Shown: piece by piece, positions 1-64,000 of the stretch
How the letters are laid out: every line of letters begins with the position of its first letter
How positions within the stretch are numbered: the stretch's first letter is position 1
Origin: Candidatus Sulfotelmatobacter sp.
GTDB taxonomy: Bacteria; Acidobacteriota; Terriglobia; Terriglobales; Acidobacteriaceae
DNA: 64,000 nt
NCBI GenBank assembly: GCA_036500765.1
Contig: DASYBM010000017.1
Coordinates: 62,001-126,000 of the forward strand
Reading direction: 5' to 3'
Translations under genes and position numbers: made by a program
The notes under the pieces: generated by a model
Told to the model about the DNA's origin: nothing
Database searches by the model: none
What the model saw: the letters and a program-made list of their open reading frames with translations, nothing else

Positions 1-2416
1 CTTTCTGATCCACCGAGGAGTTGCCCACAAGCCTTGCTCGTCCGAGGAAAATGACGTTTCCGTCGTCCATCTCCAGGTAGAGAGGAACCAACATGCGGAA
101 CTTATCATCGACATTCGACTGACTCAACTTCAAGCTAAGTACGAGGTCTCCATCCGCCCCTTTGTCGAATGTAGTATCCACTTTGTAAGTCGGTAGTTGG
201 GTTCCGTAAATGTATTCGTTAAAAAACCAATCCATTTTGTGATTCCCCTCGGCGTCCATCTCCGGGGACATATGTTTCTCAACCATCGCTTTGAAATCTT
301 CAGTGGTGGCGGCTTTGCCTCGATAAGTATTTACGAAGTCCTGCATCATCTCCTTGAAGCGTTGATCTCCGCTTTGGCGATCATGCATCATCATCCGAAT
401 CATGTGGAGAACATATGCGCCCTTAGGATAGATGAGTCGACGGGTAGTCTCGAAACCGGTTCGAGAGTTGCTCGTGCGGTAACCCATCGTCAACGCTCCG
501 GCATCGATAGCCCGGAAACCCTGCGCATCACGCTCCAGCAACAGTTCCCGCTCGTCATTCCAGAAAGTAATGAACTTCTTCGGATTTTTTTCGATCATTG
601 AGAGATAGAGAGAGGCCGACATGTCCGCAAAGCCTTCGCTCATCCACTGATCTCGGTATGAACCGAATCCGACTGTGTGTCCCCACCACTGGTGCGCAAC
701 TTCATGCGGCGTCACTACCTTCCAATACCCGCGGTCGCCCCAATCCATGCCCAGTTGATGACGAACCGTGCTGTCGAAGTAATAGCAGATCGGAATCCAC
801 ACCAGTTCCGGCCACGACTGTCCGAAGTTGCACGCGGTCTGCTGGGTAAGCTGAAGATGCTTAAATGAGGACGGTCCGAAGTAATCGGTATAAAGCTGAA
901 CTGCTAATTGCCCTTCTGCGAGGGCTTTCTTGTTGAGCGCAGTAGTACTCAACGTCCCCAGTGCACCTTGTGGAGTATCGTGCAGTGCGCCGAACATGCC
1001 TCCTCCAGAACTGGGAGAGTCGCCCTGGGCCGTATGTTGCAGTTCCTGTACCCAGCCCGGCGAATCCACGTTGGCATACGACTGCACCTGATATTCCGGT
1101 TTCTCGAGTTTCGCTTCTTCCATCTTTAATTTGCCGAAGCTAAAGCCGGCCTCGGTTTGGGGTGCTTCGCTCTTCCATACGGTCACGTTTTGGCTGCCGT
1201 CATTATTGTCGCTCACTCGCACACCCGTTGCCGCGATTTGCATCCCCTTAGGGATGCGGAACGTCATGTCATATGTTACATAACTTCCAAACCTGCTTCC
1301 GGGATTGCTCGGGTACCAGTTCTCGCGGGCCACGGGATAATAATTGCCGCCACCTTCGTTGATGACAGCCTCTTTACCTTCGTACTGGGTTACGATTGTG
1401 AACTGCTCACCACGCCCCAGAGCCTTCGGCAGGATCACCGCGAACTCCGCGTCATCGTTCTTATCTTCCTGAATGAACGACAGCGGCTGGCCATCGGTTG
1501 TGGTTACCTGCCGGACTCTAAGTGTGCGGAACAGATTCAGGGGCACTACCCGCACGTCATTCAGTCGTGCCGTAAATGTGGTTGTGGCTTTGCCGATTAA
1601 ATTTGCGCTCTTCTCCAGCGTCGTATCGAGTTGCTGGTGGTCGATACTGATCGGTTGCCCTAAGGATTCCTTCTTGTGCTCTTCTGAAATGGGGAACGAA
1701 GCCCAATCTCCATATTTGTTCTCGTCATAGGTCATGAAGTCGACCTGATCCCGTGCCGCATGTGGGTCTATCTCGAATAGCTCTCGGGAATCGTAACGTT
1801 TACCATGGATGAAAGCGACGAACAACCCACCCGGCTCCGGGTTCAGTAGGTCTTCGAGGATGCGAGTCTCAAGGTTGTATTTCAGTTCGCGATTGTGGCG
1901 GGTGGTATGTTGGCTTTCTTTGAGCAGGCCGGCATCGCAACTGGAAGGAGCGGCGTTGCCACCTCTCTTAATATCGTCATAGGACGAGTCTGTAAATCGC
2001 AGCACCATCTGGCTAAAGTTTTCGTTGAAGTCGTTTTCCTTGGTCAATAGCTTCAGAGAATTCCTCTCGCTGGCGGTCGGCGGCTCCAGCACGAAATTGC
2101 CGTCGCCGGTAAAGACTGCGCCCGTTACCTTGCCGGCCACAGGCGCGACAAAGCAGACCGTGCCGGAACGAAGGTGAAATGTGCCCGCATCCCGCTTCAA
2201 TTCAAAATTATCGACATGGACGGCTTCGCTGCCCAGCGTTAGATTGCGCAGCGCCTGATAATTTTGATCAGAATTTGGACCTGGAGCAGCGTTCTGCGCA
2301 ACGGCAACAGGGCCGATAACGAGAAGAAGAAAGAACAGCGGTGCTGCCAAAAGAGCAGGCGCGGCGGCCAGGCATACCCGCGCGACGGAGCAGTGAGTGG
2401 GACGAAGTAACGGCAT
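1..2416 (-). CDS. M1-family metallo-aminopeptidase, exported (3' end beyond window)
   Basis: The frame is open from ATG 2416 to the left edge, giving about 805 residues with the C-terminus missing. The start has GGAGG six bases upstream. The N-terminus is a signal peptide (hydrophobic run ending VAVAQ). The zinc site is clear: HEVAH at residues 571-575 followed by WWGH, with the third ligand Glu594 in WMSEGFAD exactly 18 residues on, as in gluzincin M1 peptidases. The HEXXH lies later than in most M1 enzymes, so about 570 residues of N-terminal beta-rich sequence precede it. An exported enzyme of this family would trim N-terminal residues from peptides in the periplasm or outside the cell. 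No operon partner is visible; the next gene on this strand lies 140 bases upstream. Confidence 0.9.
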   Translation of the reverse strand, partial: MPLLRPTHCSVARVCLAAAPALLAAPLFFLLLVIGPVAVAQNAAPGPNSDQNYQALRNLTLGSEAVHVDNFELKRDAGTFHLRSGTVCFVAPVAGKVTGAVFTGDGNFVLEPPTASERNSLKLLTKENDFNENFSQMVLRFTDSSYDDIKRGGNAAPSSCDAGLLKESQHTTRHNRELKYNLETRILEDLLNPEPGGLFVAFIHGKRYDSRELFEIDPHAARDQVDFMTYDENKYGDWASFPISEEHKKESLGQPISIDHQQLDTTLEKSANLIGKATTTFTARLNDVRVVPLNLFRTLRVRQVTTTDGQPLSFIQEDKNDDAEFAVILPKALGRGEQFTIVTQYEGKEAVINEGGGNYYPVARENWYPSNPGSRFGSYVTYDMTFRIPKGMQIAATGVRVSDNNDGSQNVTVWKSEAPQTEAGFSFGKLKMEEAKLEKPEYQVQSYANVDSPGWVQELQHTAQGDSPSSGGGMFGALHDTPQGALGTLSTTALNKKALAEGQLAVQLYTDYFGPSSFKHLQLTQQTACNFGQSWPELVWIPICYYFDSTVRHQLGMDWGDRGYWKVVTPHEVAHQWWGHTVGFGSYRDQWMSEGFADMSASLYLSMIEKNPKKFITFWNDERELLLERDAQGFRAIDAGALTMGYRTSNSRTGFETTRRLIYPKGAYVLHMIRMMMHDRQSGDQRFKEMMQDFVNTYRGKAATTEDFKAMVEKHMSPEMDAEGNHKMDWFFNEYIYGTQLPTYKVDTTFDKGADGDLVLSLKLSQSNVDDKFRMLVPLYLEMDDGNVIFLGRARLVGNSSVDQK

Positions 2417-2555
2417 GAAACCTCCCGGGGGGAAGGAAAGCGTATTATCCGCATTTCGGGCGAAAATGCAAGGTCGGGGTTAGGGTTTTAAGGATAGTCG
2501 GCCCTTTACGCGCACTCCCGTTGCGACACTAGATCCCAATAAAGTGCGTAATCAC

Positions 2556-3722
2556 TTAGTACTTGGGCACTTTGGGGTCGACTCTGTCGGACCAGGCGGT
2601 GATGCCTCCGGCGAGGTTGTGGACTTTGGTGAAGCCGGATTGTTGGAGGAAGGCGACGGCTTTGGCGCTGCGTCCTCCCATCTTGCAGTGGACGACGATT
2701 TCGCGGCTGGAGTCGAGTTCGCTCACTCGATTCGGCAGGTCGTTCAGCGGGATAAGATATCCGCCGAGGTTGCAGATCTGGTATTCGTGCGGCTCGCGCA
2801 CGTCGAGAACGAAGACGTCGTCTTTGGCATCGAGACGGCGCTTCAGGTCTTCTACTTGGATTTCGGGAACTCCGCTAGCCACAGGCTTCTCCTCGCCGCG
2901 AATGCCGCAAAATTCATTGTAGTCGATCAACTTCGTGACCGTAGGATGAGTGCCGCAGACTGGGCAGTCGGGATTTTTGCGCAGCTTGAGCTCGCGGAAC
3001 TTCATGCCCAGAGCATCGACGAGCAGCAAGCGGCCGATCAGGGGATCGCCGATGCCGAGAATCAGCTTGATGACCTCGGTGGCCTGCATCACACCGACCA
3101 GGCCGGGAAGAATGCCGAGTACTCCGCCTTCGGCGCAGGAAGGAACGAGGCCGGGCGGTGGCGGCTCGGGATAGAGGCAGCGGTAGCACGGACCATCTTC
3201 GGTGGCGAAGACGCTGGCCTGGCCCTCGAAGCGGAAGATGGAGCCGTAGACGTTCGGCTTGCCGCTGAGGACGCAGGCGTCGTTCACGAGATAACGCGTG
3301 GGGAAGTTGTCGGTGCCGTCGGCGATGATGTCGAATTCACGGAATAATTCCAGGGCGTTGGCGCTGCTCAATCGCGTATCGAACGTGCGGAGATTCAGAA
3401 ACGGGTTGATGCCCTTGAGTTTATCGGCGGCGGAATCGAGTTTTTTGCGGCCTACGTCGGCGGTGGAATGAATGATCTGGCGTTGAAGATTGGTATAGTC
3501 CACCACATCGAAGTCCACCAGGCCGAGTGTGCCGACGCCCGCGGCAGCGAGGTATAGAGCCAGGGGCGATCCCAGGCCGCCGGTGCCGATGCACAGCACG
3601 CGCGCGGCTTTCAGCTTCTGCTGACCGTCCATGCCGACCTCGGGCATGATCAGATGGCGCGAGTAGCGCAGGATTTCGTCTTTGTTTAGGGTTACGGGAA
3701 TTTCGGTGGTGGTAGTGGCCAT
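2556..3722 (-). CDS. moeB: MoeZ/MoeB-type adenylyltransferase-sulfurtransferase (E1-like with rhodanese domain)
   Basis: A 388-residue ThiF/MoeB enzyme. Residues 43-75 hold the nucleotide-binding motif GTGGLGSP and the following VDFD; DGTDNFPTR is at 135-143. Two CxxC pairs (C179/C182, C253/C256) should bind zinc, and C196 in PSCAEGG matches the MoeB cysteine position. Residues about 290-388 form a rhodanese domain with the active loop CKMGGRS (C346). Such fusions adenylate the C-terminal Gly of a ubiquitin-like carrier and load sulfur onto it. The carrier gene lies 76 bases upstream on the same strand, so the two are probably cotranscribed. Which pathway it serves (molybdopterin, thiamine or cysteine) is not decided by the sequence; the CysO-like partner points to the MoeZ role. 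Confidence 0.93.
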   Translation of the reverse strand: MATTTTEIPVTLNKDEILRYSRHLIMPEVGMDGQQKLKAARVLCIGTGGLGSPLALYLAAAGVGTLGLVDFDVVDYTNLQRQIIHSTADVGRKKLDSAADKLKGINPFLNLRTFDTRLSSANALELFREFDIIADGTDNFPTRYLVNDACVLSGKPNVYGSIFRFEGQASVFATEDGPCYRCLYPEPPPPGLVPSCAEGGVLGILPGLVGVMQATEVIKLILGIGDPLIGRLLLVDALGMKFRELKLRKNPDCPVCGTHPTVTKLIDYNEFCGIRGEEKPVASGVPEIQVEDLKRRLDAKDDVFVLDVREPHEYQICNLGGYLIPLNDLPNRVSELDSSREIVVHCKMGGRSAKAVAFLQQSGFTKVHNLAGGITAWSDRVDPKVPKY

Positions 3723-3785
3723 AAGGTCCTCGGTTCGATTTTCGTTTGCGACGGCTGAGTTCAGCGGAGGGGTCTGACAGAAACC

Positions 3786-3835
3786 GAGATCCCTCGTTTC
3801 ACTCAGGATGACAAGCTGAGTCGGGATGACAAGTA
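3786..3835. repeat. TCATCCTGAG-type intergenic repeat, partly coding
   Basis: On the plus strand it reads GAGATCCCTCG..ACTCAGGATGACAAG followed by a second GGGATGACAAG. A related copy lies at 6399-6443. On the minus strand it supplies the last codons and the stop of the CysO-like gene. Confidence 0.65.
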
Positions 3836-4125
3836 CTCTGGGAAGTGGCGAGACAGCCCCCCGCGATGGAAGGGACGATAGAAATGTTATCGCCGTCGCT
3901 CAGGGCAGTCGCCTCTTTCTGCAGGTAGCGGATGTCTTCGTCGTTGACGTAGAGATTGACGAAGGCGCGAAGTTTGCCGTCTTCAGTGTAGAGGTGCTTG
4001 CGCAGATCGGGATGCTGCGCGACAAGGGCGTTCATCGCTTCGGCGACTGTAGTCCCTGAGACTTCCACGGCGGACTGCTTGCCTACATATTGCCGCAAGG
4101 GAGTAGGGATGTGAATTTTGCTCAT
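3799..4125 (-). CDS. CysO/MoaD/ThiS-like sulfur carrier with C-terminal tail
   Basis: A 108-residue beta-grasp carrier. Residues 54-90 contain FVNLYVNDED and then DGDNISIVPSIAGG, which resembles mycobacterial CysO more than typical MoaD. In the family the protein ends at Gly-Gly, whose carboxylate is adenylated and thiocarboxylated by the neighbouring E1 enzyme (2556-3722). Here G89-G90 is followed by 18 more residues starting with Cys, and that tail is encoded by an intergenic-type repeat (3786-3835). Either the tail is trimmed by a JAMM/Mec-type peptidase, as known for QbsE-like carriers, or this carrier is impaired. No such peptidase is seen in the window. Confidence 0.85.
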   Translation of the reverse strand: MSKIHIPTPLRQYVGKQSAVEVSGTTVAEAMNALVAQHPDLRKHLYTEDGKLRAFVNLYVNDEDIRYLQKEATALSDGDNISIVPSIAGGCLATSQSTCHPDSACHPE

Positions 4126-4330
4126 AACTTACTGTAAGAGATGCGGCGGGGGCGCTGCAAGATTCACGGGGAACAGCGGGCGTCAGGCGTCGGGCATCAG
4201 CCGTCAGGGCCGTTCTAACATCCGAGAAGTAAATGTTAAGCCTGGCGCCCAACAGGCCTAAGGCCCGCGCCTGACAAGTCACTTATCCTGGACTCTGCGC
4301 CTACCTAGAATCTCTCGGGGGAGAACTCTG

Positions 4331-5179
4331 ATGACAATATTTGATCCGGCACGTGGTCGAGTGATTGATGGAGGTGGAGGCAGCGGGAACGTGCTTCGGC
4401 TGGTGGGGTTGGGGATTGCGGCATTCCTTGTGGTGATTCTGCTGTTCAGCGCGGTGACTCGAGTGGGAACCGGCCGAGTCGGCGTGCTCACGCTGTTCGG
4501 CAAAGTCACGGGCGAGACGCTGGGCGAGGGCATCCACCTGATCAATCCGCTCAAGACCAATAATGAAATGTCGATTCAGACCCAGACTATTAAGGAATCG
4601 GCGAACGTTCCATCGAGCGAAGGGCTGATGATGAGTCTGGATACTTCGCTTATTTATCACCTGAATCCAGATCGCGCGGGGGACGTCTTTCAACATATTG
4701 GCGGTGATTATGAAAACGTCGTGGTCGAACCGACTTTGCGCTCGGCCATCCGCGAGGCCACGGCTTCGCACAGCGCCAATGCCCTCTATACCGGTGAGCG
4801 CGAACTGGTGGGAAAACAAATTCAGGATAAAGTTACGGAGGAACTGGGGCAGCGCGGCATCACGGTGGAGAATGTTTTGCTGCGCGACATTCAGTTGCCT
4901 GCCACGTTGAAGGCGTCGATCGAAGCCAAGCAGCAGGCCGAGCAGGAAGCTCTGGCGATGAATTTCCGGCTGCAAAAGGAAACGCAGGAGGCGCAACGCA
5001 AGCGCATTGAAGCTGCGGGCGTGCGGGACTTTCAGCAGATCGTCGCGCAGGGGATTACGCCATCGCTGCTGGAGTGGAAGGGGATCGAGGCTACGGAAAA
5101 TCTGTCGAAGAGTCCGAACACGAAAGTGGTGGTGATCGGGAATAGCAAGAATGGGCTGCCGCTGATTCTGGGGCAGTAA
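4331..5179 (+). CDS. SPFH/prohibitin-family membrane protein
   Basis: A 282-residue protein with one N-terminal membrane segment (about residues 22-42) and an SPFH/band-7 domain (about 45-215) containing VGVLTLFGKV and GIHLINPL, then an Ala/Glu/Gln-rich helical stretch (EAKQQAEQEAL) typical of prohibitin-like coiled coils. These proteins form oligomeric rings on the inner membrane and act as scaffolds or chaperones for proteases and lipids; the client cannot be inferred here. The start ATG has GGGGAG eight bases upstream, and a TAGAAT box at 4306-4311 may be its -10. It stands alone, divergent from the carrier-E1 pair. Confidence 0.88.
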   Translation: MTIFDPARGRVIDGGGGSGNVLRLVGLGIAAFLVVILLFSAVTRVGTGRVGVLTLFGKVTGETLGEGIHLINPLKTNNEMSIQTQTIKESANVPSSEGLMMSLDTSLIYHLNPDRAGDVFQHIGGDYENVVVEPTLRSAIREATASHSANALYTGERELVGKQIQDKVTEELGQRGITVENVLLRDIQLPATLKASIEAKQQAEQEALAMNFRLQKETQEAQRKRIEAAGVRDFQQIVAQGITPSLLEWKGIEATENLSKSPNTKVVVIGNSKNGLPLILGQ

Positions 5180-5205
5180 GAGCGGTGTTGCGGGTATTAG
5201 CTCAT

Positions 5206-5231
5206 GTGGGGACAGCCGCCTTTGGCTGTCC
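5206..5231. repeat. GGACAGCC palindromic element (intergenic copy)
   Basis: GGACAGCC at 5210-5217 pairs with GGCTGTCC at 5224-5231 across a 6-base loop, preceded by TGTG. It lies between the SPFH and ABC ATPase genes. Same family as 5340-5379, 14428-14456 and 63276-63297. Confidence 0.8.
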
Positions 5232-5279
5232 GTCGCACGAAGGGCGACGGGGTTCTGGTCGCGCTGCTACCATGAAGTT

Positions 5280-6341
<1,062 letters not shown>

Positions 6342-6398
6342 CGATTGCCCAACTCGGTTCCGGTGCAGTTCGGCTTACGCGGCAGGCCGGTCGAGCCT

Positions 6399-6443
6399 GA
6401 GATCCTTCGCTCCGCCTGAAAAACGGCTACGCTCAGGATGACA
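6399..6443. repeat. TCATCCTGAG-type intergenic repeat
   Basis: GAGATCCTTCGC at the left and GCTCAGGATGACA at the right, separated by TCCGCCTGAAAAACGGCTAC. Related to 3786-3835. It lies between the ABC ATPase and the metallophosphoesterase. Confidence 0.65.
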
Positions 6444-6478
6444 TCGCAGTCTATAATCGGCAGTTTGTCCGGTGATTC

Positions 6479-7234
6479 GTGCGCATACTGCTGCTCAGCG
6501 ATATTCACGCCAATCTCGAAGCTCTCGACGCGACTCTCGACGCCGCTCCGCCGTTCGACGCTGCGGTGAACCTGGGTGACATTGTGGGCTACGGAGCCAG
6601 TCCGAACGAGGTGACCGACCGTTGCCGCGATCTCGGGAAAATCTTTGTGCGCGGGAACCATGACAAGGCGGCCACGGGCGTGATGGATCTTGAGGATTTC
6701 AATCCGATGGCTGCGACGGCCGCCATTTGGACCCGCAATCAGTTGACTCCGGAGAATCTGGATTGGCTGCGCGCCCTGCCACAGGGACCAATTTCCCTGC
6801 CGGATTTTCCCCAGGTGCAACTGGTCCACGGCTCGCCGAACGATGAGGACGAATATGTGGTTTCGCTGGGCGATGCGCTGGCGCCATTGATTACGCTGAC
6901 CATTCCATTGACTTTTTTTGGCCATACTCATCTGCAAGGCGGATTCTTTGCCAATGGCTCTTCTGCCGACGGCTTTCGTCCGGAATATCGCACGGTCGGC
7001 CAAGCCGAAGAGGTAGCGCTGCAACTGAAACCGGCGACGCGCTATATGGTCAATCCTGGTTCGGTGGGACAGCCGCGCGACGGGGATTGGCGCGCGGCGT
7101 TCGCGCTGTTCGACTCGGAGGCGCAGGTGGTCCACTTTCATCGGACTCCCTATAACCTGAAGGCGGCGCAGGATCGCATTTTCGAGGCGAAGCTGCCCCC
7201 GCGACTGGCCACGCGGCTGGCGGCTGGACGCTGA
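6479..7234 (+). CDS. Calcineurin-like metallophosphoesterase (YfcE/MJ0936-like)
   Basis: A 251-residue phosphoesterase that starts at GTG with only a weak ribosome site. The metal-binding motifs of the family are in order: LLLSDIHAN (D-x-H), NLGDIVGYG (GD), VRGNHDKA (GNHD), LVHGSP and FFGHTHLQG (GHTH). The end has VNPGSVGQPRDG. Members hydrolyse phosphomonoesters, phosphodiesters or cyclic nucleotides; the substrate is unknown here. A TATAAT box at 6452-6457 may be its -10, giving a short leader. The RNase HI gene follows after 43 bases and may be cotranscribed. Confidence 0.88.
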   Translation: MRILLLSDIHANLEALDATLDAAPPFDAAVNLGDIVGYGASPNEVTDRCRDLGKIFVRGNHDKAATGVMDLEDFNPMAATAAIWTRNQLTPENLDWLRALPQGPISLPDFPQVQLVHGSPNDEDEYVVSLGDALAPLITLTIPLTFFGHTHLQGGFFANGSSADGFRPEYRTVGQAEEVALQLKPATRYMVNPGSVGQPRDGDWRAAFALFDSEAQVVHFHRTPYNLKAAQDRIFEAKLPPRLATRLAAGR

Positions 7235-7277
7235 ACGCGTTCGGCATTCGCGGCAAGCGGCGTTGTAAACTCGGGGC

Positions 7278-7910
7278 ATGACCTCTTTTTCTCCTCGCAC
7301 TTTTCATCCTCGCAGCGGTGGAACGAAACATCTTTTCGAGTCCCGAGAAAATCCTCCAGATCGTTATTTGATCGCGCATAGCGATGGCGGGGCGCGCGGC
7401 AATCCTGGACCGGCAGGTTATGGAGTCGTGGTGCAGGATGAGTCCGGACGAAGAGTCGCCGCGTTGAGCGAATATCTTGGGCATCAGACCAACAACTTTG
7501 CGGAATATCAGGGGCTGATAGCGGCGCTCGAGTATGCGGTGGAACATGGGCCGAAGGCGCTGAAGCTGATCAGCGATTCGGAGTTGTTGGTGCGGCAGAT
7601 CAAAGGCATCTACAAGGTGAAGAATGCGACTCTGCAAGAGTTGCATGGGCGCGCGAAGGAATTGATTGCGCAACTGGATTGGTTCTCGATTGGTCACGCG
7701 TTGCGGGAGCACAATCAGGAAGCCGACCGGTTGGCGAATGAAGCGATGGATAAGGGGATAGGGCGGGGTGGGACTCATGTGGCCGCGGCAGCGCGGCCTT
7801 CTGCGCCGACGCAGCAGGAATTCGACGGGATCGTGCGCGGGGGCAAGGTGGAGTTGTCGAATGGAACGCTGCCGGAGGGGACGCGAGTGCAGGTGCGGGT
7901 GAAGTCATAG
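7278..7910 (+). CDS. Ribonuclease HI-type protein with C-terminal extension
   Basis: A 210-residue protein. The RNase H fold spans about residues 29-158 with the four acidic positions visible: Asp in HSDGGARGNPGPAG, Glu in NNFAEYQG, Asp in LISDSELL and Asp in HNQEADRLAN. It should cleave RNA in RNA-DNA hybrids. The first 28 residues are a variable leader. After the catalytic domain there is a Gly/Ala/Pro linker and a 30-residue end (EFDGIVRGGKVEL, then LPEGTRVQV). That end resembles the strand motif of small DUF104/AF2212-like proteins; this similarity is from memory and not tested. Confidence 0.88.
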   Translation: MTSFSPRTFHPRSGGTKHLFESRENPPDRYLIAHSDGGARGNPGPAGYGVVVQDESGRRVAALSEYLGHQTNNFAEYQGLIAALEYAVEHGPKALKLISDSELLVRQIKGIYKVKNATLQELHGRAKELIAQLDWFSIGHALREHNQEADRLANEAMDKGIGRGGTHVAAAARPSAPTQQEFDGIVRGGKVELSNGTLPEGTRVQVRVKS

Positions 7911-7938
7911 GCACCTATCCACAGGTGAGCAGCGCCTG

Positions 7939-7994
7939 AAGGCGATCGGATGTGATCGCCTTACGGCACGCATGAATGCGTGCCCTGATACGAA
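7939..7994. repeat. Double hairpin between convergent genes (CCTGATACGAA-tailed element)
   Basis: AAGGCGATC (7939-7947) pairs with GATCGCCTT (7954-7962). GGCACGCAT (7965-7973) pairs with ATGCGTGCC (7976-7984). The tail CTGATACGAA is also found at the end of the 38631-38787 element. Its position between two converging genes would allow termination from both sides, but no T-run follows. Confidence 0.75.
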
Positions 7995-8008
7995 TCGCGC
8001 CGCGGTGG

Positions 8009-8482
8009 CTATTCCTTGGCGGCGGAGGTGTGGTCGTGGATGATCTTCCATCCGTTAGGAAATTTGCGGAAGGTGAGGGTGAACAGGCCATGGGGAGTCT
8101 TGCCGTCCGACCTGGTCAGATGCCAGGCACCGCGGACGAAAGCGGCGTCCGGGCCGAGCATTTCGATGCGCAGGTTCGAGAAATCAAGCGTTCCCATCTC
8201 GTGACCGGGGCTGGCGTAGGTGGCGCGATAACGATCGAGAGTTGCCTGCCACCCGGTGGTCTCCTTCGCGTCAGAGAAGAAGGTCAAGTCGGGGGAGTTC
8301 CAGTAGCCGGCCATGAAGGCGTCCAGATCGTGGTGGTTCCAGGCTTGCACCTGGGTGCGCAGGACAAGTTCGATGGCGGATTTTGGCTCTTCGAGATCCG
8401 TGGGTTTCGACGTTTGCGCGAACGCGCACTTAGCGAATGCGAATAAGACGATCAGGAAGCAAGCGATAGCGATCTTGCTCAT
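8009..8482 (-). CDS. Exported NTF2-like (DUF4440/SnoaL-type) protein
   Basis: A 157-residue protein with a signal peptide (SKIAIACFLIVLFAFAKCAFAQ) and a single NTF2-like cone domain: AIELVLRTQVQAWNHHDLDA, then FMAGYWNSPDLTFF and, at the end, GLFTLTFRKFPNGWKIIHDH. These folds serve as small ligand-binding or enzymatic domains; no catalytic residues or partner point to a specific role. It is a single gene, upstream of which lies the double-hairpin repeat 8553-8600. A distant relative is at 38857-39285. Confidence 0.85.
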   Translation of the reverse strand: MSKIAIACFLIVLFAFAKCAFAQTSKPTDLEEPKSAIELVLRTQVQAWNHHDLDAFMAGYWNSPDLTFFSDAKETTGWQATLDRYRATYASPGHEMGTLDFSNLRIEMLGPDAAFVRGAWHLTRSDGKTPHGLFTLTFRKFPNGWKIIHDHTSAAKE

Positions 8483-8552
8483 GCGTTCTCCTAAAATAGC
8501 AATTACAAACCTGCACGCAAAAAATGGCGGCGCTGTTAACCGCTGCCGGCGC

Positions 8553-8600
8553 CGAGGGCGAGGACGCCCTCGGGACAGCCGGCGGGACGCCGGCGCTACT
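8553..8600. repeat. GAGGGCG/GCCGGCG double-hairpin element
   Basis: CGAGGGCG (8553-8560) pairs with CGCCCTCG (8565-8572). GCCGGCG (8578-8584) pairs with CGCCGGC (8588-8594). It ends in GCGCTACT and lies just past the stop of the PBP gene. Two more copies flank 62118-62270. Confidence 0.82.
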
Positions 8601-8611
8601 TGGGCGCGCTA

Positions 8612-10837
8612 CTAGTGCGCTTCTTCGGTCGCCGGCGCTGCGTCGGGCGTGTCTAACTTCTGCGCGACTGTATGCGGCACGACCGGAGGCGGTTGAAACT
8701 CGCCAGGATCTTTTCCGGCCATGGCTGCTGTCATGAAATTCATCCAGATTGGCAGGGCTGCGTGAGCGCCCGTTTCTTTCGCGCCCAGGGATTTCTTCTC
8801 GTCGTAGCCGACCCAGACGCCGCAGGTCATAGTTGGGGAGAATCCTACGAACCAGGCGTCGGTGAAGTCGTTGGTTGTGCCCGTCTTGCCGGCTACCGGG
8901 AAAGGCAGCTTGGCGGCGGCGACGCCTGTGCCGTGGAGCACGACTTCACGCAGCATGGAAGTCATAATGCGGGCGGTGCGTTCGCTGATTACATCTTTCA
9001 CGTCGGGAAAATCTTCTTCCAGCACGCGGCCTTCGTAGTCGGTGACGCGGGTGATGTAGCGCGGCGTGACGCGCACGCCGTCGTTGGGAAAGACGCTGTA
9101 GGCTGAGGTCTGCTCGATCAGCGCAATTTCGGCCGAGCCCAGCGCTACGGGCAGGTAGGGCGGAAGTTTGGCGGTGATGCCGAAGCGTCCGGCGTAGTCG
9201 ATGACGGTCTTGATGCCGACTTTGTTGGCGAGCTTGAGCGCGGGAATATTGCGCGACTGAGCGAGCGCGCGGCGGAGAGTGATGATGCCTTCGAATTTTT
9301 CGTCGTAATTATGCGGCGAGTAGGGGCCGGATTGAGTGTCGAAGGTGATGGGCTCATCGAGAACGGTGTCGTCTGGACTTGCACCTTGGTCAATGACCGT
9401 GGTGTACACGTAGGGCTTGAATGATGAGCCGACCTGGCGCATGGCCTGGGTGACGCGATCGAATTTTGATTCGTTGAAATCGCGGCCGCCGACCATCGCC
9501 TTGATGCCGCCGGTCGCGTTGTCGATGGCTAATAGCGAGCCCTGGACGCCGGAATCCTGTTCGAGGCTGACGCGGGCAGCGCCGTTGGCGCCGAGCGCGA
9601 GAATGCGAACATAGCAGATGTCGCCGGTTGAGAGAATATTCGCCAACTTCTGCCGAGTCCAGGCGACGTCGGATTGGCCGAGGGCCGCGGTGTAGCGGCC
9701 AAATTTCAGGGTCGCGATGCCGGTGCCGGCCGAAGTCACGAGCGCGTGGACGTAGCCGTTGACCTCAGGTTCGTCCTCCCAATCGGGATGGAAATATTTG
9801 TCGAGAACGCCGCCTTCCGCAATCACGTTTTCGAGGTGACCCTTCCAGCCGTGACGGCGTTCGTAGGCGGCGAGGCCGTCGAGCACGGATTGATTTGCCG
9901 CTTTCTGCAAGTCCACATCGATAGTGGTGTAGACCTTGAGGCCGCCTTCGTGCACCTGGTCGGCTCCGTACTTGCTTTCCAGATAGCGGCGAATCTCCTC
10001 GACAAAATATGGGGCGAGGGAATTGGGGTCGTGGGCGAGATGGAGCACGAGGGGCGCGGAGCGGGCGTCGGCGGCCTGGGCGGCGGTGATCTTGCCATCT
10101 TCCAGCATGGCGTTGATCACCAGATTGCGGCGCTTCTGGGCGCGGTCGGGATGAGTGATGGGCGAATACACCGCGGGGCCTTTGGGTAAACCAGCGAGCA
10201 GTGCGGCTTCTTCCAGGGTCAATTGCTTGGCTGGTTTGCTGAAATAAAACTCCGACGCGGCCTCGAAGCCGTACACGCCGTGGCCGAGAAAAATCTGATT
10301 CGCGTAGAGCGTGAGGATCTGCGGCTTGGTGAAACGCCGCTCGATCTGGATAGCCAGCATTGCCTCCTGCACCTTGCGCTGCCAGCTGCGGTCGAATGAC
10401 AGAAAAAGATTGCGGGCCAGTTGCATGGTGAGGGTTGAAGCGCCTTGCACTTTCCCGCCCGACTCGATGTCGCGATAAGCGGCGCCCACGATGCGCATGA
10501 CATTGATACCGGAGTGGCGGTAGAAATCCTTGTCTTCGATGGAGACCAGGGCGTCGCGCAAGACGGGAGGGAAATCGTCGTAACTGGCGACGACGCGGCG
10601 TTGCAGCGCGAACGAGCCGATTACGCGGCCGTGATCGTCGTAGAGTTCGGTGATGGAGCTGGGACGGTAGGCTTCGAGGGCGTCCACCTGAGGCAGGTCG
10701 GTGGTGTAGACGAGGAGTAGTCCAGAGGTCGCGCCCACAAGTGCGGCGACGAGTACGAGCAATCCGAACAGCACCCGGCCGACGAGGGTGCGACCCGCGA
10801 TTTCCACGGGTGGAAGTTGTTCGTAGAGAGACTTCAT
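8612..10837 (-). CDS. Class A penicillin-binding protein (PBP1A-type transglycosylase/transpeptidase)
   Basis: A 741-residue bifunctional cell-wall synthase. A membrane segment lies at about residues 20-43. The GT51 transglycosylase domain follows, with catalytic Glu101 in EDKDFYRH and the GASTLTMQLARNLFLS motif. The transpeptidase domain has the SxxK motif S471-S-F-K474, SQSRN as the SxN motif, and KTGTTNDFTDAWF. It polymerises lipid II and cross-links peptidoglycan at the periplasmic face. The C-terminus is a Pro-rich tail typical of the family. It is a single gene; the repeat at 8553-8600 sits right behind its stop. Confidence 0.95.
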   Translation of the reverse strand: MKSLYEQLPPVEIAGRTLVGRVLFGLLVLVAALVGATSGLLLVYTTDLPQVDALEAYRPSSITELYDDHGRVIGSFALQRRVVASYDDFPPVLRDALVSIEDKDFYRHSGINVMRIVGAAYRDIESGGKVQGASTLTMQLARNLFLSFDRSWQRKVQEAMLAIQIERRFTKPQILTLYANQIFLGHGVYGFEAASEFYFSKPAKQLTLEEAALLAGLPKGPAVYSPITHPDRAQKRRNLVINAMLEDGKITAAQAADARSAPLVLHLAHDPNSLAPYFVEEIRRYLESKYGADQVHEGGLKVYTTIDVDLQKAANQSVLDGLAAYERRHGWKGHLENVIAEGGVLDKYFHPDWEDEPEVNGYVHALVTSAGTGIATLKFGRYTAALGQSDVAWTRQKLANILSTGDICYVRILALGANGAARVSLEQDSGVQGSLLAIDNATGGIKAMVGGRDFNESKFDRVTQAMRQVGSSFKPYVYTTVIDQGASPDDTVLDEPITFDTQSGPYSPHNYDEKFEGIITLRRALAQSRNIPALKLANKVGIKTVIDYAGRFGITAKLPPYLPVALGSAEIALIEQTSAYSVFPNDGVRVTPRYITRVTDYEGRVLEEDFPDVKDVISERTARIMTSMLREVVLHGTGVAAAKLPFPVAGKTGTTNDFTDAWFVGFSPTMTCGVWVGYDEKKSLGAKETGAHAALPIWMNFMTAAMAGKDPGEFQPPPVVPHTVAQKLDTPDAAPATEEAH

Positions 10838-11220
10838 CGGGAGTCGAAGTCAGGATAGCACTTCGCGCTTGGGCCCGTCCGGAGCGGGTTCGGCGCTAAG
10901 TGAGGAAGAAGCGACAGTCGCCGCCCGGTTCGATCTTCGTCGGACAAGAAACTGCGCAAATGCGCCTCCATTTTCGTTCGTTCCATGGTTATCGCCGCGA
11001 CAGAGTAAGTGCTGCATCCGCCCTTCGTAAGTTGAAAGTATGAGCGGCATGAGTCAAGGTCGGAGTGCGCACTCCCAAGTTAACTCAGCACTGTTGTGGA
11101 CGGGAGTTGAAGCGGTCTAGCGGCTTCGTTCCCATGAAAACCCCGGAAAAAGGGGAGGGGAGAGCCTCGGCCCGAGAAGCTCAAATTTCGCATCGCGATC
11201 ACGAAAGGATCGGCGTTTCT
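10838..11220. other. Intergenic region between PBP and FG-GAP genes
   Basis: About 380 bases between divergent genes. I see no convincing gene, structured RNA or repeat. Promoters for both flanking genes should lie here. A purine-rich GAAAGGA lies about 12 bases before the FG-GAP start. Confidence 0.4.
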
Positions 11221-14200
11221 ATGAACAGGCACCTTGCTATGTCAGTTGTTCTGCTGCTGGCGTCGCTGCCCAGCTTTGGCTCTCACTCACAACCCAGCGT
11301 TTCCCGTCAGATCAGGCTCAAACATCCGCACTGGTCCGATGGAGCCAGACGCAAGAGTCCCGCCCCGAAACCTATGGCTCACTCTTTGGGCCCGATCGGC
11401 CATCCGGCAGCACCATTGCCGCGGCCGGCTACAACGGGAAGGGCCGGCGCACAGGCGCATCCGGCGAAGGCCCGGAAATTCAGCAGCAATACGGCGGGCA
11501 CGGCCGGACTGGTGAGCGGAATACAGATTCCACTGGGCGGCGAGGACGACGATTCCAATCAGGCGCTGCTGGGGGACTTCAACGGCGACGGGAAGAAGGA
11601 TGTCGTTAAAATGACGTACGCGCAAGGCGAGGGAACGGTGTACTCGCTCTCGGTCGTGCTGAGCAATGGCGACGGTACGTTCCATGCACCACAGCTGACC
11701 GCGGCTCCCAACAATGTCGACGACCCGATCGTGGTGGGCGACGTGAACGGCGACGGGAAAGACGACATCATCATGGTTCACCCCGGCGGCGACTGCGCCA
11801 GCGCCGCTGCCCGCAAGAGTACTCCACCCACTTTCGGCTGCGGTTCGACGTTCGACGTGCTGCTGAGTAACGGCGACGGCACCTTCACGCTGGGAAGCAA
11901 CTATTTCATTTCAGACTACAACCTGAACGGCGGGCTACTGACCGACGTCAACGGGGATGGCAAGCTGGACATTCTGGCCATCGACTCCGAAAACCCGGCA
12001 TCGGTGATTTCCGTGTTGGGCAACGGAGATGGCACGTTTCAGACGCCCACGACCTACGCCACGCTGAGCGGCGCCGCGCCCAACAACATTAATTTCGCCG
12101 ACTTCAACGGCGACGGCAAACTTGATTTCGAGGGCTCGGTGAGCAACCAGGTGATGGTCTACCTGGCATCGGGGAACACTTTTCTGTCGCCGGTGGCTCT
12201 GGTGACGTCTGACACGGTTTACGACAGCTGCGGAGAAAGCACCGGCGATTTGAACGGCGATGGGAACCCGGAAATCGTTAGCGTGAACTGCGGCGACAAT
12301 ACACTGACGGTTTACGTCAACAACGGCGACGGTTCGTTCCAGACGGGCGCTTACTATGGCAATGCCGGCGACGAATATATGTATCCGGGCACGGCGACGA
12401 TAGCTGATGTAAATGGCGACGGAAAGAACGACGTGGTGCTGGGCAATTCCTATAGCGGCAGCATCAGCGTCTTTCTGGGGAACGGCGACGGAACACTCAC
12501 GACCCCGACTGTCGGTTTCAATACCGGCGGATATCCCTGGACGGCGCCGCTGGTGGCCGACTTCAATGGGGACGGTCTGGCCGACATTATTGAGCCCGAC
12601 GATTGGTTCAGCCTTGTACTTCTGTCGGGCTACGGCGACGGCACCTTCCGCGCGGGAGTAAGTTACTATCTGCCGCAGAGTTTCGGCGAGTACGCATATT
12701 CTTACAGCGTCGCTTCCGGGGACTTCAATGGAGACGGTACCGCGGACGTGGTGGCTGCCCAGGATGGAAACAGCAATGCCCCGGGAGTTGTCGTCTATCT
12801 TTCCAACCCAGATGGGACGATGCAGCCGGGAGTCGCTTACGGAACCAGCAGCACGCTAACCTACGTCACGGTTGCCGATCTCAACGGCGACGGGAAACTG
12901 GACATCGCGGCCACCGATTACACGAATGGCGTGGTCCAGATTTTTCTGGGGAATGGTGACGGCACCTTCAGCGTTGGTCAGTCGTATGCCACCGATACGC
13001 TGGGTAACCCGTATCCCACGAACCTGATTACGGGCGACTTCAACCACGATGGCAAGGTTGACCTTGCGATTGCGAACAGCGGAAGCAACACGATTGGAGT
13101 GTTGCTGGGTGCGGGGGATGGAACGTTTGGGCAACTCGCCAACTATCCTCTGACGGGCGAGCCCTACGGCATCGCCGCCGCGGACTTGAACGGAGATGGC
13201 TACCTCGACCTGGCGATAACGGCTTATAACGATTCGAGCAACAATGTGGATATTTTGCTCGGCAACAGCGACAACAGCGGCACATTCCAGGCGGAAGTGG
13301 ATGTCGCTACTGGCACCGGTTATCCCGAATACGTTGCCCTGGGCGATTTGAACGGCGACGGCAAGGTCGACATGGCCGTCACCATGCAGGAAGGGCCGAT
13401 CTACCTCAGTGCGGTTGTGGTTGCCCTCGGTAATGGAGATGGGACCTTTCAGGCACCCACGGCTTACCCCAGTTCTACACAAGGTGGCGGGTTGATCTAT
13501 ACCGAACCGGCGAACGTGCAGATGGCCGACTTTAACGGCGACGGCAACCTTGACCTGATCTACATCAACGCCGACTTGGGCACGATAGGGGTGATGACCG
13601 GCGTAGGGGATGGAACCTTCAACAGTCCGGTTGAGTTTCCCACGGCCGGCTACGTGTGGGGAATGACCGTGGCCGATGTGAACAACGATGGCGCTGTGGA
13701 TGTAGTTGCGGGCAATGACTACGTTGGCGGCGTGAGCGTACTGCTAAATGGCAACGGGAGCGGAACCCAGCAGAACTTTACTGTGGCAACGCAAACGCCA
13801 AGTCAGACGGTCACGGCCGGGTCTTCCGCTACTTACAACCTAACTCTGGTGGGCACCAATTTGTATAACGGAACGATCACGTTCGCATGCACTGGCTTGC
13901 CGGACAAGGCGGCGTGTGCGTTCAGTCCGACTTCGCTCGTTGCTCAGGGGAACCTGCCTCTCAGTACGACTCTCACGATCAGCACCACGGCGGCGACTAC
14001 GGCGCTGGTCGAGCCGGTCCGTCCAAACCCGAACGCCGGCGCACCGACTTTCCTGGCCAGCAGCCTTGGCCTGGGAGTGTTTGGTCTGTTGTTGGCAGGT
14101 GGCGGCAAGAATCGCCGCAAACGTCAGATGGCCATCCTGCTGGGAATCATGCTCCTGGTGATGATGATCACGCTGGTCGGATGCGACAACGGTTCGTCAC

Positions 14201-14322
14201 CGATAACGTCAACGGGCACAACCGGCACGCCGGCAGGCAGTTACACCGTCACGGTAACATCAACCGGTACGGGGACAAGCACGCCAACTCACGCCGTGAA
14301 CGTTACGCTGGTAGTGCAATAA
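11221..14322 (+). CDS. Exported FG-GAP/VCBS repeat protein with Ig-like domain and C-terminal membrane hairpin
   Basis: Starting at ATG 11221 the protein has 1033 residues and a signal peptide (MNRHLAMSVVLLLASLPSFGS). An upstream in-frame start at 11065 would bury that signal, so I rejected it. Fourteen D-x-N-x-D-G calcium loops (such as DFNGDGKKDVV and DVNGDGKLDIL) mark integrin-like FG-GAP blades, enough for about two beta-propellers. Then comes an Ig-like domain (SQTVTAGSSATYNLTLVG) and two hydrophobic segments separated by KNRRKR. The second ends in LITLVGC-like sequence (ITLVGCDNG), followed by a Thr/Ser-rich tail. Its role is probably adhesion or surface binding; this is inference. A terminator follows at 14352. 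Confidence 0.9.
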   Translation: MNRHLAMSVVLLLASLPSFGSHSQPSVSRQIRLKHPHWSDGARRKSPAPKPMAHSLGPIGHPAAPLPRPATTGRAGAQAHPAKARKFSSNTAGTAGLVSGIQIPLGGEDDDSNQALLGDFNGDGKKDVVKMTYAQGEGTVYSLSVVLSNGDGTFHAPQLTAAPNNVDDPIVVGDVNGDGKDDIIMVHPGGDCASAAARKSTPPTFGCGSTFDVLLSNGDGTFTLGSNYFISDYNLNGGLLTDVNGDGKLDILAIDSENPASVISVLGNGDGTFQTPTTYATLSGAAPNNINFADFNGDGKLDFEGSVSNQVMVYLASGNTFLSPVALVTSDTVYDSCGESTGDLNGDGNPEIVSVNCGDNTLTVYVNNGDGSFQTGAYYGNAGDEYMYPGTATIADVNGDGKNDVVLGNSYSGSISVFLGNGDGTLTTPTVGFNTGGYPWTAPLVADFNGDGLADIIEPDDWFSLVLLSGYGDGTFRAGVSYYLPQSFGEYAYSYSVASGDFNGDGTADVVAAQDGNSNAPGVVVYLSNPDGTMQPGVAYGTSSTLTYVTVADLNGDGKLDIAATDYTNGVVQIFLGNGDGTFSVGQSYATDTLGNPYPTNLITGDFNHDGKVDLAIANSGSNTIGVLLGAGDGTFGQLANYPLTGEPYGIAAADLNGDGYLDLAITAYNDSSNNVDILLGNSDNSGTFQAEVDVATGTGYPEYVALGDLNGDGKVDMAVTMQEGPIYLSAVVVALGNGDGTFQAPTAYPSSTQGGGLIYTEPANVQMADFNGDGNLDLIYINADLGTIGVMTGVGDGTFNSPVEFPTAGYVWGMTVADVNNDGAVDVVAGNDYVGGVSVLLNGNGSGTQQNFTVATQTPSQTVTAGSSATYNLTLVGTNLYNGTITFACTGLPDKAACAFSPTSLVAQGNLPLSTTLTISTTAATTALVEPVRPNPNAGAPTFLASSLGLGVFGLLLAGGGKNRRKRQMAILLGIMLLVMMITLVGCDNGSSPITSTGTTGTPAGSYTVTVTSTGTGTSTPTHAVNVTLVVQ

Positions 14323-14351
14323 CACAGATGCGATAGGTCGTTGTGAAAGAG

Positions 14352-14379
14352 AAGCGGCTGGGGAATATCCAGCCGCTTT
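14352..14379 (+). terminator. Rho-independent terminator-like hairpin after FG-GAP gene
   Basis: AAGCGGCTGG pairs with CCAGCCGCTT around a 7-base loop, followed by TTATTGTG. It begins about 30 bases after the stop codon. Confidence 0.75.
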
Positions 14380-14427
14380 ATTGTGTCCGCGAAATTTGTC
14401 GGCAACATTTGTTCGCGATGCCGCGGC

Positions 14428-14456
14428 GGGACAGCCGATGCGGCTGTCCCCACATC
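14428..14456. repeat. GGACAGCCG palindromic element (intergenic copy)
   Basis: GGACAGCCG (14429-14437) pairs with CGGCTGTCC (14441-14449), loop ATG, followed by CCACATCA. It is nearly identical to the second hairpin inside the ABC ATPase gene. Confidence 0.85.
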
Positions 14457-14515
14457 AGTCATTCTTAATCAGTCATTACTTAATCAGTCATTCTTAACTT
14501 AATCAGTCGTTCTTA
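14454..14515. repeat. ATCAGTCATTCTTA short tandem repeat
   Basis: Four imperfect units of ATCAGTCATTCTTA with variable spacers. The array runs into and includes the stop codon (minus strand, 14513-14515) of the S41 gene. Confidence 0.75.
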
Positions 14516-15730
14516 GCTGGCGTGACTCTTTAGCACTTCCACGGCCTTGTTCAACTGGTCGTCGATCGGGTTCTTGGGTTTGGCGTCCTGATCCGGAGTG
14601 GCCGGGGCCGACTCCTCGTCGTCGGGACCGATGGAGTCGTCGGTTGCATCGGCCACGAGCACATTGGGGGTAATGGCGACGTCCTGGATGGCTTTGCCGC
14701 CGGGCGAATAATATTTCGCAACCGAGAGGATCAAAGCGCCGCCATCGGGCAGGTCGATGGTTTTCTGCACCGAGCCGTCGCCGAAAGTTTTGTCTCCGAC
14801 AATGTCGCCGCGTGCGTTCTCCAGAATCGCGGCGGCAACGATTTCGCCGGCGCCGGAGGTTCCCCGATTGACCAGAACAGCGACCGGAAGATTCGTGATG
14901 GCCTTTGCCGGATCGGCATTAAAGGCTTCGCGGGGAAATTTCTGGCCCTGCAAATAAGTGATGGTGCCGTGATTCAGGAAGAGGTTAGCGGCCGTGACGC
15001 CTTCATTCTCATCGCCTTCGGCACAATTACGCAGATCAAGCAGAATCTTTTTCGCTCCGGACTTTTCGAGGCCCTTGATCTTGGCGGCAATCTCCTGGGT
15101 CTTGCCCTTGGTGAGGGCCTCAACTTTCACATAGCCGATGCCGTCGTCCATGAGCTTGTCGGTCACCGGAGGAATGCTGACCACATCGCGCGTAATTACT
15201 ACTTTCTGTGGCTCTGCCTTGCGGGCGCGGACCACGGCAACATTCAGCGTGGAGCCGGGCGCTCCGGCGAGTAGGCTACGAATCTCCGGAAGCGACATTT
15301 CCCGCGTGCTTTGTCCTTCGATCGATTCGAATATATCGGTTTGCTCGATGCCGGCCTTTTCGGCGGGCGACCCTGGGAGCACGGCGACAACCGCCGCATA
15401 ACCGAAGCGCTTCGACACTACTGCACCGATGCCGCCCTTCGCTTCCGACTTGCGACTCTTGTACGCCTTATAGGCGTCAGCCGACATGTAGCTGGAATTC
15501 GAATCGAGTGACTCCAAAAGCCCGTGCAGAGCCCCGTCAGTCACCTTGGGGATGTTGGGCTCTTCGACGTATTCACTGCGGACGCGCGAGAGCACTTCAC
15601 TGTAGACCTGGAGTTGGCGGTAAGAGCCGTCGTTCGAGGAGGCGTGCACGCCTCCCATAGAACCTACGACGACGAAGAGTAGCACGGCAAAGGAGGTGAC
15701 GAGAATTGCTGCTTTGATTTTCATGGACAT
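14513..15730 (-). CDS. S41 (CtpA-type) peptidase homologue lacking catalytic Ser and Lys
   Basis: A 405-residue exported protein with a signal/anchor (residues 5-30), a PDZ domain (about 97-175, with PGSPAEKAGIEQTD) and an S41 fold. In active CtpA/Tsp enzymes the motif S-A-S-A-S-E is followed 25 residues after the catalytic Ser by Lys in FGKG. Here the aligned segment is TSGAGE with Gly293 at the Ser position, and FGDG with Asp318 at the Lys position. The fold motifs around them (LVNRG, VGDKTFG, YYSPGG) are kept. It therefore looks like a non-proteolytic member, perhaps a binding or adaptor protein. An acidic tail (DDEESAP) ends the protein. Confidence 0.88.
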   Translation of the reverse strand: MSMKIKAAILVTSFAVLLFVVVGSMGGVHASSNDGSYRQLQVYSEVLSRVRSEYVEEPNIPKVTDGALHGLLESLDSNSSYMSADAYKAYKSRKSEAKGGIGAVVSKRFGYAAVVAVLPGSPAEKAGIEQTDIFESIEGQSTREMSLPEIRSLLAGAPGSTLNVAVVRARKAEPQKVVITRDVVSIPPVTDKLMDDGIGYVKVEALTKGKTQEIAAKIKGLEKSGAKKILLDLRNCAEGDENEGVTAANLFLNHGTITYLQGQKFPREAFNADPAKAITNLPVAVLVNRGTSGAGEIVAAAILENARGDIVGDKTFGDGSVQKTIDLPDGGALILSVAKYYSPGGKAIQDVAITPNVLVADATDDSIGPDDEESAPATPDQDAKPKNPIDDQLNKAVEVLKSHAS

Positions 15731-15929
15731 CTGTTTTGATCTTCTTCTGGAAGGAGTTGCTTCCTATGGAACCCTCCCGATTATATCTCTGTAGATGCCG
15801 CTTTCGACTTCCCGGCTGCTTGATTTGATCCTCTTCGGTAATGTCGGCGATGGAGGGGTCCCTGACGAGAAAGACGTTCGAAGTCGCGATCTGTTATCTC
15901 GTGTTGTGCGGCCCAACAAAACAAGCAAG

Positions 15930-17951
15930 TTAGGGCGTTGGCTTGAAACTTATCGTGACCAGGGTCTGAACTGAAACGGGGCGGCCGTTCATGGTGTAGG
16001 GCTTGAATTTCCAGAGCTTGACGCCATCGATGGCGGCGCGGGCAAAGACCAAAGATCCCTGCATGAACTTGGCGTCCAGCATGGTGCCATCCCGGCCAAT
16101 CAACACTTGCAAAATGACTGTGCCCTGCTGTCCACGGGCGCTGACGGGATATTCGATGGCAGGCTGATCGGTAAGCAAGGCACGCTCGGCGGTTTCGGAA
16201 ATCGAGACGGGCTCAATTGACGGCATGGCGGTTTCGGGCGCCTTGTTGCCGCTGGCGTCCGGAGTCATGGAAGCCATTTGCGATTTCAGGCTGGTCGGAA
16301 CGTTGCCCGGGGTCGACACGTAGTGCAGATCTTGAGTTTTAGGCGCTGCGGCACGCACGGGCACGGATTCAGCCGGAGCAGGAACTACTGCGGGCGCGTC
16401 AGAATGCGGCAGGTCGGTTGGGAGAACCGACGGGCTGCCCGCGGCGGTGAGAGCAACGGGTAAAGCGCGGGGTGTAGAAGGCCCACCAGGTACGGTCGAT
16501 CCGCTTTGTGGGGCCGGCGTCTCGGGCATGGAAATGGAGGGTTGCGCATCCGGCGGCGCGACGGACGGCGGAGGCTGATCCGTTGGAGTAGCGCCAGTTG
16601 TGTCCCCTTGGCCCGGCTCGGCATTGCCTCCTAACGGATTTGACTTTTTGATGGTGGGATCAATCACCGGCAACACTTGAATCTGCGACGGGTCCGTCGT
16701 AGCGTCTGGAATGTGCTCGGCAACGGGCAGTTTGTATTCGTCGCCCGCGCGGGCGAAGTCTTCATGTACAACCGGCGCCTGTACGGGAGTGGCGGGCTGC
16801 GGATTAAGCCATCCACGCAGCGATCGCCGGCCATGCCCCCAGGCGGCGAGGAGGGTTGGATGCCAGGGCGCGCGCGGCGCGGCCACAATCGCGCCACTGG
16901 CCAGAACCAGCGCGGCAATGATTGGGCGTTTGAAACGGAACTTGGGCCGCGAAGCGCCTTCTGGGTCGTCGCTTTCTCCTGCCATGGAAGAGAAGCGCTC
17001 GGCTTCTTTCTTCTGCTCGTGTTTCTTCTCCGGCCGGGGCTCGGGATTCCGCTCGGGCTTTGGTTCCGCCTCTTCAATGTTCGTGTTCTGCTGATTCGGG
17101 GAGGTGAACCTCTGCGCCCAGTCTTGTGCCGTGATGGGAGTTCGCGCGGGAGTCTGGGCTGGGGTCTGATCGTAGTCAAGCAAGTCCGGCTTGTCGGGCA
17201 CGGGGGCAGGGGCTGCCGGCGATTGCACCGGATTCGGAGACGCTGACCCGGCCCGGGTTTTCAAATACCATTCCAAACCTTTGCGTTCGGTCGGCTCTGG
17301 CGGCGGAGGCGGCAAGTCAGAAGCGGGCGTGGTGTGCGCCATGGCGGCAGCGGTGGGCTCCAGTTCACTGAGCGGGTCGACGGGGTGAACCGAAAATGCC
17401 TCCAGCGAGCGATGTACATCGGATTCAGTTTCGAAGTGCCCCCCTGGAGACTGCGGGCCGGATTGCAAAAATTCGCCTGCCCGGAGTCGGCTTTCGTGTC
17501 CCGGTTCCATGCTGGACGGAAGTACTGAAGCTGCAGCGGCGGCGGCGACCGGCTCCGGCGTAGGATTGGCCGCGGACTCCTTCTTGGAACGCAGCAGATC
17601 GCGCGCCGTGGTCAAGGTGTCTCTGACCTGGTTCGCCAGGATGGGCTTGCGCAAGATCGAATTGGCACCGGCCTGCAAGGCCTGCGACACGCTGATGTCG
17701 TCGCTGACAATGGCCAGAGTAAGCGGGCGTTCAGCAGCTTTGCGCTCGCGGGCTGCCGTAAGCAGCAGCGCACCTTCGGGCTGCTGGTTCCAATCAATGA
17801 TGACGATTTGAAAATCCTGCTGGGTAACTTTGTCGATGGTGGCGACCGGCTCGGAGCAGTGCTCTGCCTCGACGCCGAGAGCGGTCAGCACCTCTAGAAT
17901 AGGCGCAGCCGTTTCCTCGTCGGAAGAGAACAAGAGGCAGCGGAGATCCAT
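15930..17951 (-). CDS. Receiver-domain/TonB C-terminal-domain fusion membrane protein
   Basis: A 673-residue protein, taken from ATG 17951 (MDLRCLLFSSDEE). Residues 1-115 form a response-regulator receiver: acidic pair D11/E12, phospho-acceptor D53 in VIIDWN, S83 and K102 in LRKPI. A long Pro/Ala/Glu-rich linker follows, then a membrane segment (about 342-360), a second Pro-rich stretch of about 220 residues and a TonB-type C-terminal domain (about 585-673) with AIEYPVSARGQQGTVILQV and LWKFKPYTMNGRPV. The layout puts the receiver in the cytoplasm and the TonB domain in the periplasm. TonB proteins transmit proton-motive energy to outer-membrane transporters; a receiver on one is unusual. Confidence 0.85.
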   Translation of the reverse strand: MDLRCLLFSSDEETAAPILEVLTALGVEAEHCSEPVATIDKVTQQDFQIVIIDWNQQPEGALLLTAARERKAAERPLTLAIVSDDISVSQALQAGANSILRKPILANQVRDTLTTARDLLRSKKESAANPTPEPVAAAAAASVLPSSMEPGHESRLRAGEFLQSGPQSPGGHFETESDVHRSLEAFSVHPVDPLSELEPTAAAMAHTTPASDLPPPPPEPTERKGLEWYLKTRAGSASPNPVQSPAAPAPVPDKPDLLDYDQTPAQTPARTPITAQDWAQRFTSPNQQNTNIEEAEPKPERNPEPRPEKKHEQKKEAERFSSMAGESDDPEGASRPKFRFKRPIIAALVLASGAIVAAPRAPWHPTLLAAWGHGRRSLRGWLNPQPATPVQAPVVHEDFARAGDEYKLPVAEHIPDATTDPSQIQVLPVIDPTIKKSNPLGGNAEPGQGDTTGATPTDQPPPSVAPPDAQPSISMPETPAPQSGSTVPGGPSTPRALPVALTAAGSPSVLPTDLPHSDAPAVVPAPAESVPVRAAAPKTQDLHYVSTPGNVPTSLKSQMASMTPDASGNKAPETAMPSIEPVSISETAERALLTDQPAIEYPVSARGQQGTVILQVLIGRDGTMLDAKFMQGSLVFARAAIDGVKLWKFKPYTMNGRPVSVQTLVTISFKPTP

Positions 17952-18123
17952 ATTCTTAGAGACTAGAGGTAGCGGGTAACTGCAAGCAAGATTACCGTGG
18001 GAGCGCCGAGGCGATGGTTCTGACACCGGCAGTACATGTACCGCGGAGTGGTCGCTTGCTAGAATGCTCGGTCGCACGCGAACCAAAACTCGAACCACCA
18101 AGGGCACTGAGGAACACGGAGTT

Positions 18124-19422
18124 ATGGGCTTGCAGGAACACAATTACTGGCTTACCACGGCTGAGTTTCCTGTGCTGGATGCCGCATTGCCCCTCCCGGA
18201 AATAGTGGACGTGGCGGTCATTGGGGCGGGATTCACGGGACTGTCGGCTGCGCGTACATTGGCGAAGCGCGGTGCGCGGGTTGCCGTGCTGGAAGGGGAA
18301 ACCATCGGGTGGGGCGCCAGTTCGCGCAATGGCGGGATGATTTTGACCGGGATGAAGCTGGGCGTGAATCAGCTTATCTCGATGTACGGGCGCGAGCTTA
18401 CCCAGCGCATGTACGCCGCGTCGCTGGCGTCGATCGACTGCGTGGAACAGATTGTGCGTGAAGAGAAGATCGATTGCGACTTTTCGCGATGCGGTCATCT
18501 CGAAGTTGCCTGCAAGCAGAAGCATTTTGATGACTACGCGCGCCAGGCCGAAGTAATTGCGCGCGAGTTCGGGCACAGGTTGCGTGTAGCGCAGAAGGAT
18601 CAGTTGAGTTCGGAGATTGGATCGACGATTTATTACGGCGGCATGGTCGATGAAGTCAGCGCGGGTGCGAATCCGGCGCGCTATGTTTCCGGGCTGGGAC
18701 GCGCTGCCATTTCGGCGGGAGCTGGAATCTTTGAGCACGCTCGCGTGCTGACGATTGAGCGGGACTCGCGGCAAGGCGAACTGGGATGGAAGATTGCGAC
18801 TTCGCGGGGAGCGACATGGGCGCATGAAGTCTTCGTTGCGACCAGCGGATATACGGGGCCTGCGACTCCGGCGCTGCGAAAGAAACTCATTCCGATCGGG
18901 TCGTTCATCATTACGACCGAAGTGCTTCCGGAAGCGCTGGCGCGAGAACTCAGCCCGCGCAACCGGATGATTTATGACTCGAAGAATTTTCTGTACTACT
19001 ACCGGCTGACGCCCGACCGGCGGATGTTGTTCGGAGGCCGCGCGGCATTTTTTCCGGAGAACGATCAGACGGTGCGGCGGAGCGCGCAGATTCTGCGGCG
19101 GGGCATGATCGAGGTCTATCCGCAATTGAGCGACGCCAGGATCGATTATGTCTGGGGCGGCACGCTCGACTTCGCCTTCGACATCATGCCGCACGCGGGA
19201 CAGATGGATGGAATGTATTACGCGGTTGGATATGCAGGGCATGGCGTGGCGATAGCGACGTATCAGGGACAGAAGATTGCTGAGCTCATGGCGGGAGATA
19301 AGCCGGAGAATCCGTTTGTAGAGATTCCGTTTCCGGGAGCGCCGCTGGGTTTGTACAACGGGAGGCCGTGGTTCTTGCCGCTGGCAGGGGCGTGGTACAA
19401 GTTTTTGGATTGGGTGAGTTGA
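18124..19422 (+). CDS. FAD-dependent oxidoreductase of the DAO/PuuB family
   Basis: A 432-residue flavoenzyme. The N-terminal Rossmann motif VAVIGAGFTGLSAARTLAKR is followed by VLEGETIGWGASSRNGGMI, where the Gly-rich ASSRNGG matches gamma-glutamylputrescine oxidase and related amine/amino-acid oxidases. The C-terminal region has YYRLTPDRRMLFGGR and YAVGYAGHGVAIAT. It should oxidise an amine or amino acid with FAD; the substrate is not determined. I prefer ATG 18124 over the in-frame 18064 because the bases before 18124 (ACCAAGGGCACTGAGGAACA) are of a common intergenic-repeat type. It diverges from the receiver-TonB gene. Confidence 0.88.
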   Translation: MGLQEHNYWLTTAEFPVLDAALPLPEIVDVAVIGAGFTGLSAARTLAKRGARVAVLEGETIGWGASSRNGGMILTGMKLGVNQLISMYGRELTQRMYAASLASIDCVEQIVREEKIDCDFSRCGHLEVACKQKHFDDYARQAEVIAREFGHRLRVAQKDQLSSEIGSTIYYGGMVDEVSAGANPARYVSGLGRAAISAGAGIFEHARVLTIERDSRQGELGWKIATSRGATWAHEVFVATSGYTGPATPALRKKLIPIGSFIITTEVLPEALARELSPRNRMIYDSKNFLYYYRLTPDRRMLFGGRAAFFPENDQTVRRSAQILRRGMIEVYPQLSDARIDYVWGGTLDFAFDIMPHAGQMDGMYYAVGYAGHGVAIATYQGQKIAELMAGDKPENPFVEIPFPGAPLGLYNGRPWFLPLAGAWYKFLDWVS

Positions 19423-19454
19423 GGTCGTGGGTGGCCGAACCTGAAAATTACGGA

Positions 19455-19859
19455 TTACCGGAATGGATTTCGAACCGTCATTCGCTCGTCGATGATCTGC
19501 CCATCTTTCAAGTCTTCTGAGTAGAGCGTCCCGCACTTCGCCTCCAACGCCGAGGCAACGATGAGTGCGTCATAAATTGTGTATCCGTACCGCTCCGCGA
19601 TGCGCACAGCGCTTTCGTGGGTTTCGACAGTGACCGCGAGGATTTCAGGGCAAAGGAGCCGAATCGACTGCAGCGTTGCTCTAACGTCATCCCAGGGCAT
19701 CTGCACCTTGCGACGCACGATAGAAACAAATTCGTTCAATACCTGCGCGCTAATCGTGCCGCCGGCGAACAGCAATTCTTGAGCACGCAATTTCCGCGGA
19801 TCGTTTTGTACGATGGCGTATACCACAACGTTGGTGTCGAAGAACGCCTTACCGTTCAT
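19455..19859 (-). CDS. PIN-domain ribonuclease toxin (VapC-type)
   Basis: A 134-residue PIN protein with the expected acidic residues: Asp in FFDTNVVVYA, Glu in LNEFVSI, Asp in IYDALIVASA and Asp in YSEDLKDGQ. The toxin would cleave RNA when free of its antitoxin. The start ATG 19859 overlaps the antitoxin's end by 11 bases, which indicates translational coupling; a TTG at 19883 is a weaker alternative. All catalytic positions are intact, unlike the PIN gene at 36019-36463. Confidence 0.9.
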   Translation of the reverse strand: MNGKAFFDTNVVVYAIVQNDPRKLRAQELLFAGGTISAQVLNEFVSIVRRKVQMPWDDVRATLQSIRLLCPEILAVTVETHESAVRIAERYGYTIYDALIVASALEAKCGTLYSEDLKDGQIIDERMTVRNPFR

Positions 19860-20079
19860 GCGCCTCTTCGCGATTAAAGACAAATCCCTTGGGGAATGGG
19901 CGGCTCAATTTTCGAAGAGCCGCCAAAGCTTGCTCACGGCTCCGATCTCGCTTCACTTCAAAGTTCCTGGGGCCTGCCACCTGGATTTCAATGAGATCGC
20001 CCTCTTTCAGATTTAGGGCTTCTACCACCGCCGATGGCAGTCGGACGGCCAGACTGTTTCCCCACTTCGCAACTCGCAT
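19849..20079 (-). CDS. AbrB/MazE-type antitoxin partner of the PIN toxin
   Basis: A 76-residue SpoVT/AbrB swapped-hairpin protein: MRVAKWGNSLAVRLPSAVVE, then LKEGDLIEI, typical of MazE/VapB DNA-binding domains; the charged C-terminal half should bind the toxin. AAGGAG lies four bases before the ATG. A 9-bp perfect inverted repeat with an overlapping promoter lies immediately upstream (20090-20132), consistent with autoregulation by the toxin-antitoxin complex. Confidence 0.9.
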   Translation of the reverse strand: MRVAKWGNSLAVRLPSAVVEALNLKEGDLIEIQVAGPRNFEVKRDRSREQALAALRKLSRPFPKGFVFNREEAHER

Positions 20080-20089
20080 AAAACTCCTT

Positions 20090-20132
20090 GGATATACATT
20101 TAGATTGTATATCCACACCTCTATTTCGTCAA
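20090..20132 (-). promoter_or_regulatory. Promoter and operator of the AbrB-PIN toxin-antitoxin operon
   Basis: On the minus strand, TTGACG (20132-20127) and TACAAT (20109-20104) are separated by exactly 17 bases. A perfect inverted repeat GGATATACA-7-TGTATATCC (20090-20114) covers the -10 box and lies ten bases before the antitoxin start. Binding there would block RNA polymerase. Confidence 0.75.
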
Positions 20133-20187
20133 TTTGGCAATGGAAGAGCAGAGGCGTCAATGCACCACAACGGTGTAGAATGGTGAC

Positions 20188-20442
20188 ATGGCTGCCACCA
20201 AACAAGTCCGCCGAAGCGTAACGCTTCCCACCCGGTTAGCGGAGCAGGTCGAGCGCATCGCCAAGAAACGACGCCTCAGCGATAATCGCGTGCTGGTCGA
20301 ACTGGTCGAGCAGGGATTAGAAGCTCAGAAGGAAAAAGAAAAGGCTTTTTTCGCCCTCGCGGAGCGCTTCCGTTCAGCGGCTGATCCGAAGGAAGCGAAA
20401 CAACTGGGCGACGAGATGGGCCGTTTCATCTTCGGTAAGTGA
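20188..20442 (+). CDS. Ribbon-helix-helix-like small protein, putative antitoxin
   Basis: An 84-residue protein. Residues 1-50 fit a ribbon-helix-helix domain: a basic strand (QVRRSVTLPTRLAEQVERIA), then KKRRLSDNRVLVELVEQGL. The C-terminal part is charged and helical (EKAFFALAERFRSA, then LGDEMGRFIFGK). CopG-like proteins of this size are commonly antitoxins or local repressors. A TAGAAT at 20176-20181 is six bases before the ATG, which would give a leaderless or near-leaderless mRNA. The next gene on the same strand starts 29 bases after the stop; the two likely form one unit. Confidence 0.75.
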   Translation: MAATKQVRRSVTLPTRLAEQVERIAKKRRLSDNRVLVELVEQGLEAQKEKEKAFFALAERFRSAADPKEAKQLGDEMGRFIFGK

Positions 20443-20471
20443 ATGCGGGTAAGTGCAGCGCCGGTGAGTGA

Positions 20472-20717
20472 ATGCCGCAGATCGAAACCTGGTCTCGCCT
20501 CCCGACTGCGATACGGGAACACCTGATCGAGCGCATGCACGACCGAAACATCAGCGTTAGTGATCTGAATCGACTTCGTCTCTGGATGGAAACGAAGCCC
20601 GAGGTGCCGCAAGGAAAGTGGTACAAAGATTTCGGTTCCTTCAAGCTTTGCGGCGAAGGCAGGTATCCCAAGACTTTTCTTCTTGCTGGCCAAGCGGCGA
20701 CTGGACGGAGCCTCTAA
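20472..20717 (+). CDS. Conserved small protein of unknown function, partner of 20188-20442
   Basis: An 81-residue protein with a helical start (LPTAIREHLIERMHDRNIS), then DLNRLRLWMETKPEVP and a compact end rich in aromatics (GKWYKDFGSFKLCGEG, YPKTFLLAGQA). I do not recognise a named family, but the sequence looks like a folded conserved protein rather than a chance frame. The junction with the preceding gene shows a duplicated GGTAAGTGAATGCGG / GGTGAGTGAATGCCG, which suggests the two genes were once directly joined (TGA then ATG). Its position after a ribbon-helix-helix protein makes a toxin or effector role possible; this is inference. The stop overlaps the convergent gene by four bases. Confidence 0.6.
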   Translation: MPQIETWSRLPTAIREHLIERMHDRNISVSDLNRLRLWMETKPEVPQGKWYKDFGSFKLCGEGRYPKTFLLAGQAATGRSL

Positions 20718-20914
20718 CCCGCGCCCTTCAACCGGTTGGCCGCCTCGGCGGCCGATCCGCAAACATCTACGGTTTTGCCGTTGTCTTTCTCGAGGCCGCA
20801 GTGATCTCCGAAATCTTCGATCTGGGTCACATGGTCGGGATTGACCTGGATTTTTCCTCCGGCCATTCCGAGTTTTGGATCGACGTAAACCTGGAACTCG
20901 ACGAAGTTGCTCAT
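20714..20914 (-). CDS. Small FlbD-like protein of unknown function
   Basis: A 66-residue protein with AGG AG-type ribosome site (CAGGAG) seven to eight bases before ATG. The pattern KIQVNPDHVTQIEDFG, then DNGKTVDVCGSAAEAANRL resembles small FlbD-type proteins that read Asn-Pro-x-x-I, Gly-x-x-V and a C-terminal helix. FlbD proteins are linked to flagellar operons, but no flagellar gene is near, so only the fold is suggested. It follows the permease gene on the same strand after 21 bases and may be cotranscribed. Confidence 0.6.
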   Translation of the reverse strand: MSNFVEFQVYVDPKLGMAGGKIQVNPDHVTQIEDFGDHCGLEKDNGKTVDVCGSAAEAANRLKGAG

Positions 20915-20935
20915 CCACTGACTCCTGGTTGGGAT

Positions 20936-22267
20936 TTAAACTGCGGTCCCTTTCTTTGATTCGAACTGTCTGACACACCAATACACCACGGGACCGACCA
21001 CAATCGCAATTGCTCCGCCGATCATGCCGAAGCGATCGCTGCCCAGCAGGGCAACCAAAGCCATCGCGACCGGCGCGCCCACTACGTAAAGCAGGCCCGC
21101 GCGTCCTCCGGGAATCGTGAATGAGCGCTTCAGATTCGGTTGTGTGCGGCGAAGCTTCCATGCTGAGAGTACCGTCAGCACCGTCGTCGCGGAGCGCAGC
21201 CAGATGTAGACGGAGATCAGTTCGGCCAAGCTCTGCCATGCGAGCAGGGCATAGATCACCGCCGACACTACAATGGCGAGCCAGGGCGTTCCGTAGCGTG
21301 AGTGCTTCTGCGTCAAAGCGCGCGGCAAATATCCGTCTTCGGCCATGGCGAAGGGCATGCGGGTGGTGGTGAGCACGGTGCTGTTGAGCAGCGCGACGTT
21401 GCCCACCATCGCGGCCAGCGTCATCCAGGTGCCCAGCCAAAGGTGGCCGTGGAATGAGCCGCCGATCATGCTGGCGGCGTCGGAGAAATATCCAGCGTGC
21501 CATTTCTCCCAATTGCCGGCCGAAGCCAGCCCGCACAAGGTCGGCAGAAAATAGGTGGCGATCGATATGGGCACGACCAAGGCGAGCGCTCTTGGATAGG
21601 CGCGTTGCGGATTCTCGACCTCTTCGGCCACCGTGGAAAGTTGCTCGTAGCCGGAGTAGAGCCAGAGGCCCAGCGCCAAGCCTACGCCAAAGACTTTGAA
21701 GGTCGCTTGATGCGGAGGAATAAAAGGAACGAATGGATTGTGTCGCCAATGGAAGAGCGCGATGACGATCATCGTGACTACAGGAAGAAAGATGAAAATT
21801 TCAAGCACGGTCGCGACTTGCCCGACCATTTCGATGCCGCGCACGTTGATCCAGGTGAGCACGGCAATCAGGGCGACCGAGATGAGATAGTGCTCCCACC
21901 ATGTCATCTTGAAGTAGTAACCAAGATAGTCTGTGAAAAGCACGGCGTAGGCGCCGCCCAGCAGAAAGGATGCGGTCCAGTTCCACCATCCGGCGAGGAA
22001 ACCCCAGAAGTCGCCGAAGGCGGCGCGGGCCCAGCGATAAAAGCCGCCCTCGACCGGCATCGCGGTAGTGAGTTCCGCCGAAACCAGCGAGACCGGGATG
22101 CACCAGAAAAACGGGAGCACGAGCAGGTAGATCAGCGTCATGCCGGGGCCGGAGGTGGTGACCATGTCTTCAAGCCCGAAGGGGCCGCCGGTGGTGTAGG
22201 AGAACATTACGAAGACGAGGTAGAAGAGGCCGGCTTTACGGAGAGCGGAGTTGGATTGAGCGGCCAA
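20936..22267 (-). CDS. APC-superfamily amino-acid permease
   Basis: A 443-residue inner-membrane protein with about 12 hydrophobic segments. Family marks include FVMFSYTTGGPFGLEDMV in the first segment, AMPVEGGFYRWARAAFGDFWGF (shortened here), and GYEQLSTVAEEVENPQRAYPRAL in the middle loop, all typical of amino-acid/polyamine secondary transporters. It would exchange or symport an amino acid; the substrate is not predictable. The gene is preceded by an inverted array of short repeats (22288-22396). Confidence 0.92.
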   Translation of the reverse strand: MAAQSNSALRKAGLFYLVFVMFSYTTGGPFGLEDMVTTSGPGMTLIYLLVLPFFWCIPVSLVSAELTTAMPVEGGFYRWARAAFGDFWGFLAGWWNWTASFLLGGAYAVLFTDYLGYYFKMTWWEHYLISVALIAVLTWINVRGIEMVGQVATVLEIFIFLPVVTMIVIALFHWRHNPFVPFIPPHQATFKVFGVGLALGLWLYSGYEQLSTVAEEVENPQRAYPRALALVVPISIATYFLPTLCGLASAGNWEKWHAGYFSDAASMIGGSFHGHLWLGTWMTLAAMVGNVALLNSTVLTTTRMPFAMAEDGYLPRALTQKHSRYGTPWLAIVVSAVIYALLAWQSLAELISVYIWLRSATTVLTVLSAWKLRRTQPNLKRSFTIPGGRAGLLYVVGAPVAMALVALLGSDRFGMIGGAIAIVVGPVVYWCVRQFESKKGTAV

Positions 22268-22287
22268 GGAGCGATTCGGATCAATTT

Positions 22288-22396
22288 TAGATTTGCGATT
22301 TCAGATTGCAGATTGAAACCCTCGCGTCGGGCTTGAATCTTCAATCTGAAATCTGCAATCTGCAATCTGCAATCTGCAATCGAAAGTCTGCAATCC
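22288..22396. repeat. Inverted array of CAGATTG/CAATCTG heptamers
   Basis: Left arm: GATTTCAGATTGCAGATTGAA. Right arm: TTCAATCTG followed by four or five CAATCTG-type units. The arms are complementary, so the transcript can fold into a long hairpin. It fills the gap between the permease start and the ogt stop. A second array lies at 34198-34305. Confidence 0.8.
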
Positions 22397-22402
22397 GGGT
22401 CG

Positions 22403-22963
22403 CTACGCGGCCAGCGTTCCCGACAGCGCGCCTTCCAGTTCGAGCAGTTTGCGCTTCACGTCGAGGCCGCCGCCGTAGCCGCATAGCGTACCGTCGGAGG
22501 CGATGACGCGATGGCACGGGACGACAATTGCCACAGGGTTGCGATTGTTCGCCATGCCGACGGCGCGGAAGCCTTGCGGCCTGCCGACCGCGCGGGCAAT
22601 ATCGGCATAGGAGCGGGTTTCGCCGTAGGGAATCGCAAGCAGCGCGCGCCAGCAAGCCAATTGAAAATCTGTGCCGCGCAGATCGAGGGCGAAGGTGAAG
22701 GCGCGGCGTTTGCCCGCAAAATATTCTTCGAGTTCGCCGACATAGTCTTTCGTCGCGTGGGCGGATTCTTCGAAGCGGATGCGCTGGTCATTGTCATTGT
22801 CATTGCCCGTGCGTTCGGCCCGCAGGTCGCGAGGGTTGGGACGAATCGTCCGCTGGCCGGGCAGGCGGCGGTCGAACTCTAAGGCCCTCAATCCATGGTC
22901 GGAGATGGCAAGGAAGAGGGGGCCTACGGGCGAGTTAAATATAATGGAATGAATTGTTTCCAT
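22403..22963 (-). CDS. ogt: Methylated-DNA-protein-cysteine methyltransferase (Ogt-type)
   Basis: A 186-residue repair protein starting METIHSIIF. The active site VPCHRVI holds the acceptor Cys; the helix-turn-helix GETRSYADIARAVGRPQ and the RAVGMANNRNP loop are present. It removes alkyl groups from O6-alkylguanine in DNA by suicide transfer. Residues about 40-75 are an unusual insertion (RTIRPNPRDLRAERTGNDND and onward) that includes a run of three TGTCAT hexamers (22787-22808) encoding Asn-Asp pairs. The frame is open far upstream, but the ATG at 22963 matches the family start. Confidence 0.9.
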   Translation of the reverse strand: METIHSIIFNSPVGPLFLAISDHGLRALEFDRRLPGQRTIRPNPRDLRAERTGNDNDNDQRIRFEESAHATKDYVGELEEYFAGKRRAFTFALDLRGTDFQLACWRALLAIPYGETRSYADIARAVGRPQGFRAVGMANNRNPVAIVVPCHRVIASDGTLCGYGGGLDVKRKLLELEGALSGTLAA

Positions 22964-23104
22964 GCGGCGTGCTAACTTCGCAAAGGCCTCGGTCGAGTAT
23001 ACGGCGCCACCACGATAGCACGAGCGCCAGCATCCCCGACCATTTTTTAAGTTGCGCAGCATATTGACAGAATCATTTTTTTCGACGACATTGGCTCGTG
23101 CAAT

Positions 23105-23548
23105 TTGCGCGTTTGGGAAAGTGCACCGTTGAGAAAAATCCTGATTATTGCGGCCGCGATTGTGTTGGCGCCGGCTCTGCTGGTCAGTCTGGTGGTTCGG
23201 GCCGCGGGCGATTGGCGAAGCATCGGGCAAACCGAAGGCGGGGATAAAGTATCGGTCAGTTCGGTTCACGTCCTCAAGCACAATCAACGGATCGCGCTAG
23301 TGCGGGTCGAGTTCAAGGAACCGGCAGAACTGCCGCAGGGCGGTCCGTTCGTGGAAATGCGCGCTCGCGTACGATTCAACTGCACCGACGGCGCTGCCAC
23401 TCCTACGACGGAATGGTTCTACTCTCGCGACCGTAGTGGACGCTTCGTGGTGAGCAAGAAAGCCTCGCACGACGATCAGTTCGGCAAGCATCCTGAAGGG
23501 GGCTTCGTCGATCTGGTCAACAAGAGCGTTTGTAGCCAGAGCAAATAA
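23105..23548 (+). CDS. Exported protein of unknown function (surface-adhesin E-like pattern)
   Basis: A 147-residue protein with a hydrophobic N-terminus (KILIIAAAIVLAPALLVSLVV) that is a signal peptide or anchor. The mature part, DWRSIGQTEGGDKVSVSSVH, then RVRFNCTDG, TTEWFYSRD and a C-terminal Cys, gives a small beta-rich domain with one probable disulfide, reminiscent of surface-adhesin protein E. The start is uncertain: TTG 23105 or TTG 23129 are both possible. It diverges from ogt. Confidence 0.65.
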   Translation: MRVWESAPLRKILIIAAAIVLAPALLVSLVVRAAGDWRSIGQTEGGDKVSVSSVHVLKHNQRIALVRVEFKEPAELPQGGPFVEMRARVRFNCTDGAATPTTEWFYSRDRSGRFVVSKKASHDDQFGKHPEGGFVDLVNKSVCSQSK

Positions 23549-23555
23549 AATCTTT

Positions 23556-23588
23556 AACCACAGAGAGCGCTGAGGACCACAGAGGAAA
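23556..23588. repeat. ACCACAGAG-type intergenic repeat
   Basis: AACCACAGAGAGCGC followed by GGACCACAGAGGAAAC, a degenerate direct repeat between convergent genes. Related bases (CACTGAGGAACACGGAG) occur at 18103-18119. Confidence 0.5.
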
Positions 23589-23613
23589 CTCCTGCCCTGT
23601 CCGCCTCCCATCT

Positions 23614-25815
23614 TTATTTCTTCAGTGCGAACGATTTCTTCAGTGCGAACGCCACGTAGACGCCGCCTGACTTCGACTTGGGATCTTTCCCGCCGCCGGC
23701 CGCGATTACAAGGAATTGCCGGCCGTCAATTTCATAGGTGGCCGGAGTGGTGTTGGCCGAAAATGGCAGCTTGGTTTCCCAGAGCAGGGCGCCGGTAGTT
23801 TTGTCGAATGCCCGAAATTTCCGATCGACGTTAGTCGCACCGATGAATACCAGGCCCCCCGCCGTTACCATGGGACCGCCGTAATTTTCAGACCCCGTAT
23901 TCTTGTCCGCCAAATCCGGATACTCGCCTAACGGAATCTTCCACAAATATTCGCCGGTGTTGAGATTGATAGCGTTGAGCGTTCCCCACGGCGGCGCGAC
24001 GGCGGGATAACCGTCGGGATCGAGGAATTTCTTGTATCCAGTGAAGTGATATTTCATGGCTGGGGCCGCAACTTCGGAATTCCGCATCTCTTTGTTTTCG
24101 ATATTGTTGTTTTCGATATTGCCGACCCCACCGCTGACGACATACGAAAGCAAACTTGAAATTTGGTCGGGAGCAAGGATGGCGAAACCGGGCATGCGAC
24201 CCTTGCCGTTCCTGATGGTCGCGGCGATATCGGACGCCGACATTCGTTGGCTTACGCCGACGAGTGAAGGAATCGCGGGCGGCGATCCTCCCATTTTTTC
24301 GCCGTGGCAAACCGCACATTGGCTGATGTAAAGCGCTTTGCCAGAGTTTCCTTCTTCTTCTGAGGGCGTACTCTCGGCCAGCGCGCCCGTCCACGCCACG
24401 TCGTTGGCGTTCACGTAGAGGACGCCCGTCTGGGGATCGGCAGCGGCGCCGCCCCACTCGGCGCCCCCATCGAATCCGGGAAAGATGACTGTGTCTTTGC
24501 CTACGCTGAAGGGAACGAACTGGCCTTCACTGCGAAAACTGTGGAACTTATCGAGCGCCCACTGATGGACCTGCGGCGTACGCTGGCTCAGAAGGTTCTC
24601 GGTGAGGAGTTGGCGAGCAAAGGGAGCGGGCTTCGTGGGCAGGCATTGCTGCGGCGCGGCAACTTCTCCAGGCACGTCGCTGGGCGGATAGCTGCGGCAT
24701 TGGATAGGAAACAGTGGGGTTCCATTGCTGCGGTCGAAGAGAAAAACGAAGCCTTGCTTTGTGGTCTGAGCGACTGCGTCGACTTTGCTGCCGTCGTGCT
24801 CAACTGTCAGGAGAACCGGGGGCGAAGGAAAATCGCGGTCCCAAAGATCATGGCGTACACCCTGAAAATGCCAGATGCGCTCGCCGGTCGCGGCGTTCAG
24901 GGCGATGAGGCAATTGGCGAACAGGTCATCGCCGGCACGGTCTGCACCGTAAAAATCGAAGGCCGCAGAACCCGTGGGAACATAGACGACACCCCGTTCG
25001 GTATCGACGGTCATTCCTGCCCAGTTGTTGGCAGCGCCGCTGGTTTTCCACGCCTCTTTGGGCCAGGTTTCGTAGCCGAATTCGCCGGGATGCGGAATGG
25101 TGTGGAACGACCAGCGCAGTGTGCCGCTGCGCACGTCATAGGCCCGCACATCGCCGGGAGATGCAGGCAGAGTTTCGGACTCGCGTCCGCCGACGATCAT
25201 CAGATCTTTGTAGATCACCGCGGGGGTGGTGACGTAGATCGACTGCTGAGTCGGATCGCGGCCGAGATCTTCACGAAGATCGATGCGGCCGTCGCCATTC
25301 TTGCCGAAACTGGAAATTGGTTTGCCGCTTGCGGCGTCGAGTGCATAGACGAAGTTCATCACGGCGACGAGAATGCGGCGGTCGTTACTGGGGTGCTGAT
25401 TATTCTTGTCGGCCTTTTGGCCTGGGGTATCGCTCCAGTAGGCCAGGCCCCGGTCGGGTTGCGTCCCTTTAATTCCGGAATCGAACTTCCATAGCAGCTT
25501 GCCCGTGGAAGAATTCAGTGCGAAGACTTTTTCGGAGGGCGTGAGACCGTAGAGTACTCCGTCGACCTCGATTGGACTGCTTTGCAGACCGCCTTCTTCT
25601 TCGGTATCAAACATCCAGGCGACTTTGAGTTGTTGGACGTTCTTGCGATTGATCTGCTTCAGCGAGGAAAAGTGGTTGTTCTCCGCGGTTCCGCCATAGA
25701 TTGGCCAATCGTGCGTTTGTTTTTTATCGGCGGCCTTGACTGACGAGACCATTCCAAAGGTCACCGCGGCCACGAGCAAAATAGTCGTCGTGAAACTGAG
25801 CCGCCTCTCGGTCAT
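23614..25815 (-). CDS. PQQ-dependent dehydrogenase with inserted cytochrome c domain
   Basis: A 733-residue periplasmic quinoprotein, taken from MTERRLSF with its signal peptide ending VKAAD. WPIYGGTAENNHFSSLKQI begins the eight-bladed propeller; later blades carry GLAYWSDTP, YVTTPAVIYKD and AATGERIWHFQ. A cytochrome c segment with CAVCHGEKMGG is inserted before the final blades, and its axial Met is probably in GRMPGF. It would oxidise an alcohol or sugar in the periplasm and pass electrons through the heme. Two small in-frame tandem duplications are present: 15 bases around 24103-24130 (IENN repeated) and 18 bases at the end (SFALKK repeated). Confidence 0.93.
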   Translation of the reverse strand: MTERRLSFTTTILLVAAVTFGMVSSVKAADKKQTHDWPIYGGTAENNHFSSLKQINRKNVQQLKVAWMFDTEEEGGLQSSPIEVDGVLYGLTPSEKVFALNSSTGKLLWKFDSGIKGTQPDRGLAYWSDTPGQKADKNNQHPSNDRRILVAVMNFVYALDAASGKPISSFGKNGDGRIDLREDLGRDPTQQSIYVTTPAVIYKDLMIVGGRESETLPASPGDVRAYDVRSGTLRWSFHTIPHPGEFGYETWPKEAWKTSGAANNWAGMTVDTERGVVYVPTGSAAFDFYGADRAGDDLFANCLIALNAATGERIWHFQGVRHDLWDRDFPSPPVLLTVEHDGSKVDAVAQTTKQGFVFLFDRSNGTPLFPIQCRSYPPSDVPGEVAAPQQCLPTKPAPFARQLLTENLLSQRTPQVHQWALDKFHSFRSEGQFVPFSVGKDTVIFPGFDGGAEWGGAAADPQTGVLYVNANDVAWTGALAESTPSEEEGNSGKALYISQCAVCHGEKMGGSPPAIPSLVGVSQRMSASDIAATIRNGKGRMPGFAILAPDQISSLLSYVVSGGVGNIENNNIENKEMRNSEVAAPAMKYHFTGYKKFLDPDGYPAVAPPWGTLNAINLNTGEYLWKIPLGEYPDLADKNTGSENYGGPMVTAGGLVFIGATNVDRKFRAFDKTTGALLWETKLPFSANTTPATYEIDGRQFLVIAAGGGKDPKSKSGGVYVAFALKKSFALKK

Positions 25816-25989
25816 CCGTTGAGCCTTCTTTCGTGTGTCTGGTTGATGCGGTTGAGAAGTCCGCTTTCGGAGGATTATTTCCAGACCGATTCTAGACCTA
25901 TGGCGCAAATGATGAGTCGTGCACGCAAAGATTTTATAAAACGTTTTGTAAAGTGAGTTCGTCGATTGGACTTGTCCGACTGAAGCACG

Positions 25990-27621
25990 CTAGCGCTGCG
26001 GCCCGTGCAGCCCTTCTCTGACGTGATGGTGCGAGGGCGGATCGATGGTTTGCGCTTGCTTGTCGTTCAGGTCGAGGCCGAAAGATGGCTTCTGGTAGGT
26101 TCCAGAGATTCGGATCGGTACGATTTCTTTTCTGCGTCTTTTTTTGAAAAAAGGATCCATCACCTTCAGCAAAAGCGCCTTGGGGCCGGTGGTGGTTTTC
26201 GAAATCTTCGTATCTACTTTCATCTGGCCGCGCAAGTCGATCTTGTAATTGATCAGGTTGTAAGTTCCGTGCATGAGCGCGGCGGCTCCAGGGATGCCGA
26301 AAGAAATATCGCTAAATGTGCTGACTCCGTTGTTGACGGTGACCTTGCCGGTCAGGCCCATGAGCACGGTCTCGGGATCGGACGTATCTTTTTCTCCACC
26401 GGCTTTTTGCCCGCGGGCTTGGGAGCTGAGTTTGTTCACGCTCTCCTGCGTAGAGGAATTGGAAAAGCCGCCGTGCTCGATTCCAAAATTTCCCTGGAGA
26501 GAAAGTTTCCTCAGGAAGGGCTGTGGGCCGGAAGGAATCTGCACTTTTGCCCGCAAGGTAACTTCGCCGGACATCGGAGAGCGCGGAGCCTGGACAAAAA
26601 GTCCGAGAATATCTTCGATGCGGCCTTGATCGGCGGTCAAGTCGATGAGCGCGGTCTTGCCTTTTCCGTGGGCCGATTTCGCGATACTGCCTTGCGCTAC
26701 TACGTGCGTTTTGCGGAAATGCGCGTCCACACGATTCAGGAAGGTGTCGCCATGCGTGGCGTCGACATAGGCGCTGAACTCGGTTTTCAAACGCACGGGA
26801 TGGTGCCCGGATTCAACCGTGAAGTCAGGCGTGTCGGTTGTGCCAGAGATATCGATATGCTGCAATTTCCCGGAAAACTTTCCCGTCGAGGACAGGATGC
26901 CGCCAATGGAGTGGTACACACTCAGGTCGGCGTGCTCGAATTTGTATTCGCCGGAGATGGGCGTCTGGGCGGGATCGTTGTCATTCCACATACCGAACTT
27001 GCCGAAGGCGGTGACTTCTCCCGGCGGTTCAGGATTGTGTACTTTCAAGTCATACGTGAGTGGGCCGTTTTCTCCAACGTCACGTAAGGATGCCTGGTGA
27101 ATATCGAAGCGCAAGGAATGCCCGTTCGGCTGCGCGGAGGCGAACTCGAGGGTTGCGCCATTGGCGATGATTTCTCCGACGGCAGTAGTGGAGCGTTGTG
27201 CGTGAAAGGGAGGCGCTGTCCCAAACGGAGGAATGACCACATGCATACCTTCGGCCGTGACGCGGCTGACGCGACTGGCGAAGATGCCGGCGTACGAGCC
27301 TTCAATGGTCAGCTTTTCGATCACAATCAGCGGAGGAGTGGAGGTGGATCCGCGCCTGAACACCACTCCGTCAAGGATGCAGCCGGGATGCGGAAAATAG
27401 GTGCGGTGAAAGGCCCGCACTTGCACGTGGCTGTCGCTGTCCTCTTCGAGATCTTCAATCACCGGTTTCTGGTCGAAAGGCCAGTAGTGCCGCAGCAAGG
27501 CCGCCGCCGCACCAATCAGCACGATCATCACAATGAGCCCGACGATTATTTTCTTTGAGCGACTTTGGGTTCGCGACTTCGGAGGACGGAACTGTACTGA
27601 AGTTGCAGCGGGCGAAGCCAT
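25990..27621 (-). CDS. AsmA-like inner-membrane-anchored protein
   Basis: A 543-residue protein. A single membrane segment (about residues 25-45) is preceded by a basic, Ser-rich leader. The periplasmic part is almost entirely beta-strand with AsmA/DUF748-type repeats: VVFRRGSTSTPPLIVIEKLT, KFGMWNDNDP and, near the end, GTYNLINYKIDLRGQMKVDT, followed by PFFKKRRRKEIVPIRISGTY. Proteins of this superfamily bridge the envelope and move phospholipids or assist outer-membrane assembly; the exact job is unknown. It is a single gene upstream of the PQQ dehydrogenase on the same strand. Confidence 0.82.
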   Translation of the reverse strand: MASPAATSVQFRPPKSRTQSRSKKIIVGLIVMIVLIGAAAALLRHYWPFDQKPVIEDLEEDSDSHVQVRAFHRTYFPHPGCILDGVVFRRGSTSTPPLIVIEKLTIEGSYAGIFASRVSRVTAEGMHVVIPPFGTAPPFHAQRSTTAVGEIIANGATLEFASAQPNGHSLRFDIHQASLRDVGENGPLTYDLKVHNPEPPGEVTAFGKFGMWNDNDPAQTPISGEYKFEHADLSVYHSIGGILSSTGKFSGKLQHIDISGTTDTPDFTVESGHHPVRLKTEFSAYVDATHGDTFLNRVDAHFRKTHVVAQGSIAKSAHGKGKTALIDLTADQGRIEDILGLFVQAPRSPMSGEVTLRAKVQIPSGPQPFLRKLSLQGNFGIEHGGFSNSSTQESVNKLSSQARGQKAGGEKDTSDPETVLMGLTGKVTVNNGVSTFSDISFGIPGAAALMHGTYNLINYKIDLRGQMKVDTKISKTTTGPKALLLKVMDPFFKKRRRKEIVPIRISGTYQKPSFGLDLNDKQAQTIDPPSHHHVREGLHGPQR

Positions 27622-27820
27622 GAGACTTTGAGGACGATCGGCTTATAAGTGGTTGCCGAAAAACCTTCCTATACCGCGGCGATTGCAGCACACTACGATT
27701 TTCACCGCAGAGTTTTTCACAGCTTGTAACACCTCCGTAACCTTTCCACCACTTCCACGCTTCCCGCATTCCGCTTATGCTGATGGAGAAGACGACGAAG
27801 ACGATTTCGAGCTTCCTTGT

Positions 27821-28213
27821 ATGGATTCACTGCGACTGTATGGGCTAGTGGCGGGCAGCGGCGTGGCTCTGCTGGGAGCTTACGCGCTGCTGCGGCGCAA
27901 ACCAAAAACGCCCGATGCCCTGGAGCGCGAGCGCCGAGCGTGGCTGGAGAGCACGGGCCGGATCACGGACGGCACGGTGATTGACGTCCAGGAACTGCCA
28001 GCCGCCACCAATCACCACGCGGCCATTATGCTGATCTACAAATATGACGTGGCGGGAGTGTCCTACGAATGCTCGCAGGATGTCACGTATCTTCGGCAGT
28101 GGATCAATCTTCATTCCTGCCGGCTGGGCCTGCACACTTCGGTGAAGTACGATCCTCAGAACCCGGGGAATTCACTGGTAGTGTCGGAAAACTGGATGGG
28201 CTTAAGGCAATAA
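27821..28213 (+). CDS. DUF3592-like small membrane protein
   Basis: A 130-residue protein starting MDSLRLYG at ATG 27821. One membrane helix (residues 6-24) is followed by KPKTPDALERERRAWL and a beta domain with GRITDGTVIDVQEL, IYKYDVAGVSYECSQDV and VKYDPQNPGNSLV, the strand pattern of DUF3592 proteins. The function of that family is not established. The frame continues upstream to 27653, but that part is not conserved-looking and would hide the membrane helix. Confidence 0.72.
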   Translation: MDSLRLYGLVAGSGVALLGAYALLRRKPKTPDALERERRAWLESTGRITDGTVIDVQELPAATNHHAAIMLIYKYDVAGVSYECSQDVTYLRQWINLHSCRLGLHTSVKYDPQNPGNSLVVSENWMGLRQ

Positions 28214-28240
28214 GAAAAACGCCAAGGAACTGCGGGGCGC

Positions 28241-29914
28241 TTACTGCCAGCTTAACCGCATAACCGTGTTGTGCCTCTCGATCGAGACCTGCAAAGATTT
28301 ATCACCGCCGCCGACGAACTCACCGGAAACTGTGCGAGAAAGATCGACGGTCTCATCGGCCGACAGGGCTCTTACCCGAATCGTATGTTGTCCCGCCGGA
28401 ATTTTAAGCGTTTCCGACTCGGCGCCTCGCAATCCGTTGAACACGACCAGATGTTTCTGATTCGTGCCGTGGAGCGGACGCGTTAAGGTCAGCTTGTCGT
28501 CGACCCAGACAAACAGCGTGGCGTCTTTGAATTGGTGCTGCACCGCAAGTTCGAGAGTGGAAAGCGGCACGACAATCTGTTTTGCGATCTGTTTTGCCGC
28601 GCGTCCGGCGGCAGGGACTTTCCTGGGCTTTGGGATTTGGGCGGCCGGTGCGGCCGGCGCGGCCGCCTGAGTTCCCGCGGGAGGAAAGCTTGCGACGGCA
28701 GGTTGCGCGCTGCCGGAGCTGGTTTCAGGCGGAACCGCAGGGATGTTCACGGGAGCATTCATGACTTTCGGAGCCGGCAACACCAGCAGCTTTGTCTGGG
28801 CTCCGACGAACACCAGCACCACAAGTATCGCCATTCCCAGAATCACGTCTCGAAGGGGCGCTTTCTTGATGACGCTATTGACCAGTTTCTCAGCCTCTAC
28901 TACTTCGGCCACATGATTGGTGCGAGAGGCTGTTTGCCGGGCTGTACCGGTGCGAGCGCTTCCGATGCCGGTCGCGGAGAGCGCCCCCGCGCGCATGGAA
29001 GTCGTAGTCGACCCCAACGGGAACACGTGCTGTAACTGCCGCACGGCTTCGGCAAACTCTGCGCCCCGCTGGTAGCGTTGCTCAGGATCCTTCGCCATGG
29101 CGCGAGAGATCACTTCATCGAGCTCGCGAGGAAGAGCCAAGTCGAGGGCGCTTGCCGCCACGGGCTCGCGGTTCGCAACTTTGAAGCAGACGGTAGTGGC
29201 GCTATCCCCTTGAAATGGAGAGTGGCCCGTGACCATGGCATACAGAATCACGCCCAGCGAAAACAGATCGGAGCGCCCATCTACTCCTGCGCCGCTTAGT
29301 TGTTCGGGAGCCATGTAGGCCGGAGTTCCTAACACTCTGCCGGGGATTGTGAAATGCGCCAGATTCAGCTTGGCAATGCCAAAGTCGGCGATCTTGACGT
29401 GGCCCTCGGCAGTAATCAGTACATTTCCGGGCTTGATGTCGCGGTGAATCACGCCCTGGGAGTGAGCGTAGTCGAGAGCTTCGGCAATCTCTTCCACCAG
29501 TTGCAGCGCGGTGGCGAGGGGAAGCTTTTTTTCGCGCGCCAGAATACGGTTCAGCGGTTCTCCGGCTACGTACTCCATCACAATATAGGGGTCGTGATTC
29601 TCAGGATTCTCGCCCACGTCAAAAATGGCAACGATTCCGGGATGGTGCAGGCGCCCGACCGCCTGCGCCTCATTGATAAAGCGCAAGCGAAATTCCTTTT
29701 CCTCGTCCGGTTCCTGCCCGTTGAGGGAGACGGTTTTCACAGCAACCAGGCGGTCGATCTGCGGGTCTCGCGCCTTATACACTATGCCCATCGCGCCGCG
29801 GCCTAACTGGGCCACAACCTCATAGCGGCCAAAGCGTAGCGTCTCCGGATTCTGGGTTTCCAGATTCCCGGTCTTGGAAATCGCGGTCTTGGGATCGATC
29901 TTCAGATTCTCCAT
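28241..29914 (-). CDS. Membrane Ser/Thr protein kinase (PknB-type)
   Basis: A 557-residue kinase from ATG 29914. The N-terminal catalytic domain is complete: glycine loop GRGAMG, Lys60 in VAVK, HRDIKPGN (157-164), DFG (177-179) and APE (202-204). After about residue 385 a membrane segment (MAILVVLVFVGAQTKLLVL) leads to a Pro/Ala-rich linker and a beta-rich external domain resembling PEGA-type modules. It would phosphorylate Ser/Thr on cytoplasmic partners in response to an external cue. It is a single gene, convergent with the DUF3592-like gene. Confidence 0.93.
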   Translation of the reverse strand: MENLKIDPKTAISKTGNLETQNPETLRFGRYEVVAQLGRGAMGIVYKARDPQIDRLVAVKTVSLNGQEPDEEKEFRLRFINEAQAVGRLHHPGIVAIFDVGENPENHDPYIVMEYVAGEPLNRILAREKKLPLATALQLVEEIAEALDYAHSQGVIHRDIKPGNVLITAEGHVKIADFGIAKLNLAHFTIPGRVLGTPAYMAPEQLSGAGVDGRSDLFSLGVILYAMVTGHSPFQGDSATTVCFKVANREPVAASALDLALPRELDEVISRAMAKDPEQRYQRGAEFAEAVRQLQHVFPLGSTTTSMRAGALSATGIGSARTGTARQTASRTNHVAEVVEAEKLVNSVIKKAPLRDVILGMAILVVLVFVGAQTKLLVLPAPKVMNAPVNIPAVPPETSSGSAQPAVASFPPAGTQAAAPAAPAAQIPKPRKVPAAGRAAKQIAKQIVVPLSTLELAVQHQFKDATLFVWVDDKLTLTRPLHGTNQKHLVVFNGLRGAESETLKIPAGQHTIRVRALSADETVDLSRTVSGEFVGGGDKSLQVSIERHNTVMRLSWQ

Positions 29915-30058
29915 GCAGTAGAGCCTTGCCAAAAACGGACGGACCCTGACCGATTTCTCGCCAAGGGAGGGGAGTCTGACTATGTTAGCGCCACTATAGG
30001 CGGCTTCCGACATCTACGTCGGCATGACACATTACGCCCGTAACGTTTCAAGAAGGTC

Positions 30059-30099
30059 TTGACAATTGGTGCTCTCAATTTATATAACTATTTAGTTAT
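30059..30099 (+). promoter_or_regulatory. Promoter and operator of arsR-SRPBCC operon
   Basis: TTGACA (30059-30064) and TATAAC (30083-30088) are 18 bases apart. A perfect inverted repeat ATAACTA-TT-TAGTTAT spans 30084-30099 and covers the -10 box and the first bases of the ATG start at 30098. Transcription would begin within a few bases of the start codon, so the mRNA may be leaderless. The repeat is a likely ArsR operator. Confidence 0.8.
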
Positions 30100-30529
30100 G
30101 GAACTTAATGGTTATGAACCTTCGAACCCCAGGCCGCACTTGGACGCGATCTTCGCGGCGCTCGCCGATCCCACACGACGCGCCATCTTAGCCAGGCTCG
30201 CAGCGGGTGAGGCTTCGGTCGCACAACTGGCTGAACCATTCGCGATGTCTCAGCCGGCGATCTCAAAACACCTCAAAGTGCTGGAGCGCGCCGGCTTGAT
30301 TTCGCGGGGTCGCGACGCGCAACGCAGGCCCCGACGGCTGGAGTCCAAACCTCTCGCCGAAGCTACGGGATGGCTGGAGGGCTATCGTCAGTTGTGGGAG
30401 CAGAGCTTCCACCGCCTGGATGCAGTTCTCGATAACTTGAAAACTCAAGAGCAAAGGCAAGAGCTAAGGCTCCGGAAATCACCAGAATCACCGCAGGAAA
30501 AGGAGAAGAAGCATGGCATCGACGAGTGA
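30098..30529 (+). CDS. ArsR-family winged-helix repressor
   Basis: A 143-residue regulator starting MELNGYEP. The winged helix has IFAALADPTRRAILARL, then SVAQLAEPFAMSQPAISKHL and KVLERAGLI, the usual ArsR helix-turn-helix. No cysteine metal site is visible, which fits the subgroup that pairs with SRPBCC proteins and responds to something other than metals. The operator overlaps its own start codon, so autorepression is likely. The end overlaps the SRPBCC gene by 17 bases. Confidence 0.92.
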   Translation: MELNGYEPSNPRPHLDAIFAALADPTRRAILARLAAGEASVAQLAEPFAMSQPAISKHLKVLERAGLISRGRDAQRRPRRLESKPLAEATGWLEGYRQLWEQSFHRLDAVLDNLKTQEQRQELRLRKSPESPQEKEKKHGIDE

Positions 30530-31028
30530 AGCCAGGAAGTCATCGACGAAGAACTCCAACCCGCTCGAAATCACTACGCCCACCGATCAGGAGATTGTCA
30601 TAACGAGAGTTTTTAGCGCTCCGCGGAGACTCGTTTTCGAAGCCTGGACCAAACCCGAGTACGTGCCGCTGTGGCTATTGGGACCGGAGGGCTGGGCTAT
30701 GCCGGTCTGCGAGATCGACCTGCGTCCGGGCGGAACATGGCACTTTGTGTGGCGCAATCGCGATGGCAAAGAGATGGAAATGCGCGGCACGTATCGAGAA
30801 GTCTCGCCGCCTGAGCGGCTGGTTTCCACGGAATCGTGGGGCGCCGACTGGCCCGAAACGCTGAACACCCTTGCATTCTCGGAAGAGAACGGGAAGACCA
30901 GAATCACCAACACGATTCTTTATCCGTCGAAGGAAGCGCGGGATGCGGCCCTAAAGACGGGAATGAAGAGCGGGGTGGAGGCGAGCTACGACCGGCTGGC
31001 GGGCTGGCTGGCGTCGCAAAGCGCCTGA
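30513..31028 (+). CDS. SRPBCC/AHSA1-family protein, partner of ArsR
   Basis: A 171-residue START-like protein: ITRVFSAPRRLVFEAWTKPE, WLLGPEGW, DLRPGGTWHFVWRNRDG, GTYREVSPPERLV and a C-terminal helix GVEASYDRLAGWLA. The family binds hydrophobic ligands in a deep cavity; AHSA1-like members are routinely encoded next to an ArsR regulator, as here. The ligand is unknown. AAGGAG lies seven bases before its ATG, inside the ArsR gene. Confidence 0.92.
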   Translation: MASTSEARKSSTKNSNPLEITTPTDQEIVITRVFSAPRRLVFEAWTKPEYVPLWLLGPEGWAMPVCEIDLRPGGTWHFVWRNRDGKEMEMRGTYREVSPPERLVSTESWGADWPETLNTLAFSEENGKTRITNTILYPSKEARDAALKTGMKSGVEASYDRLAGWLASQSA

Positions 31029-31056
31029 GTTATAAAACCGGGTTCCTGCGGTGGTT

Positions 31057-31968
31057 CTAACTCCCGGTAGAGAAACCGCCATTGTGGGCGACGGTCATAC
31101 GGAGATATTTGTAAGGATTGACGGGAGTGTCATTGATGCGGACTTCATAGTGGAGGTGGGGTCCGGTGGAACGTCCGCTGTCTCCCACAAAACCAATCAC
31201 GTCACCGCGATGGACCGATTGGCCGGCCATCACAGCATAGCCGGAAAGATGGCCGTAGCGGGTACTGATGCCGTTGCCGTGGTCGATCATCAGGGTCTTG
31301 CCGTAGCCACCCAGCAAATCGCTGAATGTGACAATGCCATCTGCGGGAGCGATGATCGGAGCGCCAACGCTGCCGCCAATATCGACGCCGCTATGGAATG
31401 CGCCCTCTCCGTTGAACGGATCGATGCGCTCGCCGAAGCTGCCCGTCACGGGGCCTTCTACCGGCCACAGGTTGGGCGCAGAATTCGCTTTAAACCAGTC
31501 GGCCGTGGTGGCGTTGCGGGTCAGGCCCATGGTTAGTCCGACCATAGTCGCGCCGGTCAGGGCGGAGGTCCGCAAAGCGTGCAACTGGTCGAGCGATGAG
31601 CTTACTTCAGCGTCATGAATCTGGTCGGTGGTCGCAGTGACCAAAGTAGGTTGCGCTTTCAGACCATACAGCGCTGAAACCTCGCCGGCGATCGAACCCA
31701 GGGAAGCGACTTGCACATCGCGCTCTTTGGCTACCTGCTCAAGGCGGGAATAATTGTTTTTGAGCTGATCTTTTTCGGTGCGCAACTGGTTGTAGCGCGA
31801 GACCTTCAACAGCATGCGGGTATAAGAGCTGGCAATTCCGGTCAAGCTGAGGAATCCGATGGCGGCGCCTACGACGAATACGTAGAGGTAATGCACGGGG
31901 ATGGAAATCTTGCGCAACTGGCCGTCGTCGCCGCGGGCCACAAAAAGGATGTAAAAGCGTTTCTGCAA
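31057..31968 (-). CDS. M23-family peptidoglycan endopeptidase with coiled coil
   Basis: A 303-residue protein. A basic cytoplasmic start leads to a membrane helix (about 25-48), then a coiled coil (about 55-85, TEKDQLKNNYSRLEQVAKER) and a LytM domain (about 165-290) with all zinc/catalytic residues: H192 and D196 in FHSGVDIGG, H240, and H271/H273 in HLHYEV. It should cleave peptide cross-links in the cell wall from the inner-membrane side. It is divergent from thiL. Confidence 0.93.
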   Translation of the reverse strand: MQKRFYILFVARGDDGQLRKISIPVHYLYVFVVGAAIGFLSLTGIASSYTRMLLKVSRYNQLRTEKDQLKNNYSRLEQVAKERDVQVASLGSIAGEVSALYGLKAQPTLVTATTDQIHDAEVSSSLDQLHALRTSALTGATMVGLTMGLTRNATTADWFKANSAPNLWPVEGPVTGSFGERIDPFNGEGAFHSGVDIGGSVGAPIIAPADGIVTFSDLLGGYGKTLMIDHGNGISTRYGHLSGYAVMAGQSVHRGDVIGFVGDSGRSTGPHLHYEVRINDTPVNPYKYLRMTVAHNGGFSTGS

Positions 31969-32387
31969 ATCGCTCCTCGAACCGCTGAACCGCCAGATTT
32001 GTTGCGTAGGTCCGGGATTTCAGCCTAGTTTCTTAGTTGCCAAAAGGCCAACTCGGACCACCTGATATTTTCGGGCTACGCTCCCATCTTGGGAATGGAA
32101 AACTCTCGCGCGCCCTACCCCTACTGGGACTGCGACCAGAGCCTGAAAGCGCTCACCGCTGCAATCTCAATCGATTGCAGAACTTAGCTCGGCCAAAGGT
32201 TATGTGAATGACTGGTTAACGGTAACAAACTGGGTTCCCCCTGTCAACGAGTCACAAGGTCATTTTGGGTTACTGAAGCCGGGTAACCCCCGGAGCGATT
32301 GGGACAGGTTACGAATGTTCCGACTGCGCCCTACCCGTGTGGAATCCGCCCCAGCACCTTAATCGACGGAGGTATAGTAATGGCGCC
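31969..32387. other. Intergenic region between M23 peptidase and thiL
   Basis: About 420 bases between divergent genes. I see no gene. One short inverted repeat, GGGTTAC with GTAACCC (about 32268-32289), could fold. GGAGG at 32368-32372 precedes an ATG (32380) that opens a ten-codon frame ending TGA, out of frame with thiL. Confidence 0.4.
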
Positions 32388-33428
32388 GTGCCATTTCCGG
32401 AAAAAGCGCTGATTGCACAGATTCGCCGGATGGCGAGACTCGGCAAGCGGAGACAGACGGGCAAAGCCTGCCCTGAGGTTGTCGAAGGGAGTGTCCGCCC
32501 AATAAGTGTCCGGCGCAGGCGGGCCAATGTTGTGACCGGCATTGGAGACGACTGCGCAGTGCTGCGACCGCTGCCGGGACACGAAACCCTGGTCACGACA
32601 GACTTCACGCTGGAAGGCATTCACTTCCGGCGCGAGTGGCATGCGCCGGAATCAGTCGGTCATCGCTGTCTGGCACGAGGGTTGAGCGACATCGCCGCCA
32701 TGGGTGGCGAGCCGGTCGCGGCGTTCCTGTCGTTAGCGCTGCCGCGGAACCTTCCTCAAGCCTGGGTAGGGCGCTTCGTTCGCAGCCTGATAAGCCTGGC
32801 GGAGAAATTTGGCGTAACCCTTGCCGGTGGCGACACGGCCGAATCTCCTGATGGGATTCTCGCGGACATCATTGTGGTGGGCAGGGTGCCCAAGGGCAAG
32901 GCTGTGCTGCGTTCGGGGGCTCGGCCCGGCGACCGCATCTTTGTCAGCGGCGAGCTCGGCGGTTCGGCCGCCGCTGTGCTGCGGATGAGGACACGCCCTA
33001 CGAAAAAGGTGAATGTCCGCGATTACGCCCGCCACTTCTATCCCGAGCCACGGATTGAGTTGGGCCGCATCCTGCGCGAGAGGGGATTGGCATCGGCCAT
33101 GATTGATGTGAGCGATGGACTCTCTACCGACCTGGCGCATCTTTGCGAAGAGAGTCGCGTGGGAGCCGAACTGGATGCGGCGCTCATTCCCCGCGCCCGG
33201 GTAGGTAAGCCGGCCCGCGAAGTGGGTTTAGATTTGGCCCTGCATGGGGGCGAGGATTACGAGTTGCTATTTACGGTTCCCGTGAACAAGCGGATCCCGT
33301 CCCAGATTGCGGGGGTGGCGCTGACTTGCATCGGGCAGATTACCCGCTCCCGAAAGATACTTTTGCGCACCGGTCCTAAGCGGGCGTTTGGGCTCCAGGC
33401 TCGGGGATGGGAACACTTCCGGAAATAG
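32388..33428 (+). CDS. thiL: Thiamine-monophosphate kinase, with in-frame repeat insertion
   Basis: A 346-residue kinase from GTG 32388, which gives the family-like start PFPEKALIAQIRRMA. It phosphorylates thiamine monophosphate to the diphosphate. Motifs are complete: GIGDDCAVL, TTDFTLEGIHF, GLSDIAAMGGEP, GGDTAES, MIDVSDGLSTDLAHL and HGGEDYELLF. Between IRRMARLGKRR and VVTGIGDDCAV there are about 22 extra residues, including ACPEVVEGS, encoded by a known type of intergenic repeat (32466-32492). The ribosome site GGAGG is closer to an out-of-frame ATG at 32380 than to the true start. Confidence 0.92.
   Translation: MPFPEKALIAQIRRMARLGKRRQTGKACPEVVEGSVRPISVRRRRANVVTGIGDDCAVLRPLPGHETLVTTDFTLEGIHFRREWHAPESVGHRCLARGLSDIAAMGGEPVAAFLSLALPRNLPQAWVGRFVRSLISLAEKFGVTLAGGDTAESPDGILADIIVVGRVPKGKAVLRSGARPGDRIFVSGELGGSAAAVLRMRTRPTKKVNVRDYARHFYPEPRIELGRILRERGLASAMIDVSDGLSTDLAHLCEESRVGAELDAALIPRARVGKPAREVGLDLALHGGEDYELLFTVPVNKRIPSQIAGVALTCIGQITRSRKILLRTGPKRAFGLQARGWEHFRK
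32466..32492. repeat. CCCTGAG-GTCGAAGGG repeat inside thiL
   Basis: GCCTGCCCTGAGGTTGTCGAAGGGAGT matches the widespread intergenic motif with CCCTGAG and GTCGAAGGG arms (shown here as arms; the whole spans 27 bases). It is read in frame as ACPEVVEGS. Confidence 0.8.
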
Positions 33429-33517
33429 TGGTCAGTGGTTAGTGACGATGGGAGAAGAGTTGAGCTCTGACCGCTGGTACTGAGTACTGATCACTGACCA
33501 CTGATCACTGATCACTG
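33425..33517. repeat. GTGGTCAGTG/CACTGATCA short inverted repeat array
   Basis: Left arm GTGGTCAGTGGTTAGTGA; right arm with repeated TGATCACTG and GACCACTGA units. The arms are complementary over the GTGGTCAGTG core. It lies directly after the thiL stop and could act as a transcript end. Confidence 0.75.
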
Positions 33518-33582
33518 TTCCCGTTACCTCCGTCACTAGTCTGTCTCTATGCTCGGAGTGAAAACCGGGCTAGAGTAAAAAC

Positions 33583-34188
33583 ATGTCGTCCAGTAAATTA
33601 CTCCTCCTCTCAGTTTGCGGTTTGTTGCTAATCAATTCCGCACTCGCGCAGAAGAAACAAGCGCCTCCGGCGCATGCGAAGACTCCGTCCCCGGCGGTGA
33701 CGGACGAACTCATTCACAAGCAGTTTGGCGATAATTGCTCACTCTTGGCGGGACCGCCGCAGTTCGTCGCCGATATGGATGGGGACGGCATTGACGATCT
33801 GGTCGTCGCGGCGCGATGCAAGAATCCGATGGCCGATCAGGCCGAATACAGCTTCGTGGTTGCCGACCCTTATGACAGCTTTCTCGGCTACAGCGACGTA
33901 AAAATCACGTCGACGTTTGCATCGGATGAACCGGACCGCCGCGGCATCAGCCTGCTCATCATTCACGGAGCGGAAAAAGACGCGTGGCAGGCGGAGAAGC
34001 CCAAGGCCAAGTTTCTGCTGATCAATCTGCCGTTCAAGTCTCTGGCCGTCAAAAGACTGGCGATGAAGAAGAGAACCGTGCTCGGCATCTACATGGAAGA
34101 AAAAGGCGAAGGCGAAGACACTTCTTCGGTCATCTTCTGGGACGGTAGAAAATATAAATATCAGGCGTTGGGATCGACGCTGGAGTAG
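33583..34188 (+). CDS. Exported protein of unknown function with one FG-GAP-like loop
   Basis: A 201-residue protein with a signal peptide (LLLLSVCGLLLINSALAQ). After a Pro-rich linker comes FVADMDGDGIDDLVVAARC, a single calcium-type D-x-D-x-D loop of the FG-GAP kind. The remainder has AKFLLINLPFKSLAVKRL and a C-terminal VIFWDGRKYKYQALG. I do not recognise a named family. It is a single gene with repeats on both sides. Confidence 0.75.
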   Translation: MSSSKLLLLSVCGLLLINSALAQKKQAPPAHAKTPSPAVTDELIHKQFGDNCSLLAGPPQFVADMDGDGIDDLVVAARCKNPMADQAEYSFVVADPYDSFLGYSDVKITSTFASDEPDRRGISLLIIHGAEKDAWQAEKPKAKFLLINLPFKSLAVKRLAMKKRTVLGIYMEEKGEGEDTSSVIFWDGRKYKYQALGSTLE

Positions 34189-34197
34189 GGCTATTTA

Positions 34198-34305
34198 CGA
34201 ATTGCAGATTTCAGATTGCAGATTTCGGATTGAAAACCAATCTCAGCTACTGACGATCGATACCATCACCGAACTCTGCAATCTGCAATCTTAAAAACTA
34301 CAATC
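34198..34305. repeat. Inverted array of CAGATTG/CAATCTG heptamers (second copy)
   Basis: Left part GAATTGCAGATTTCAGATTG and right part CTCTGCAATCTGCAATCTT, separated by about 55 bases. It fills the gap between two convergent genes. Same units as 22288-22396. Confidence 0.75.
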
Positions 34306-34306
34306 C

Positions 34307-35098
34307 TCAGCTCCGCTTACAGTAGTACGGGAACTCAGCCGTCCCGACCTTTCCCACGTTAGCTTCGCTGAACTCACAGACCCGATCAAGCGCCGCCTGT
34401 AGCTCGTCCGTATAGCGCGCGATATCTTCGTCGCTTACGTTGTGGGGAACGGGAATCAGCTTGCCGAAGCGCACCAGCACGCGTGAGAAGGGCCTGGGAA
34501 TCATCATGCGATCCCAGGAGTTGAGCACCCAGGCCTTATCGACCGCGGCGTGGAACATAGTTAGCGGCACGCCGGACGATCTTGCCAGAGCTACCGGGCC
34601 AGGCTTCACTTTGTGACGGGGACCGCGCGGCCCATCGAGAGTAAAGGCGACCGTCCATCCATCTTCGAGCGCGCGGCGCAGGCCGAGGAGTGCGCGCACG
34701 GCGTTGCGGCTGCTGGATCCCTTCACGGCGACGAAGCCGAACTTGCGGATGATGCGGCCCATGTACTCGCCGTCATAACTGTTGCTGCTCATCACGCGCA
34801 CGCCGAGGTTGCGGCAGATGTAGGTGGCAGGGATGATGCAGGAGTGCCAGAAGGAACCGATAAGCGGCCGCTGATCGAGGGTCTGCTGCGCCCCGTCTTC
34901 AAAGGAAACGCCGACGCGCAAAGTTGGGCCGATCATGCGAATGAGCCAGTATCCGAGCGCAATAATGACGCGCAGGACGAGTCGCTGGCGGAGTGTGAAG
35001 CGGCGCGCACTCGCGGCCGCTTGCGCCGGCGCGGCTGGGTCGCGAGTGCTGGCTTCGGGCACGCGCCTATTGTAATGCCCGACCGCGAGACAGTTCAC
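34307..35098 (-). CDS. Lysophospholipid acyltransferase-like protein (DUF374)
   Basis: A 263-residue protein. Family marks: RPLIGSFWHSCIIPATYICR, MSSNSYDGEYMGRIIRKFGF, VKGSSSRNAVRALL, FTLDGPRGPRHKVKPGPVAL. DUF374 enzymes are related to LpxL/PlsC acyltransferases and are thought to acylate a lipid precursor at the inner membrane; substrate unknown. One amphipathic N-terminal segment (LRQRLVLRVIIALGYWLI) may bind the membrane. It follows the PilZ gene on the same strand after 18 bases and may be cotranscribed. Confidence 0.85.
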   Translation of the reverse strand: MNCLAVGHYNRRVPEASTRDPAAPAQAAASARRFTLRQRLVLRVIIALGYWLIRMIGPTLRVGVSFEDGAQQTLDQRPLIGSFWHSCIIPATYICRNLGVRVMSSNSYDGEYMGRIIRKFGFVAVKGSSSRNAVRALLGLRRALEDGWTVAFTLDGPRGPRHKVKPGPVALARSSGVPLTMFHAAVDKAWVLNSWDRMMIPRPFSRVLVRFGKLIPVPHNVSDEDIARYTDELQAALDRVCEFSEANVGKVGTAEFPYYCKRS

Positions 35099-35116
35099 CG
35101 CGCTCAGTTTCGGTGT

Positions 35117-35836
35117 TCAGTTTTCGAGGTAGGAATCGATCCAGCTCTTGACCTTCTGCCGTTGTTTGTCGGCACTGTCGAAGCGCACTCCGACGGACTT
35201 GGGTTTGCGCCAACTGACCGAACCACGAAGGTTGACGCGAGGCAAGGTCATGAGAGCAAAGGAAATTTCCACATTGCTTCCGATGGAAAGGTCTTCGCCG
35301 GTCTTGACCGACATGCCGCCGCTGCTGAGTTCGATGCTGGCCGCGCTGATGCGACGCCCATCGCCGAAGATAGAGACCTCGGTCAACACGGGGATGCGCA
35401 CATATCTGCGGAATTCGTGCAGCACCAACATGCGCGTGCCGCGGATCAGCTTGAGCGCGGCGGGCCGCTCCAGCGGTTCGGCGAACATAGCGTTGATGCC
35501 ATATTTCGAGTAGCGCATGGCTTCCTGCGCGTTGCCGCCCACGCCGTAAAGCACGCAACGACTGTTGGACGGAGAGCTGCGAGCCGCTTCCATCACGGCA
35601 TCGGCGCCCTCGCCCAGGCTGAGTACGCAGGCCTCGAACTTTTCTTTGGTCAGGCGCTCGGCGGCGTTTTCGGTGACGGCGACGGTTTCAATTCCAAACT
35701 GCCGGAACCCTTCCGAGAGCAGCAGGCGAGCGGGCTCGTTCAAGTTCACGAGCGCGGTGCGGGCAGCTGCTTTACGGGCGGGAAGAACAGGCGTAACGGA
35801 TGTGGCGAAAGCTTTATCCATGAGGGAAAGACTCAC
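35117..35836 (-). CDS. PilZ-domain protein with N-terminal receiver-like domain
   Basis: A 239-residue protein. Residues about 25-130 look like a degenerate receiver (LVNLNEPARLLLSEGFRQFG, then FEACVLSLGEGADAV). The C-terminal PilZ domain has the c-di-GMP signature RRYVR (R-x-x-x-R) and ELSSGGMSV (S-x-x-G), then GVRFDSAD. It probably binds c-di-GMP. The diguanylate cyclase at 58117 is the only c-di-GMP synthase seen in the window. A start at ATG 35821 is also possible. Confidence 0.85.
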   Translation of the reverse strand: MSLSLMDKAFATSVTPVLPARKAAARTALVNLNEPARLLLSEGFRQFGIETVAVTENAAERLTKEKFEACVLSLGEGADAVMEAARSSPSNSRCVLYGVGGNAQEAMRYSKYGINAMFAEPLERPAALKLIRGTRMLVLHEFRRYVRIPVLTEVSIFGDGRRISAASIELSSGGMSVKTGEDLSIGSNVEISFALMTLPRVNLRGSVSWRKPKSVGVRFDSADKQRQKVKSWIDSYLEN

Positions 35837-36018
35837 TTTCGAAAGCTATTGTGAATGCGTTCGCGATAGTTGAAAAGACACAAAGGGTCTAGAGGCGAAG
35901 TACCAAAGTGCGGTTACTGTTTGCGAGGCGGCGCGAGAGAGGACATTACGCACGCCATGTGCCGTAAATTGAAGCAGTTGCGAACGGCTGAAACCGGCAC
36001 CCCGCTTGGGGTTTGGGG

Positions 36019-36463
36019 TTAATCTTCTCTAACCTGGTTGGACTTCGCCTGCGCCTCGAGGAATATTTCAATGTTGCTTGTCGTCCACACGGAGACGCCG
36101 GTTCCGAAGAAGTCCGTATCTTCGGTCCAAACCGCGCATCCCAATTCCAGTGCGGCGGCCAGGACGGGCCAGTCACCCTCATCGCGGCCGCGTAGGCGCT
36201 GCCGGGAATCACTTTCACGAAGCCCATACCAGTCCGGCTCGATTGGTGCCACGAAGCTTTGCAGGAATGCGAGCGCTGCCGGTACCGCCGTCTCCGGCCT
36301 GCCGCGCTTTTTCAAAAGGGGTGGAAGATATTTGCGAGCGTCCTCAAAGGCGATATCGGGGGCGAAGAAGCGAACTCCCCGCAGTGAATAGGTCTCGATC
36401 AGATGCCGGACCCGACGGCCGAGGACGGCGCGAATCAGGATGTTGGCGTCGACTCACGATCAT
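36019..36463 (-). pseudogene. PIN-domain toxin disrupted by a one-base frameshift near its start
   Basis: After the antitoxin's TGA comes ATG-ATC-GTG (36463-36455). One extra base at 36454 then breaks the frame. Removing it would give M-I-V-V-D-A-N-I-L-I-R, a typical PIN start with its first catalytic Asp. The rest is open: RRVRHLIETYSLRGVRFFAP, then DWPVLAAALELGCAVWTEDT and DFFGTGVSVWTTS to the stop at 36019. No usable start codon lies before the Asp in the shifted frame, since TGA precedes it. This is either a real inactivation or a sequencing error. Confidence 0.75.
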
Positions 36464-36464
36464 G

Positions 36465-36731
36465 TCAGCGCGGAGAGCTCTTGCCGCGTCGGCGAATTTT
36501 CTTGAAGTCGGATACTAACTCTTCCTCGTCGACGTCAGCCAATACCTCGGCCAGACGGTCCGCAGCCGCCTTCAGTTCAGCCACATCGGCTTGTTCGGGC
36601 CGTTTTCGGCGCGTGGGAACATACACGCCCAGAGTCTCGCCACGCCGCGTGACGGCGACGGGCGTTTCCGATTCCAGGAAAGTTGTGATGCGTTCGCGAA
36701 ACTCGCGCACGCCAACTTTAATTGTAGGCAT
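36465..36731 (-). CDS. Phd/YefM-type antitoxin
   Basis: An 88-residue protein: KVGVREFRERITTFLESETP, then VAVTRRGETLGVYVP is the Phd/YefM DNA-binding half; the rest is an acidic-basic helix (LKAAADRLAEVLADVDEEE) for toxin binding. GGAGG lies ten bases before the ATG. The toxin start overlaps the next bases after its stop, but the toxin is frameshifted. Its own promoter region has two direct repeats (36749-36767). Confidence 0.88.
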   Translation of the reverse strand: MPTIKVGVREFRERITTFLESETPVAVTRRGETLGVYVPTRRKRPEQADVAELKAAADRLAEVLADVDEEELVSDFKKIRRRGKSSPR

Positions 36732-36748
36732 AAGAGACTAGCCTCCAT

Positions 36749-36787
36749 GTGTACGCATAGTGTACGCTTGTGGCTACGGAAGCGCAA
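36749..36787 (-). promoter_or_regulatory. Promoter of the Phd-PIN operon with direct repeats
   Basis: On the minus strand TTGCGC (36787-36782) and TACACT (36764-36759) are 17 bases apart. GCGTACAC occurs twice, 11 bases apart (36749-36756 and 36760-36767), around the -10. One-turn spacing fits an antitoxin operator. Confidence 0.62.
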
Positions 36788-36831
36788 CTGCCGGTATCCG
36801 AGGTCAACGCCTGAATTTTGAGGTGGAGCAG

Positions 36832-38070
<1,239 letters not shown>

Positions 38071-38316
38071 CTATTTCCCTGCTTTCGCGTGTTTGCCGAT
38101 GTAGTCGACCGCGTCCTGGACGGTGCGAATCTTTTCCGCGTCTTCGTCGGGAATTTCGATATCAAACGCTTCTTCGAATGCCATAACCAGTTCAACGGTG
38201 TCGAGCGAGTCGGCGCCCAAGTCGTCGACGAACGATGCGCTGGCGGTGACTTCGCCCTCGTCCACTCCCAACTGCTCCACGATAATCTGCTTTACCTTTT
38301 CTTCAACGGCTGCCAT
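38071..38316 (-). CDS. acpP: Acyl carrier protein
   Basis: An 81-residue acidic protein, full length for the family, starting [10 protein letters not shown]. The phosphopantetheine Ser is in [11 protein letters not shown]. It carries growing acyl chains; FabF is encoded immediately after it, and the AcpS that would modify it lies at 45521-45898. GAGG lies six bases before the ATG. The frame is open upstream to 38442, but that part is unlike ACP. Confidence 0.97.
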
Positions 38317-38630
38317 GTTTTCCTCGCTTGCTTCGATTAGATTTGAATACCGGTGCTTTGGTCGCGCCAACGCAAGACTTCGTACTCTTTTGATTCGGGC
38401 GGCCCTCCGCAAAGTCTGGCACGTCTTAACTACGCATTTCACTCACTTTGGTGCGCGTAGCGATACGAAAAATGCGAGTGTGTAGTTTAATTGTCCCAGT
38501 GAATTAGTGTAAAGGAAGGTCGCCGCCGCTTCCGGCAGAGCCTCGGCTGACTTGTGATTGCACTCCTGAATCCTAAAGGCAGGGCATTGCCGGGGTCAAA
38601 CGTTGGCGCGGAGGAATAAGAACGGCGGAA
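38317..38630. other. Upstream region of acpP
   Basis: About 310 bases with no gene. It should hold the acpP-fabF promoter; a TTGGCG and TCAAAT pair with an 18-base gap about 40 bases before acpP is only a weak match. The MITE-like element starts at its far end. Confidence 0.35.
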
Positions 38631-38787
38631 GGTTCGTAGCAGGGCATGTCTCCAGACGTGCCGCCAGCAGCCGTCGATTCGATCGGCTTCAGCCGCCGGA
38701 TTTCGCTAACGCGATGGCAGCGGCTAAAGCCGAACTTGTTTTCTCGCCGCCCTGCGGCATGTCTGAAGACATGCCCTGATACGAACC
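38631..38787. mobile_element. MITE-like element with nested inverted repeats
   Basis: A 157-bp element. Terminal inverted repeats are GGTTCGTAGCAGGGCATGTC (38631-38650) and GACATGCCCTGATACGAACC (38768-38787), 19 of 20 bases complementary. An inner inverted repeat, CGGCTTCAGCCGC with GCGGCTAAAGCCG (about 38684-38732), matches at 12 of 13 bases. No coding capacity. The terminal CCTGATACGAA also ends the hairpin element at 7939-7994. Confidence 0.8.
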
Positions 38788-38856
38788 CACTTCCCAATGT
38801 CAAGGTAGGTCGGCGTTATGATGGGTCCGTTAGAATCTGCGCCTGAGGTGTCGCAC

Positions 38857-39285
38857 GTGAAATATGCGTTATTGTTCGTGATGCTTTGTCCCCTGGCGGT
38901 AGCTGCGCCCTGTCCAAGCGGCCAGGCGAAGGATGGCGACGCCTTGATTCAGATCGAGCAGACCTGGGCGCGCTCGCTGGAACAACACGACGCCGCGACG
39001 CTCGGCTGCATTCTGGCCGACGAGTTCGAAGATGCTGGTCCTGACGGCAAGGTCACGGGTCGCTCCAGCACACTCGCCAAAGCTGCGGAGCATCGCGCCG
39101 TCCATCATGAATTGACGGAGTTGCGTCCGCACGTGCAGGGGGACTTCGGATATATCCGCGGAGTAGCCCGGGCCGTCGATGCGCAAGGCAAGATTGTCGC
39201 TACGGTGCGCTTCACCGACGTCTACGCGTATCGCGATGGACGCTGGCAGTGCGTGGCCGGACACGAATCGCTGTTCAGCAATTAA
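38857..39285 (+). CDS. Exported NTF2-like (DUF4440) protein
   Basis: A 142-residue protein from GTG 38857 with a signal peptide (KYALLFVMLCPLAVAAPC, possibly lipidated at Cys). The NTF2-like domain has ALIQIEQTWARSLEQHDAAT, LGCILADEFEDAGPDGKVTG and VRFTDVYAYRDGRWQCVAGH. Related in fold to 8009-8482. An ATG at 38818 is in frame but would put 13 residues before the signal. Function unknown. Confidence 0.82.
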   Translation: MKYALLFVMLCPLAVAAPCPSGQAKDGDALIQIEQTWARSLEQHDAATLGCILADEFEDAGPDGKVTGRSSTLAKAAEHRAVHHELTELRPHVQGDFGYIRGVARAVDAQGKIVATVRFTDVYAYRDGRWQCVAGHESLFSN

Positions 39286-39320
39286 GCTCGCCGTAGTCGC
39301 CCGCTGAATTGAGGAGCTTT

Positions 39321-39770
39321 ATGCGTGCCGTCGTGCAGCGCGTGAGCCGCGCCAGGGTTACGGTTAACGAGCACGTCAGTGGCGAGATCGGCCTGGGATT
39401 GCTGGTTTTGCTCGGCGTCGGACATGAAGATGCGGAGGTCGATGCGGCTTACCTGGCCGAAAAGATCGCCGGCCTGCGCGTCTTTGAAGACGACGAAGGC
39501 AAGATGAACCGCTCCGTGCAGGACGCCGGCGGCAGCGTGCTCGCGATTTCGCAGTTTACATTGTACGGAGACGTGCGCCGGGGCAAGCGGCCGTCGTTCG
39601 ATGCGGCGGCGCCGGCTGAATCTGCGCGGCGGCTGTATGAGTTTTTCGTCGAACGCATCCGGGCTTCGGGCCTGCGCTGCGAAACCGGCCGCTTTCAGGA
39701 AACGATGCGCGTGGAACTGGTGAATGAGGGACCGGTAACCGTGCTGTTGGATTCGGCCAAGACATTCTGA
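39321..39770 (+). CDS. dtd: D-aminoacyl-tRNA deacylase
   Basis: A 149-residue enzyme from ATG 39321, preceded by GAGGAG. It hydrolyses D-amino acids from tRNA. Family motifs are intact: [13 protein letters not shown] at the start, [17 protein letters not shown], and [15 protein letters not shown] with the cross-subunit Gly-cisPro motif. It follows the NTF2-like gene after 35 bases and may be cotranscribed. Confidence 0.96.
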
Positions 39771-40035
39771 AACAGACTTCCTTCAAGAGATTTTGTAACG
39801 ATAAGCAATGCAGCTAGCTGGATGGTCTTCCAGTGCTTGCCTAAGTGGCTTAGGAAAACCGACAATACCTCCATCGGGTTTCTGCTGTAGAGGCGTGCTT
39901 CTCTCCAAATGAATCTTAGATCGGGGGCTGCGCCAGGCGTTTGCCTAACGCGGCTCGCGCCATGAGTCTGTAATCAGGGTCAGCAACCAACGCCAGGGAG
40001 CGGGGGTTGAATGCTTGTTTCAGGGGATGACATCG

Positions 40036-42378
40036 ATGACGAAGACACTTACGAAGAATCTCCGCGGTCTGCGGGGAACGATCGCTTTAATGGCAGTGGC
40101 AACAATAATGCTAGGCGCTGCGCTGGCGCAGCACGCAGTGGCTCAGGACAACTCCGATCAAGATGATCCGCCGACGCGCGTCGCCCGTCTCGGATATCTG
40201 CAAGGTTCGGTGTCGTTTCAGCCAGCGGGTGAATCGGACTGGGTGCAAGCGGCTTCGAACCGGCCCATGACCACCGGCGACCAATTGTGGGCTGACCGGG
40301 ACTCGCGCGCTGAACTCTCGCTGGGGTCGGCGATGATCGATCTGAACAGCAATACCGGCGTTTCCATTCTCAATTTGGATGACCGCACCGCACAGATTCA
40401 GTTGAGTTCGGGATCGATCAATGTGCGCGTCCGCCATCTGGATCGCGACGATGTTTTTGAAATCGACACACCGAACCAGGCTTTTTCGATTGATCAGCCG
40501 GGCCGCTACCGGGTCGAAGCCAGCGAAGATGGAAGTTACACGGTGGTCAGCATCCGCGAAGGCGAGGGCGAATCGACCGGCAACGGCGAAAACTACACTC
40601 TGCATGCGGGGCAGCGCGCCACCTTCGAGGGCACAGACAGACTGAACGCCCAAGTCGAAGATTTGGGCGCGCCCGACGATTTCGACAACTGGAGCGAAGG
40701 GCGCTATCGCCGCTATGAAAGCTCGCGCTCGGCGAGATACCTCTCTCCGGATATGGTGGGCTACGAAGATCTCGATGACAACGGCGACTGGCGTCCCGAT
40801 CCAGGCTACGGCAATGTCTGGTTCCCACATGTGGCCGCTGGCTGGGCTCCCTATCATGATGGCCATTGGGCCTGGATCGATCCCTGGGGATGGACTTGGG
40901 TGGATGACGCACAGTGGGGCTACGCTCCGTTCCACTATGGTCGATGGGCATCGGTGGAAGGCCGCTGGGGCTGGATTCCGGGACCTGCGGCGGTTCGACC
41001 GGTCTATGCGCCTGCCTTAGTCGTGTTCGTTGGCGGCGGCGGAGTCGGCGGCAATATGGCCTGGTTCCCGCTGGGCCCGCGTGAAGTGTATGTGCCGCCG
41101 TATACGGTGAGCCGAAACTACGTCAACCAGGTTAACGTGAGCAATACCACCGTGAACGTGACTCAGGTGACGAATGTCTACAACACGACCATCGTCAACA
41201 AGACAACCACCATCACGAATGTCACGTATGTAAACCGGAACGTGAATGGCGCCGTCACCGCGGTTCCGCAACAGGCGTTTGCCAGCGGACAACCCGTCGC
41301 CCATGCTGCGGTCGCGGTCAACACTCGGGAAATTGCCTCGGCACCGCTGAGTGTACGTGCGGCGGTTGCGCCCACTCGAACCAGCGTGCTCGGAGTTCAC
41401 GCCAATACAGCGAATCATGTGGCAGCGCCTCCGGCTGCGGTATTGAGCCGCCCGATTGTCGCGAAGGCCAAAGTGCCGCCGCCGCCGGTACCGTTCGCAG
41501 CCCGGCAACAGGCTCTGGCGGCGCATCCTGGGCAGCCTATCGCAAAGCAGCAGATGCGGCAGTTGCAGCAGTCGCAGCCCCGGAATACAACGGCGGTTGC
41601 GCGCCCTCCGGTAAAGCAGGCGCCTCCAGGAAAGCCGGCGACCGCGACTCCGGCGCGGCCTGGCACCCAGCCGGGGAATCCCAACGCGAATCGGCCCGGC
41701 AGCGCGCCGGCAAACCAACCCATGAATCAGCCGGGAAATCAGCCTGGGAACCGGCCGGGGAATCCTCCTACAACCAATGAGCGGCCGGGCGCAAGTCCCG
41801 CGCAACCGAACCGTCCCGAACCGAATCGGCCCCAGCCCAACCAACCGGCGCCGAACAATCGTCCAGCGGAGCCGCCAGCACGCAGCGATCGTCCACCGTC
41901 GGCGCAGCCGAATAATCGGCCCGAGACGAATCGGCCGGAAACGACCCAGCCGCAGCCGAACCGTGCCGAGCCAAATCGGCCGCAGCCCAATGAGCCGGCA
42001 CCGAGCACTCGGCCGGCGGAGCCACCGGCCCGCACCGACCGTCCGCCATCTGCGCAGCCGAATAATCGACCGGAGCCGAACCGCCCCGAATCGAATCGGC
42101 CACAACCAAGTCAGCCGGCACCGAACAATCGTCCGGCGGAGCCGCCGGCCAGAACCGACCGTCCGCCTGCGGCGCAGCCGAATCGTCCGGAACCGAGTCG
42201 TCCCGAGACGAATCGGCCACAACCCAATCAACCTGCGCCAAACAATCGGTCGGCGGAGCCGCCGCAGCGCACTCCTCCGCCGCAGGCGCGACCGGCGCAG
42301 CCTCAGCAGCACCAGCCAACGCCGGAAGAGAAGAAGAAGCAGGAAGAGCAGCGCAAACAGCAGGAAAAGCCGCAGTAG
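40036..42378 (+). CDS. FecR-domain/DUF6600 exported protein with Pro-rich repeat tail
   Basis: About 780 residues from ATG 40036 (AGGGG nine bases upstream). Signal peptide ends HAVAQD. A FecR-type beta domain (about 40-190: LGYLQGSVSFQPAG, LNSNTGVSILNL, GQRATFEG) is followed by the Trp/Tyr-rich DUF6600 region (WAPYHDGHWAWIDPWGWTWV) and an Asn/Thr/Val-rich stretch (VNVSNTTVNVTQVTNVYN). The last 250 residues are low complexity with four approximate repeats. It is probably a surface or envelope protein; the function is unknown. The terminator at 42408 ends it. Confidence 0.85.
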   Translation: MTKTLTKNLRGLRGTIALMAVATIMLGAALAQHAVAQDNSDQDDPPTRVARLGYLQGSVSFQPAGESDWVQAASNRPMTTGDQLWADRDSRAELSLGSAMIDLNSNTGVSILNLDDRTAQIQLSSGSINVRVRHLDRDDVFEIDTPNQAFSIDQPGRYRVEASEDGSYTVVSIREGEGESTGNGENYTLHAGQRATFEGTDRLNAQVEDLGAPDDFDNWSEGRYRRYESSRSARYLSPDMVGYEDLDDNGDWRPDPGYGNVWFPHVAAGWAPYHDGHWAWIDPWGWTWVDDAQWGYAPFHYGRWASVEGRWGWIPGPAAVRPVYAPALVVFVGGGGVGGNMAWFPLGPREVYVPPYTVSRNYVNQVNVSNTTVNVTQVTNVYNTTIVNKTTTITNVTYVNRNVNGAVTAVPQQAFASGQPVAHAAVAVNTREIASAPLSVRAAVAPTRTSVLGVHANTANHVAAPPAAVLSRPIVAKAKVPPPPVPFAARQQALAAHPGQPIAKQQMRQLQQSQPRNTTAVARPPVKQAPPGKPATATPARPGTQPGNPNANRPGSAPANQPMNQPGNQPGNRPGNPPTTNERPGASPAQPNRPEPNRPQPNQPAPNNRPAEPPARSDRPPSAQPNNRPETNRPETTQPQPNRAEPNRPQPNEPAPSTRPAEPPARTDRPPSAQPNNRPEPNRPESNRPQPSQPAPNNRPAEPPARTDRPPAAQPNRPEPSRPETNRPQPNQPAPNNRSAEPPQRTPPPQARPAQPQQHQPTPEEKKKQEEQRKQQEKPQ
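41800..42300 (+). repeat. Tandem Pro-rich coding repeats in the FecR/DUF6600 gene
   Basis: Four degenerate units of about 110-150 bases, each coding for PEPNRPQPNQPAPNNRPAEP followed by PARTDRPPSAQPNN. They keep frames on the other strand open over long stretches. Confidence 0.8.
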
Positions 42379-42407
42379 TGCAAGCACGATGCGGCAATCC
42401 GAGATGC

Positions 42408-42435
42408 AAAGGCGCCCGACACTCGGGCGCCTTTT
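42408..42435 (+). terminator. Rho-independent terminator of the FecR/DUF6600 gene
   Basis: AAAGGCGCCCGA pairs perfectly with TCGGGCGCCTTT around a CAC loop and is followed by a T-rich stretch. It lies 30 bases after the stop. The folP gene converges from the right and may share it. Confidence 0.9.
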
Positions 42436-42461
42436 GTTTGAAGCCAGGAGCCAGTGTCTCC

Positions 42462-43412
42462 CTAGCACGCTTGCAGAATCGCGTCGGCCACACGCGCCGC
42501 CTCCACCGCGGCTTTTACGTCATGAGTCCGCACGATGTGCGCGCCTTTCAGAATGAGGGCAGTTTGAGTCGCAAGGGTTCCATAGAGGCGAGCTTCGGGC
42601 GGAGCATCCTTTCCGTCTTTGGCCAGCGTGCGGCCAATAAAAGATTTCCGCGAGGTGCCCGCCAGCAGAGGGAATCCCGCAGACTGTAATTCACTGAAGC
42701 GAGCCAATAGCGGATAATTCTGATCGAAGCTCTTGCCGAATCCGAAGCCGGGATCGAGCACGATTCGTTCGCGGCGAACGCCGGCGAGCACAGCCTTTTC
42801 CGCCAACTCTTTCAGTTCCCGTTTCACCAGCAGAACGATGTCCCCGGGAGGCGGCAGCGCGCGCCATTCTTCGGGGCGTCCGCGCATATGCATCAGCACT
42901 GCGCCGCAATTGAGATCGGCGATCGTCTTCGCCATCTTTGCATCCCAGCGAAATCCACTGACGTCGTTCACGATCTCGGCTCCGGCGCTTACGGCTGCGC
43001 GGGCTACATCTGCTTTGTAAGTGTCGATTGAGAGGACCGCCGCAGGATGCTTCTTCTTCAGTGCAGTAATAACGGGAAGTACGCGGTTGAGTTCTTCTTC
43101 TGCGGTAACGGGCACGCCAGCGGCGGCGGCGCCGGCCGCTTTCTTTGGGCGAGGACTTGTCTTCAAGTCGACTGGCGTTGCTACCTCGACATCGACGCGC
43201 GCTCCGGGACGCGTGGACTCGCCCCCAATGTCAAGGATGTACGCGCCCTCATCCAGCAACCGTTCAGCGTGCGCAATGGCTTGGTTGGGGTGCAGAAACT
43301 GGCCGCCATCGGAAAATGAATCTGGAGTAACGTTGACGATGCCCATGATGAGCGTTCGTTTGCCCAGTTCCAGCATGCGTCCACCCAGGCTCCATTGAAA
43401 GACCGGTCTCAT
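42462..43412 (-). CDS. folP: Dihydropteroate synthase
   Basis: A 316-residue folate-pathway enzyme joining p-aminobenzoate to dihydropterin pyrophosphate. Motifs: IMGIVNVTPDSFSDGG, DIGGESTRPGA, VLSIDTYKADVA, INDVSGF-like IVNDVSGF, VLDPGFGFGKS, AGTSRKSFIG and RTHDV. Between STRPGA (residue 71) and VTAEEELNRV (102) there are about 27 extra residues (EVATPVDLKTSPRPKKAAGA and following) compared with the usual STRPGA-x-x-V-x-x-EEE spacing. The loop lies near the substrate-binding face, so the enzyme could still work. Confidence 0.95.
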   Translation of the reverse strand: MRPVFQWSLGGRMLELGKRTLIMGIVNVTPDSFSDGGQFLHPNQAIAHAERLLDEGAYILDIGGESTRPGARVDVEVATPVDLKTSPRPKKAAGAAAAGVPVTAEEELNRVLPVITALKKKHPAAVLSIDTYKADVARAAVSAGAEIVNDVSGFRWDAKMAKTIADLNCGAVLMHMRGRPEEWRALPPPGDIVLLVKRELKELAEKAVLAGVRRERIVLDPGFGFGKSFDQNYPLLARFSELQSAGFPLLAGTSRKSFIGRTLAKDGKDAPPEARLYGTLATQTALILKGAHIVRTHDVKAAVEAARVADAILQAC

Positions 43413-43542
43413 GCGGGCACGATTCTAAATCACAGCCTCGGCCGAAGTGATTCCGGCGGTACTATCTGCGCTGCCTGGCTGGCGTCCGGGTTTGCTCTAT
43501 CATTGCAAAGTAGCTGGCGGCAGTACATCGAGGGAAACGTTC

Positions 43543-43950
43543 ATGCAACTGAAGTACTTCGGATTATTAGAGCTGTCGGGCGAAAACGGATTGGTGCGAA
43601 TCTTCGTCATGACAATTCTCGTGACGGCCCTGGCGGCGATTTCAGCGTGCGATATCCAGCGCCGCAAGTCGGACGCCGAACTGGGCCTGAATGCGCAACA
43701 GTCTGCCGGCCGCAAAATCTACGATGACCGCTGCGATCGCTGTCACGAGCCTTACTCCACTCGCGGCAAGAAAGGCCCCGGCCTCCAGGGAACGTTTCAG
43801 CACAAGTATCTTTCCCTGAGCGGATTGCCGGCGAACGACGAGCGGGTGACCGATATCATCCGGCTTGGCCGCAATGAAATGCCAGGCTACGGTGAAACTT
43901 TGAGTTCGCAGGACATTCAGAACCTGCTTGCGTATCTGCACACGTTGTAG
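43543..43950 (+). CDS. Small c-type cytochrome, probable lipoprotein
   Basis: A 135-residue protein. MTILVTALAAISACD contains a lipobox-like AISAC, suggesting lipidation at that Cys. The cytochrome domain has the heme motif CDRCHEPY and a Met ligand in NEMPGYG, ending in LLAYLHTL. It should carry electrons in the periplasm. The start may be ATG 43543 or ATG 43609; the second puts the lipobox at the usual distance. It is a single gene, upstream of selA. Confidence 0.85.
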   Translation: MQLKYFGLLELSGENGLVRIFVMTILVTALAAISACDIQRRKSDAELGLNAQQSAGRKIYDDRCDRCHEPYSTRGKKGPGLQGTFQHKYLSLSGLPANDERVTDIIRLGRNEMPGYGETLSSQDIQNLLAYLHTL

Positions 43951-44032
43951 CCACCTTTCCGACGAAAGCACAAGCGTTTCGGAAATTTCATGGGATAATC
44001 CGGAGTTGGGCAATTAAGGATCGAGTAATCCG

Positions 44033-45511
44033 ATGAAAAAGGCGGAGAAATCGGAGCTATTTCGTGAGCTTCCGTCCGTCGATGAGACTCTGCGACTACC
44101 CGGCATGGAGTCTCTCGCAGCCATCCACGGGGTTGCGCCCGTCACCAAGGCCGCGCGCGCGGTGCTCGCCCGTTTGCGGGAAGAAGTCGCCTCAGAATTA
44201 CTGGACAAGGCCACCCTCCAACTTGCTTTGGATGGATTGCACAATGCTATCGAGGAACTCCTTCGTCGAGCGCTCGGCCCGTCGTTGCGGCCGGTGATCA
44301 ACGCGACCGGCGTCATTTTGCACACCAACCTTGGCCGCGCTCCACTGGCCGAATCCGCGCTGGCACACATCCGCGCAACTGCTGGAAGCTTTTCCAATCT
44401 CGAGTTTGATCTTGAATCCGGATGCCGCGGCAAACGCGATATCCATGTAGACCGCCTGTTTGGAAGCCTGCTCGGCGAGACGGCAACTCCACTAGGCACT
44501 TCCGCCGGGCTTCGCCATGGCGAGAAAGACGAGACAACGGTCTCTACATCTTCGAATGTCTCGACCATCGTGGTAAACAACAACGCCGCCGCGGTTCTGC
44601 TGGCCCTCAACACGCTGGCGGAAGGCGGAGAGGTGGTTGTCTCTCGCGGGGAACTAGTCGAGATTGGCGGATCGTTCCGCATTCCCGACGTGATGGCGAA
44701 ATCGGGTGCAAGCTTGCGCGAAGTGGGCACGACCAATCGCACTCGCACCGCCGATTATGAAAACGCCATTACCGAGCGCACACGGCTGCTGCTACGCGTG
44801 CATCGCTCGAATTTTGAGATCACAGGCTTTACCGAGCAGGCTTCTACCGCCGACCTGGTGACATTGGCGCGGCAGCATGAGCTGCCTCTGATGGAAGACC
44901 TGGGCAGCGGTGCGCTCGTCGACCTGGGGAATTTCGGCATCAGCGGCGAATCCAGCGTGCTCGACAGCCTGCGCGTCGGGGTGGACATTGTGACCTACAG
45001 CGGCGACAAATTGCTGGGCGGGCCGCAGGCGGGCCTGATTAGCGGCCGTGCCGATCTGGTGGCCCGCATGCGCGGTAATTCTCTGTTCCGCGCGCTGCGG
45101 GTCGATAAGCTCACGTACGCCGCGCTGGAGGCGACTTTGCTCGCTTACGTGAAGCGCGACCACGACGCGATCCCCACACTGAGAATGATGCGCCTGACGC
45201 GCGAGGCGATTGGGCGGCGCGCCGAGGCTCTGGCGGCGCAGATTGCGTCGTCAAAATTGATTGCGGAAGTTGTCGAGGGCGAATCGGTAATCGGGGGCGG
45301 GGCGGCGCCCTCTTCTGTCCTGCCGACTCGAGTGTTGGCGTTGGCTTGCGCCGGACTTAGCGCAGACGAACTAGCTGCCCGCCTGCGAGCGGCCGATCCG
45401 CCAATCATCGCCCGCGTCGAACAAGGGCGCGTGCTGCTGGATTTGCGCACGGTGTTTGCCCAGCAGGATGAAATGATCGAGGCGACTCTCGTATCGCTCG
45501 GCAAAGGATAA
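44033..45511 (+). CDS. selA: L-seryl-tRNA(Sec) selenium transferase
   Basis: A 492-residue PLP enzyme that converts Ser-tRNA(Sec) to Sec-tRNA(Sec). INATGVILHTNLGRAPL, VVNNNAAAVLLAL, GELVEIGGSFRIP and the PLP Lys326 in YSGDKLLGGPQAG are all present. About 27 residues (150-177, ATPLGTSAGLRHGEKDETTV and following) interrupt the conserved block just before VVNNNAAA, where family members usually have TGAE-type residues only. Its presence implies selenoprotein synthesis, but no selB, selC, selD or selenoprotein gene is in the window. acpS follows after nine bases. Confidence 0.94.
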   Translation: MKKAEKSELFRELPSVDETLRLPGMESLAAIHGVAPVTKAARAVLARLREEVASELLDKATLQLALDGLHNAIEELLRRALGPSLRPVINATGVILHTNLGRAPLAESALAHIRATAGSFSNLEFDLESGCRGKRDIHVDRLFGSLLGETATPLGTSAGLRHGEKDETTVSTSSNVSTIVVNNNAAAVLLALNTLAEGGEVVVSRGELVEIGGSFRIPDVMAKSGASLREVGTTNRTRTADYENAITERTRLLLRVHRSNFEITGFTEQASTADLVTLARQHELPLMEDLGSGALVDLGNFGISGESSVLDSLRVGVDIVTYSGDKLLGGPQAGLISGRADLVARMRGNSLFRALRVDKLTYAALEATLLAYVKRDHDAIPTLRMMRLTREAIGRRAEALAAQIASSKLIAEVVEGESVIGGGAAPSSVLPTRVLALACAGLSADELAARLRAADPPIIARVEQGRVLLDLRTVFAQQDEMIEATLVSLGKG

Positions 45512-45520
45512 TTTTCGACC

Positions 45521-45898
45521 ATGATCGTAGGCACGGGCATCGACATCGCCGAGGTTCCACGCATCCGCCAGTCCATAGAGCGCTTCGGCGATCGTTTTTT
45601 GCACCGGATTTATACCGCAGGAGAAATTCGCTATTGCGATTCCAAGGCGAACCGCGTCGAACGTTATGCCGCGCGCTTTGCGGCCAAAGAAGCCGCGATG
45701 AAGGCTTTGGGCACGGGCTGGAATCATGGCGTGCGCTGGCGCGATTGCGAGGTCATACGCCTGTCCGGCGGGCGGCCGACGATGTCGTTTCATGGCAGGG
45801 CCGGAGAATTCGCTGCAAAATTGGGGGTGAAAAATGCCGCGCTCTCGATCTCGCACACCGCCGAACAAGCAATCGCACAGGTGATTCTGGAAAGTTAA
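45521..45898 (+). CDS. acpS: Holo-[acyl-carrier-protein] synthase
   Basis: A 125-residue enzyme that attaches phosphopantetheine to acyl carrier protein. GTGIDIAEVPRI carries the metal-binding Asp and RFAAKEAAMKALGTG the Glu; SISHTAEQAIAQVIL ends the fold. It is the right length for the family. It sits nine bases after selA and is probably cotranscribed. Its likely substrate, AcpP, is encoded at 38071-38316. Confidence 0.95.
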   Translation: MIVGTGIDIAEVPRIRQSIERFGDRFLHRIYTAGEIRYCDSKANRVERYAARFAAKEAAMKALGTGWNHGVRWRDCEVIRLSGGRPTMSFHGRAGEFAAKLGVKNAALSISHTAEQAIAQVILES

Positions 45899-46023
45899 TA
45901 CGCTTCGCAGCCGAAACCGAATGACAGCCAGGTTTGGCAAGCTAACTGACCCACTACTGAAGTCATACTCCTTCCCAAACGGCAGCGCCGCCATCTGCTA
46001 GACTGTCGCCTTCCAATTCATTT

Positions 46024-48435
46024 ATGCCCGTTCTCACTCCGGTTGCTGCGCCAGCCTCAAGCTCGACTGAAATCTCGGAGACCACTCTGCTGGCGGGCTT
46101 GGCGCTCACCAGCTTCGCCGCCCTCCTGCTGGAATTGGCATTGACAAGGCTGTTCTCAGTAGTTCTCTTCTATCATTTCGCGTTTCTGGCGATTTCGATT
46201 GCCTTGCTGGGATTAGGCGCAGGGGGAGTGTTCGCCTATCTCCTAAAACCGCGGCTCGCGGCCATCGATACGCGCACCCTGGCCGCACGCTTGTGCATGA
46301 CGAATGCGGTAGTGGTGCTGGTCGTGCTTGAAGTCGTGCTGCACGTCCCGGTTGCGCTACAGGTTTCCTGGGCGAACTTCGCGCGGCTAACCGCGCTCTA
46401 TCTAACCGCAGCTGTCCCATTCTTTCTCACCGGACTTCTCTTCGCGGTAGTATTCGCGCGTGAGACTCGCCGCATCCCGCGTCTGTATGGCGCCGACTTA
46501 TGCGGCGGAGCGCTGGCCTGCCTGGCCGTCGTCCCTTTGCTGAATTGGGTAGGCGGGCCGAACGTCATTCTGGTCGCGGGAGTTGCCCTGGCCTCCGCGG
46601 GGATGATCTGGGCCGGATCGGGCTCGCTGCGCCGCAATGCTGCCGTGCGCGCGATCATCTTGCTGGCGTTGATCGCCGCGAACCACTCCGGGCGACTCAT
46701 CGACGTAGTTTACGCGAAGGGGATGTTCCGCGATCCGTCGTGGGTAGAGTTCGCGCGCTGGAACTCGCTTTCACGCGTGGAAGTCGACCGCCAGGGCCAG
46801 GCTAAGGCCATTGTGATTGATGCCGACGCTTCCACCTACATCATGAATGCCGAGATCGCGCGCTGGCACGAGACGGCATGGGAACACAATCTGATGGCGT
46901 CACCGCCGGCACTGGCCAATGTGCTGCGGCCGCATGGCGAGTTCGCGATTATCGGACCCGGCGGCGGAGTCGATGTGTTGCGTGCCGTGGCCAACGGGAG
47001 TCCAAGCGTGACTGGGATCGAAATCAATCCCATTATCGCTAACACCATCATGCGCGGGCGTTACGCCGATTATGCGCAACATCTCTACGACCGTCCCGAC
47101 GTTCATATTCACGTAACCGACGGGCGTTCATTCTTGCGTTCCACCCAACAGCGGTTCGATGTGGTGCAAATGACCTTGGTGGATACGTGGGCCTCGACCG
47201 CGGCCGGGGCGTTCGCGCTCAGCGAAAATAATCTCTATACCGTCGAAGCGTTCAGCGAGTACTTCAATCACCTCAAGCCTGATGGCATGATTGCCATCAC
47301 GCGCTGGGAATTCCGCCATCCGCGCGAGGCCTTGCGCGTGGTCGCGGTCGCGATGGAAGCGCTGCATCGGCTGGGAATCGCGAACCCGGCCCGCAACTTC
47401 ATCGTCGCGTCGCAGGGATCGCTCGACGAAGACGGCATCCCGGTTGTTGTGCTGGCGAAAAAGACTCCGTTCACGCCGGAAGAAGAGACGGCGGTGACCG
47501 CGCATTTCGATCGTTACTCTGAAGTCGAGCCACTGTATCTGCCGTCGCAGCCGGGGCGGAATCCGTTTTCGAATCTGATTGCGAGCAACGATCCCTACGC
47601 ATTTGCCAGCAGCTACGCTTACAACGTCACGCCTGTGACCGACAACGCGCCCTTTTTTTTCTTCACGCTCAAACCGGCACAGATCCTCGGCGAAAAAGGA
47701 TTGCGCGAAGGCATCGACTGGAAAGTGAACCTCGGAGTGTTGGTGCTCCTGCTGGTGCTGGTGATTTCTCTGGTCGCGGTGCTGGCGTTTTTGATTCTGC
47801 CCCTGGCATTGAGGACGCGGATGAGGATGCGGAAAGAGCGCCAGTCACCGATTTTTCTTCTCTATTTTGTTGCAGTGGGGTTGGGCTACATTCTGGTCGA
47901 AATCGCGTTCATCCAGCGGTTCGTACTGTTTCTCGGCCATCCGACCTACGCGCTTACGGTGGTAATTTTTCTGCTGATGCTCTCCAGCGGAGCCGGGAGC
48001 CTGGTTTCGCGACGCTGGCTGCCGCGCACGAACTTGTGCTGGGTACCGTTGGCGCTTGCGATCGCGGCGCTCCTCGTCGATATATTGTTTCTGCCTGGAC
48101 GGTTGGCGGCGCTGGTCGGCATGGACTTCGGATATCGCCTGCTGATTAGCGGCGTTCTTCTCGTCCCCCTTGGATTCATCATGGGGATGCCGTTTCCCAC
48201 CGGCTTGCGCGCGCTTGCCGCTTTGCCCTCTGCGGAGTTTCCGGTGGGAAACGCAGTCTCCGGTAATTCAGTCGAATGGGCCTGGGCAATGAATGCGGCC
48301 GCCAGCGTTCTAGGATCGGTGCTGGCAATGGTCATCGCCATTCAGTTCGGATTGACCGCTACTCTGGCATGCGGAGCCGGCGCCTATTTGCTTGCGCTGC
48401 TTCTGACGCCTGCTCTGAGCACGAAAGCAGCGTAG
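46024..48435 (+). CDS. Membrane-embedded spermidine-synthase-like protein
   Basis: An 803-residue protein. The N-terminal third has about six membrane helices (starting LAGLALTSFAALLLELALTR), the middle (about 285-480) is a spermidine-synthase-type Rossmann domain (FAIIGPGGGVDVLRA, VTGIEINPIIANTI, VHVTDGR-like HVTDGRSFLR, LVDTWASTAAGAFALSENNL), and the C-terminal part has about six more helices. The family is often called fused MFS/spermidine synthase. It could transfer an aminopropyl or methyl group at the membrane; the substrate is unknown. Confidence 0.85.
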   Translation: MPVLTPVAAPASSSTEISETTLLAGLALTSFAALLLELALTRLFSVVLFYHFAFLAISIALLGLGAGGVFAYLLKPRLAAIDTRTLAARLCMTNAVVVLVVLEVVLHVPVALQVSWANFARLTALYLTAAVPFFLTGLLFAVVFARETRRIPRLYGADLCGGALACLAVVPLLNWVGGPNVILVAGVALASAGMIWAGSGSLRRNAAVRAIILLALIAANHSGRLIDVVYAKGMFRDPSWVEFARWNSLSRVEVDRQGQAKAIVIDADASTYIMNAEIARWHETAWEHNLMASPPALANVLRPHGEFAIIGPGGGVDVLRAVANGSPSVTGIEINPIIANTIMRGRYADYAQHLYDRPDVHIHVTDGRSFLRSTQQRFDVVQMTLVDTWASTAAGAFALSENNLYTVEAFSEYFNHLKPDGMIAITRWEFRHPREALRVVAVAMEALHRLGIANPARNFIVASQGSLDEDGIPVVVLAKKTPFTPEEETAVTAHFDRYSEVEPLYLPSQPGRNPFSNLIASNDPYAFASSYAYNVTPVTDNAPFFFFTLKPAQILGEKGLREGIDWKVNLGVLVLLLVLVISLVAVLAFLILPLALRTRMRMRKERQSPIFLLYFVAVGLGYILVEIAFIQRFVLFLGHPTYALTVVIFLLMLSSGAGSLVSRRWLPRTNLCWVPLALAIAALLVDILFLPGRLAALVGMDFGYRLLISGVLLVPLGFIMGMPFPTGLRALAALPSAEFPVGNAVSGNSVEWAWAMNAAASVLGSVLAMVIAIQFGLTATLACGAGAYLLALLLTPALSTKAA

Positions 48436-48540
48436 GATTCGCCGCGGTTTTTGTTATCATGCTGCGAGGAGCCGGGCGTCGTCCTGAGCTGTTCTCGCGA
48501 CCGGCGCATTCCCCTCAGACTGTTACCATGAGGAAACTAT

Positions 48541-49620
48541 TTGCCTAGCCAGAAGCAGCTCAAGTGGTCGCAACTGCGCGTTGGGATCACGGTGATCGTT
48601 GCCAGTTTGACGCTGGGATTTCTGTTGTTCCTCATGTCCGGGACAGCTGGGTTTTTCACTCCGCGCATCACTTTGAAATCTTATTTCGATAATGCACAGG
48701 GACTGCGCCAGGGGGCTCCGGTGCGTCTGAGCGGCGTGGATGTGGGCAACGTCACCGCCATTCGCATCGTTCCCGACAAAGATAAGCAGCTCACTCCCGT
48801 CGAAGTCACGATGAAAGTGAGCACGAAATACAGCTACGCCTTGCGCCGCGATTCGATGACGTCGCTCGATACCGCCGGTGTGCTTGGGGAAACCTACCTT
48901 GATATCGAGAGCGCCCAGTCCGTTGGACCTCCGGCCCAAGACGGAGACACGCTGCCCACGCAAGTGCATCCCGACTTTAACGAAGTGGTGCGCGCCAGCC
49001 AGAGCACGCTGGAAAATATGGACGCACTGTTGAAGCGGGCCGATCGCATCCTCGCCTTCGCAGAGAGCGGCAAGGGATCGCTCGGAAAACTCATCTATGA
49101 TCCGACTCTGTACAACCGCTTCTCCGCCACGGTCGCGGAATTTCAGGGGATCGTGCAACAGATAGGCAGCGGCGAGGGAAGCCTGGGCAGGCTCATCAGC
49201 CGCAACGATGCCTACGACAAATTCATTGCTACGCTCGACAAGATGAATGGCGTGATCGACGACCTGCAACAGGGGAAAGGAACGGCCGGAAAGTTCCTGA
49301 AAGATCCGTCGCTCTACAACAACGCCAACGACACGATCGCCAACGTGAAGAAGTTGACGGAAGACATTAATGCGGGCAAAGGCACGCTGGGCAAGCTGAG
49401 CAAGGATGAAGAACTGGCCAAAAAGCTTGATAACACCATCAGCAAGCTTTCGGACTTAACCACCGAACTGGAAGCCGGGCAGGGCACTGCCGGCAAACTT
49501 TTTAAAGACGAGACCCTCTACAACAACGCCAGCGAGATGCTGGTTGAGACACGCGCGCTGGTAAAAGGGATCCGGGAAAACCCCAAGAAGTATTTGAGCA
49601 TTAAGCTGCACATCTTTTGA
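48541..49620 (+). CDS. MlaD/MCE-family protein
   Basis: A 359-residue protein starting at TTG, with GAGG eleven bases upstream. One membrane helix (about 13-35, VGITVIVASLTLGFLLFLMS), then an MCE domain (about 42-120, LKSYFDNAQGLRQGAPVRLS, GVDVGNVTAI), then repeated amphipathic segments of the pattern GKGTAGKFLKDPSLYNN, GKGSLGKLIYDPTLYNR and GQGTAGKLFKDETLYNN. MlaD-like rings move phospholipids between membranes. No MlaE/MlaF partner is next to it. Confidence 0.9.
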   Translation: MPSQKQLKWSQLRVGITVIVASLTLGFLLFLMSGTAGFFTPRITLKSYFDNAQGLRQGAPVRLSGVDVGNVTAIRIVPDKDKQLTPVEVTMKVSTKYSYALRRDSMTSLDTAGVLGETYLDIESAQSVGPPAQDGDTLPTQVHPDFNEVVRASQSTLENMDALLKRADRILAFAESGKGSLGKLIYDPTLYNRFSATVAEFQGIVQQIGSGEGSLGRLISRNDAYDKFIATLDKMNGVIDDLQQGKGTAGKFLKDPSLYNNANDTIANVKKLTEDINAGKGTLGKLSKDEELAKKLDNTISKLSDLTTELEAGQGTAGKLFKDETLYNNASEMLVETRALVKGIRENPKKYLSIKLHIF

Positions 49621-49623
49621 ATT

Positions 49624-49815
49624 ATGGGTAAACGACAAATAGCAAAGTCGAAAGCACGGCTCGAAGCGGAACGGCAATTGCGACTAGTTGCCCGAGGTGT
49701 GCTCGTGCCGCCGAAAAAGAAACGCCGCTCCACTCGTCCCTGGCCGCAACCTCCAGGAAAAATTTCCGATGAGGTTATGGCGCAAGTGTTGTGGGAAGAG
49801 CGCGAAGGGCGGTAA
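49624..49815 (+). CDS. Small basic protein resembling the tail of an antitoxin
   Basis: A 63-residue protein starting four bases after the MCE gene. Basic start (GKRQIAKSKARLEAERQLR), then VPPKKKRRSTRPWPQPPG and an acidic end EVMAQVLWEEREGR. The end resembles the C-terminal, toxin-binding part of Phd-type antitoxins (which often end EEREGR), but no DNA-binding half or toxin gene is nearby. It may be a remnant or an unrelated small protein. Confidence 0.45.
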   Translation: MGKRQIAKSKARLEAERQLRLVARGVLVPPKKKRRSTRPWPQPPGKISDEVMAQVLWEEREGR

Positions 49816-49838
49816 TGCAGGGTCGGTTTCGCTCGACA

Positions 49839-49866
49839 GGCCAGCCGAGGCGGCTGCCCCACGGGA
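49839..49866. repeat. Degenerate GGACAGCC palindromic element
   Basis: GGCCAGCCG-AGG-CGGCTGCCCC followed by ACGGGA. It is a decayed copy of the family seen at 14428-14456; pairing is interrupted at one position. Confidence 0.55.
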
Positions 49867-49878
49867 ATGACTCTGGCC

Positions 49879-50178
49879 TTAGTGTTCGCCGATTCCGAAG
49901 ACCGATCCCAGCATCAAGATGATCAGCACACCGAGAGAGATCCATCCATATTTTCTATCTTTTTCTCGGAAGAATAAAAAGCAAGCGACGATCACTCGCA
50001 CGACCGGCGTGGCCAGCATTAGAAGAACTCCGGAGCGTTCAATGCCCAGAGGAATGCGGCCGTGGACGAATAGCCCAACAATCAATCCCGCCAGCATGAC
50101 GAAGAAACAACCGAACGCACCCACCCGCAGCACGAGCGCTACAACGCGGTCGAACTCGGGCTCGCGCACCTGACTCAT
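49879..50178 (-). CDS. DUF1634 membrane protein, partner of TauE/SafE
   Basis: A 99-residue protein with three membrane helices (VLRVGAFGCFFVMLAGLIVG, GVLLMLATPVVRVIVACFLF, WISLGVLIILMLGSVFGIG). DUF1634 proteins are small membrane proteins commonly encoded next to TauE/SafE permeases. Here it follows the TauE gene on the same strand after 31 bases. Its function is not established; it may be an accessory subunit. Confidence 0.82.
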   Translation of the reverse strand: MSQVREPEFDRVVALVLRVGAFGCFFVMLAGLIVGLFVHGRIPLGIERSGVLLMLATPVVRVIVACFLFFREKDRKYGWISLGVLIILMLGSVFGIGEH

Positions 50179-50209
50179 GACAACCCCCGCAGGTCGCTCA
50201 TGACAGCGC

Positions 50210-51007
50210 TCATAACCATCCCCGTAGCAAATGGAAAATCAAATGCCCGGCCAGATAGAACATGACTGCGACCAACAGATAGACGACGACCTTGGTGTGA
50301 ACGCGCGGGGCGAGGCGCGCGCCGGCAAGCGATCCCACGAACACGCCCACCGCGAGCGGCGCGGCGATTTCCGGCAGAATGTCGCCCCGGCGGTAATAGA
50401 CGATGGCGCTCGCCGCCGCGGTTACCCCAATCATGAAGTTTGAGGTTGCCGTGGCCACCATCAGAGGCACATTCATGAAGATATACATGACTGGCACTTT
50501 GATGGGCCCGCCGCCGATTCCAAGCAGTCCCGATAACGCACCCGCTACAAGAGAAGCCGCCAATCCCAGGGGATAGCGTTCAGGTTCGTATGGCGGGATG
50601 ACGGTTTCGCCTACGTCAGGCGCGGATTCTTCCTCCAGCGGTTTCACCTTTCCGCCTTTACTCAGAATCGTGATGGCGCTGTACAGCAGAAAGGCGGCGA
50701 ACAATCCTTCCAGCGCGTTGCGATTGAAGTATCCCACCAGATATGCCATGACCGCCGCGCCCAATGCCGTGGCCAATTCGAGCGTCATACCCAGACGAAT
50801 GTCGGTAGTGTGGCGCTGTAGGTGAACCGAGGAGCTGGCGGCCGAAGTGGTAATCACCGCGACCAGGCTGGTTCCAACCGCTTCGCGAATCGGGATGCCG
50901 AAATAGAGCGCGAGAATCGGCGTGAGCAGAATGCCGCCGCCGATGCCGGTCAGCGCGCCCAGAAAACCCGCGAAGAGTCCAAGGATAACCAGCAGAGCCG
51001 TTACCAC
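50210..51007 (-). CDS. TauE/SafE-family anion exporter
   Basis: A 265-residue membrane protein with about eight helices. GFLGALTGIGGGILLTPILA and its half-repeat GALSGLLGIGGGPIKVPVMY are the duplicated TauE signature. Members export sulfite or organosulfonate anions or import other anions; the substrate cannot be told from the sequence. Cotranscribed with the DUF1634 gene. Confidence 0.9.
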   Translation of the reverse strand: MVTALLVILGLFAGFLGALTGIGGGILLTPILALYFGIPIREAVGTSLVAVITTSAASSSVHLQRHTTDIRLGMTLELATALGAAVMAYLVGYFNRNALEGLFAAFLLYSAITILSKGGKVKPLEEESAPDVGETVIPPYEPERYPLGLAASLVAGALSGLLGIGGGPIKVPVMYIFMNVPLMVATATSNFMIGVTAAASAIVYYRRGDILPEIAAPLAVGVFVGSLAGARLAPRVHTKVVVYLLVAVMFYLAGHLIFHLLRGWL

Positions 51008-51112
51008 GGGAGCTGCGGCCTCCTTATGCCGATTTGTTCGATGGAGATACTAGCCGCGGGGACGGTCGTGTTTGATCGAAAGCTCTTGGCGGGGCAGCCG
51101 GTTGGCCGCAAG

Positions 51113-52033
51113 CTAAGACACCGCCCGTGGAGCTGCTGCCGCATCCGCGTGCTCGTGCGCGTGATAGCTCGACCGCACCAGCGGTCCCGACTCAACGTGG
51201 CGGAAGCCGAAGCGCAAGGCTTGGTTCCGCAAGTAGGTGAATTCTTCGGGCTCGTAGAAGCGGGCGATCGGCAGGTGATCTTTCGACGGCCGCAAGTACT
51301 GGCCAACCGTAAGAATGTCGACGCCGCGCGTGCCCAGATCGCGGAAGACTTCAACTAATTCTTCCGACGATTCGCCCAGACCAACCATCACGCCGCTCTT
51401 GGTGACCATGCCGGGCGAGAATTTCTTGGCGTTCTCCAGCAGTGTGAGAGTGCGTTCGTAGCGCGCTCCGGAGCGAACTGCGCGATACAGGCGCGGAACC
51501 GTCTCGGTATTGTGATTGAGCACGTCGGGCTTCGCGCCGAGCACGATGCGCAACGACTCTTCCAACCCCTGAAAATCCGGGATGAGCACTTCCACGCGGC
51601 AATCAGGCGTGAGTTCGCGAATCTCGCGGATGGTCTCGGCGAAAATCCGGGCGCTGCCGATGTTGTCGTCATCGCGGTTCACGCTGGTCACCACCGCATG
51701 CTTCAAGCCTAACGTGGCCACAGCCTCGGCCACACGGCGGGGCTCATCCAGATCGATGGGCTCGGGACGGCCCTTGGGCACGGCGCAGAAACCGCAGCGC
51801 CGCGTGCAAATGTCGCCCAGCAGCATGAACGTGGCGGTCTTGTGGTTCCAGCATTCGCCGATATTCGGGCACTGCGCCGACTCGCAGACGGTATGCAGCC
51901 CTAAGCCGCGCGCGAGTTTCTTCAGATTGTGGAAGTTGTCGCCCACGGGAGCTTTCGCGCGCAGCCATTGCGGCTTCGGCGCACGCACCGGAGGGCCAAC
52001 CTCAATTTGAATGAGTTGTGAAGGCGCTGCCAT
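51113..52033 (-). CDS. lipA: Lipoyl synthase
   Basis: A 306-residue radical SAM enzyme that inserts two sulfurs into octanoyl groups. The auxiliary cluster cysteines are C50, C55 and C61 (CESAQCPNIGEC) and the radical SAM cysteines C76, C80 and C83 (CTRRCGFC). The C-terminal VRSSYHA holds the conserved Ser. No lipB is nearby. A long perfect hairpin (52111-52154) lies upstream. Confidence 0.97.
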   Translation of the reverse strand: MAAPSQLIQIEVGPPVRAPKPQWLRAKAPVGDNFHNLKKLARGLGLHTVCESAQCPNIGECWNHKTATFMLLGDICTRRCGFCAVPKGRPEPIDLDEPRRVAEAVATLGLKHAVVTSVNRDDDNIGSARIFAETIREIRELTPDCRVEVLIPDFQGLEESLRIVLGAKPDVLNHNTETVPRLYRAVRSGARYERTLTLLENAKKFSPGMVTKSGVMVGLGESSEELVEVFRDLGTRGVDILTVGQYLRPSKDHLPIARFYEPEEFTYLRNQALRFGFRHVESGPLVRSSYHAHEHADAAAAPRAVS

Positions 52034-52110
52034 CTTTTCGATTCTACCAGTTTAAGGTTTTCGGACCGGAATGCATGCGCTCGCGCGTACCGTTCTAGTT
52101 TGAGATCTTC

Positions 52111-52154
52111 GCGTTCTTTGCAGCATTTCTTGGAAGAAATTCCGCAAAGAACGC
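52111..52154. repeat. Perfect 44-base hairpin between lipA and the VPS10 gene
   Basis: GCGTTCTTTGC (52111-52121) pairs with GCAAAGAACGC (52144-52154); inside, ATTTCTT (52125-52131) pairs with AAGAAAT (52134-52140). Only small internal loops of three bases interrupt it. It may be a terminator for the VPS10 transcript or a repeat; GCAAAGAACGCAAAG is a common intergenic motif type. Confidence 0.7.
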
Positions 52155-52197
52155 AAAGTAAGGAAATCGAAAGGAAGCAATCTTGGTCGCTGCTAAA

Positions 52198-55100
52198 CTA
52201 GTGAGATATGACGTCCTCTACTTCCTTCTCAATTTCCGAGATCGCAATTGGAGCAATTTTCGCCTGCTGTAATTGCTGATTGAGTTGCGGCAGGCGCGTT
52301 GTTTTGAATTGACTCCATTCGGCGACCGCCATCTTCATCGCAGCGCTGGATTCCTTGTAGAGGGCGATGGCCTGCGACGGGACAGTCCGATCGCCACTTT
52401 CCACGACCCGCAGCGCGGCGGCCAAGCCCGAGTTTGCTTTCTCCAGCCCCAGAGCGGGTGCGTTGCCGTCTAGAATCTTCCGAATCTCCGCCGCCGGGCT
52501 GGCGACGATGGCATTGAGATCAGTCTGCCCTGGCGAAAGTTTCGTTTGCAAATCGGACAGGCGGGTCTGCAAGGAATGAATTTCTTCCACGGCACGGCGG
52601 CTCTGTAAAGTTTCCTGGTAGATTTGCTGGCCGAGTTCGAACTGCTGCTCCAGTTCCGCGGTCGTCGCCGTCGACCGCGGGTCCATATCGATCTTGAGAG
52701 GTTGAGTCGAGGTTTTGCCATCAACCGTGAGCCGCACTTCGTAATCACCCGGCACCGCTTTCGGCCCGCGCGGAGCGCCGTAGTCGTCATCGATCGCATC
52801 CCCAAAAGTGTCGCCGGCCCAGGTCAGGTTCCACACGAAGCGGTGCATACCAGGAGTTTTCTCCAGAAGCTGAGGTTTCGGAAACCAGCGCTCGGCAATC
52901 GGCAGCGACGGATGCTTGCTCCCTTTGTCATTGTCCGATGAAAAACTACGCCTCAGGTTTCGCTTGCGATCGACGACTTCGAGTTTGATGTGTTCTGCGG
53001 GAGATTTGAGGACGTAATCAACCACAGCGCCATTCGGTGGATTGTCGGCCGTCGGCTCCTCCGGCGGCAGCGGGGTGCCGAGGAATCCATCGTTATCCAC
53101 GCGTATCGCGGTCGCCGGGCGAAACAGCCAGGCGCCAGTTGCTTCATGCGCCTGCCGCAGCGGCGCGATGTCGTCGAGAATCCAAAACGAGCGCCCGTGC
53201 GTGGCGACGATTAAGTCGTCGCCGTGAACCGTCATATCCCGCACCGAAGTTACGGGCAGGTTCAACTGCAACGACTGCCAGTGATCGCCGTCGTCAAAAG
53301 AGACATAGATGCCGAATTCCGTTCCGGCAAAAAGCAGGCCTTTCCGATTCGGATCTTCACGAATGGCCCGCACAAACGATGGAGCCCGAATGCCCTCGGT
53401 GATCGCCTGCCACGTCTCACCATAGTCGCGGGTTCGATAAATATAGGGAGTCTGATCGTCGAGCCGATGCGCATCCACGGCGGCGTAGGCCTCCCCGGCG
53501 TTGAAGTGCGAGGCTTCGATAAATGAGACTCTGGTCCAGTTGCCGATTGCGTTCGGAGTCACGTTCTTCCAACTCTTCCCGGCGTCGCGGGTGATATAGA
53601 TCAAACCGGTGTCGCTGCCTGACCAAATCAAACCACCGTCCAGACCCGAGGGCGCAATCGTAAAGACCACGCCGTAGCCACGTTGTCGGGCATTCTCAAC
53701 GGTCGGCGGACCTTCATTATTTGCTGCGGCATGCTTCGTTCCCGCCCCAAACGCCGCGCCCGTGAGATCGGGGCTGATCGCGCTCCAATGCAGGCCGCCA
53801 TCCGCCGTTTTCATCACGTACTGCGTGCCGAGGTATAGCGTAGTTTTATCGAAGGGAGAAAACAGCAGCACAGGCACCCAGGGATCGCGATACTTGCGCG
53901 CCGCGATCTCCGTGCCAAAAGTTTGCACGGGCCAAGGCGTAACGTCCTGGCTGAATGAAGTGCGAAGGTCGAAGCGCGCCACGCCTCCATAGGTCGCGCT
54001 GACAAAAAGAATGTTGGGATCTTTGGGATCGAGTGCAAAGTATCCGGCTTCGCTGCCATTCGCCGGAAACCAATCGCGTGGCGTGATCTGCCCATGATCG
54101 GTGCGGCTGAAAACTGCGGCGCTTCCGCTGTCTTGCTGCGGGCCATATACCACATACGGAAACCGATCGTCGGTGATGACGTGATAAAGCTGCGCCGTGG
54201 GCTGGTTGTACCAGGAACTCCAGGTCTTGCCGTAATCCACGCTGATGGTCGTTCCCTGGTCGGTGCCCAGAACCATGCGGGCGGAACTCTTCGGATCGAC
54301 CCAGATCTGGTGATAGTCATCTCCGCCGGGCGCACCGCGCAGCACGGAAATCGTCTTGCCGCCATCTTCCGATCGCAAGAGCGCAACGTTGGGAATGTAG
54401 ATTACATCTGCATTCTCCGGATCGATCGTAATGTTGCCGAAGTACCAGGCGCGGCTGGTGAGGCGCTTGTCGGCATTTTCGAGAGCCCAGCTATCGCCGC
54501 CATCGTCGGAGCGGTAGAGTCCGGATTTGTTCGCGTCGTCGATCAGCACATATACCCGCTTGCCATCAGACGAAACCGCGACCGCAGGACGGCCCCAGTC
54601 TCCATCTGGCAGACCGTTGCCGGTGAGACGCGACCACGTTTGTCCGCTATCCTGTGAGCGATAAATCCCGCTGCCTGGTCCATCGATCGGCGCATAGGTG
54701 CTCCACGGTGGACGCCTCGTGTGCCACGTGGCCGCAAATAAAAGGTTCGGCTGATCGTTCGCGATCGCCAGATCCGCAACGCCAATCTCCGGGCCTTGAT
54801 CCAGAACTTTCGACCAGTGCGCACCGCCGTCGGATGATTTGTAGACACCACGATCTTCATTCGCAGCGTAGGCGTGACCGAGTGCTCCTACGAACACGAT
54901 GCTGGGATTGTGTGGATCCACCACGATCCGGCTGATCTGGCGCGTGCCTCGCAATCCCACGTTCTGCCAGGTCTGGCCTGCATCGGTGGACTTATAGACC
55001 CCATCGCCGGACGCCAGGTCCGAGCGAATGTCCGATTCGCCGGTTCCGGCGTAAATTGTTTTGGGCTCGGACGGTGCGACCGCAAGCGCCCCAATCGCAG

Positions 55101-55374
55101 CAACTGGCTGGCTATCGAAAATAGGGGTCCACACCACGCCGGCGTCCGTCGTCTTCCATACGCCGCCGTCCACCGCGCCGAAGTAAAAAGTGCTCGCATC
55201 CCCCGGGACTCCTGCCACGGCCGCCACACGGCCCCCGCGAAATGGCCCGATCAGCCTCCATTTGAGACCTGAATATAATTCCGGAGCAACGGACTGTCCC
55301 GCCGCTGAAATCAAGGCAACGAGAAATGTCGCGACCAGGGAGAAAGACAAGTTCCGCAAGTTATTTGTCGTCAT
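52198..55374 (-). CDS. Exported VPS10/BNR (sialidase-like) repeat protein
   Basis: A 1058-residue protein with a signal peptide (LSFSLVATFLVALISAAGQS). Many Asp-box/BNR-type motifs are present (SxDxGxTW: KTTDAGVVWTPIF, KSTDAGQTWQNVG, KSSDGGAHWSKV, RSQDSGQTWSRL, RTRDYGETWQAI), as in VPS10/sortilin and sialidase propellers. The C-terminal 250 residues form a separate beta domain and a coiled coil (ELEQQFELGQQIYQETLQSR). Such large exported proteins are abundant in Acidobacteriota; the substrate or ligand is unknown, and no sialidase catalytic residues could be assigned. Confidence 0.88.
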   Translation of the reverse strand: MTTNNLRNLSFSLVATFLVALISAAGQSVAPELYSGLKWRLIGPFRGGRVAAVAGVPGDASTFYFGAVDGGVWKTTDAGVVWTPIFDSQPVAAIGALAVAPSEPKTIYAGTGESDIRSDLASGDGVYKSTDAGQTWQNVGLRGTRQISRIVVDPHNPSIVFVGALGHAYAANEDRGVYKSSDGGAHWSKVLDQGPEIGVADLAIANDQPNLLFAATWHTRRPPWSTYAPIDGPGSGIYRSQDSGQTWSRLTGNGLPDGDWGRPAVAVSSDGKRVYVLIDDANKSGLYRSDDGGDSWALENADKRLTSRAWYFGNITIDPENADVIYIPNVALLRSEDGGKTISVLRGAPGGDDYHQIWVDPKSSARMVLGTDQGTTISVDYGKTWSSWYNQPTAQLYHVITDDRFPYVVYGPQQDSGSAAVFSRTDHGQITPRDWFPANGSEAGYFALDPKDPNILFVSATYGGVARFDLRTSFSQDVTPWPVQTFGTEIAARKYRDPWVPVLLFSPFDKTTLYLGTQYVMKTADGGLHWSAISPDLTGAAFGAGTKHAAANNEGPPTVENARQRGYGVVFTIAPSGLDGGLIWSGSDTGLIYITRDAGKSWKNVTPNAIGNWTRVSFIEASHFNAGEAYAAVDAHRLDDQTPYIYRTRDYGETWQAITEGIRAPSFVRAIREDPNRKGLLFAGTEFGIYVSFDDGDHWQSLQLNLPVTSVRDMTVHGDDLIVATHGRSFWILDDIAPLRQAHEATGAWLFRPATAIRVDNDGFLGTPLPPEEPTADNPPNGAVVDYVLKSPAEHIKLEVVDRKRNLRRSFSSDNDKGSKHPSLPIAERWFPKPQLLEKTPGMHRFVWNLTWAGDTFGDAIDDDYGAPRGPKAVPGDYEVRLTVDGKTSTQPLKIDMDPRSTATTAELEQQFELGQQIYQETLQSRRAVEEIHSLQTRLSDLQTKLSPGQTDLNAIVASPAAEIRKILDGNAPALGLEKANSGLAAALRVVESGDRTVPSQAIALYKESSAAMKMAVAEWSQFKTTRLPQLNQQLQQAKIAPIAISEIEKEVEDVISH

Positions 55375-55443
55375 GTTGTAGTTAGCCAGTGTAGCGAAAG
55401 AAGCGAAGGTGCGGCAGGAATTTCGGCTTGGAGTTACTCCGGG

Positions 55444-57681
55444 TCAACCAACCTCGACCAGGCCGTAAGTGTGCTGCCAGAGCGCGCGCATGTGCACCAG
55501 AGCCCGGCTGATTTCTGCGGCGGAGATTTCGTCGTCCGGGCCGGCGATTACGGCGGCCGCTTCGCGCTTGGCAGCCTCCAGTAACTGCGCATCGCGAATG
55601 AGGTTGGCAATGCGGAAGCTGGGCATGCCGGCCTGGCGCGTTCCGAAGAATTCGCCGGGACCGCGCAGTTCGAGATCGAGTTCGGCGATCTGAAAGCCGT
55701 CATTGGTATCGACCATAGCCTTCAGGCGCTTCTGTGCTTCCTCGGTAACTTTGCCGCCCGTCATCAGGATGCAATACGATTTGGCGGCGCCGCGTCCAAT
55801 GCGGCCGCGCAACTGGTGAAGCTGGGCCAGGCCGAAGCGCTCGGCATGTTCGATCACCATAACGGTCGCATTGGGCACATCCACGCCGACTTCGATCACC
55901 GTGGTTGCGACCAGAATCTGCAACTCGCCCCGCTGAAACATGCGCATGACCTGATCTTTCAGCTCAGAGTCGAGGCGGCCGTGAAGCAGGCCAACTTTCA
56001 AATCTTTGAAGATGACGCCGCTGAGATCGCGATACATCTTGACGGCAGCCTTGAGTTCGCTCTCTTCTTTCCCCGCAGTCAGATTTTCGGCGATCACCGG
56101 ATAGACTACGTAGGCCTGGTTTCCAGCCGCGACCTGTTTGCGTACGAACTCCCAAACTTTCGTCGACTCCTCGTCTGAACCGCAACGTGTGACGATGGGC
56201 GTGCGCCCCGGAGGAAGTTCGTCGAGCACGCTCAGGTCGAGATCGCCGTAGAGCGTGAGGGCGAGCGTGCGCGGGATGGGCGTTGCGGTCATGACCAGGA
56301 CATCAGGCTCAGCGGGCCGAGCTTGTGGGGAGGCTGCCGAGCTTCGCTCGGCCGGACGGCCGAGGGCGGCCGTTCCCGCATGAGGATCTTCAGTACCGTC
56401 GCCCGACTTCTTCATCAGCTTCAGCCGCTGCATGACGCCAAAGCGATGCTGCTCGTCCACGATCACCAGTCCCAACCTGGCGAACTCCACTTTTTCTTCC
56501 AGCAGCGCATGCGTGCCAATTACGAGTTGGGCGTTGCCTTGCGCGATGTGCCGACGGACTTCACGTTTGCGGTCGGCCTCAAGAGACCCGGTCAGCAGCA
56601 CGATCCGATAGCCGGCATTTTCCAGAATCCGCCGCGCGGAAAAATAATGCTGCTGCGCAAGAATCTCCGTTGGCGCCATCAGCGCCGCCTGACAACCGTT
56701 TTCAATCGCAATGATCGCCGCTTCAAAACCGACGATCGTCTTCCCGGACCCCACGTCGCCTTGCAGCAAACGCCGCATGGGATACGGCTTTTGCATATCG
56801 CCGGCAATTTCCTTCAGCACGCGCTTCTGCGCGGTTGTGGGATGAAAGGGCAATATTTTCTTGATCGCCGCCCTCACTTTGTCATCCAGGCAAAAGGCGA
56901 ATCCGGTCTGGGCCTTCTGCTGCCGCCGCTTCAATTCCAGACCGAGTTCGACGAAGAACAGCTCGTCGAAGATCATCCGAATGTGCGCCGGCGTCCGCGA
57001 AGATTGCAAGGCCTCGAAACTTTCGCCGGGCTCGGGCCAGTGCACGTTCCACAAGGCCTCGCGCGGTGAGATCAATCCCAAGCGAGCGCGCACGGCTGCC
57101 GGAATGGGATCGGCCAGCTCCGGCGTAAGATTGTCGAGCGCGGTGCGGATTGCGCGCCGGAACCAGCGCGGGGTAAGGCGTCCGGTCGCCTCGTAAATGG
57201 GAACGATGCGACCGATCTCCAAAGACTCTGCGGCTTTTTTCTCTGCCCCGTTCTCGCCGGAGTCGGCGGGATCGCCCAGAATCTCAAACTGCGGCTGAAC
57301 GATTTGCAGCTCCCGGCTGCGTTGATCTTCTTCGACCTTGCCGTAGAGCGCGATCATCTGTCCGGGCTTGAACTTGTCCTGGAGGTAAGTCGCGTTGAAC
57401 CACAGGCAGCGCAATTTCGCGCGCCCCTGGCCGACGGTGAGCTGGAAGATCGGCGCACTGCGAGTGCGGAAAAGCCCTGAGTTGCGCACTTCCCCAATGA
57501 CGGTCGCCATCTCGCCTGCTCGTAATTCCGCAATCCCCCGTGGGTTCAACCGGTCTTCATAACGGAACGGCAGATAGTGCAGCAGATCTCCAACCGTGTA
57601 AATCCCTTTACCGGCGAGGACCTCCCCAATACGCGGACCCACGCCCTTCACATATTGAACGGGAGTAGAGAGTTCGAGCAT
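55444..57681 (-). CDS. recG: ATP-dependent DNA helicase RecG, with in-frame insertion
   Basis: A 745-residue branch-migration helicase that rescues stalled forks. The N-terminal wedge/OB domain (about 10-200) is followed by helicase motif I LLQGDVGSGKT, motif II VDEQHRFGV and motif III MTATPIPRTLAL, then LLHGRLDSELKD and QLRGRIGRG. Between motif II and motif III lies an extra loop of about 33 residues (around 428-461) that includes AALGRPAERSSAASP. It is encoded by a palindromic double hairpin (56331-56380). All helicase motifs are intact. Confidence 0.96.
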   Translation of the reverse strand: MLELSTPVQYVKGVGPRIGEVLAGKGIYTVGDLLHYLPFRYEDRLNPRGIAELRAGEMATVIGEVRNSGLFRTRSAPIFQLTVGQGRAKLRCLWFNATYLQDKFKPGQMIALYGKVEEDQRSRELQIVQPQFEILGDPADSGENGAEKKAAESLEIGRIVPIYEATGRLTPRWFRRAIRTALDNLTPELADPIPAAVRARLGLISPREALWNVHWPEPGESFEALQSSRTPAHIRMIFDELFFVELGLELKRRQQKAQTGFAFCLDDKVRAAIKKILPFHPTTAQKRVLKEIAGDMQKPYPMRRLLQGDVGSGKTIVGFEAAIIAIENGCQAALMAPTEILAQQHYFSARRILENAGYRIVLLTGSLEADRKREVRRHIAQGNAQLVIGTHALLEEKVEFARLGLVIVDEQHRFGVMQRLKLMKKSGDGTEDPHAGTAALGRPAERSSAASPQARPAEPDVLVMTATPIPRTLALTLYGDLDLSVLDELPPGRTPIVTRCGSDEESTKVWEFVRKQVAAGNQAYVVYPVIAENLTAGKEESELKAAVKMYRDLSGVIFKDLKVGLLHGRLDSELKDQVMRMFQRGELQILVATTVIEVGVDVPNATVMVIEHAERFGLAQLHQLRGRIGRGAAKSYCILMTGGKVTEEAQKRLKAMVDTNDGFQIAELDLELRGPGEFFGTRQAGMPSFRIANLIRDAQLLEAAKREAAAVIAGPDDEISAAEISRALVHMRALWQHTYGLVEVG
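56331..56380. repeat. Palindromic double-hairpin element inside recG
   Basis: GCCGAGC (56336-56342) pairs with GCTCGGC (56346-56352), loop TTC. ACGGCCG (56356-56362) pairs with CGGCCGT (56367-56373), loop AGGG, followed by TCCCGCA. The order and tail match the GGACAGCC family with several changes. It is read in frame. Confidence 0.8.
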
Positions 57682-57824
57682 ACTTTGGCCAAGCCTGTTA
57701 CTCCAGAGCGCAGCGTTAGCACCGCCGTTGGCGATGGCAATGCAGGCGTTCGGGGATCTTCTTTACCTAAAGAGAATGGTAGCAGGCGATTAAACCAGCT
57801 TCGGAAACTCACAGGAGATTGCCG

Positions 57825-58028
57825 GTGTCCAAACCATCAGTGCTCGTCAATTTCCTCCAGGCTCTTCTGGCGATCCTATTGGGCAATGTGGTGTACTTCG
57901 CTCTGGTTCCTTCCTTGCCGCCGGCGGCGCGGCACCGCCCTATGCGGATTGATCTGGGAATGGTTCTGGATTTTTGGTTCTGTTTGGCCGTCTACGGCTT
58001 GATCCGCACCGCAAGAAAATGGCGATAG
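57825..58028 (+). CDS. Small membrane protein of unknown function
   Basis: A 67-residue protein from GTG 57825, with AGGAG seven bases upstream. Two hydrophobic segments (VNFLQALLAILLGNVVYFAL and MVLDFWFCLAVYGLI) surround PPAARHRPMRID. I do not recognise a family. It lies upstream of the diguanylate cyclase on the same strand (88 bases apart). Confidence 0.6.
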   Translation: MSKPSVLVNFLQALLAILLGNVVYFALVPSLPPAARHRPMRIDLGMVLDFWFCLAVYGLIRTARKWR

Positions 58029-58116
58029 GTCTTTAAGGCTCTGAAAGCACACACCCAGGCCAGTTACTTTCGGAACGTCGGTAACCCCTATCCTCAGACG
58101 TACAATTCGTTCAAAG

Positions 58117-59604
58117 ATGCCGAAACTTGCGGTGTTATACGAAGCAGGCCAGGCGGTGCTTTCCACCTTTGATTTGGACGAGGTGTTGCAGCGCATTCTG
58201 GCCATTGCTCGCGACTACTTTCATCTGCAAAACGTGGCCATCCTGTTGCTCGACCAGGAGGCCGGGCAGCTCTGCGTGCGCTCGCAAATCGGCTGGGATC
58301 CCGGCAAAGATAAGATCCGCCTCGGACGTCACGAGGGCATCACGGGAGCCTCGGTCCTCAAAAAGCATCCGCTGTACGTTCCCGACGTGAGCCAAGATTC
58401 GCGTTATGTCTGCGCCGCACAGTCTACCCGCTCCGAACTGGCGATTCCACTCATGGTATGCGACGAGGTGGTCGGCGTGCTCGACTGCCAGAGCGACAGA
58501 ATCGATCGCTTCGATCCGGAAACCATAGAGTTGCTGACTTTGTTTTCCACGCAGGCCTCCATCGCTCTACAGAATGCGCATCTTTACTCCGTGGAACGCC
58601 GGCGCGCCCGGCAACTAGAAGCCATTAATACCATTGCCCAGCAGAGCACTGCCATCATGGATTTGGAAGAGTTGCTGGCGCGCGTGTGCGCCGTAATCCA
58701 GAAGGCCTTTCAAGTTTCGCACGTGTCGCTTCTGTTGCGGGAGGAAGGCGACCTGGTGATGCGGGCGCACCAGGGGGCGCTCACCCCGTGCCTTCCGCTG
58801 GGAGGGCGCTTTGCTGCAAATCAGGAACCCTGGTCGCGCATGATCGCCACCAACGGCACCGTTATTGAGAAAGACTTGAGCTCGACGCCTGAACCCGAGC
58901 GGATATTCCGGGAATCGGCTTCGCGCATGAGCATTCCTCTGATTTCGTTTGGCCAGACACTGGGCGTGCTCACGCTGCACAGCGCGCAGCGCAATGCCTT
59001 CCGCGAAAGTGAATTGCAGTCGCTCGAATCGGTGGCCGACATTTGCGCCAATTCGATCCAGAATGCGCATTACGTCGACCGCGTCAAACAACTGGCGTAT
59101 CTCGATGGTTTGACTGGCATCTTTAACCGCCGATTCTTCGAGCTTCGCATTGTGGAAGAAATCGAACGTGCCCGCCGCTACGACACCGGCATGGCCGTGA
59201 TTATGGCCGACATCGACCAGTTCAAGAGGATGAATGATGAATTCGGACACCTGTTGGGCGACGAGGTGCTGCGCCAGGTCTCTTCGCTCTTTCACCAGCA
59301 ATTGCGCAAGATTGATGTCGTGTGCCGCTACGGAGGAGAGGAATTCGCCATCCTGCTCACACAAACCAACACTCAGCAGGCTATTACCATCGCCGAGAAA
59401 TTGCGGCGTTTGGTGGAGGGCTATCAGTTTCCGGGAGTGCCACGGACGGTAACCATCAGCGCCGGGGTCGCAGCCTTTCCCCACCACGGCACCGGCCGGG
59501 ATGAATTGATTCGGTCCGCCGATAATGGACTCTATGCTGCGAAGCAGGCGGGACGAAATCGTGTATGCCTGGCGGGCGCGGCACGTGCCGCCGGCAGTGG
59601 TTAA
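58117..59604 (+). CDS. GAF-GAF-GGDEF diguanylate cyclase
   Basis: A 495-residue signalling enzyme. Two GAF domains (about 10-155 and 170-320) precede the GGDEF domain. The active site is GGEEF at 406-410, and R397-x-x-D400, five residues before it, is an intact product-inhibition I-site. It should make c-di-GMP from GTP and be feedback-inhibited. No membrane segment, so it is cytoplasmic. The PilZ protein at 35117 is a possible receiver of the signal. Confidence 0.93.
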   Translation: MPKLAVLYEAGQAVLSTFDLDEVLQRILAIARDYFHLQNVAILLLDQEAGQLCVRSQIGWDPGKDKIRLGRHEGITGASVLKKHPLYVPDVSQDSRYVCAAQSTRSELAIPLMVCDEVVGVLDCQSDRIDRFDPETIELLTLFSTQASIALQNAHLYSVERRRARQLEAINTIAQQSTAIMDLEELLARVCAVIQKAFQVSHVSLLLREEGDLVMRAHQGALTPCLPLGGRFAANQEPWSRMIATNGTVIEKDLSSTPEPERIFRESASRMSIPLISFGQTLGVLTLHSAQRNAFRESELQSLESVADICANSIQNAHYVDRVKQLAYLDGLTGIFNRRFFELRIVEEIERARRYDTGMAVIMADIDQFKRMNDEFGHLLGDEVLRQVSSLFHQQLRKIDVVCRYGGEEFAILLTQTNTQQAITIAEKLRRLVEGYQFPGVPRTVTISAGVAAFPHHGTGRDELIRSADNGLYAAKQAGRNRVCLAGAARAAGSG

Positions 59605-59618
59605 GAGCGCCGAATCCG

Positions 59619-60770
59619 CTAAATATCGAACGAGTGTGCGTGAGATTGGTGGAGCAACTGATCTAATTCCATCTTCAGTTGTTTCTGGCTCTTCTCGAAT
59701 TCCTTCATGAACTGCTGTCGCTGCGGCTGTTGCTTCCGAAATTCCTCCGCCCGCTCACGAAGCTTCTTCTGAGCGTCGCAGAGTTCCTTGCGTGCCTCGA
59801 CCGCGGACTTTTTGGCCTGCTCTTGCACCAGTTCCATCATGGGTCCAAGATCGGCGACCTGATTCTGCGCGTCTCTGAGTTCCCGATTCGCATCCGCGTC
59901 AATCTGCGGCCCCGGAAGGCTCTCGAGTTCCTCCAGCAATTCGCCCGATTCCCTGCTTTCAGGCAGCGTCAGATTCAGAATCTGTTCCCTCTTTTCCCGG
60001 ATCACTCCCACGGTGACCGGTTTCCCATTACGTGACCTTACGGCGTGCATGAAGTCACTGGTGTCGTGGACCGGCTCGTCATTCACCTTTACGATCACAT
60101 CGCCTGCGCGAATTCCGGCCCTCTCGGCGCGGCTGCCTTTTTCCACCGATCGAACCAGCACGCCGTTGCCGTTCTTCACGCCGAAAAACTCTCCCAACTG
60201 CGGCGTAATGTTCTCCACGCTCAGACCGCTGCGCGCCGAGGTCGTAACTACGTTCACCATAATGGAGGGCACTTCGATATCCGGAATGTGGATCTCGGGA
60301 ATTTTCACATGGACGTCCGGATTGGGCCAGCCGCGGGCAAACTCGCCGTGTTTGTCGGCCAGTTGCACCTTTACGCTCATAGCCTGGCCATCGCGGCTCA
60401 ACCCGAAGCTCACCACGCGCCCGGGCGGCATTTCGTGGATCATCCGGCGCAACTGCGCTCCACTTTCAATGGTCGCGCCGTTCATAGTGAGAATGACGTC
60501 GTGCTCTTTGATGCCAGCTTTACCGGCGGGAGCGTCCTGGTCCACCATGGTAACTTCCACGCCCTTTTCCTCTTTCAGCTTGAGTGCGCTCAAACGTTCG
60601 GTGGTCACATCGGCGATGTCAACCCCGAGATACGAGCTCGTGCCGCTGTCTTCGCTCGAGAAAACGCTCCAGTTTTTCTCCGGCGAATCCGCTGACCAGT
60701 TCTGCGCCGCCTGCGAAAAAGTGAGGAGCGACGGCAATAACACGATGCTGGTAAGAACGTATTTGCGCAT
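59619..60770 (-). CDS. Exported tandem-PDZ protein with C-terminal coiled coil
   Basis: A 383-residue protein with a signal peptide (YVLTSIVLLPSLLTFSQAAQ). PDZ1 (about 45-135) has SYLGVDIADVT and VDQDAPAGKAGIKEHDVILT; PDZ2 (about 175-270) has GSRAERAGIRAGDVIVKVND. The last 90 residues are a charged coiled coil (AEEFRKQQPQRQQFMKEFEK). No protease domain. It is the last gene of the sigma-factor operon; PDZ domains there usually bind C-termini of misfolded envelope proteins, which is inference in this case. Confidence 0.85.
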   Translation of the reverse strand: MRKYVLTSIVLLPSLLTFSQAAQNWSADSPEKNWSVFSSEDSGTSSYLGVDIADVTTERLSALKLKEEKGVEVTMVDQDAPAGKAGIKEHDVILTMNGATIESGAQLRRMIHEMPPGRVVSFGLSRDGQAMSVKVQLADKHGEFARGWPNPDVHVKIPEIHIPDIEVPSIMVNVVTTSARSGLSVENITPQLGEFFGVKNGNGVLVRSVEKGSRAERAGIRAGDVIVKVNDEPVHDTSDFMHAVRSRNGKPVTVGVIREKREQILNLTLPESRESGELLEELESLPGPQIDADANRELRDAQNQVADLGPMMELVQEQAKKSAVEARKELCDAQKKLRERAEEFRKQQPQRQQFMKEFEKSQKQLKMELDQLLHQSHAHSFDI

Positions 60771-60865
60771 GGGTCACCTGTTTTCGTGAAGAGTCATTTA
60801 ATTGACGATTCTTGATTGTCGATTGAAAAACCCGTGGGCTGTTAGTCAACAATCAAAAATAGTCG

Positions 60866-62077
60866 TTACTTGGCGCGCCTGATGCAGATGTCGCCAGACG
60901 ACGTGCGCACCTTCAGCGTAGGGCCGCCGCCGTTCAGCTTGCCGTCGGCGGTCAGCGTCTTCGGGCCCCACTTGTCGCCTTCGCTGCTGATATGAATATC
61001 GGAAAAATCAGAAGTGATGCGATGCCCGTTGCCCATATCGACGCTGGCTCGCACGTTGATGGCGACGTCGGACGCAATATACACCGTGATATCGCCGGCG
61101 CCGGTTTCCAGATCGGAATCGTGACGTTCGGAGCCAGTATTCACCAGCTTCACCGTAATGCCGCCGGCGCCCGTTTCCGCGCTCGCCGAAGGCACGCCGA
61201 TCAATTCAATGCCGCCGCCGCCGGTTTCGGCGTGAACGTGTCCCTTAGCCGACGCCAGGTGAATGCTGCCGCCCCCAGTGTCGATCTCGGCCGGGCCGCC
61301 GACGTCACTCAAATCCACGCTGCCGCCGCCCGTTGAAACCTTCACCTTGCCGCTGCATTGGCGAACTTCCACGGAGCCGCCGCCAGTCTCAATAGTCGCT
61401 CCTTGCGCGCCCGACTGGATCTCAACGGTGCCGCCGCCGGTTTCAGCTACAACTTTGCCGTTGGCATGACGGACTTGGATCGACCCCCCGCCGGTATGCA
61501 ATGAGAGATCGCCGCTGACCGTTCCGACATCGATCGTTCCGCCGCCGGTTTCCGCGTTCACCCCGCCGCCAATGTCATCGAGTTTCATGCCGCCGCCGCC
61601 GCTCTCCGCTTCCACGCGGCCCGCCACTCCCGTCGTTTCCACGTTGCCGCCTTCGGTCTCGAGCTTGACCAGCGCAATTTCGCGCGGCACGTTGATGTTA
61701 AATTCACCGGAGAAATGATGGGGACGTCTCCCACCCTGCCACTCGCCGACGATCCACGCCGTGTCGCCCCTCACATAAGCTGTGATCTTGTACTGCTCGA
61801 ATTCGCGACGGGCATCCTGCTCCGAAGAATTGCCGAAATGCGTATGAACGACGTAACTGATGCCCTGCTGCTGCCATCCGTGCACCACTACCGCACCCAT
61901 GTCGACCTTCACTCGCAAATTCCTGGCCCCCGCCAGCGAGCCAGTGATCTCCTGACCCCAGGACCCGCCATCGTGGGTTACATGTGTTTCCTGCGCCGCG
62001 CTCAGCGAAAGAAAGCCGAGCGGCGCAAGCAGGGCCAGCACACCGGCCAGCCCGACGATTTGTAGCGCGCGTTTCAA
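60866..62077 (-). CDS. DUF4097 beta-helix protein, exported
   Basis: A 403-residue protein with a signal peptide (ALLAPLGFLSLSAAQE). The central part is a regular right-handed beta-helix-type repeat: eight SGGG/TGGG turns spaced exactly 18 residues apart (for example ETGGGTIDVGTVSGDLSLH, then TGGGSIQVRHANGKVVAE, TGGGTVEIQSGAQGATIE), then a TGAGG turn. Ends with a DUF4097-type strand GDICIRR. Third gene of the sigma-factor operon; families like this are typical partners of ECF sigma/anti-sigma pairs. Function unknown. Confidence 0.86.
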   Translation of the reverse strand: MKRALQIVGLAGVLALLAPLGFLSLSAAQETHVTHDGGSWGQEITGSLAGARNLRVKVDMGAVVVHGWQQQGISYVVHTHFGNSSEQDARREFEQYKITAYVRGDTAWIVGEWQGGRRPHHFSGEFNINVPREIALVKLETEGGNVETTGVAGRVEAESGGGGMKLDDIGGGVNAETGGGTIDVGTVSGDLSLHTGGGSIQVRHANGKVVAETGGGTVEIQSGAQGATIETGGGSVEVRQCSGKVKVSTGGGSVDLSDVGGPAEIDTGGGSIHLASAKGHVHAETGGGGIELIGVPSASAETGAGGITVKLVNTGSERHDSDLETGAGDITVYIASDVAINVRASVDMGNGHRITSDFSDIHISSEGDKWGPKTLTADGKLNGGGPTLKVRTSSGDICIRRAK

Positions 62078-62117
62078 AATTATTCCCTCAATTCTCGCTT
62101 ACGTCGGCGAATGTTCT

Positions 62118-62165
62118 GTAGCGCCGCCGTCCCGGCGGCTGTCCGGACGGGCGTCCTCGCCCGCC
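62118..62165. repeat. Double-hairpin element, inverted copy
   Basis: GCCGCCG (62123-62129) pairs with CGGCGGC (62133-62139); CGGGCG (62148-62153) pairs with CGCCCG (62158-62163). It begins GTAGCGC, the reverse complement of the end of the copies at 8553-8600 and 62224-62270. Confidence 0.8.
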
Positions 62166-62223
62166 GCGTCGAATCTGTTCCAAAGCCTTTAAGATCTCAC
62201 CCTTCCTTCTCGCTGTCCTGCAG

Positions 62224-62270
62224 CGAGGGCGTGACGCCCTCGCGACAGCCGCCGGGACGGCGGCGCTACT
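62224..62270. repeat. Double-hairpin element at the stop of the anti-sigma gene
   Basis: CGAGGGCG (62224-62231) pairs with CGCCCTCG (62235-62242); GCCGCCG (62248-62254) pairs with CGGCGGC (62258-62264). It ends GCGCTACT, two bases of which belong to the stop codon of the HEAT-repeat gene. Confidence 0.82.
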
Positions 62271-63231
62271 AATCGATCTCCGGCAACTGCGCCAGCATGG
62301 TCCGCGCCTGCGACTTGATGTACTGGCTGGAGTCTTTCGCCGCCAGCGCCATCAACACTCCGCGCACGCTGCCGTCGGCCTTCACGGGCTCGATCAGCCG
62401 CAGCGCTTCAATGCGCACGCCCGAATTCGAATCGCTCACCAGCGCACGCAGCACAGCGTCGCGCACATTCGTATCGTTCTTCACGTAATTACCCAGCGCG
62501 TCCAGCGACTTCAACCGCACCCCGGGATTGGTATCGTTCTGCAACGTAAACATCAGAGCTTCGCGCACCTGAAGGTCGCTGCTGCTCTTTGCCAGCAGAT
62601 CGACGGAATCCACCCGCACGCCGGAGTTGTAGTTGTTGCGCGCCGCGTACAACAGCAACTGCTGGATCCTCTGATCGTTCAGCGATCCCTGCGCCTCCTG
62701 CGGCGCGACGGTGTTGTACTTGATGCTGACCTGATCGGTGCCGGGGACAGGAGTGATGGAACTGATACTGGCGATGGAGGCGTCGGAGGGCGCGGTCTCG
62801 GCGCTCCCGGTAGTCGAAATCTGGGGTACATTCGCTGGCCGTGATCCGTAGATCTTGTAGGTGGCACCGACTCCGCCCGCAAAGCCGAGAATCAAAATCG
62901 CCGAAGCCAGAGCGGGCGAGAACTTCACTTGCCGCAGCCAGTTCATGGGATCAAATGCTAGCCGGCTGAAAAAGCTGCCCTGCTGAACCGTCTCCAATCC
63001 TTCTTGCAGCCGCATACGTGACGCCGCCAGCAGGTTCGGCGATGGATCGTTCAGCAATGGATCGGCCGCGCGATCCTGCGCCAGGAGCGCGTGAAAGGCT
63101 TGCTCCGCCTTCAGTTCCGCCGCGCAGTCGGCGCAGCGCTCCACATGCTGCTCCAGTTCATGGCGCGCGTCATCCGCAAGCTCGCCATAAACCTGCAACA
63201 CGATATTTTCTCGAACCCATTCACATTTCAT
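62269..63231 (-). CDS. Membrane anti-sigma-like protein with zinc finger and HEAT repeats
   Basis: A 320-residue protein. N-terminal zf-HC2 motif H29-x-x-x-C33-x-x-C36 (with C3), as in ZAS-type anti-sigma factors. A membrane helix (about 106-125, SPALASAILILGFAGGVGAT) and a linker lead to a HEAT-repeat domain (about 185-320: GVRVDSVDLLAKS, GVRLKSLDALGNYV, GVRIEALRLIEP, VRGVLMALAAKD). It should hold the sigma factor at the membrane and sense the envelope through the HEAT domain. Second gene of the operon. Confidence 0.9.
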   Translation of the reverse strand: MKCEWVRENIVLQVYGELADDARHELEQHVERCADCAAELKAEQAFHALLAQDRAADPLLNDPSPNLLAASRMRLQEGLETVQQGSFFSRLAFDPMNWLRQVKFSPALASAILILGFAGGVGATYKIYGSRPANVPQISTTGSAETAPSDASIASISSITPVPGTDQVSIKYNTVAPQEAQGSLNDQRIQQLLLYAARNNYNSGVRVDSVDLLAKSSSDLQVREALMFTLQNDTNPGVRLKSLDALGNYVKNDTNVRDAVLRALVSDSNSGVRIEALRLIEPVKADGSVRGVLMALAAKDSSQYIKSQARTMLAQLPEID

Positions 63232-63275
63232 AAGCTCACCCTAATCAGTTCCTGCCACGACCACGAACCATATGG

Positions 63276-63297
63276 CGACAGCCGCCTCGGCTGTCCG
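63276..63297. repeat. GGACAGCC-type palindrome between sigma and anti-sigma genes
   Basis: GACAGCCG (63277-63284) pairs with CGGCTGTC (63288-63295), loop CCT. It lies in the 110-base gap between the sigma and anti-sigma genes on their common transcript. Confidence 0.8.
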
Positions 63298-63341
63298 GCG
63301 AAGGCGAAGCCAAGCCGCCCCGTTCCACAGCCACGCCACAC

Positions 63342-63965
63342 TCATCTCATATCCGCCAGCGCCCCGCGCAACTTCTGCGTGGCCCGAAACAGCGTATTCT
63401 TCGCCGTCTCTTCCGTCGTCTGCAAAATCTCGCCCACAGTTCGCAGCTTCAGTCCGTGATAATGCTTCAACTCAAACACCATGCGCTCGCGGGGAGTTAA
63501 CTTCTCCAGCGCTCCCGCGATGCGCGCTCCCAACTGCCGCCGAAGCAAGTCACGCTCCGGATTCGCTCCCGACCGCCCATCCGGCACCTGATCGAGCAGG
63601 TCATACTCGCCGCCGTCTGCGCCCTTCGCGACCGGAGCGTCCTCTTTGCGCACGTTTTTCTTGCGCAAATGATCGAGACACAAGTTGGTCACGATCCGGT
63701 AAATCCAGGTGTAGAAGGAGCACTCGAACCGGAAACTTCCAATATTCTTGTAAGCCTTGAGGAAGGCGTCCTGATAGACGTCCTGCGCGTCCTGCTCGGT
63801 GCCGGTAAGATGCAACGCCAGCCGCAACACCGCCTGATCGTAGTGGCGCACCAGTTCCTCGAAGGCGGCGCGGTTTCCGCGCTGGGCCTCCCGGATCAGC
63901 ATCGTGTCGTCGATGCGCCGTTCTTGAGCTTGGCGATCCAAAGCTTGGCGAGCTAACGCAGCCAT
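63342..63965 (-). CDS. ECF (group IV) RNA polymerase sigma factor
   Basis: A 207-residue sigma factor. Region 2 has GNRAAFEELVRHYDQAVLRL, EQDAQDVYQDAFLKAYKNI and TWIYRIVTNLCLDHLRKK (region 2.3/2.4, promoter -10). Region 4 has LEKLTPRERMVFELKHYHGL and ETAKNTLFRATQKLRG (-35 recognition). First gene of the operon whose next members are the anti-sigma protein, the DUF4097 protein and the PDZ protein. The N-terminal 20 residues (RQALDRQAQERRIDD) are an optional extension; a start at MLIREAQRG is possible. Confidence 0.94.
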   Translation of the reverse strand: MAALARQALDRQAQERRIDDTMLIREAQRGNRAAFEELVRHYDQAVLRLALHLTGTEQDAQDVYQDAFLKAYKNIGSFRFECSFYTWIYRIVTNLCLDHLRKKNVRKEDAPVAKGADGGEYDLLDQVPDGRSGANPERDLLRRQLGARIAGALEKLTPRERMVFELKHYHGLKLRTVGEILQTTEETAKNTLFRATQKLRGALADMR

Positions 63966-64000
63966 GCGGCCCCGCCCGGGGTCCTGATTTTCCCGAGTCT

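Follow-up and report, generated by a model that had tools for sequence, protein, structure and literature searches.

A palindromic element in the recG gene

The window, the whole 64,000-nucleotide stretch of DNA analysed here from the soil acidobacterium Candidatus Sulfotelmatobacter sp., encodes a RecG helicase of 745 amino acids (55444–57681, minus strand) with intact helicase motifs and an uninterrupted open reading frame (ORF). The ORF scored 899 bits against the NCBIfam RecG equivalog (cut-off 718), in agreement with an earlier note, which had described an otherwise complete RecG carrying a double hairpin in frame between helicase motifs II and III. A variable linker of 33 residues (426–458; 56308–56406, minus strand) separates motif II (DEQH) from motif III (TATPIPR), and it is in this linker that the hairpins are found, in frame. 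In a structure model of the protein, whose best match among solved structures is RecG 1gm5, residues 427–454 have pLDDT values <50 and lie between a confidently modelled helix (415–424) and strand (460–465); solved RecGs have a short turn at the linker position. The segment, whose exposure the note had proposed to examine by modelling, is modelled as disordered, and the RecG copy is predicted to form a disordered surface loop, with the helicase motifs intact.

The linker contains a 48-bp REP-like double hairpin (56334–56381, plus strand), reversed relative to recG, an arrangement denoted orientation A, and encoding HAGTAALGRPAERSSA; an example stretch of the REP-encoded peptide is VGTAALGRPAERSSA. 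Hairpin 1 (GCCGAGC-TTC-GCTCGGC; 56336–56352, plus strand) has a 7-bp stem and a 3-nt loop, and hairpin 2 (GGACGGCCG-AGGG-CGGCCGTTC; 56354–56375, plus strand) has a 9-bp stem with one G-T pair and a 4-nt loop, followed by the tail CCGCAT (consensus CCCACAT). The DNA fold of the double hairpin has a z-score of -3.3. Two adjacent hairpins are thus present as initially described, but the second stem is longer than the 7 bp assigned to both; similarly, the loop of about 33 residues ascribed to the stems matches the linker in length, whereas the element itself, at 48 nt (16 codons), accounts for only about half of it. A possible decayed inverted partner, recognizable by a TGTGGGGA tail remnant, was detected on the opposite strand (56323–56354, minus strand) with a weak score (19.0 bits, E 0.035). 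An intein was considered and rejected, the insert being 16 residues long.

A dispersed family with conserved secondary structure

A blast search with a 161-bp query identified 33 places in the same genome (G000, 5.0 Mb). In an alignment of 29 copies from this genome, from which the recG copy was left out, 97.2% of the cells were paired and 42 two-sided changes were observed, compared to 11.3 in shuffles, with none of the slid pairing registers approaching the true one. Both stems are conserved by compensatory changes. A covariance model built exclusively from the copies of this genome other than that in recG detected 135 places at E ≤0.01, so that the hairpins are repeated more than 100 times across the genome, and scored the recG site at 66.3 bits (E 7e-14). 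Given this match to a model derived from other copies and the 135 genomic places, the recG double hairpin is not a chance structure. A search of Rfam with the element matched no family.

Most copies are 48 nt long; a minority of about 72 nt appear to be enlarged by the insertion of another, 24-nt palindrome, which can be read in the L033 and L036 sequences. The copies occur singly or as head-to-head pairs: 7 of the 10 neighbouring pairs within 300 bp are head-to-head, with the tails outward, and none is tail-to-tail. No stop codon is present in any of the six frames in 77 of 106 copies, compared with 23% of base-shuffled ones. Because the shuffling breaks the palindrome, which itself halves the number of independent codons, and because the 106 copies are related, we do not claim selection for six-frame openness. 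Elsewhere in the window, family copies were found at 14418–14455 (plus strand; no coding context found), 63270–63317 (minus strand; weaker) and 49820–49864 (plus strand; weak, E 5e-4).

In-frame copies in other genes

The earlier note had related the tail and stem order of the recG hairpins to those in an ATPase gene of the same window, and the covariance model bears this out: an OppD/DppD-type ABC ATPase gene (5280–6341, plus strand) contains an in-frame copy of the same family (5338–5385, plus strand), read in the AALRAAGQPGAAVPTQ frame and located between LNVEFP and AVRDLSF, a site that corresponds, by our reading of the fold, to the first beta-hairpin loop of the ATPase. Its inverted partner lies upstream of the ATPase start (5204–5250, minus strand), and the two form a head-to-head pair. 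In relatives, this site is occupied by the standard unit, a composite unit or other inserts; the matches to the ATPase in the oppD-type genes of three relatives (L313, L324 and L337) each contain one stop codon.

A 40-codon coding test proved weak, yielding 8 strict cases, and whole-ORF codon scoring was used instead. By this measure, 27 of the 106 strong copies are in frame within coding-like ORFs, most of them with Pfam domains, and most of the strong copies that are not in frame have non-coding DNA on both sides, that is, the family is mainly extragenic. The Pfam-domain hosts include UvrC and an Lhr-type helicase (each with a pair), UvrD, MutS, a Y-family polymerase, FtsK, a class II ribonucleotide reductase, an MsbA-like ABC exporter, an aconitase-family protein and an aminotransferase, among others. 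Across the genus, the UvrC linker that follows the UvrB/C motif varies between the pair, one copy, other repeats and a repeat-free stretch of 16 residues. The uvrC linkers of many relatives (L279–L308) contain a different repeat, CHPERSEGSMQSAG...SARKERGPQDDKA, either replacing the recG-type element or beside it. The repeated invasion of coding sequence that the earlier note had suspected from two genes is seen across relatives in RecG, UvrC and the ABC ATPase, and within this genome in the 27 in-frame copies.

Repair genes account for 6 of 25 host genes (RecG, UvrC, UvrD, MutS, Lhr and the Y-family polymerase). This enrichment looked strong against an assumed baseline of 2–5%, but among 50 neighbouring ORFs without copies, 4 are likewise repair genes (Fisher P = 0.06), and we consider the enrichment suggestive only. 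A selected role, in which the peptide or the DNA hairpin would be beneficial in repair genes, for instance, as a switch or a regulator, might account for the share of repair genes and for a bias of reading frame described below, and a similar repair-gene bias has been reported for other REPs (PMC3733652); yet, with the number of repair genes already present in the control, the absence of the element from many relatives and the many metabolic genes among the hosts, such a role appears improbable.

Turnover at the recG site across relatives

RecG proteins related to that of G000 were obtained from MAGs of Candidatus Sulfotelmatobacter and other Terriglobia. The number of residues after KK is 12–42 in the genus and 3–58 in sister lineages, and mostly 3–5 in distant Acidobacteriota RecGs (median 3, rarely up to 17). 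Distant RecGs are without the loop and the hairpins recur more than 100 times in the genome, the opposite of the outcome that the earlier note had named as refuting its interpretation. The element was called with the covariance model together with a shuffled Smith-Waterman score; by these calls, 23 of the 38 RecGs of the genus carry it, 10 in orientation A, that of the window, and 13 in the reversed orientation B; the remaining linkers hold unrelated repeats or nothing recognisable. Further sister genera show A (for example, L164, L166, L167 and L174) or B (L171). An assembly artefact was rejected as the explanation, because the element is seen, with the frame open, in independent assemblies from many species.

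Other repeats were observed at the same position. An unrelated repeat of the CCTTCGACAAGCTCAGGGCAGG type takes the place of the element in the recG linkers of L027 and L080; a copy of the CCCTTCGACnACCTCAGGGCAGGCT-type palindrome, as in the recG genes of these two relatives, is located at 32463–32489 of the window. Three members of sister genera (L055, L056 and L058) have a third palindrome at the recG site, read DRGATGVSPV...GGDARRS, whose model score is weak and which may belong to a related or a separate family. A recG fragment at a contig end (L041:1-93) contains two tandem copies of the element in its linker, which could be real or an effect of the assembly end.

In a RecG phylogeny from which the linker residues were excluded, the five linker states require at least 24 changes, and A versus B alone at least 9, these counts being state changes and not proven insertions. 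Sister pairs of opposite orientation appear at starred branches of the tree (L157/L045, L032/L033 and L171/L059). In several clades the distance from KK to the B element is often exactly 7 residues, so that some of the occurrences reflect inheritance and not independent events. Because the same spot in recG holds the element in either direction, other repeats or nothing, one loop of RecG has been repeatedly rebuilt by repeats. These site changes may stem from fresh insertions, from inversions, from gene conversion or from inverted pairs that decayed; a pair of filled and empty sites with a target duplication was not resolved to the base.

These comparisons bear on three other accounts of the loop. 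It could be a long-standing functional part of RecG, specific to the lineage, whose likeness to the repeat is superficial, and indeed it is found at one position in most of the genus and in sister genera, with a frame that is consistent within each orientation. This account is already contradicted and highly improbable: the DNA of the loop matches more than 100 dispersed copies, close relatives have it reversed, replaced by unrelated repeats or absent, and no peptide is conserved across the differing linkers.

The two orientations might also descend from one ancestral head-to-head pair that entered recG once, with later deletions leaving either half. Head-to-head is the common arrangement of neighbouring copies, it is intact in UvrC, and the weak partner remnant adjoins the copy in the window, but the full pair is present in none of the RecG linkers read, most of which are without a trace of the other half, and subtypes and unrelated repeats alternate as well, with varying offsets of the element in the linker. 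We regard this history as unlikely.

Another process of low probability is a flip in place, whereby a 3n segment would be inverted or gene-converted time and again, exchanging the two orientations in recG. The two RecG frames are register-matched, codon-exact reverse complements, and the orientation differs between sister species, both in favour of this process, but the sites were found to share no flanking inverted repeat. The register matching is weak evidence for a flip because copies in unrelated genes prefer the same frame: among reversed-strand copies within genes, a single frame (VGT...RPAERSS) is used in 15 of 19 (P about 2e-4).

Mobilisation and a proposed model of insertion and tolerance

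No RAYT-type gene flanked by family copies was found in this genome or in the genus. In 110 kb around 36 Y1 transposase genes, 3 family copies were present, about the background density, and Y1 transposases were rejected as the mobiliser on the ground that flanking enrichment is absent. Four Y1_Tnp genes of this genome (L009, L010, L012 and L014) have different hairpins of their own on their flanks (for example, CCCAGCGCTTCAAGCGCTGGG and CCCACCCGTC...GACGGGTGGG), which shows that the genome contains further RAYT/REP sets.

The high copy number of the family, its compensated structure, its presence both between genes and in frame within them, and the turnover at the recG, uvrC and oppD-type sites are all observed. 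We consider it likely that these features reflect a dispersed, REP-like palindromic family of usually stop-free units, one of which resides in frame in recG as a neutral passenger tolerated, like others, in flexible linkers. Under this model, the 48-bp double hairpin, a member of a family of this acidobacterial lineage, would have entered recG in frame. The family would have spread as a palindrome, probably via a single-stranded hairpin intermediate acted on by some enzyme or by replication template switching. Most insertions into genes would be lost and the survivors would sit in flexible linkers, where copies could persist because most are stop-free in six frames and the standard length, 48 nt, equals 16 codons. 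The RecG copy would have no effect on RecG, and the occupied site would later be remodelled as other repeats insert, as inversion or conversion takes place and as parts are deleted.

The preference for one frame (15 of 19) is not predicted for a purely indifferent passenger, and together with the repair-gene hosts (the latter not significantly more common than in the local control, P = 0.06) it is awkward for pure neutrality. A further possibility, which we judge improbable, is that the family is a mobile module selected for protein readability, usually free of stop codons in six frames, biased to one frame in genes and capable of flipping in place, with certain linkers of repair proteins (RecG and UvrC) as permanent insertion sites at which loops diversify from species to species.

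Comparison with known repeat families

The element is REP-like in the broad sense, that is, a short palindrome, dispersed, present in high copy number and mainly extragenic. In-frame REPs, including those in repair genes, are already known. The intragenic GTAG- and CGTC-tagged REPs (Di Nocera 2013, PMC3733652) similarly are short dispersed palindromes, often head-to-head, some of them in frame, including in DNA repair genes, whereas the acidobacterial family is a double hairpin with the consensus tail CCCCACA; the consensus derived from 29 copies has no GTAG tag at the hairpin foot. The description of CGTC-REPs specifies CGTC/TGTC at one end, a single stem of 8–9 bp with AT at the first two positions, and a tail like CCA. 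Set beside that description, the second stem of our element ends in CGTC/TGTC followed by CCCACA, yet there are two hairpins and the stem ends are GG/CC.

With REPIN/RAYT systems, the family shares palindromes in inverted pairs (7 head-to-head) and about a hundred dispersed copies, but differs from them in having neither GTAG nor a flanking RAYT-type gene in this genome or the genus. With respect to MITE criteria, a target duplication was not resolved, and genes of Y1, the transposase family examined, are not flanked by copies. The Rickettsia palindromic elements (RPE), as cited in PMC3733652, are in-frame palindromic repeats tolerated in protein-coding genes; in-frame insertion into ORFs of unrelated genes is likewise seen in the acidobacterial family, which belongs to a different phylum and host type and has a shorter element than RPE-1. 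A literature search, with most subscription journals outside its scope, found no report of such repeats for recG, Acidobacteria or Sulfotelmatobacter, and recG is not mentioned in the text of PMC3733652.

The new findings are the double-hairpin family and a single helicase site that has been remodelled repeatedly, with the element in both orientations. Earlier in-frame REPs were listed genome by genome, whereas the recG site can be traced through tens of related species, making the entry of palindromic repeats into genes and their tolerance by proteins testable with a single protein. The results also carry a warning for annotation and structure prediction, namely, that loop-rich 'extra domains' of these acidobacterial proteins are often repeat-derived. 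A published precedent for a shared site is recB, where different REPs occupy about the same position in two Xanthomonas species (PMC3733652); compared with that case, the recG site is traced much more widely and holds the element in both orientations as well as other repeats.
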